Shown here piece by piece: positions 1 to 23,155 of a stretch of 23,155 bases of DNA. A model generated the notes under the pieces. The model saw nothing but the letters and a program-made list of their open reading frames with translations. It was not told the DNA's origin and made no database searches. This DNA is from a virus, in the IMG/VR virus record IMGVR_UViG_3300046002_002040, positions 1-23,155 of that record, one strand, 5' to 3'. The translations under genes were made by a program, and so were the position numbers. Position 1 is the stretch's first letter. Each line of letters opens with the position of its first letter.

Positions 1-257
1 TGCAAGGCCAGCCGCAAGACCCGAACGCGATGTACTTGCAGGCCGCAGCCGAAGAAGCCACAGCCAAAGCAGCCCAAGCCCGAGCCACCACCGTCAAGAC
101 CATCGCGGACGCAGAACTCAGCCGGGCAAAAACCGTCGAAACCCTCAGCAACGTGGACATGGATTCTCAAGACCACGCGCTGAACTTGGCGGAACAAATT
201 GGCGGCTTTGTCCAGGAACAAACACAGCCAGTTGTCAATCAACCCACAATTGAGTGA
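1..257 (+). CDS. Portal protein, C-terminal end (partial)
   Basis: The frame is open from the left edge (first whole codon at base 3) to TGA at 255-257, so about 84 C-terminal residues are present. The tail is alanine- and glutamate-rich and predicted to be helical, with a long run of coiled-coil-like sequence ending in a polar segment. The portal call rests mainly on position: it lies directly upstream of a scaffolding protein and a P22-type coat protein, which is where gene 1 lies in P22. Helical, low-complexity C-termini are usual for P22-like portals, whose C-terminus forms the barrel. The portal would be the dodecameric channel for DNA packaging and exit. No diagnostic core of the portal is in the window, so the identity is inferred from context. 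Confidence 0.65.
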   Translation, partial: QGQPQDPNAMYLQAAAEEATAKAAQARATTVKTIADAELSRAKTVETLSNVDMDSQDHALNLAEQIGGFVQEQTQPVVNQPTIE

Positions 258-263
258 CAATTG
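247..263. repeat. CAATTG-N5-CAATTG dyad at the portal stop codon
   Basis: Two copies of the self-complementary hexamer CAATTG flank the five bases AGTGA and include the portal TGA. They can form a 6-bp hairpin or act as a symmetric protein site. An overlapping TTGTCA/TGACAA pair (232-237 and 255-260) adds to the symmetry. It sits at the start of the 61-base gap before the scaffold gene. There is no T-run, so it is not a typical intrinsic terminator. Function unknown. Confidence 0.3.
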
Positions 264-318
264 CACACATACGGTTTCCACCCAGCCGTTTCAATGGGTG
301 AGTTTCACAGGGTCAACG

Positions 319-1194
319 ATGAACACACAGGCAGAACAGGACGACGACACCACGAACGACGACACCGCAGTCATCGAGGACGAGGCCACCGAGCAACCCG
401 AGGCACAAGCCGACGGTGAGCAGGCCCAAGCCCAAGACGACGAGGCAGAATCCGACGAGGTTGTAGTCTCCATTGGTGAGGAAGCGCCGCCTCCCGAAGA
501 ACCAGCACACGCACCCGAATGGGTCCGAGAGCTACGCAAGACGAACCGAGAACTCCAGCGCCAAAACCGCGAACTTCAAACCAAGCTGCAAACCACCGCA
601 CAGACTGAGACCAAGCCGGTCGTGCTCGGGGCAAAGCCCAAGTTGGAAGATCACGATTACGACGCCGATAGATTCGAGGAAGCACTGGCCACTTGGTTTG
701 AGCGCAAGCGACAAGCCGACGAAGCCAACGCCAAGCAAGAAGCTGAAGTTATGAATCAGAAGAAAGCCTGGCAAGCCAAACTGGATGGCTACGGCAAGGC
801 GAAAGCCGAGCTGCGAGTCAAAGACTTTGACGACGCCGAGGCCGTGGCCCAGGAGCTGTTCAACGTCACCCAGCAAGGCGTCATGCTGCAAGGTGCGGAC
901 AATCCCGCCCTCGTCGTCTACGCACTCGGAAAAAACCCCAAGAAGGCGCAAGAGCTGGCCGCCATCAAAGACCCCGTAAAGTTTGCCTTTGCGGTAGCGA
1001 AACTGGAGAAAGACTTGAAAGTTACCAACCGCAAGGCAGCCCCGCCGCCCGAAAGAATCGTGTCAGGAACTGGCCGAGTCTCTGGGGCGGTGGACTCAAC
1101 CCTCGAACGGCTGCGCGAAGAAGCTGCCCGTACTGGCAACATGACCAAGGTCGTGCAGTACAAGGCGCAAAAGCGTGCAGCATCTCAAAAATGA
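319..1194 (+). CDS. Capsid scaffolding protein (P22 gp8-like role)
   Basis: 291 residues. The first 80 or so residues are very acidic (D/E/Q/A-rich). A likely coiled coil follows at about residues 68-90, around ELRKTNRELQRQNREL, and the C-terminal third is basic and helical (RLREEAARTG then VVQYKAQKRA). An acidic, helical body with a basic helical C-terminus directly upstream of the coat gene is the signature of scaffolding proteins, where the C-terminus binds coat subunits. The protein would direct procapsid assembly and leave before or during packaging. I chose ATG 319 because AGGG lies 6-7 bases upstream. An in-frame ATG at 199 would overlap the portal gene and add a sequence unlike the rest. 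Sequence identity to P22 gp8 is not evident; the call is from composition and place. Confidence 0.75.
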   Translation: MNTQAEQDDDTTNDDTAVIEDEATEQPEAQADGEQAQAQDDEAESDEVVVSIGEEAPPPEEPAHAPEWVRELRKTNRELQRQNRELQTKLQTTAQTETKPVVLGAKPKLEDHDYDADRFEEALATWFERKRQADEANAKQEAEVMNQKKAWQAKLDGYGKAKAELRVKDFDDAEAVAQELFNVTQQGVMLQGADNPALVVYALGKNPKKAQELAAIKDPVKFAFAVAKLEKDLKVTNRKAAPPPERIVSGTGRVSGAVDSTLERLREEAARTGNMTKVVQYKAQKRAASQK

Positions 1195-1211
1195 TTTTTT
1201 AAGGAAATACC

Positions 1212-2504
1212 ATGTCCAATAGTTTCTCAAAAGAAGAGCGCGTCGCCTTTGAAGACCTCCTCGAAGGCTTCCAAGACGCGCTGGTCCTGTCCCGTCACGT
1301 CGCCGTCTACAACACAGACCAGACAATGATGGAACGCGCCAACAACACCATCTGGCGTCCACAGCCCTACATCGCTCAGTCGATCAACAGCACACCCGGT
1401 AACAGCATCGCTGGCCAATACCAGGGCATGACTCAGTTGGCCGTCCCCGCGACTCTGGGCTACAGCCAGACAGTGCCATGGGAAATGACCGCCCTCGAAC
1501 TGCGTGACGCTTTGCAAGAAGGCCGTCTGGGTGAGAGCGCCAAGCAAAAGCTGGCCTCCGACATCAACGTGGCCATCATGGGCTCTGCCGCCAACCTCGG
1601 CTCTTTGGTTGTTCCAATCGCAGCTGCTGCTGGCGATTACGATGACGTCTCCCTGTGCGACACCATCATGAACGAACAAGGCGTGCCAGACTATGACCGC
1701 TTCATGGCCCTGTCCAGCCGCGACTACAACGGCTTGGCTGGCAACCTGGTCGGCACTGCTCGCAGCTTCGGCAACCAGAAGTCGGACAAAGCCTACGAGC
1801 GCAGCTACGTCGGCATGGTCGCAGGCTTCGACACCTACAAGATGGACTACGCCAACCGCCTGACAGCTGCTGCCGGCACAAGCAAGACCATCGACACCAA
1901 CGGCTCCAACACACAAGCGAACTACGCTCCTCAAGCCACCTCCACAGCAGTGGGCGGCCAGATCAACGTGGACAACCGCTTCCAGACCGTGACCGTGAAC
2001 AGCACCACCGGCATTGCTGCTGGCGACGCTTTCAAGATCGCCGAAGTCTACGCCGTGCACCACATCACCAAGCAAAGCACTGGTCAGTTGAAGACTTTCC
2101 GTGTTGTGTCTGTTGATTCCGGCACCACCATGACCATCACGCCTCCAATCATCGGTGCTCAAACCATCGGTGGCACAGGCCCAACCGACGCTCAGTTGCA
2201 GTACAAGAACGTGGAAGTTGCCATCGCCGCCGATGCAGCCGCCATCACCTTCTTGAACGTCAACGCCGCTTCGGTGAACGTGTTCTGGCAGCGTGACTCC
2301 TTGGAGATCTTGCCTGGCCGTTACGCAGTGCCCTCTGACGCTGGCGTCGCAGTGATGCGTGCAAGCACAGACCAAGGCATCGAGCTGGTCCTGCAAAAGT
2401 GGTACGACATCAACAGCATGACCATCAAGTACCGTATGGACACTCTGTTCGGTGTGGTCAACAAGAACCCCGAGATGTCCGGCATCTTGTTGTTCAACCA
2501 GTAA
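1212..2504 (+). CDS. Major capsid (coat) protein, P22 gp5 family
   Basis: 430 residues, the same length as P22 coat protein. Recognisable shared stretches include the N-terminal NNTIWRP segment (P22 has SNTIWMP), the helix with LRDALQEGR, the IMGSAANLGSLV segment, and INVDNRFQTVTVNSTTGIAAGD, which matches the P22 NVDNRFATVTLSATTG region near the insertion (I) domain. The C-terminal part has NVFWQRDSLEI, like P22 NVFWADDAIRI. It forms the HK97-fold icosahedral shell. A clear ribosome site (AAGGAA at 1201-1206) precedes ATG 1212. The gene is followed at once by a strong hairpin terminator, consistent with coat being the most abundant late product. This is the firmest identification in the window. 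Confidence 0.95.
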   Translation: MSNSFSKEERVAFEDLLEGFQDALVLSRHVAVYNTDQTMMERANNTIWRPQPYIAQSINSTPGNSIAGQYQGMTQLAVPATLGYSQTVPWEMTALELRDALQEGRLGESAKQKLASDINVAIMGSAANLGSLVVPIAAAAGDYDDVSLCDTIMNEQGVPDYDRFMALSSRDYNGLAGNLVGTARSFGNQKSDKAYERSYVGMVAGFDTYKMDYANRLTAAAGTSKTIDTNGSNTQANYAPQATSTAVGGQINVDNRFQTVTVNSTTGIAAGDAFKIAEVYAVHHITKQSTGQLKTFRVVSVDSGTTMTITPPIIGAQTIGGTGPTDAQLQYKNVEVAIAADAAAITFLNVNAASVNVFWQRDSLEILPGRYAVPSDAGVAVMRASTDQGIELVLQKWYDINSMTIKYRMDTLFGVVNKNPEMSGILLFNQ

Positions 2505-2511
2505 TCTGGCC

Positions 2512-2543
2512 AAAAAACTGGGGGACTTCGGTCCCCCTTTTTT
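2512..2543. terminator. Bidirectional rho-independent terminator after the coat gene
   Basis: A perfect 7-bp stem GGGGGAC / GTCCCCC (2520-2526 and 2531-2537) is closed by the very stable TTCG tetraloop and followed by six T (2538-2543). Six A at 2512-2517 give the matching T-run on the other strand, so it should work in both directions. It lies 8 bases after the coat stop and before the next ribosome site. As the following genes are required virion genes on the same strand, it probably lowers rather than stops transcription. Confidence 0.9.
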
Positions 2544-2558
2544 CAATAGGAGAACCCC

Positions 2559-2729
2559 ATGCCATTGACCAAAGGTTATTCGAGCAAATCCATCGGCAAG
2601 AACATCAAGATGGAAAAGAAATCAGGCAAGCCCATGAAGCAAGCCGTGGCCATCGCACTCAGCACAGCAGAGAAAGCAGCCAAGGCAGCAGGCAAGCCCA
2701 GCAAAGCACCCAAGAAGGCCATGAAATGA
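2559..2729 (+). CDS. Small lysine-rich phage protein (KQAVAIAL type)
   Basis: 56 residues, too short for most gene-length cut-offs. It starts MPLTKGYSSKSIGKNIKMEK, continues with SGKPMKQAVAIALSTAEKAA and ends in a K/A/P-rich tail. Small proteins with a GYS..I..NI start and a KQAVAIAL helix are common in phage structural regions and have no assigned function. The ribosome site AGGAG (2548-2552) is 6 bases before the ATG. The stop overlaps the next start (ATGA), so the two should be translationally coupled. The strongly basic composition suggests binding to nucleic acid or acidic virion surfaces, which is inference. Confidence 0.8.
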   Translation: MPLTKGYSSKSIGKNIKMEKKSGKPMKQAVAIALSTAEKAAKAAGKPSKAPKKAMK

Positions 2730-2887
2730 AGCCAGGTCTCTACGCCAACATCAACGCCAAACGCGCTCGCATCGAAGCAGGCAGCAAAGAGAAGATGCGC
2801 AAACCAGGTGCCAAAGGCGCACCCACAGCCGCAGACTTCAAAGCAGCCGCCAAGACTGCCAAGCCCATGAAGAAAAAGGCCAAGTGA
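2726..2887 (+). CDS. Small basic phage protein (KRARIEAGSKEKMRKPG type)
   Basis: 53 residues starting MKPGLYANINAKRARIEAGS, followed by KEKMRKPGAKGAPTAADFKA and a lysine-rich tail. This layout (LY.NI..KR.RI..GS.EKMRKPG..GAPT...F) recurs in many tailed-phage genomes beside head genes, with no known function. The frame stays open far upstream, but that part lies in the coat gene and is a shadow. The true start is ATG 2726, overlapping the previous stop by four bases. The stop in turn overlaps the next gene, so 2559-3192 is a coupled run of three small genes. It could be a minor head protein or a DNA-compaction aid, and the sequence does not decide. Confidence 0.8.
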   Translation: MKPGLYANINAKRARIEAGSKEKMRKPGAKGAPTAADFKAAAKTAKPMKKKAK

Positions 2888-3192
2888 TGCAGGAAAAAAT
2901 CCTCACCCCCAAATATGCCAAGAACCGCAAGCCGGTCAAGGTTCGCAAGCCCTCCAAGCCCATCGACGGCATCAACCACCGCCTGCTGCGTGAGCAAGCA
3001 GAAGCAGCAGCCCAGGCAGAAGCCCAAGCCGTGGAAGTCGTGGACACAGCCCCAGAAGACGACGCAGCCCCCACCCGCGAAGAGCTGGAGGCCAAGGCCA
3101 CAGAACTCGGCATCCGCTTCGACGGTCGCACAAAGGACAAAAAGCTGGGACAATTGATCCAGGACAGACTGTCCGCGCCAACTGGAGAATGA
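2887..3192 (+). CDS. Hypothetical phage protein with C-terminal HeH/SAP-like helical motif
   Basis: 101 residues. The N-terminal part is basic with KNRKPVKVRKPSKPIDGINH, the centre is an A/E/Q-rich helix, and the last 40 residues (TREELEAKATELGIRFDGRT then KDKKLGQLIQDRL) look like the short helix-extension-helix (HeH/LEM/SAP-like) motif often seen at the ends of phage head-region proteins. That motif is associated with DNA or protein binding. ATG 2887 overlaps the previous TGA (TGATG); a GTG three bases earlier is also possible and changes only one residue. Function unknown; a minor head or head-tail junction role fits its place before the gp4-like gene. Confidence 0.75.
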   Translation: MQEKILTPKYAKNRKPVKVRKPSKPIDGINHRLLREQAEAAAQAEAQAVEVVDTAPEDDAAPTREELEAKATELGIRFDGRTKDKKLGQLIQDRLSAPTGE

Positions 3193-3194
3193 CA

Positions 3195-3677
3195 ATGGGA
3201 TGGACCAAGCGCCAATTTATCGAGCAGGCCTTCGACGAGATCGGACTGGCCTCCTACGCCTTTGACCTCGGGCCAGAGCAAATGCAATCTGCCCTTCGGC
3301 GCTTGGACACCATGATGGCCGCATGGAACGCCCTCGGCATCCGCCTCGGCTATCCCTTGCCATCCAGTCCCCAGGACAGCGATCTCGACGAGCAAACCAA
3401 CGTGCCCGACAGCTCCAACGAGGCCATCTACAGCAACCTGGCGATCAAGCTCGGCCCGTCCTACGGCAAGCAGGTCATGCCCGACACCAAGGCCACGGCC
3501 AAAGAGTCGTACAACACGCTCCTGTCACGCGCAGCCATGCCAGTGCAGCAACAACTGCCCAGCACCATGCCAGCAGGCGCAGGCAACAAGCCCTGGCGCG
3601 TCTACGACAACCCCTTCATCCGTCCGCCCGTCGATCCAGTCCTGGCCGGTCAAGATGGCCCCATCGAATTCAACTGA
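3195..3677 (+). CDS. Head-completion / tail accessory factor, P22 gp4-like
   Basis: 160 residues from ATG 3195; P22 gp4 is 166. The N-terminal half is helical and matches the gp4 pattern: FIEQAFDEIGLAS, then EQMQSALRRLDTMMAAWNAL and GIRLGYPL (P22 has MQDAVDDLEAMMAEW...GIITGY). The segment NEAIYSNLAIKLGPSYGKQV corresponds to the second helical hairpin, and LPSTMPAGAGN to P22 YPSRMPTGSGN. gp4 proteins bind under the portal, close the filled head and form the platform for gp10; P22 gp4 has also been reported to have peptidoglycan-cleaving activity. GGAG at 3184-3187 is well placed for ATG 3195; an ATG at 3189 overlapping the upstream stop is the alternative. Place and sequence agree. Confidence 0.9.
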   Translation: MGWTKRQFIEQAFDEIGLASYAFDLGPEQMQSALRRLDTMMAAWNALGIRLGYPLPSSPQDSDLDEQTNVPDSSNEAIYSNLAIKLGPSYGKQVMPDTKATAKESYNTLLSRAAMPVQQQLPSTMPAGAGNKPWRVYDNPFIRPPVDPVLAGQDGPIEFN

Positions 3678-3686
3678 GGAACCAAC

Positions 3687-4142
3687 ATGCCAACCATCAA
3701 CCAGCTCTCGGGCATCAGCCAGGTCTCTGGCGGCGACCTTCTCCCGGTCTACGTCTCCAACAACGGCGACGCACGCAAGGTCTCGATCACCCAGCTGCTG
3801 CAATACTTCCAGCAGACATTCGCAGCCCCTACCGTGGCCACCAACCTGTACACCCCAGGCACTGGCTTCAACATCACCGTGCCCACGCCCACCACAGAAC
3901 AGCAGTGGATGATCTTGCAGCCTGCCGGAACTCTGGCCGCTGGCACAGTCACCCTGCCTTTGAACACTGGCGTGCCAGACGGCACACAGGTGCTGGTCAC
4001 CACCACCCAGATCATCACCAGCTTCACGCTGGCCCTGAACGGCGCAGCAGCAGCCTTCGGTGCACCCACCACGTTGGCCGCCAATGCCTTCTTCACGATG
4101 CGCTTCTACCAGGCCACCAACAGCTGGTATCGCGTCGCCTAA
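3687..4142 (+). CDS. Virion-associated hypothetical protein
   Basis: 151 residues. It begins MPTINQLSGISQVSGGDLLP, followed by VYVSNNGDARKVSITQLLQY, a start seen in many phage structural proteins where a short motif is followed by beta-rich sequence. The rest is rich in T, A, G and V, with predicted strands (NITVPTPTTEQQWMILQPAG and TVTLPLNTG) and ends in FFTMRFYQATNSWYRVA. This suggests a small all-beta domain, such as a decoration or fibre-like element. GAGGAA precedes the ATG by 5-6 bases. It lies between the gp4-like and gp10-like genes, where P22 has no extra gene, so it is an insertion relative to P22. Function unknown. Confidence 0.8.
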   Translation: MPTINQLSGISQVSGGDLLPVYVSNNGDARKVSITQLLQYFQQTFAAPTVATNLYTPGTGFNITVPTPTTEQQWMILQPAGTLAAGTVTLPLNTGVPDGTQVLVTTTQIITSFTLALNGAAAAFGAPTTLAANAFFTMRFYQATNSWYRVA

Positions 4143-4145
4143 GCC

Positions 4146-4430
4146 ATGGCCACCAAAGACACACGCCTTGCACGTGCCGGGGTCTCGGGCTACAACAAGC
4201 CCAAGGCCACGCCATCGCACCCCACCAAAAGCCACGTCGTCGTGGCCAAGTCGGGCGACCAAATCAAGACCATCCGCTTCGGTCAGCAAGGCGTATCTGG
4301 ATCTCCCAAAAAAGAGGGCGAATCTAAGGCCAGCCAAGCACGGCGCGAATCATTCAAAGCTCGGCACGCTGAAAACATTGCCAAGGGCAAACTGAGCGCA
4401 GCGTATTGGGCCAACAAGGTCAAGTGGTAA
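4146..4430 (+). CDS. Small basic phage protein (VVVAKSGD...KTIRFGQQGV type)
   Basis: 94 residues, strongly basic. Distinct segments are ARAGVSGYNKPKATPSHPTK, SHVVVAKSGDQIKTIRFGQQ, GSPKKEGES, RRESFKARHAENIAKGKLSA and AYWANKVKW. A protein with this same order of motifs is widespread in tailed phages of many hosts and is usually annotated as a domain of unknown function. The conserved SFKARHAKNI..GK.SAAYWA..VKW end is especially characteristic. It starts three bases after the preceding stop and ends three bases before the gp10-like gene. No catalytic motif is visible. It may be a minor virion protein or a nucleic-acid binder. Confidence 0.85.
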   Translation: MATKDTRLARAGVSGYNKPKATPSHPTKSHVVVAKSGDQIKTIRFGQQGVSGSPKKEGESKASQARRESFKARHAENIAKGKLSAAYWANKVKW

Positions 4431-4433
4431 GCC

Positions 4434-5837
4434 ATGCAAATCCCAATCCTCAACGGCATCTATGCCGACACCACTCCAGAGCTGCGCACGGCCTACCCGG
4501 TCAACATGGTGCCAGTGCCCAAGCAGTCCGGAATCAGCAACGGATTTCTGCGCCCTGGTGACGGCATCGTGGCCAACGGCACAGGCCCAGGCATTGACCG
4601 TGGCGGCATCAACTGGCAAGGTGTCTGCTATCGGGTCATGGGCACCAAGCTCGTGACCGTAAGCAGCAATGGCGCTGTGACCGTGCTGGGCGATGTCGGT
4701 GGTCCAGTCAACACGCTGGTGACGATGGACTACAGCTTCGACCGCTTGGCCATCGCATCCGGTGGTCGCCTGTACTACTGGAATGGCGTGCTCACCCAAG
4801 TGACAGACCCAGACCTCGGAGTCGTGCTGGATGTGGTTTGGGTGGATGGTTACTTCATGACCACCGACGGCGAGTTCCTAATCGTCACCGAGTTGAACGA
4901 TCCTACCCAGGTCAACCCCCTCAAATACGGAAGCTCAGAGGTAGACCCAGATCCAGTCGTGGCACTGCTCAAGCTCCGCAACGAAATCTACGCCCTCAAC
5001 AGCAACACCATCGAGGTGTTCGACAACGTGGGCGGAGAGCTGTTTCCATTCGCACGCATCGACGGCGCTCAAGTCCAAAAGGGCTGTCTAGGCACGCAGG
5101 CTTGCTGCGTCTACTTGGAGCGCATTGCTTTCCTTGGCGGTGGACGCAACGAAGCCCCAGGCATCTACATCGGTGCTGCGGCCACCACCCAGAAGATCAG
5201 CACACAGGAAATTGACAACCTGCTCCTGACCTACACAGAGGCGCAGCTGACTTTGGTCAAGCTCGAAGCACGCAACGACAAAAACCATCAGCACCTCTAC
5301 GTCCACTTGCCAGATCGCACAGTGGTCTATGACGCCTCAGCATCAGAAGCGCTTGGCGATCAAGTCTGGTTTACCCTCACCAGCACCACTGTTGGTTTCA
5401 GCCAATACCGCGCACGCAACATGGTCTGGATCTACGACAAGTGGCTGGTGGGAGACCCACAAAGCAGCGCCATCGGCTATCTGGTGCAAGACACCGGCCA
5501 CCATTGGGGCCAACAAGTACGCTGGGAATTCGGCACGATCATTGCCTACAACGAAGGCAACGGCGCGATTTTCAACCGCCTGGAGCTGGTCAGCTTGACC
5601 GGAAGCGTGGCATTGGGCACCAACCCACAGATCAGCACCAGCTACAGCGTGAACGGACTCTCATGGAGTCAGGATCGCAGCGTCGCAGTCGGCACCACAG
5701 GCAACACAGCCAAGCGCCTGGCGTGGTTTCAGCAGGGCCACATGCGCAACTGGCGCATACAGCGATTTCGTGGCGACAGTGACGCACACATCTCTTTCGC
5801 ACGCCTTGAGGCACAGATCGAGGCATTGGCATACTGA
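4434..5837 (+). CDS. Tail hub / packaged DNA stabilisation protein, P22 gp10-like
   Basis: 467 residues; P22 gp10 is 472. Shared pattern points are the N-terminal PILNGIYAD...AYPVNMVPVPK (P22 PVNMLATPKE), a FLRPGDGI segment, the CYRVMGTKLVTV strand, and a beta-propeller-like series (RLYYWNG, VVWVDGYFMTTDGEFLIVTE, NEIYALNSNTIEVFDNVG). Further shared points are QKGCLGTQACC (P22 VQKGIAGTYC), HLYVHLPDRTVVYDASASEA (P22 LLIIHLPRHVLVYDASSSQ) and the C-terminal R.WRIQRFRG. gp10 binds the gp4 ring and forms the hexameric hub to which tailspikes and the tail needle attach. Its stop overlaps the next start by one base (TGATG). Confident call. Confidence 0.93.
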   Translation: MQIPILNGIYADTTPELRTAYPVNMVPVPKQSGISNGFLRPGDGIVANGTGPGIDRGGINWQGVCYRVMGTKLVTVSSNGAVTVLGDVGGPVNTLVTMDYSFDRLAIASGGRLYYWNGVLTQVTDPDLGVVLDVVWVDGYFMTTDGEFLIVTELNDPTQVNPLKYGSSEVDPDPVVALLKLRNEIYALNSNTIEVFDNVGGELFPFARIDGAQVQKGCLGTQACCVYLERIAFLGGGRNEAPGIYIGAAATTQKISTQEIDNLLLTYTEAQLTLVKLEARNDKNHQHLYVHLPDRTVVYDASASEALGDQVWFTLTSTTVGFSQYRARNMVWIYDKWLVGDPQSSAIGYLVQDTGHHWGQQVRWEFGTIIAYNEGNGAIFNRLELVSLTGSVALGTNPQISTSYSVNGLSWSQDRSVAVGTTGNTAKRLAWFQQGHMRNWRIQRFRGDSDAHISFARLEAQIEALAY

Positions 5838-7066
5838 TGGCAACCGCACCCGTCTCCCGCAGGCTCAATCTGACCCGCGACCAGCTCGCGCAGTTCTTGA
5901 CCGACCAGCAACAGATCAGGCAGTTTGAACTGCTATTTGCGACAGTCGATCAGATCCAGGTCATCGTCGGAACTGATTTCGAGTACCAGGCAGACACAGC
6001 AGCGGCTACAGCAAACGAGGCTCTGGCCCAGATCAGCAGGCTTGCCCAGGCCTTAGAGTTGCTGGCTACAGCACCAGTCATCCAGAACAACAACTCGGTG
6101 GTGACTGATTACATCGACCTCAGCGAAAGCCCTGCACCAGTAAACAAAACCAGACGCCTGTCCTGGAACACCATAGACCAGACTGCCAACCTCGGCATGG
6201 AGTACGGCGTCACACAGCAGATCGGCCAAGAGATCTACGCCCGTGTCGGCAACACCACCGGAGTGACCATCCCCAATGGCACGGTCGTAGGCTTCGCAGG
6301 CGCAACAGCAAATGCCCTTCTTGTCGCGCCATATCTCGCAGATGGATCGCAGCCAACCCTCTACATCTTGGGCGTGATGACGCACGACCTGCCAGACAGC
6401 GGTGAGAAGGGTTACTGCACCACATGGGGCTTTGTGCGCGACCTGGACACCAGCTCGTTTGCTGTTGGTGACCTGCTTTACGCCAGCCCTACGGTGGCCG
6501 GAGAGCTGACAAACGTCAAGCCCACAGCCCCAGACAATGTGATCCCATTGGCTTCGTGCGTTACCTCAAACGCAACGACTGGCGTCATCTTCGTGCGCCC
6601 CACCATCACGCAGATGCAGTATTACGGTGTGTTCAGCAAGACCACAGACCAGACACCAGCGGCCATCAACACCGAATATTTGCTCACCTTCGACAGCGCA
6701 CAGATCAGCAACGGAGTTGTGATCGGCGGCACGACATCACAAATCATCGTCCCGCAGTCAGGTCTCTACAAGATCGACGCCACAGTGCAAATCACCAGCG
6801 GCAGCTCAAGCGCCAAGAACATCTGGGTTTGGTTTAAGAAGAACGGAACAGCCATCGCCAACAGCGCCAGGGTCATCACCTCAGATGTAAACAACGGCTA
6901 TGTGGCCATTGCCCTAACTGAGACCGTATCGCTGGCCGCCAACGAATACATCGAGATGGCCTTTGCCTCTGACAGCACCAACGTGACGGTGGACAATGTG
7001 GCCTCTACAGCATTCGCACCAGCAGCTCCGGCCATCATCTTGGCCGTTACTCAAGTTCAACAATAA
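5837..7066 (+). CDS. Virion structural protein with C1q/TNF-like C-terminal domain; sits in the gp26 tail-needle position
   Basis: 409 residues. Three parts are visible. The N-terminus (1-80) is helical with LTRDQLAQFLTDQQQIRQFE, followed by an A-rich helix. A middle all-beta region (about 95-255) contains YARVGNTTGVTIPNGTVVGF and a GDLLYASPTVAGELT turn, resembling beta-barrel modules of phage fibres. From about residue 260 comes a C1q/TNF-like jelly-roll pattern: NTEYLLTFDSAQISNGVVIG, then SGLYKIDATVQITSGSS, IWVWFKKNGTAIANSARVIT and SLAANEYIEMAFAS. Such jelly-rolls form trimeric knobs. In P22 the gene after 10 is 26, the trimeric tail needle, so a needle or plug analogue is a reasonable inference. 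A plain tail fibre is the alternative. It is translationally coupled to the gp10-like gene. Confidence 0.75.
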   Translation: MATAPVSRRLNLTRDQLAQFLTDQQQIRQFELLFATVDQIQVIVGTDFEYQADTAAATANEALAQISRLAQALELLATAPVIQNNNSVVTDYIDLSESPAPVNKTRRLSWNTIDQTANLGMEYGVTQQIGQEIYARVGNTTGVTIPNGTVVGFAGATANALLVAPYLADGSQPTLYILGVMTHDLPDSGEKGYCTTWGFVRDLDTSSFAVGDLLYASPTVAGELTNVKPTAPDNVIPLASCVTSNATTGVIFVRPTITQMQYYGVFSKTTDQTPAAINTEYLLTFDSAQISNGVVIGGTTSQIIVPQSGLYKIDATVQITSGSSSAKNIWVWFKKNGTAIANSARVITSDVNNGYVAIALTETVSLAANEYIEMAFASDSTNVTVDNVASTAFAPAAPAIILAVTQVQQ

Positions 7067-7075
7067 GGTGAAACC

Positions 7076-7411
7076 ATGACCGTATCCATCAAGGTGCTGA
7101 TCCCAGCAAAGCAGGCCGAGAACAGCCAAACCACGCAGTACACAGCCGTGAACTGCAAAGCCATCATTGACAAATTCACCGTGACCAACACCACAGCTGG
7201 AAACGTGACCATCAGTGTCAACTTGGTGACAAGTGGTGGCGCACCAGGGGCAAACAACTTGATCATGGACACCCGCGCCATCGCACCCGATGAGACCTAC
7301 ACCTGCCCAGAGCTGGTCGGCCAAGCGCTCGAACCTGGTGGCTTCATCAGCACCATTGCCAGCGCAGCCACATCACTGACCATTCGCGCCTCTGGCCGCG
7401 AAATCACTTAA
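7076..7411 (+). CDS. Small beta-rich virion-associated hypothetical protein
   Basis: 111 residues with alternating strands: SIKVLIPAKQAENSQTTQYT, AIIDKFTVTNTTAGNVTISV, NLIMDTRAIAPDETYTCPEL and LTIRASGREIT. The composition (T, V, I, N, A) and lack of charged helices suggest an immunoglobulin-like or similar beta sandwich, as in many small phage head-decoration and tail proteins. The FTVTN-T..NVTISVNLV segment reads like a strand pair in such folds. AAGGTG lies 5 bases before the ATG, and the gap from the previous gene is only 9 bases, so it belongs to the same transcript. No specific family recognised. Confidence 0.75.
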   Translation: MTVSIKVLIPAKQAENSQTTQYTAVNCKAIIDKFTVTNTTAGNVTISVNLVTSGGAPGANNLIMDTRAIAPDETYTCPELVGQALEPGGFISTIASAATSLTIRASGREIT

Positions 7412-7423
7412 AGGAGAAACAGC

Positions 7424-7822
7424 ATGGACAAATTTATGATGATGCCCAAGGGCTTCATGGGCCTGCCGGTCGAAGAGGAATTCATCACCACAGCCGAAAA
7501 CAAGAAGAACACGCAGGTCGTGATCGACGACTGGATGCTCGGCCCAGAGAACCCCAGCAACGAGCCCACAGCCAACAAGGTCTATTGGGTCGCGCTCGGC
7601 AACGCCATGCAGGTCGATGAAAAAGAAGCCCGTCGTCGTCGGTGCAGCAACTGCGAGTATTACGACAACAGCACCATGACCCAGGCCAAGATGGAGCGCA
7701 TCCCGCGCAACGATTGGGATATCGACGCCGGTTTCCGTGGCTACTGCAACAAATTCGACTTTATCTGCCACGACCTGCGCTCCTGCCAGGCTTGGGAAGA
7801 GCGCGAATTCGAGATGGATTGA
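7424..7822 (+). CDS. Cysteine-cluster phage protein (possible Fe-S or zinc binding)
   Basis: 132 residues. The first 65 residues are acidic without a clear motif. After a basic stretch (EARRRR) comes a cysteine cluster: C74-S-N-C77-EYY, then GYC108NKF, C115 and C121-QAW. The order CxxC, C, C-x-x-aromatic with nearby Y/F/W resembles high-potential iron-sulfur proteins (HiPIP), although the first loop is longer here; a zinc site is the alternative. AAAGGAG gives a strong ribosome site 7 bases before the ATG. It lies between virion proteins and the gp14-like gene, a place where P22 has nothing similar. A metal site is supported by the residues; the function is not known. Confidence 0.75.
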   Translation: MDKFMMMPKGFMGLPVEEEFITTAENKKNTQVVIDDWMLGPENPSNEPTANKVYWVALGNAMQVDEKEARRRRCSNCEYYDNSTMTQAKMERIPRNDWDIDAGFRGYCNKFDFICHDLRSCQAWEEREFEMD

Positions 7823-7846
7823 CGGTTCGTCAAAATGTGGGACAAT
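7819..7846 (+). promoter_or_regulatory. Candidate promoter with small dyad before the gp14-like gene
   Basis: TTGACG (7819-7824) and GACAAT (7841-7846) are spaced by 16 bases, matching 5 of 6 and 4 of 6 sigma-70 consensus positions. The -35 overlaps a perfect 5-bp dyad TGACG-GTT-CGTCA (7820-7832). It falls in the 78-base gap between the cysteine protein and ATG 7901, one of the longest gaps in the late operon. It is weak evidence because such matches arise by chance. Confidence 0.3.
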
Positions 7847-7900
7847 CTGGCCGCTGAGTCACCAAAGCCGCCAGCAGCTTGCCCTAAACAGGAGTTGCAC

Positions 7901-8353
7901 ATGTCGGTCGTCACTGAGGGAATCACAAAAGGCCATCTTCTTGAGGTCTATTCTGATCCGTACATCACCAAAGTCGGACACGACCACCGACCAGCCGCGC
8001 ACATCGACCACCCTCTCGTCACCTATTTGTCTGCATGGACTGGCAACACCTTTGCTGGTGCATTCATAGCGGTACGATTCACCCCCATTGAAATCGAGCT
8101 GCACGCCCTTCTCAAGAGGTCGGCCATCAAGCACTCGCGTGCTCTCGGCATAGCCTGCTTACAGTGGGCATTTGCCCAGCCCATTCAGCGCGTCACCGCC
8201 TACATCATTGAGGGCTTGGAGATGGCCAAAAACTACTGTCTCAAGCTCGGATTCAAAGAAGAAGGCCGCAGACGCGCAGCGTGTATGCAAGGCGGCATTG
8301 TTAAAGACGTTTATGTGCTGGGCATGACCCGGCTGGATTGGAGTTCAAGATGA
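7901..8353 (+). CDS. P22 gp14-like, acetyltransferase-fold protein
   Basis: 150 residues from ATG 7901, chosen because AGGAG (7890-7894) lies 6 bases upstream; an in-frame ATG at 7835 has no such site. The order of segments fits a GNAT-like fold: TWLSA-like strand LVTYLSAWTGNTFAGAFIAV, PIEIELHALLKRSAIKHSRA (strand plus long helix), a second helix LGIACLQWAFAQ, strand VTAYIIEG and NYCLKLGFKEEGRRRAAC. The KxLGFxxEGxxR ending is typical of N-acetyltransferases. P22 gp14, a minor head protein, belongs to a family of this type and lies just before gene 7 as here. No clear acetyl-CoA loop (RxxGxG/A) is visible, so catalysis is doubtful. The stop overlaps the gp7-like start (ATGA). Confidence 0.65.
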   Translation: MSVVTEGITKGHLLEVYSDPYITKVGHDHRPAAHIDHPLVTYLSAWTGNTFAGAFIAVRFTPIEIELHALLKRSAIKHSRALGIACLQWAFAQPIQRVTAYIIEGLEMAKNYCLKLGFKEEGRRRAACMQGGIVKDVYVLGMTRLDWSSR

Positions 8354-9201
8354 GTTTTATTGGTGATTTTCTTGGTGACACGATTGGCGGCATCACTGGA
8401 GCAAAGCAAGCCGGTGAAGCAGCAGAACGTGCTGGGCAAACTCAAGCGGCAGCAGCAGAAAAAGGCATAGAAGAACAGCGCAGACAGTTTGATGCGCTGG
8501 TCGAGCTGATGGCTCCTTATGTCACAGCTGGAACTGGAGCAATGGGCCAACAGCAAGCCCTGATCGGTTTGCAAGGTGCCGAAGCTCAAAAGCAAGCCAT
8601 ACAAGGTTTTGAGCAATCGCCACTGTTCCAGTCTCTTATGCAGCAAGGCGAGAATGCAATTCTCCAAAACGCATCGGCTACTGGCGGTCTGCGCGGCGGA
8701 AACGTACAAGCGGCATTGGCACAGTTCCGTCCCCAGGCACTTAACTCTCTAATTGAGCAACAATATGGACGCCTTGGAGGGCTGTCGACGATGGGGCAAG
8801 CATCCGCAGCAGGGCAAGCCTCATCTGGAATGCAGTCTGCCAGCAATATCGGCAACCTCTTGGCCAACCAGGGCGCAGCCTTGGCTGGCGGCATTATGGG
8901 ACAAGGCGGCATCGCACGCCAGACATTTGGTGATGTTCTCAACATTGCAAAAACAGCAGCACAAATGGCTGGCGCTGGTGGAGGCGGTGGAGGCGGTGGA
9001 AGTATGTTTAGTGACCGTCGTCTCAAGAAAAACATCAAGCAAATTGGAACACGCGCCGACGGTCTAAACGTCTATGAGTTCGATTACATCTGGGGCGGCG
9101 GACGTCAAGTTGGCCTGATGGCCCAAGAAGTCCAGGCCATCTACCCGAGCGCTGTTTCAGAATCTGGCGGCTACCTCATGGTCGATTACAGCAAGGTTTA
9201 A
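8350..9201 (+). CDS. P22 gp7-like DNA ejection protein with C-terminal S74 chaperone domain
   Basis: 283 residues. Residues 1-205 are A/G/Q-rich and helical with small-residue repeats (FLGDTIGGITGAKQAGEAAE, QNASATGGLRGGNVQAALAQ), as in gp7-type ejection proteins that leave the virion ahead of the DNA. Eight consecutive Gly (210-217) form a linker. Then comes an S74 (endosialidase intramolecular chaperone) domain starting at Ser221: SDRRLKKNI, with Ser and Lys five residues apart as in the known Ser-Lys self-cleaving dyad, then VGLMAQEVQAIYPSAV and VDYSKV. The domain stops right after VDYS, without the usual C-terminal helix. Cleavage before Ser221 would release 63 residues. GGAG lies 6 bases before ATG 8350. 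First of three ejection genes. Confidence 0.85.
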   Translation: MSFIGDFLGDTIGGITGAKQAGEAAERAGQTQAAAAEKGIEEQRRQFDALVELMAPYVTAGTGAMGQQQALIGLQGAEAQKQAIQGFEQSPLFQSLMQQGENAILQNASATGGLRGGNVQAALAQFRPQALNSLIEQQYGRLGGLSTMGQASAAGQASSGMQSASNIGNLLANQGAALAGGIMGQGGIARQTFGDVLNIAKTAAQMAGAGGGGGGGGSMFSDRRLKKNIKQIGTRADGLNVYEFDYIWGGGRQVGLMAQEVQAIYPSAVSESGGYLMVDYSKV

Positions 9202-9205
9202 AAAC

Positions 9206-10693
9206 ATGGCAATCAATCCATTACAAGCGCCCGTCAATTACATGGCCATGACTCCCCAGGTGGACTTGGGGAAATCATTTTCTGAGCTTGGCCAAGTTTT
9301 AGCGCAACGCCAACAGCAGCAACAAGCGCAAGAAGTCAAACAGCAATTTGCCAATGACTTGCAAGCGGCACAGACAGATGGCTCTCAAAAAGCATGGCTT
9401 GGCATGATCGCCAAGTACCCGCAATTCCGTGAAGCCTTTGGCGATGTCCGCAAAGGAGTGGGCGAAGAACGCGTAAACAATGAATTTACTCAGGGCTTTG
9501 AAATTTCTAACGCCCTAGAAAATAACGCACCAGAGGTAGCGACACAGCGCGTAGAAACCATCATTGCTGCAAAAAAGAACGCAGGCGAACCGACCAAGAT
9601 TTATGAAGATGTTTTGACAGCACTTCAAAACGGCAACATTAAAGGCGCTCAGGCTGGTGTTAACTTTGCGTTAACAGCAATTGACCCTGATCGCTTTGAA
9701 AAATCGGTTAAGGCAAAGACAACAGCAACCAAAGCGCCTGAGGAGTTACGAGCAGCCGTAGCAGCCGCAGACAAAGCCGTGGCAGACGCCACTACAGCGC
9801 AAGCCACAGCCACCAATGCAGCCGAAAGAGCAAAAGCTGATGCAGACAAAGCAGTGGCAGACGCACAAAAAGCAAAAGTGCAGGCCCAGTATGCTGAAAA
9901 AGTCGAGCTGGCTGGTTTGGAGAAAACGGGCTGGGATGTCAAAAATCTGAAAAGCCAGATCGGTGATCGTGCTGCACGTTTGAATTTGGATCAACAGACA
10001 ACAGCCGCAACGGTGGCGGAAAAATTGTCCGGCATTCAAAAGAATCTGAACGACATCCCATCTGACACTCGCAAACTGATCAACGAGTCCGCTACTTTGG
10101 CAGCGACCTCCAGGCAGTCTGCCGACCAGTTCAACGACCTAGCCAAACGCCTCGACGCATCTGGCGGTGGTTACGGCGTGTTCTCCAGCGCATCCGACTT
10201 CTTGAAGAAGGGAGCAGGCTTCCAGGGCGGCATGACGCAACTGCGTCAAGAATACACACGCCTTCGCAACACGGCGGCCATTAAGTCCTTGCCACCAGGC
10301 CCAGCCACAGACAAAGACATCGCCATGGCCTTGAAGGGCTTTCCAAGCGACAACGCATCTGCCACAGACCTGTCGGCCTTCCTGCGCGGCATGGCCAAGC
10401 TGCAAGACGTTGACGCCTCCATCAACAACGCCAAAACAGACTGGCTTGCCCAAAACAACGGCACGCTTACACGCGCCAAAAACACATTTGTTGCTGGCGA
10501 CTATTCCACCAAGCCCGGCGAGACCTTCAACGACTTTGCCCAGCGCATCGTTGGCGATGTCTCCAAACGCTACGACCCAACGCAGCAGACCAGCCTGGTG
10601 AATCAGATCCCAACTGATCGAAATCCACGACCAGCAGCTCCAGCGGCAAACATCCGGTCGCAAGCTGACGCAATCCTGCGCGGAGGTCAATAA
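9206..10693 (+). CDS. P22 gp20-like DNA ejection protein
   Basis: 495 residues; P22 gp20 is 471. It starts four bases after the gp7-like gene. The N-terminus (MAINPLQAPVNYM, then a Q-rich helix RQQQQQAQEVKQQFANDLQA) is followed by an aaa-rich helical region, a long A/K/D coiled coil at about 175-235 with two copies of ADKAVADA, a helical middle (DLAKRLDASGGGYGVFSSAS) and a C-terminal globular part rich in N, T and P. There are no transmembrane segments or enzymes visible. Ejection proteins of this type pass into the cell and help form the channel for DNA. The call rests on order (after gp7, before gp16), size and composition more than on residue identity. Base composition changes within the gene, AT-rich first and GC-rich after about 10020. 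Confidence 0.8.
   Translation: MAINPLQAPVNYMAMTPQVDLGKSFSELGQVLAQRQQQQQAQEVKQQFANDLQAAQTDGSQKAWLGMIAKYPQFREAFGDVRKGVGEERVNNEFTQGFEISNALENNAPEVATQRVETIIAAKKNAGEPTKIYEDVLTALQNGNIKGAQAGVNFALTAIDPDRFEKSVKAKTTATKAPEELRAAVAAADKAVADATTAQATATNAAERAKADADKAVADAQKAKVQAQYAEKVELAGLEKTGWDVKNLKSQIGDRAARLNLDQQTTAATVAEKLSGIQKNLNDIPSDTRKLINESATLAATSRQSADQFNDLAKRLDASGGGYGVFSSASDFLKKGAGFQGGMTQLRQEYTRLRNTAAIKSLPPGPATDKDIAMALKGFPSDNASATDLSAFLRGMAKLQDVDASINNAKTDWLAQNNGTLTRAKNTFVAGDYSTKPGETFNDFAQRIVGDVSKRYDPTQQTSLVNQIPTDRNPRPAAPAANIRSQADAILRGGQ
9766..9864 (+). repeat. Near-identical 23-base direct repeat in the gp20-like gene
   Basis: Copies at 9766-9788 and 9842-9864 differ at one base and both encode ADKAVADA inside the coiled-coil region. 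The 76-base spacing is not a multiple of three times the repeat, but both are read in the same frame relative to their own codons only if the offset is 76 bases, so the shared peptide shows ADKAVADA in the first and DADKAVADA context in the second. It looks like an old internal duplication of a helical repeat. Confidence 0.5.
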
Positions 10694-12628
10694 ATGGCAA
10701 CAGCCGACGAATACGCAGCCTGGATCGTCAAGAATTCCGCCAAGCGCGGAACGCCTGAGTTCGACACCGTGGCGCAGGCCTACCAGCTCGCCAAGGCAGA
10801 AGAAAACACGGCCACCTTCCAGCAGCAGAACGCACCAGCACCACAGCAGCCAGGCGTGATGGATCAGATCGTAGGAGCTGGCGAAACAGCCCTAACCCTT
10901 GGCACTGGCGCAGTCGGTGGCACGCTTGGCACACTGGCCGGAACTCTCCAGGGCTTGTCCCAGCAGATCCTATCCGGTCAGTTCGGCACGCCAGAAGCCA
11001 TGCGTGCAGTCGAACAAGCCGCAGCAAAAGGCGCACAGGCGCTCACCTACCAGCCACGCACTCAAGCTGGCCAAGAGCAGGTGCAAGCCGTGGGCCAAGT
11101 CCTGGCCAACGTCCTGCCACCAGTCCTGCCTGCAATCGCAGCCCCAGGCGCTGTCATGCAAGCAGCACGCACAGCAGCCCCAACAGTTGGCGCAGCCCGT
11201 CAGATCGGAACAGCAGCAGGCCAGCGTGCGGCTACAGCAACAGGCCAAGCCATCGCAAGGCCAGTGCAAGCGGCCACCACAGCCGTGCGCGAGACCTTGG
11301 GCATGGAGACCCCAGCCGTGGCCACCACAGCTCCAGCAGCAGCCGGTGCGCGTGTCTCAGGCGGTGCAGCAGCCACCCCAGAAGCCATACGACGCGCTAC
11401 CACAGCGGAAAGCCTGCCAGTGCCAGTCACCCTCACCAAAGGCGCGGCCACCAGGGACGCACAGCAGCTGGCCTTCGAGAAGGAACAGATCAAGAGCGAT
11501 CTGGGTGGACCACTTCGCCAGCGTGCCGAGGAAAACAACCTGCAAGCCTTGCAGAACTTCGACGCCTTGGTCGATATGACAGACGCCCAGCTCATGGACT
11601 TGTCCAGCACCGGCGGCGCTGTCGTTAAGTCTTTGACCGAAGGCCTCACAGCAGCCAAGAACAGGACTCGCGCCGCCTACAAAGCAGCCGAGAAAGCTGG
11701 CGAGTTGGAAAGCAACGTCACCCTCAACTCGGTGGTGGACTACATCAACGAGAACATCCCAGAGGGCGACCTGGCCCCGGTACTCAAGGCAGCCCAGCAG
11801 AAGGCCATCGCAATTGGTGCAGCAGTCCCAGACGCCGACGGCAGACTGGTGGCCCAGCCCATCACACTGCGCCAGGCCGAAAGCCTGCGCCAGACCTTCC
11901 AGCGTGCAGGCTTCGAGGGTGCAGACCAATTCCACGGCGGCAGCCTGCGTCGCGTCTTTGACGTTGAGACCGAAGGCATGGGCGGAGACCTCTACAAAAA
12001 GGCCCGTCAGACCCGCATCGACCAAGCACGCAAGTTTGAGAATCGCGCCATCGTTGCCCGTCTCATCAAGAACCGCAAAGGCATGGAAGATCCCCAGGTC
12101 GCAGCCGACCAGGTTTTCCGCAAGTCCGTGTTGAACTCCTCACCAGAGGAAATCACGTTCTTGAAGCGCGTCTTGGTCACCAGCGGAAAAGATGGCCAGC
12201 AGGCTTGGAAAGAGCTGCAAGGGGCCACCGTGCGCCACCTCAGAGACGAGGCCACCAAGGGCATGGGCATGGACTCACAAGACCGCCCCATGATCTCTCC
12301 AGCCAAGCTGCACCAGTCCGTGCAGGCTCTCGACGCCAATGGCCGCTTGGATGTGCTTCTCGGCAAGAAAAACGCACAGACAGTGCGCGATCTTGACGAC
12401 GTTGTGCGCTACGTCACCACAGTGCCACCAGGCACACTGGTCAACAGCTCAGGCACAGCAGGAACGCTCATGGCAGCCATCGCAGAAGCCGGTGCTACAG
12501 GAGCACTCACAGGCCTGCCATTGCCAGTGGCCTCTGGCCTGCGCCAGATCATCAAGATGCGCCAGGAAGGGCGTACCAAGGCCAGAATCAATGACGCACT
12601 CAACGCATTGCCACCCGTGCAGCCTTGA
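10694..12628 (+). CDS. P22 gp16-like DNA ejection protein
   Basis: 644 residues; P22 gp16 is 609. The N-terminus EYAAWIVKNSAKRGTPEFDT carries the short W(I/L)V.N..K.GTPEF..V..AY motif that is frequent at the start of large phage internal proteins. Residues 65-110 are G/A/T-rich and amphipathic (GAGETALTLGTGAVGGTLGT), and 140-230 is alanine-rich, possibly membrane-interacting. The C-terminal 400 residues are helical and charged (EKEQIKSDLGGPLRQRAEEN; AESLRQTFQRAGFEGADQFH). In P22, gp16 is needed for DNA entry and can act on membranes. GGAGG (10682-10686) lies 7 bases before the ATG, and the start follows the previous stop directly. It is third in the 7-20-16 order, which supports the call. Confidence 0.85.
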   Translation: MATADEYAAWIVKNSAKRGTPEFDTVAQAYQLAKAEENTATFQQQNAPAPQQPGVMDQIVGAGETALTLGTGAVGGTLGTLAGTLQGLSQQILSGQFGTPEAMRAVEQAAAKGAQALTYQPRTQAGQEQVQAVGQVLANVLPPVLPAIAAPGAVMQAARTAAPTVGAARQIGTAAGQRAATATGQAIARPVQAATTAVRETLGMETPAVATTAPAAAGARVSGGAAATPEAIRRATTAESLPVPVTLTKGAATRDAQQLAFEKEQIKSDLGGPLRQRAEENNLQALQNFDALVDMTDAQLMDLSSTGGAVVKSLTEGLTAAKNRTRAAYKAAEKAGELESNVTLNSVVDYINENIPEGDLAPVLKAAQQKAIAIGAAVPDADGRLVAQPITLRQAESLRQTFQRAGFEGADQFHGGSLRRVFDVETEGMGGDLYKKARQTRIDQARKFENRAIVARLIKNRKGMEDPQVAADQVFRKSVLNSSPEEITFLKRVLVTSGKDGQQAWKELQGATVRHLRDEATKGMGMDSQDRPMISPAKLHQSVQALDANGRLDVLLGKKNAQTVRDLDDVVRYVTTVPPGTLVNSSGTAGTLMAAIAEAGATGALTGLPLPVASGLRQIIKMRQEGRTKARINDALNALPPVQP

Positions 12629-12659
12629 GCGACAATCCATCATCCAGGAGAACCAGTAA

Positions 12660-14270
12660 ATGTCCGCACTCAGCATCCAGCCAACCTTCCCGATCTTTAC
12701 CGAGACGGACGGCTTGCCATTGGAGAACGGTTACATCTGGATTGGCGCGGCCAACCTCGACCCCCAAGGCAACCCCATCAACGTGTATTGGGATGCAGCC
12801 CTGACCATCCAGGCAGCCCAGCCCATCCGCACCCTAAACGGCTACCCATCACGCAACGGCACACCTGCTCGCCTGTACGTCAATAGCGACTACAGCATCC
12901 GAGTGCAGAACAGCAAGGGCAGCATGGTCTACAGCTCGCCGACTGCAACAGAGCGCTACAACGAAGCCGTAGTGACTGGAGTTGATGCGAATGATGTCTC
13001 TTTCAAACAGGCTGGGATTGGTGCAATCACCATCACTGCTCAAGAATTCTTTGAGGACTTCATCAACGTAAAACAGTTCGGCGCTGTTGGTGATGGACTT
13101 GCTGATGACAGTACGCCTTTCACAGACACCGTAAATCAAGCTCAAATTGCCGGGGTCACAGCAGTTGTACCTAACGGCACATACAAAATTTTGGATGCCG
13201 GTGGATTTCCATCTCAAAACAATGCAATCACGCCAGTGAATATTTTGGCTGGTGCAGACGTTGAATTCACCGGCACTGTGGTTCAAGGAAATGATGATTC
13301 TGTACCGTGCTTTGGTCACTCAAAGACCAACTGGTACAACCTCATGAACTACAACTACATGTACTCTGCACCTGGGTACGCATGGGAAGACCCGAATATT
13401 CCCGGCGTGTACCCGTTTGGCTCTATGACTTTGATTGTGGAATGCGAGCCAAAAACAACATTTAAAGGAAACGCAGACGCGTGTTTCTTTGGTTTCCGTG
13501 GCAAATCTGGTGGCAATTTTGCAGGCGGTGCGGTTAACTTTTTATCGGAACTTCAGTCTGGTTTTCTTGGCAATGCAAACATTTGCGAGTTTGACATCAA
13601 TAACTTTGCAGCTGACGGCAAAGGCCTTGGTATTACCATCATTGGAATTGGTACACACAAGCCTGAAGTTGCTCAAAAGATTGCACGTATCCAATACGGA
13701 AACCAATCTCCAACAGGAGTTGGTGGCAACTGGATTCCACCATACCAGTACGGCATTCAAATCTACAACGCTGAAAATGGCTTGTATATTGACCAGCAGC
13801 AAGTTGAAAACCCACTTGCGGCAATTGGTGTGAATCCGGGTCTGCAAGCCGACCCGGTGCAATATGCTTTTTACATCAACGACCCGTTCAGCACACGCAA
13901 ATTTGGTGTCCAAAATAACGGTTACATCAAACCTCGTGATGAAGCACCGTTTTCTGTTTTTGGCACCAATGTTGTTGCGCAACTAACCGCTGGGCAAAAC
14001 CCGTCGATGTATTTGATGCCCGATGGGTGGGTGCGATTGGCTGGGCAGATTCTGGCAAGTGTTGGTACAACGGTTGCACCGGGAGCAACGCTGATCACCC
14101 TTGACGCAGCGTTCCGACCAAACCGAACCCTTTATCTGCCGATCGTCAACTCTGCGGGAACGCTTGGCAGCGTTACGATTGCATCGTCTGGTGTGATTAC
14201 TTCAAGCATCACTTTGACAGACTCCACTTGGTTGTCACTCGATGCTGTGTCTTTCAAACTCAACAATTGA
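12660..14270 (+). CDS. Tailspike: P22-type head-binding domain plus beta-helix
   Basis: 536 residues. Residues 1-100 match the P22 tailspike head-binding domain: PTFPIFTETDGLPLENGYIW, IGAANLDPQGNPINVYWD, AAQPIRTL and the strand pair LYVNSDYSIRVQNSKGSMVY. This domain attaches the trimer to the gp4/gp10 hub. At about 135-180 the sequence INVKQFGAVGDGLADDSTPF is the usual entry of a pectate-lyase-type right-handed beta-helix, followed by beta-helix-like turns to about residue 440. The last 90 residues (DGWVRLAGQILASVGTTVAP; AAFRPNRTLYLPI; TWLSLDAVSFKLNN) form a separate beta domain of a type found at fibre ends. It should bind or degrade a surface polysaccharide, but no active-site acid pair can be assigned. 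The body is more AT-rich than the head-binding part, a sign of module exchange. Confidence 0.88.
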   Translation: MSALSIQPTFPIFTETDGLPLENGYIWIGAANLDPQGNPINVYWDAALTIQAAQPIRTLNGYPSRNGTPARLYVNSDYSIRVQNSKGSMVYSSPTATERYNEAVVTGVDANDVSFKQAGIGAITITAQEFFEDFINVKQFGAVGDGLADDSTPFTDTVNQAQIAGVTAVVPNGTYKILDAGGFPSQNNAITPVNILAGADVEFTGTVVQGNDDSVPCFGHSKTNWYNLMNYNYMYSAPGYAWEDPNIPGVYPFGSMTLIVECEPKTTFKGNADACFFGFRGKSGGNFAGGAVNFLSELQSGFLGNANICEFDINNFAADGKGLGITIIGIGTHKPEVAQKIARIQYGNQSPTGVGGNWIPPYQYGIQIYNAENGLYIDQQQVENPLAAIGVNPGLQADPVQYAFYINDPFSTRKFGVQNNGYIKPRDEAPFSVFGTNVVAQLTAGQNPSMYLMPDGWVRLAGQILASVGTTVAPGATLITLDAAFRPNRTLYLPIVNSAGTLGSVTIASSGVITSSITLTDSTWLSLDAVSFKLNN

Positions 14271-14283
14271 AGAGGTATCAAAT

Positions 14284-15189
14284 ATGCTTAAAACTGTATC
14301 TAGTATTGCCAATGCAATTGGAGCATTGAACTATAAGGGCGCTTGGAATGCTAACACTAACACGCCAACTCTGGCTTCGGGAGTTGGTGCAAAAGGGGAT
14401 TATTACGTTGTAAGTGTTGGGGGAACAACCAGCATTGATGGCGTTGCTCTTTGGGGTGTTGGCGACATGATCGCCTTCAACGGCTCAGCGTGGCAGCGCA
14501 TTGATGGTGGCGTTGATGGAAACTTTGTGGAAATCTCTGCCAGCGGAGACGTCAAGCTGACAACAGCAGGCAAGGGCATCTATGGAACTGTTGCCCTGAT
14601 TCTTGGTGTCGGAACATCAGAATATGGACGGTTTGACTCATCTGGACGTTTGCTGCTGAATGACGTCGCGTCCAATGGAGATGGAACACTTGAGACGGTG
14701 GCAAGGAACAACTCAAGCAACGCGCTTGTGGCTCGAAGCAAATCATCTGGCGACGTAGGAAACGCCGTGCTGTTGGTCTCCAAGTTCGACAACGACAGCA
14801 GCACCAGTCAAGTTTTCCAACGATACACGATCAACAACAATGGTGCGGCCAGTGGCCAGGTTAACGCCAATGGTGCAGGCCAGGTTGCGTTCGGCTCTTG
14901 GTCTGATGAAAGACTCAAAGAAAACATTGCTGATCTTGAGCCGCAACTTCAAAATATTTGCGCACTTCGACCCGTTGAATTTGATTACAAAGTTGGTGGG
15001 CATCAAATAGGATTTATTGCTCAGGATGTGCAAAAAGTCTACCCAGACTTGGTTGGACAAGACAGCGAAGGAATGCTGACGGTATCTGGTTTGAGCAAAA
15101 CAGAGGCAAGATTGGTCAGTGCCATCAAAGAGCAACAGAAAATAATCTATCAACTTGCAGAGCGCATTGCTTTGCTTGAATCAAAATAA
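14284..15189 (+). CDS. Tail fibre with C-terminal S74 self-cleaving chaperone
   Basis: 301 residues. The N-terminal region has the common fibre module NYKGAWNANTNTPTLASGVG, then KGDYYVVSVGGTTSIDGVAL, WGVGDMIAFNGSAWQRIDGG. A beta-rich shaft follows (RFDSSGRLLLNDVASNGDGT). The S74 domain starts at Ser207 with SDERLKENI (Ser and Lys five residues apart, as in the known dyad), then PVEFDYKVGGHQIGFIAQDV, VYPDLV and a long C-terminal helix SKTEARLVSAIKEQQKIIYQ. The chaperone is expected to trimerise the shaft and cleave itself off, leaving about 206 residues. ATG 14284 has AGAGG 8 bases upstream; an in-frame ATG at 14242 lies inside the tailspike gene and is not needed. It is likely a second receptor-binding protein. 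Confidence 0.88.
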   Translation: MLKTVSSIANAIGALNYKGAWNANTNTPTLASGVGAKGDYYVVSVGGTTSIDGVALWGVGDMIAFNGSAWQRIDGGVDGNFVEISASGDVKLTTAGKGIYGTVALILGVGTSEYGRFDSSGRLLLNDVASNGDGTLETVARNNSSNALVARSKSSGDVGNAVLLVSKFDNDSSTSQVFQRYTINNNGAASGQVNANGAGQVAFGSWSDERLKENIADLEPQLQNICALRPVEFDYKVGGHQIGFIAQDVQKVYPDLVGQDSEGMLTVSGLSKTEARLVSAIKEQQKIIYQLAERIALLESK

Positions 15190-15198
15190 GGAGCATCC

Positions 15199-15507
15199 AT
15201 GATCAAATTTAAAATTGCACAAATGCATCGTATAAATGATGATGGGTTTGTGTGCAACGTTTACTACGGTGCGTCAAAAACAGATGAAACCCACACTGAA
15301 TTTGTTTATTCAAGCGTTTCATTCAAAAAACAACCACAAGAATCTTTTATTCCATATTCTGAACTTACAGAAGAAATTGTTATAGGCTGGGTAAAAGACC
15401 GTCTTGGTGTCGATGCAATTTCCAATATGGAAAAATTACTAGACGAAAAAATTGCAGATCAGAAAAAACCAAAAGTTGAAGAAGGGATGCCTTGGGCATC
15501 AACTTAA
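15199..15507 (+). CDS. Small hypothetical protein of the fibre module
   Basis: 102 residues: IKFKIAQMHRINDDGFVCNV (strands), ETHTEFVYSSVSFKK, then FIPYSELTEEIVIGWVKDRL, a helix, and a PKVEEGMPWAST end. Proteins with an N-terminal IKF.I..M.R...G.V..V.Y start and an LTEE.VIGWVK.RLG motif are frequent near phage tail-fibre genes and have no assigned function; a fibre-assembly partner is possible. AAGGAG lies 6 bases before the ATG. It is the most AT-rich gene here: in 15301-15360 only 16 of 60 bases are G or C, against 39 of 60 at 16381-16440. Together with the two genes before it, it looks like imported sequence. Confidence 0.8.
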   Translation: MIKFKIAQMHRINDDGFVCNVYYGASKTDETHTEFVYSSVSFKKQPQESFIPYSELTEEIVIGWVKDRLGVDAISNMEKLLDEKIADQKKPKVEEGMPWAST

Positions 15508-15530
15508 ATCAAAATTGAAAGGTAAAAATC

Positions 15531-15884
15531 ATGTCCACCAATTCGCAAATTGCATTCACCCCCCTTGGCAAGACCGTCGTGGTCGCAGCCGCTGGCACTG
15601 CTCCCACAGGCGTGCAGGCTCCTGTGTTTGAGAAGTTCAACCCCCAGAACGCAGGCCAATACCGTTTTGTAAACGCAGGCTCGAACACCGTGTTCTTGGG
15701 CACTGGCCCAACAGCCGCGCTGGCTCAGGCCGCATCGGTTGCTCCTGTCGCTGGCACGCCCTCGGATGCCATCGTGCTGGTGCCTGGCGCTGTCGAGATC
15801 TTGCGCTTTAACAAGGACACCTTCTTCAGCGGCCTTGCTTCTAGCGCGACCACCATCTACGTCACGCCCGGCCAGGGCATCTAA
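15531..15884 (+). CDS. Small beta-rich virion-associated hypothetical protein
   Basis: 117 residues: IAFTPLGKTVVVAAAGTAPT, QYRFVNAGSNTVFLGTG, GTPSDAIVLVPGAVEILRFN and a final SSATTIYVTPGQGI. The strand-rich, G/A/T/V composition with little charge suggests a compact beta domain such as a decoration or tail-tip protein. AAAGG lies 6-8 bases before the ATG. GC content returns to the high level of the late operon here, so the right edge of the AT-rich module falls in the 23-base gap before it. No family recognised. Confidence 0.75.
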   Translation: MSTNSQIAFTPLGKTVVVAAAGTAPTGVQAPVFEKFNPQNAGQYRFVNAGSNTVFLGTGPTAALAQAASVAPVAGTPSDAIVLVPGAVEILRFNKDTFFSGLASSATTIYVTPGQGI

Positions 15885-15902
15885 GTGCTGGAGGCCGAAG
15901 TC

Positions 15903-16115
15903 ATGGCGGATGGGAACGAGATCGACCTGGTCAAGTACGGCGTGCTTTGGCAGAAAGTCCAGGACATGGACAAGAAGGTGGACAAGATGGAACGCAACGT
16001 CGAGGAGCTGCTTGCGCTCGCCAACAAAGGGCGCGGCGGCTTCTGGATGGGCATGACCATTGCGTCATCGGTCGGAGCTTTCTTGGCATGGATTGCCGGC
16101 CATGTGAAGGCCTAA
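15903..16115 (+). CDS. XhlA-like small membrane protein (lysis cassette)
   Basis: 70 residues. Residues 10-42 form a coiled coil (KYGVLWQKVQDMDKKVDKME) and 46-66 a transmembrane segment (GFWMGMTIASSVGAFLAWIA). A short coiled coil followed by one C-terminal membrane segment is the layout of XhlA/hemolysin-type phage proteins that work with holins. GGAGG (15890-15894) is 8 bases before ATG 15903, which I prefer over a GTG at 15885 that directly follows the previous stop. It opens the lysis cassette, three genes before the holin and endolysin. A holin role on its own, or an accessory role, cannot be separated. Confidence 0.75.
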   Translation: MADGNEIDLVKYGVLWQKVQDMDKKVDKMERNVEELLALANKGRGGFWMGMTIASSVGAFLAWIAGHVKA

Positions 16116-16118
16116 CAA

Positions 16119-16565
16119 ATGCTGGCTGAGATCGCAGCAGCGAACGCAGCGTTCTCTGTCATCAAGGCAGCACTGGCCAACGGCAAAGAACTGCACCAGC
16201 TCGGCTCACGGGTTTTCGACTACTTCGACAACAAGGCCAAGATCCAGGAGAACGCCACCAAGAAGGGTGGCGGCTCTGATCTGGCCGAGTTCATGGCGCT
16301 GGAGCAGCTCAGGCAGCAAGAAGAAGATCTGCGCGAGCGCATGGTCTACGCAGGCAGGCCAGGCATGTGGACGGACTGGCTCAAGTTCCAGGCCCAGGCA
16401 GCCAGGCAGCGCAGAGAAGCAGCTGAGGCCATCAAGCGCGAGAAAATTCGCAGAGCAGCTCGGCTGGCAGAACTGACCGAATACATTGCCATCGGCATGG
16501 CTGTCATTGTGCTGGCTGGCCTCATGGTCGGCGGCTTCATCATCTACATGAAGCACCTACGATGA
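16119..16565 (+). CDS. Lysis-cassette membrane protein with long helical domain
   Basis: 148 residues. An N-terminal helical part (AEIAAANAAFSVIKAALANG), then a charged coiled-coil-prone region with LAEFMALEQLRQQEEDLRER, the segment MVYAGRPGMWTDWLKFQAQA, a very basic stretch (AIKREKIRRAARLAEL), and one C-terminal transmembrane segment at about 122-143. The basic residues just before the membrane suggest the large N-terminal domain is cytoplasmic. Proteins with the AGRPGMW.DWL motif occur beside holin genes in several phage groups with no proven role. The stop overlaps the next ATG (ATGA). It is not a typical Rz spanin, which has its membrane segment at the N-terminus. Confidence 0.75.
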   Translation: MLAEIAAANAAFSVIKAALANGKELHQLGSRVFDYFDNKAKIQENATKKGGGSDLAEFMALEQLRQQEEDLRERMVYAGRPGMWTDWLKFQAQAARQRREAAEAIKREKIRRAARLAELTEYIAIGMAVIVLAGLMVGGFIIYMKHLR

Positions 16566-17179
16566 GCGACGACAAGCTGAACGCCAACACCACCCTGGAC
16601 AAAGTTCTGTCCTACGTGGACTCGCCTTTCAAGCTGTTCGCCATCCTCATCATGGGCGTGGTGGCCTTTGCCGGGTATTTCCTTTGGCAGAACCAAACCT
16701 TCATGCTGGACGCCTACAAAGAATCCAAGAAGCTGCCAGAGATCAACACGGCCAGGGCAGACGAGGCCAGCTCCTTGTTGTTCAAACACACCGGCGCAAC
16801 GGTGGTCGCCATCTTCAAGGTGAACCCTCTGTTCAACAGCCGAGTGCTGTACAAGGCGTACACCAAGGACGGGCGAGACAAAAGCATCGAGGACATCGAC
16901 GTCGGTCTGTTCAGTCAGAATTCATCCAACAACAGCGATGTCGTCAAGCTCATGACCAACGAGATCCCGTGCGGCGAATACCACTATGCGCAGTCCGAGG
17001 TCGGTCTCTGGTACATCGAGAAGGGCGTGGCCTTCACCTGCCGGGTGAGCGTGCCACCAGACAGCCACAGGTTTGTTGGCCAGATCACAGTCGGATGGCC
17101 ACAGCCTCCAGAGGACTTGCAGCAGACCAAATTCATGCTGGAGATTGCCAGCACCATGTTGACCAAAAGGGGAAATTGA
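16562..17179 (+). CDS. Membrane-anchored protein with predicted periplasmic domain (lysis cassette)
   Basis: 205 residues. One transmembrane segment at about 24-43 (FKLFAILIMGVVAFAGYFLW) follows a short N-terminus, and about 160 residues lie after it. The C-terminal domain alternates helix and strand: ARADEASSLLFKHTGATVVA, IFKVNPLFNSRVLYKAYTKD, a CGEYHY segment, LWYIEKGVAFTCRVSVPP and FVGQITVGWPQPPEDLQQTK. This order recalls small-molecule sensor folds (GAF/PAS-like), which is a weak impression only. The topology predicts a periplasmic domain. It is coupled to both neighbours by overlaps. It lies where spanins would be expected but lacks their long coiled coil. Candidate roles are control of lysis timing or exclusion of other phages; neither is shown by the sequence. 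Confidence 0.75.
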   Translation: MSDDKLNANTTLDKVLSYVDSPFKLFAILIMGVVAFAGYFLWQNQTFMLDAYKESKKLPEINTARADEASSLLFKHTGATVVAIFKVNPLFNSRVLYKAYTKDGRDKSIEDIDVGLFSQNSSNNSDVVKLMTNEIPCGEYHYAQSEVGLWYIEKGVAFTCRVSVPPDSHRFVGQITVGWPQPPEDLQQTKFMLEIASTMLTKRGN

Positions 17180-17643
17180 TGAACCTGAGTGACTTAAATC
17201 CACTGGCTGCCATAGGCGGCAAACTGATCGACAGATTCTTGCCAGATCCAGCCGCAGCAGCAGCCGCAAAGCAAGAACTGGCGCAGATGCAGGAGAACGG
17301 CGAACTGGCGCGCATGGCAAACGACACCAAGGTGCTGGAGATCACCAACGCCAACACAGACAGTGCACGCAACATGAACGCCAAGATTCAAGAATCTGAA
17401 AGCGCTTCATGGCTGGCCAAGAACACGGCCTACGCGCTCGACATCGGCATTGTCACTGCCACCATCTTCTTGGCTTGGTTTGCCTTCATGAAGGGCGTGC
17501 CAGAGGCCAACAAGGAGCTGGTCTACATGGCGCTCGGCTCACTCATCACAATGTGCGGAACCGTCCTCAACTTTCACCGTGGCAGCTCGCAAGGCTCAAA
17601 AGATAAGGGCGGCGAAATCCAAAAACTCAAGGAGCAAAAATGA
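17179..17643 (+). CDS. Holin (3TM-type family)
   Basis: 154 residues. The N-terminus NPLAAIGGKLIDRFLPDPAA, with the FLPDPA motif and an A/K-rich helix, matches the start of the 3TM holin family found in phages and gene-transfer agents. SASWLAKNTAYALDIG leads into membrane segments at about 84-104 and 114-131, and the C-terminus is HRGSSQGSKDKGG then charged, also usual for this family. It would form the membrane lesion that lets the signal-less endolysin reach the cell wall. AAGGGG is 6 bases before ATG 17179, which overlaps the previous stop (TGATG). The frame stays open upstream, but that is a shadow of the preceding gene. Its stop overlaps the endolysin start (ATGA). Confidence 0.85.
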   Translation: MNLSDLNPLAAIGGKLIDRFLPDPAAAAAAKQELAQMQENGELARMANDTKVLEITNANTDSARNMNAKIQESESASWLAKNTAYALDIGIVTATIFLAWFAFMKGVPEANKELVYMALGSLITMCGTVLNFHRGSSQGSKDKGGEIQKLKEQK

Positions 17644-18077
17644 ACCTGACCCCTCACTTCACTCTGGAAGAACTGACGGCCAGCGAGACAGCCGAGCGCA
17701 ACGGCTGGGACAACAGCCCCAACGATCAAGAGCTGGCCAACCTCACCAGGCTTGCAGACTTCTTGGAGCAGGTCAAGGTCGTGCTGAACGGCAAGCCGAT
17801 CATGATCAGCTCAGGCCTTCGCACAAAAAAGGTCAACGATGCAGTTGGAAGCAGGGACACCAGCCAGCACCGCATTGGCTGCGCTGCCGACTTCCGTGTG
17901 CCAGGCATGACACCAGACCAAGTGGTTAAAGCTATCGTGGCCAGTGGCATTGGTTACGACCAGGTCATCCGCGAGTTCGACCGCTGGACGCACATCAGCA
18001 TTCCCAACAGCGAAGACACCAGCCCCCGCAAGCAGGCACTGATCATCGACAAAGCTGGCACCAGGCCTTATGCATAA
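17640..18077 (+). CDS. Endolysin, M15-family (peptidase M15_3 type) peptidoglycan peptidase
   Basis: 145 residues. Zinc-ligand pattern: SQH77RIGCAAD84F and, nearer the C-terminus, REFDRWTH118IS, which are the SxHxxGxAxD and WxHxS motifs of M15 D-Ala-D-Ala-type peptidases. GKPIMISSGLRTKKVNDAVG is the usual strand and substrate-groove segment (SSGYRxxxxN). Such enzymes cut peptide cross-links of the cell wall. There is no signal peptide, so export depends on the holin upstream. AAGGAG (17629-17634) is 5 bases before the ATG. It is the last gene of the rightward operon, and its end overlaps the end of a leftward gene by 10 bases. Confidence 0.93.
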   Translation: MNLTPHFTLEELTASETAERNGWDNSPNDQELANLTRLADFLEQVKVVLNGKPIMISSGLRTKKVNDAVGSRDTSQHRIGCAADFRVPGMTPDQVVKAIVASGIGYDQVIREFDRWTHISIPNSEDTSPRKQALIIDKAGTRPYA

Positions 18078-18280
18078 ATGGCGGCGCAAGCCACCAAGAA
18101 AGCCAGCCAGAGCATCCCCAGGATGCCCATGACAAACCACCAGGCAGCACGCCTGAGCATGTACCGCCACACAGACTGCGGCAACAGCTCAGGCCCGTGC
18201 AGCTTGCGGCCAATCCTGGCCACACGCACAGGGCAGTTCCGGCCCTGGTTGCAATCGTCGTATTCGTCGCAGCAGTTCAC
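18068..18280 (-). CDS. Small Cys-containing membrane protein
   Basis: 70 residues from GTG 18280, which has AAGGAG (18286-18291) 5 bases upstream and overlaps the previous stop (GTGA). The N-terminus is cysteine-rich (NCCDEYDDCNQGRNCPVRVA: Cys 3, 4, 10, 16), then a charged linker (RIGRKLHGPELLPQ), a basic R/Y/R stretch and a transmembrane segment at about 46-68 (AWWFVMGILGMLWLAFLVAC). A longer frame from ATG 18328 exists but has no ribosome site and overlaps the small gene upstream. The Cys pattern suggests metal binding at the membrane. Its end overlaps the endolysin end, so the two strands converge here with no visible terminator. Confidence 0.65.
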   Translation of the reverse strand: MNCCDEYDDCNQGRNCPVRVARIGRKLHGPELLPQSVWRYMLRRAAWWFVMGILGMLWLAFLVACAAIYA

Positions 18281-18393
18281 GACGGCTCCTTGAGCGTAGC
18301 CCATGCCACTTGGGCACATCGGGCGCATTGGTAGTGGTACTGAGTTCGGTGTGGTGATGGGGTCAACAGCCAGCGGTGTTTACATTGGGTCAT
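18277..18393 (-). CDS. 38-residue zinc-finger-like mini-protein
   Basis: Reads MTQCKHRWLLTPSPHRTQYH followed by YQCARCAQVAWATLKEPS. The Cx-H ... CARC pattern (Cys4, His6, Cys23, Cys26) can hold one zinc. Support for a real gene comes from its setting: GAGGAG 5 bases before the ATG, a 4-base ATGA overlap with the upstream stop, and a 4-base GTGA overlap with the downstream start. It fills the only gap between its neighbours. It would be missed by usual length cut-offs. Similar C.H.W...YQC..C mini-proteins occur in phages with unknown roles; protein or nucleic-acid contacts are possible. Confidence 0.7.
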   Translation of the reverse strand: MTQCKHRWLLTPSPHRTQYHYQCARCAQVAWATLKEPS

Positions 18394-18599
18394 GCCTGCT
18401 CCTCAGTGACTTTATGCAAATATGCCGTCAGGCGCTTGATCTGTGCCTCGCGGTACTTGCACATGCTGTCAGCGTATTCGCGACCTGTCTGGGCCTCCAG
18501 CAGCCTGCGCTTGCTGTCCTCCAGCTCTCTCAGGGCCAGCGCCTCAGCACTCGGGGTGGCGTAGGCGCTTTTCACCCACTCGATGGTTTGACGGATCAT
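18390..18599 (-). CDS. Small coiled-coil hypothetical protein
   Basis: 69 residues from ATG 18599: MIRQTIEWVKSAYATPSAEA, then LALRELEDSKRRLLEAQTGR, EYADSMCKYREAQIKRLTAY and LHKVTEEQA. Almost wholly helical with heptad-like spacing of L, so a dimeric coiled coil is likely. Small proteins with a TPSAE.LA.REL..A.R.LLEAQ pattern are frequent in phages of Burkholderiales; no function is known. The start overlaps the preceding stop (ATGA). A longer frame begins at 18641, but that part is basic and lies inside the upstream gene. Confidence 0.75.
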   Translation of the reverse strand: MIRQTIEWVKSAYATPSAEALALRELEDSKRRLLEAQTGREYADSMCKYREAQIKRLTAYLHKVTEEQA

Positions 18600-18898
18600 G
18601 ACAACTCGCTTTCTGCCAGCTCGTCGGCCATCTTTGCCCAATACGCCTGGCTGATGCTCATCACCAGGATGCCCACTTGATCGAACTTGCGCTCAGACAG
18701 CACCTTGCCCAAGACGATCTTTTCGTTGGCGCTCGACTCGTCCAGCGCCTCGCAGATGTTCACCCCATCAAACGGGTCGCACGCCTCGCCATGCATAAGC
18801 AGTTCAGCAGCTCGCGCCTCGATCGCAAAGGCCAGGCTATCGGCCCGATCCTCATCATCCTGGCGGCTGTTCATCATCATGGTGTTCATGCAGCTCAT
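18596..18898 (-). CDS. Hypothetical protein, acidic helical
   Basis: 100 residues from ATG 18898, which overlaps the preceding stop (ATGA); ATGs a few codons on (18889 and after) are alternatives. The start is M/N/S-rich, followed by QDDEDRADSLAFAIEARAAE, LLMHGEACDPFDGVNICEAL, DESSANEKIVLGKVLSERKF and SISQAYWAKMADELAESELS. Mostly helical, net acidic, no recognised motif and no membrane segment. Coupled by overlap to genes on both sides, so co-expressed with the small coiled-coil protein. I do not recognise a family. Confidence 0.65.
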   Translation of the reverse strand: MSCMNTMMMNSRQDDEDRADSLAFAIEARAAELLMHGEACDPFDGVNICEALDESSANEKIVLGKVLSERKFDQVGILVMSISQAYWAKMADELAESELS

Positions 18899-19053
18899 GA
18901 CGACCACCACGCGACCAGCAATGCGGCCATGCCGACACCAATTGCGAAAGCCAAGGCATAACCAGCCACGCGCTCCCAAAGAGGCTCCTTGCGGCCATAT
19001 CCCTGCACCCAGGTGCAGTCTGCAAAGTTTCGGGGTGTTGTGTAATTCTTCAT
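18895..19053 (-). CDS. 52-residue single-pass membrane protein
   Basis: MKNYTTPRNFADCTWVQGYG, then RKEPLWERVA and a hydrophobic segment at about 29-50 (GYALAFAIGVGMAALLVAWW) ending SS. The single membrane segment with a basic/charged N-terminal side predicts an N-in topology. AGGAGA (19061-19066) is 7 bases before ATG 19053. The T-run of the hairpin upstream abuts this ribosome site. The frame is open upstream to 19218, but that is a shadow of the next gene. Function unknown; it could affect the host membrane. Confidence 0.7.
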   Translation of the reverse strand: MKNYTTPRNFADCTWVQGYGRKEPLWERVAGYALAFAIGVGMAALLVAWWSS

Positions 19054-19066
19054 GTCGTTTTCTCCT

Positions 19067-19087
19067 AAAAGTGGGGCCAGTGGCCCC
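19067..19087 (-). terminator. GC hairpin with short T-run, likely weak terminator
   Basis: On the - strand a 6-bp stem GGGGCC-ACT-GGCCCC (19087-19073) is followed after two bases by TTTT (19070-19067). It begins 6 bases after the stop of the gene at 19094-19414 and ends at the ribosome site of the next gene. The short T-run suggests partial termination. It could also affect access to that ribosome site. Confidence 0.5.
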
Positions 19088-19093
19088 GGTTGA

Positions 19094-19414
19094 TTAAGCT
19101 GCGGCCAAGTTCCAAGATGCGCGGCGTGCTTCGTACTTGGCTTTCTGTTCAGCGGCCACATCCTCAGCACGCGCACGGGCAGCGGCATACAAAGGATGGT
19201 CGGCAAACAACACCACACGACCCTTGTCGAAATAGTCGGTCATCGTGTCCGTGTTGTTGATGTATTCTTCAAAGAAGATATGGCCCAGGGCGCGGTCATA
19301 GTCCTTGGCGTAGATGGTCACGCAAGCGCGGCCATCATTGCGGTTGTCAAGGCTGTAATGCACTTTGGCTTTGTCAGTGCCATTTGTCACGTTGAATTTG
19401 TTGAACTTGATCAC
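19094..19414 (-). CDS. Hypothetical protein with its own promoter
   Basis: 106 residues from GTG 19414, chosen because AAGGAG lies 6 bases upstream and a good promoter sits just beyond; an ATG at 19480 would start inside that promoter. The protein reads IKFNKFNVTNGTDKAKVHYS, LDNRNDGRACVTIYAKDYDR, ALGHIFFEEYINNTDTMTDY, FDKGRVVLFADHPLYAAARA and an A/E/R-rich helix. The first half is strand-rich, the second helical. I do not recognise a named family, although similar proteins seem to occur in phages of Burkholderiales. It is the first gene of the second leftward group and is followed by a hairpin, so it may be made at higher level than the genes after it. Confidence 0.75.
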   Translation of the reverse strand: MIKFNKFNVTNGTDKAKVHYSLDNRNDGRACVTIYAKDYDRALGHIFFEEYINNTDTMTDYFDKGRVVLFADHPLYAAARARAEDVAAEQKAKYEARRASWNLAAA

Positions 19415-19448
19415 GGTCAGCTCCTTGCTGGTTGGTTGGTATGCCTCA

Positions 19449-19476
19449 AGTATAACACCAGTTCCCACAATCTCAC
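19449..19476 (-). promoter_or_regulatory. Extended -10 promoter for the leftward small-gene group
   Basis: On the - strand the -10 is TATACT (19454-19449), 5 of 6 to consensus, preceded by TGT to give the extended TGnTATACT form. A -35 GTGAGA (19476-19471) matches 4 of 6 at a spacing of 16. Transcription would start near 19442, leaving a leader of about 28 bases before GTG 19414. The surrounding 90 bases are AT-richer than the coding sequence on either side. Confidence 0.6.
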
Positions 19477-19499
19477 ACATTTATTATTGGGACAAACCC

Positions 19500-19997
19500 C
19501 TAGATCGCAGTGATCTCCACATCATGCGGCTTGCGTTTGCCATCCAGCAGCTCATGCAGACGTTTTTCGGTCAGGCGGTGGCAGCGAATCATGGCTCTTG
19601 CAGGCAGCACATCCAGCAGCGCGGCGTAATCCTCCAGCACAGCACGCACGGCCTGGATGCCAGCGCCATCCAGCCGGATCGCGCCCCCGGCCGTGTTGCG
19701 GCGGCCAGCATGGGCCATCGCGGTGATGGCATCCATCAGCAGGCCAGAACTGTCCTCGCACACTTGCATGGTCTCGATCAGGGTCTCCATCAGGTTAACC
19801 GCATCCGACACCACACGCCAGTCGTCAGTGGTGGGGCTTGGCGCTTTTTCCATGGCGGCCAGCCCCTCGTACATCCTGGTCAGCTGGTACGTTTTCCAGG
19901 CCAGCGGCAGTGGCTCGGTTGGGCTTGCGGCCATCTCATCGAGCAGCGTGTAGCGCTTCTCCCTTTGGGCTGGGCGTTTCTTCCCGGCCTTCCTCAC
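19500..19997 (-). CDS. Hypothetical protein, helical, possible DNA-metabolism operon member
   Basis: 165 residues from GTG 19997, overlapping the previous stop (GTGA). The N-terminus is basic (RKAGKKRPAQREKRY), then mostly helical: LPLAWKTYQLTRMYEGLAAM, WRVVSDAVNLMETLIETMQV, LLMDAITAMAHAGRRNTAGG, AIRLDGAGIQAVRAVLEDYA and a basic C-terminus RLHELLDGKRKPHDVEITAI. No motif, membrane segment or enzyme site is visible. It is the last gene of the helicase-led operon. Similar sequences seem to recur in phages and prophages of Burkholderiales without a function. No terminator of note follows, only a weak GGG/CCC pairing. Confidence 0.75.
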   Translation of the reverse strand: MRKAGKKRPAQREKRYTLLDEMAASPTEPLPLAWKTYQLTRMYEGLAAMEKAPSPTTDDWRVVSDAVNLMETLIETMQVCEDSSGLLMDAITAMAHAGRRNTAGGAIRLDGAGIQAVRAVLEDYAALLDVLPARAMIRCHRLTEKRLHELLDGKRKPHDVEITAI

Positions 19998-20440
19998 ACA
20001 AACCCCCGAATATCTGGCGCTTTCCAGCCCTCAGGCTTGCCGATCTTCCCGCCTTCAAGAATCACAGGCTTACCATCTACCAGCTTGGCGTCGTTCGAGT
20101 CAAGCACAGCACCATCGGCCCCAGGCTTGTTCATCCCGGCCAGGTAAGCCACACCATTGCCAGTGACCTCGGTATCGCACAGGGCATCCAGGGCATCAAT
20201 TCGCAGGTGCGTCGGGATGTAGGCGAACTGCTCACGGCGTTTCAGCTTCCCTGCGTACCACTCCAGATCGGTGCGCGTGCGCTCCAGCAACTTGCCGTAG
20301 CCCTCAGAGTCGCTTCGCAGCGCCCCCAGAAACTCGCAGAACTCCTCAAGGTGGCAGCCAATCTGCACAGACAGATTCTCGGTGTCCGGCTCTTTGCCGC
20401 AGGCCTTCAGCCAGGCCTCGGTGCGTTCGTAGTTGTTCAT
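19994..20440 (-). CDS. PRA-PH / MazG-like nucleotide pyrophosphohydrolase
   Basis: 148 residues. The metal-binding pattern of the all-alpha NTP pyrophosphohydrolases is visible: QIGCHLEEFCEFL gives E32-E33-x-x-E36, and a second helix carries D85-ALC-D89. After it come TGNGVAYLAGMNKP, LDSNDAKLVDGKPVILEGGK and GKPEGWKAPDI, which are typical of the phosphoribosyl-ATP pyrophosphohydrolase-like branch (SN.SK...GKP....GKI.KP.GW..P). It would hydrolyse a nucleoside triphosphate or a related alarmone to the monophosphate. In phages such enzymes may clear damaged or non-canonical nucleotides or adjust signalling nucleotides. AAGGTG lies 5 bases before ATG 20440, which overlaps the Arc-like stop (ATGA). 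Confidence 0.85.
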   Translation of the reverse strand: MNNYERTEAWLKACGKEPDTENLSVQIGCHLEEFCEFLGALRSDSEGYGKLLERTRTDLEWYAGKLKRREQFAYIPTHLRIDALDALCDTEVTGNGVAYLAGMNKPGADGAVLDSNDAKLVDGKPVILEGGKIGKPEGWKAPDIRGFV

Positions 20441-20604
20441 GCTTTCACCTTCTCAGACTGGCGTGCCAGCTCCAACTTGATGCAGTGCAAGATCTGCGCG
20501 GCCAGCGTGCGAGTGTTCTCCTCGGCCATCTTCCGCAGCTCAATCTCCACATCCGCAGGCAGCCGCAACGTCATGTAGCGGTCTTTGATCTTGTCGGTCG
20601 GCAT
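20437..20604 (-). CDS. Arc-like ribbon-helix-helix DNA-binding protein
   Basis: 55 residues: MPTDKIKDRYMTLRLPADVE, IELRKMAEENTRTLAAQILH, CIKLELARQSEKVKA. The MTLRLPADV strand followed by two helices (ELRKMAEENTRTLAAQILH) is the Arc/MetJ pattern; P22 Arc has FNLRWPREV...VRKVAEENGRSVNSEI. It should be a dimeric repressor that reads the major groove with the strand. ATG 20604 overlaps the previous TGA by one base, with a G-run upstream as ribosome site; the stop overlaps the next ATG. It is short enough to be missed by length cut-offs. Its target is unknown; the promoter at 19449-19476 or an upstream operon promoter are candidates. Confidence 0.85.
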   Translation of the reverse strand: MPTDKIKDRYMTLRLPADVEIELRKMAEENTRTLAAQILHCIKLELARQSEKVKA

Positions 20605-20843
20605 CAGTCAGTCCCCCCAGCGTTGGCGATCGTCTCTTCGAACATATCCATCGTCGCGCCAGCGCCAGCCAGCTCGATGGCCGTGCCACCAGTAAGCAGG
20701 CTCACCAGGTCATCTTGGCCAGCCACCTCGATGTCGAAACGGGTCTGGGCGGCGTACTTAATGGCTTGGGCCTGATTGCTTGCGCGAATCAAGCGGTGCT
20801 TGTTGGTCTCCACATCCGTGACCAGGTAAATGCGTGTGCTCAT
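20604..20843 (-). CDS. Small hypothetical phage protein
   Basis: 79 residues: STRIYLVTDVETNKHRLIRA, SNQAQAIKYAAQTRFDIEVA, GQDDLVSLLTGGTAIELAGA, GATMDMFEETIANAGGTD. A strand (IYLVTD), a strand (HRLIRA) and a helix (NQAQAIKYAAQ) resemble the small proteins with a LVT...R.I.A..QAQAI.H.A motif seen in Burkholderiales phages; their role is unknown. GGAG (TTGGAGTAA, shared with the previous stop) lies 7 bases before ATG 20843. It starts 3 bases after the nuclease gene and so is part of the same operon. Confidence 0.75.
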   Translation of the reverse strand: MSTRIYLVTDVETNKHRLIRASNQAQAIKYAAQTRFDIEVAGQDDLVSLLTGGTAIELAGAGATMDMFEETIANAGGTD

Positions 20844-20846
20844 TTT

Positions 20847-21203
20847 TTACTCCAAATTTTTAATGGTTACAAAGGCCTGAATCTGCCCTTTTGCAGCCTC
20901 AGCACCTTTGCACACTTTAACACAATAACCCACTTCTTCGAGGTATTTGATCCAGTCCTTTTGCTCGGCACTGACCGTGCCACCCTTCGTGCGCTTCATC
21001 TCCAGCCACAGCCCCCAGGCAGGCACGAACAGATCAGGCACACCAGAGGAAACGCCCTCGGCTTTCAGACGGCCAGCCGTGGCAGGGCTTCGCGCACCAC
21101 CGTTCGGGATGGCAAAGATCCGCACCCCTTTGTACGTCTGGCGAAACCAGCGCACCACCTCACGCTGCTCCTCATGCTCGGTGGGTATGCGCTCGGCGGT
21201 CAA
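20847..21203 (-). CDS. Stand-alone VRR-NUC nuclease
   Basis: 118 residues from TTG 21203, which overlaps the previous stop (TTGA) and has AAGAGG 7 bases upstream; no ATG or GTG fits. The PD-(D/E)xK site of VRR-NUC is present: SGVPD57LFVPAWGLWLE68MK70, followed by KGGTVSAEQKDWI. An N-terminal HEEQREVVRWF helix and IPNGGARSPATAGRLKAEG complete the family pattern, and GYCVKVCKGAEAA is the last strand-helix. Phage VRR-NUC proteins are thought to cut branched or looped DNA, as in resolving replication or packaging intermediates. Full family length for the single-domain form. It sits in the operon with the SF2 helicase, so joint work on DNA is likely. Confidence 0.88.
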   Translation of the reverse strand: MTAERIPTEHEEQREVVRWFRQTYKGVRIFAIPNGGARSPATAGRLKAEGVSSGVPDLFVPAWGLWLEMKRTKGGTVSAEQKDWIKYLEEVGYCVKVCKGAEAAKGQIQAFVTIKNLE

Positions 21204-21394
21204 AACGGCACCTCTTGCATCCACTTCTGGCACTCGCCCACAGCCTCGGCAAACTCTGCTGGTGGCTTCATGAAGAACTCCACACACATCCCATCGTGGC
21301 CATAGTTCTCGCAGGTATGGCAGCAGCGTGGTGGCCCAGCACGATCCCACTCGCGCCACTGGACCAGGAACTCAGGTTCGGGTGGCCTGCTCAT
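21200..21394 (-). CDS. Small Cys-rich zinc-binding phage protein
   Basis: 64 residues from ATG 21394, with AAGGGG 6 bases upstream and a 4-base overlap with the previous stop. After a W-rich start (RPPEPEFLVQWREWDRAGPP) comes RCCHTCENYGHDGMCVEFFM, then KPPAEFAEAVGECQKWMQEV. Cysteines in the order CC..C, C, C with the aromatic residues around them suggest one zinc or Fe-S site. Proteins with the CHTCE.Y..DG.C..F...PP..FA....C..W pattern are often found just before VRR-NUC genes in phages. The role is unknown. A longer frame up to 21490 overlaps the preceding small gene and is not needed. Confidence 0.78.
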   Translation of the reverse strand: MSRPPEPEFLVQWREWDRAGPPRCCHTCENYGHDGMCVEFFMKPPAEFAEAVGECQKWMQEVPF

Positions 21395-21537
21395 TTCAGA
21401 CCCCTTTGCATTGCCTTCACCCAGCACCTGGCGCAGTGCCACTTCGAACGCAGCTCGACACCGCCCCTCGGCTCCTTGGCCACCTTGCACAGATCACACA
21501 TGCGCAGCTTCTGCGCCTTCACCAGTTCGTCAATCAT
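21391..21537 (-). CDS. 48-residue zinc-finger protein
   Basis: MIDELVKAQKLRMCDLCKVA, then KEPRGGVELRSKWHCARCWV, KAMQRGLK. Two CxxC pairs (CDLC and CARC, 20 residues apart) make a classic four-Cys zinc knuckle or treble-clef core, on a basic background. AAAGGAG lies 6 bases before ATG 21537, which overlaps the helicase stop (ATGA); the stop overlaps the next ATG. It is below common length limits and was found by reading the interval. Nucleic-acid or protein binding is likely, as for other phage proteins of this kind. Confidence 0.8.
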   Translation of the reverse strand: MIDELVKAQKLRMCDLCKVAKEPRGGVELRSKWHCARCWVKAMQRGLK

Positions 21538-23126
21538 TCCCAGCTCCTTTTCATCACTCTAAAAAATTTCCCGTCTTTGCGATACTCGATCAGCTTCGGC
21601 GGCGTGGCGTTGTTCATGTTCTGCACCATGTCAATCATGGCTTGCACTTTCAGGCCACCAGGCGCAATGCTGGCGCTGTTCGCAATACTCAGCAGCAGGC
21701 CCATCGCCCTCTGGCCAGCGTAACCCTCGTGCATGATCGGCAAGTATTCAGTGATCGGCGGCTCACTCAGCCCACCGTAATACGTCACCGCCAGCATCTC
21801 AATGCCAGAGGCCTTGCTGATGTGCTTGCGCCACGCCCAGCTGCTCACCTCCAGCTCTTGGCCCTCCAGCCCCATGATGTCGTCATTGCGCAACACCATC
21901 GCCTTCTTGACAGGCTCAGGGAACTGCTCACCGCACGACGGGCAGGTCATCACCGAGATATACACCAGCTCCCCACAGTGGTCGCACACCTTCACTGGCG
22001 CTTCGCCCTCACCATCGCTGCTCGACTTCTTCGGCGGCTGCACATTGGTGATCGGGCCGTGTGTCTCCACCACGCCAGCAAAGTCCAGCACCAGGCAGTG
22101 ATCGGTGTGGCTCTTGACCCTCATTCCCCTGCCGGCCATCTGCACATAAAGGCTGGCGCTCATCGTAGGGCGCAGCATGGCCACCAGGTCGATGTCTGGA
22201 TAGTCAAAGCCAGTCGTCAGCACATTGGCGTTGGTCAGCGCGCGCAGTCGGCCAGCCTTGAAGTCGGTCAGGATGCGCTCGCGCTCCTTCTTCGGCGTGT
22301 CACCAGTCACACACTCAGCGGCCACCCCCTGCTGGCGCAGGGCTTCGGCCACGTGCTGCGCGTGCTGCACACCAGCACAGAAGAACAGCCACGCCTTGCG
22401 CTCTCCAGCCAGGGCCACCACCTCGCGCACCACAGCCTGATTCTTGTCGTCCGTATCCACAGCAGCTTGCAGCTCAGACTCGATGAACTCGCCCCCGCGC
22501 TTCTTCACACCAGTGACATCCAGCTTGGCCTTGGTGATCTTCGAGCGCAGCGTGGACAGATACCCCTTAAACACCAGCTCCTCGATGCTCACAGGCGTCA
22601 GCAGATCATCAAACATCGCAGGCTTGTCGGTTATCAGGCCATGCCCCAAGCGGTACGGCGTGGCCGTCAGGCCAATCACGCGCAGGCTCGGATTGATTGC
22701 CTTCAACTCGGCCAGCAGCTTGCGATAACCGCCCTCGTCTTTGTGGTTGACCAAGTGGCACTCGTCAATGATCACCAGGTCGATATGCCCCAGCTCTCGC
22801 GCCTTGCTCCGCACCGACTGAATGCCAGCAAACGTGATCGGCTCCCCCAAGTCCTTGCGGCCAATGCTCGCGCTGTAGATCCCCATCGGCGCCCCAGGCC
22901 AGTGCTGGCGCATCTTCTCAGCGTTTTGCTCGATCAGCTCCTTGACATGGGTCAGCATCAAGACACGGGTTTCAGGCCAGTTCTGCAAAGCATCCTTGCA
23001 CAGCGCGGCCACAATGTGCGACTTGCCAGATCCGGTCGGCAGCACCAGGCATGGGTTGCCCAGGCTACCAGCCTCGAACCAGGCATACAGCTGATCGATG
23101 GTGCGCTGTTGGTATTCACGCAGCAT
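21534..23126 (-). CDS. SF2 DEAD/DEAH-type helicase with C-terminal zinc ribbon
   Basis: 530 residues from ATG 23126. Helicase motifs in order: N-terminal LREYQQRTIDQL (Q-tip-like), Walker A PTGSGKS (30-36), motif Ia LTHVKELIEQ, motif II DECH (121-124), motif III LTATP (153-157), motif IV-V NANVLTTGFDYP, motif VI QMAGRGMR (329-336). A four-Cys zinc ribbon follows (CDHC at 381-384, CPSC at 395-398), then about 120 residues of unknown fold. The layout is that of the phage SF2 helicases related to type III restriction subunits and to RecG/UvsW-like enzymes. It should move on DNA with ATP and serve in replication or recombination. The start overlaps an upstream stop (TGATG). It is the first full gene of this operon in the window. 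Confidence 0.93.
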   Translation of the reverse strand: MLREYQQRTIDQLYAWFEAGSLGNPCLVLPTGSGKSHIVAALCKDALQNWPETRVLMLTHVKELIEQNAEKMRQHWPGAPMGIYSASIGRKDLGEPITFAGIQSVRSKARELGHIDLVIIDECHLVNHKDEGGYRKLLAELKAINPSLRVIGLTATPYRLGHGLITDKPAMFDDLLTPVSIEELVFKGYLSTLRSKITKAKLDVTGVKKRGGEFIESELQAAVDTDDKNQAVVREVVALAGERKAWLFFCAGVQHAQHVAEALRQQGVAAECVTGDTPKKERERILTDFKAGRLRALTNANVLTTGFDYPDIDLVAMLRPTMSASLYVQMAGRGMRVKSHTDHCLVLDFAGVVETHGPITNVQPPKKSSSDGEGEAPVKVCDHCGELVYISVMTCPSCGEQFPEPVKKAMVLRNDDIMGLEGQELEVSSWAWRKHISKASGIEMLAVTYYGGLSEPPITEYLPIMHEGYAGQRAMGLLLSIANSASIAPGGLKVQAMIDMVQNMNNATPPKLIEYRKDGKFFRVMKRSWE

Positions 23127-23155
23127 CAACCCACCACCCTTCCGCCAAACTGCTT
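23126..23155 (-). CDS. C-terminal tail of an upstream gene (partial)
   Basis: The - strand is open from the right edge and ends in KQFGGRVVG and then TGA (23128-23126), overlapping the helicase ATG by one base (TGATG). Nine residues are too few to name the protein. The tight overlap matches the other joints of this operon, so a real coding tail is likely. Confidence 0.45.
   Translation of the reverse strand, partial: KQFGGRVVG

Follow-up and report, generated by a model that had tools for sequence, protein, structure and literature searches.

Why does a chaperone domain of the self-cleaving kind known from phage fibres stand at the end of a DNA ejection protein, and what would its removal leave behind? 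The question is raised by an open reading frame of 283 amino acids at 8350–9201 (+) of an IMG/VR virus fragment, the whole 23,155 bases of which are called the window here. Residues 23–208 matched PF25688 (P22_gp7, 41.2 bits, cut-off 28), and residues 221–269 matched PF13884 (Peptidase_S74, 45.8 bits, cut-off 22, E 7.6e-12), both above the curated cut-offs, as a sequence-only reading of this DNA had proposed when it placed an S74 domain on a gp7-like protein. The protein also matched PHROG 598 ‘DNA ejection’ (1.7e-41). A frameshift or chance reading frame was ruled out by near-identical genes on independent contigs (L003–L007) and by purifying selection on the domain.

The genes of the window run P22_CoatProtein, P22_Tail-4, Phage_stabilise, gp14-like, gp7, gp20-like, which is the coat-4-10-...-14-7-20 order expected of a gp7 gene; the order in P22 is 14-7-20-16. 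Upstream lies a gp14-like/acetyltransferase protein (7835..8353, +; PHROG 651, head morphogenesis, 2.3e-8). Directly downstream is a gp20-like ejection protein (9206..10693, +), which matched PHROG 917 ‘released from the phage upon host infection’ (7.6e-12), a label also borne by P22 gp20. A 644-amino acid protein (10694..12628, +) was assigned to the gp16 place by position, Pfam and PHROG searches having given no confident family match for it. Homology suggests that the gp7-like protein is packaged in the virion and ejected. Elsewhere in the window, a 409-amino acid protein (5837–7066) sits between the gp10-like and gp14-like genes; its residues 269–383 weakly matched BclA_C, of the trimeric jelly-roll type, and it may be a tail needle or fibre. 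On the opposite strand, a ResIII/DEAD helicase with a zinc ribbon (21534–23129, −) adjoins a VRR-NUC nuclease (20847–21359, −), forming a replication-type pair.

A short S74 domain with an intact dyad

In the window protein eight glycines are followed by SMF|SDRRLK, and the short S74, or intramolecular chaperone, domain occupies the 63 residues from Ser221 to Val283 (9010..9198, +). Its Ser-Lys dyad is intact (Ser221/Lys226), in agreement with the sequence-only reading, and has the same S+5 spacing as S587/K592 of MYRF and S911/K916 of endoNF (PMC8326128). The Ser, Asp, Arg, and Lys of SDxRLK were invariant in 41/41 S74-bearing gp7-like proteins, in which the codons of the dyad and of the Phe before it vary synonymously: AGC, AGT, and TCC are all used for the serine, and both codons for Phe and for Lys. 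The median pairwise dN/dS of the S74 module was 0.056, indicating strong purifying selection. In a profile alignment the aromatic pair F244/Y246 aligned with MYRF Y615/Y617, and both residues are invariant in the close family.

AlphaFold2 modeled the module with a pLDDT of about 90 from Ser221 onward. A profile of the short S74 class matched the solved S74 domains 6f45, 7dc3 (the MYRF ICA), 8jov, and 3gud. Structural comparison by VIA-align placed 7dc3 in the top row, as a weak match (Z 3.7, rmsd 2.4, 56 residues) that stops where the MYRF helix begins. A Foldseek search of the PDB with the module model gave no match at E ≤ 0.001, and a single-sequence search of the PDB with the window protein returned chance matches alone. 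The full-length AlphaFold2 model (pTM 0.35) was too poor for a fold search; in this low-confidence model the part upstream of the S74 domain, which is P22 gp7-like, is predicted to be helical, and a triple beta-helix or stalk is absent.

The window chain stops 4–5 residues past the last strand, and the C-terminal trimerising helix, which had been described as lacking, is therefore indeed absent. With the S74 domains of endoNF and of the phage T5 and GA-1 fibres (PF13884) the window domain shares its sequence family, SDxRLK, the dyad, and, as predicted, the core strands and hairpins; in contrast, those domains end trimeric beta fibres and have an upstream triple beta-helix and a C-terminal helix, neither of which is found in the ejection protein, predicted to be helical. 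The residue ahead of the cut also differs, being Ser/Thr in the fibres and Phe in the window protein. MYRF resembles the window protein in that it, too, is no fibre yet bears a domain of the self-cleaving S74 type. It differs in its alpha4 trimerising helix and its upstream beta-helical stalk, and its cleavage frees a transcription factor from the membrane. The same phage also encodes a tail fibre (14242..15189, +) with a standard long S74 domain (PF13884, 60.7 bits, placed at 14902–15054), so that two variants of the domain are present in one phage, as had been noted. The S74 serine of the fibre is residue 221, is preceded by Trp, and is followed by about 95 residues, the C-terminal helix included.

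The residue before the predicted cut

Viral contigs searched with the window protein yielded matches to gp7-like or S74 sequence at 79 loci, the S74 domain being present in some and absent in others. The set was widened and de-duplicated to 41 gp7-like proteins with the domain and 198 without it. Phe preceded the catalytic Ser in 39/41 distinct S74-bearing proteins (8/10 clusters at 70% identity), the exceptions being L376 (Val) and PAE2 (Leu). Positions −2 to −4 were variable, and the Phe was encoded by both TTT and TTC. Phe was also the last residue of 138/198 of the gp7-like proteins that have no S74 domain (62/93 clusters at 70% identity; about 30% end otherwise), compared to a background of 22/471 long plus-strand reading frames from the same loci (Fisher’s exact test p = 5e-70, which is overstated because the sequences counted are kin and not independent). 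The cluster counts are the safer evidence, together with L370 and AH02, whose S74 domains belong to different subtypes and are likewise preceded by Phe. A second sample was picked by a gp7 core DNA motif alone, blind to S74 and irrespective of how close the sequences are to the window; in it 63/105 S74-less gp7-like proteins had a C-terminal Phe.

P22 gp7 and Sf6 gp11 are in the same family (PF25688) as the window protein and share with it the 14-7-20 order and the C-terminal Phe of its predicted mature form. They differ from it in having no S74 domain, and P22 gp7 also in having its N-terminus trimmed by a host protease, according to its database record. The two proteins end GLLGSLF and GLLSSLF, respectively, with the stop directly after SLF. 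A C-terminal Phe independent of S74 was thus seen in P22 gp7 (L306:4370-5059), in Sf6 gp11 (L314:3561-4253), and in many prophage gp7-like proteins. In a gp7-like branch from Burkholderiaceae prophages (L101, L103, L104, and L105), which forms a long branch on the tree, the C-termini are ...YFTGT, GGSV, or SSWV instead. The C-termini of T7 gp14 and epsilon15 gp14 have no terminal Phe, and the feature is therefore not general to all short-tailed phages.

These comparisons place the predicted scissile bond at Phe220|Ser221 (codons TTT AGT, 9007..9012, +), where S74-less relatives have TTY followed by a stop. A cut before Ser221 releasing 63 residues, as first proposed, thus gains strong, if indirect, support from the Phe junction. 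The predicted mature ejection protein would comprise residues 1–220 (8350..9009, +) and end GGGGGGGGSMF; its length of 220 equals the median for S74-bearing relatives, against 217 for those that have no S74 domain. The idea that cleavage would leave a glycine-rich end was not upheld: the end would be Phe. The Gly-rich linker (residues 209–218, 8974..9003, +) varies in length in the protein and DNA junction alignments, and the eight glycines were rejected as a functional end, as they are not conserved and are absent in L007 (...KTVAQF|SDRRLK).

One alternative is that Phe at −1 is the P1 substrate preference of this S74 lineage, travelling with the module and unrelated to the gp7 C-terminus. 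Most S74-bearing gp7 modules do form one close lineage. On the S74 side, a control set was collected with a DNA pattern for SDxRLK that is blind to the preceding codon. Among long fibre-type S74 domains, Phe at −1 was found in 0/85 (43 had Ser and 21 Thr), so a Phe at this position is not characteristic of S74 domains at large. The short terminal domains in this set (n = 23) extend 63–80 residues from Ser to the end of the protein and mostly follow hydrophobic, Gly/Ala-rich tails such as internal proteins usually have; the pattern also returned five internal S74 domains. Within the short class, Phe occupied −1 more often than any other residue (7/23), as the substrate-preference explanation would have it, but these domains also accept Ala (4), Leu (4), Gly (3), and others, among them Thr, Val, and Ile. 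Two further points count against this explanation, namely that gp7 proteins without any S74 domain, P22 gp7 included, end in Phe, and that the distinct subtypes of L370 and AH02 follow Phe as well. We consider it unlikely.

Presence and absence of the module in close relatives

In DNA alignments of two sets of close relatives, both flanks were homologous and the 63-codon module was either present or absent, inserted precisely where the Phe codon would otherwise meet the stop. L007 reads ...gca caa ttt AGC gac..., whereas L107 and L109 read ...gca tcg ttt TAA. The same presence and absence was seen between L010/L017/L065 and L178/L182/L176, with a few variable codons ahead of the Phe. Mapping the presence of S74 onto a tree of 151 gp7 cores required 7 changes on the best tree, and well-supported branches forced at least 3 of these; the tree was quick and unrooted, so these changes are counted as gains or losses alike. 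A tblastn match that overran the stop in L053 and L054 pointed to a possible read-through S74 remnant, but none was present past the stop, where the next gene begins.

The exact junction bears on a second alternative, in which the domain stays uncleaved in the virion, serving in its structure or in docking to the portal, and the dyad is conserved for the fold alone. The prediction of a well-folded domain and the absence of the trimerising helix needed for MYRF-like cleavage are both in its favor. It does not account for a module that starts at the scissile bond, directly after the residue with which S74-less proteins end, and the invariance of Ser and Lys (41/41) despite synonymous changes also speaks against it. 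This reading seems to us distinctly improbable.

In a third alternative the domain does no more than help the ejection protein to fold or oligomerise, and cleavage is an incidental clean-up. In fibres and in MYRF the domain drives trimerisation of the part upstream of it (PMC8326128), and P22 gp7, at about 12 copies per virion (PMC4992974), assembles in multiples. Yet about 95% of gp7-like proteins do without the domain, a close sister of the window protein (L013, 82% identity) among them, and the part missing from the window domain is precisely the trimerising helix. This role is possible but doubtful. The 95% comes from the motif-picked sample, in which S74 was found in 5/110 complete distinct sequences; fusions of S74 to gp7-like proteins, whose frequency the sequence-only reading had suggested checking, are thus not rare (about 5%).

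A probable removable, self-cleaving cap

Our preferred explanation, which is probable on the sequence evidence, takes the 63-residue S74 domain for a removable C-terminal cap that cleaves itself off a P22 gp7-type ejection protein and leaves a C-terminal Phe. That a cut at Phe220|Ser221 would restore the normal C-terminus of the gp7 family strongly supports such a cap, and cleavage by the window domain is itself strongly supported, though indirectly. The gp7-type protein would fold and its copies would be brought together before the cut. Ser221, activated by Lys226, would then cut the Phe220–Ser221 bond, releasing the S74 domain and leaving a mature protein with the same Phe end that most gp7 proteins get straight from translation. 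Until the subunits meet, the domain probably shields this end, or delays activity or assembly.

In MYRF and endoNF an identical dyad cuts at the corresponding position; in MYRF, S587 and K592 are essential and Y615/Y617 position the cut (PMC8326128). The active hole of MYRF is threaded by the chain of a neighboring subunit, and its C-terminal helix wraps the trimer (PMC8326128). Cleavage there requires the trimer because the cleaved chain belongs to a neighboring subunit. The absence of a MYRF-like helix in the window domain, and an upstream protein predicted to be helical and not a triple beta-helix, count against a cap, as do the exceptions at −1 (L376 and PAE2), the roughly 30% of S74-less relatives with another last residue, the C-terminus of T7 gp14, and the possibility that the Phe goes with the module and not with gp7. 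If the route is the same, gp7 itself must bring the subunits together, and its assembly would take the place of the helix. In P22, gp7, with the copy number given above, appears to be the protein chiefly responsible for binding the portal barrel (PMC4992974), which makes assembly plausible as the trigger. In a review, gp7 and T7 gp14 are classed together as forming the channel's outer-membrane section (PMC8954989), and masking of a hydrophobic Phe end before assembly would therefore be a reasonable purpose.

The sequence-only reading had treated S74 on an ejection protein as exceptional. Short S74 domains are instead common on ejection-type proteins and already annotated there. AH02 (a Pseudomonas phage), PAE2, H6/1, and RHph_I3_18 each have a protein in the gp7 position that ends in a short S74 domain, with Phe, Leu, Met, and Trp at −1, respectively, and an upstream part distantly related to the window protein. 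These are annotated as intramolecular chaperone, ejection, or S74 structural proteins (‘intamolecular chaperon’ in AH02; ‘putative ejection protein, pfam13884’ in H6/1), and PHROGs includes families that end in an S74-type domain and bear the label virion structural protein or DNA ejection protein. A search of open-licence papers found no report of S74 with an ejection or internal virion protein, nor any mention of a conserved C-terminal Phe of gp7 proteins, P22 included. Two points appear to be new: the terminal Phe as such, and the fact that the predicted scissile bond falls precisely where gp7 proteins natively end.

S74 domains also occur inside larger proteins. In L311:3176-6733 (MW202675, annotated internal virion protein D) the domain occupies residues 277–327 of 1185 and is followed by a lytic transglycosylase (SLT, 601–694); cutting by this domain, if it occurs, would divide an ejection-protein polyprotein. 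L276:3475-8208 resembles this arrangement, with a sub-threshold SLT match. In L201:3-3842 (−) and L221:1-2373 (−) there are two S74 domains per large protein, and hundreds of residues follow the first.

More speculatively, short helix-less S74 domains may be a distinct class of assembly-sensing caps that hide a C-terminal aromatic anchor, freed by self-cleavage only on gp7-type assembly, and that would split an ejection polyprotein in the lytic transglycosylase fusions of related phages.

Ejection proteins of the P22 type must stay inert in the capsid and later build a channel. A natural self-cleaving cap, recently gained or lost, alongside uncapped sisters at 82% identity, would offer a direct test of how ejection proteins are held back. 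Our results also suggest that many records named after tail fibres due to an S74 domain may be ejection proteins.
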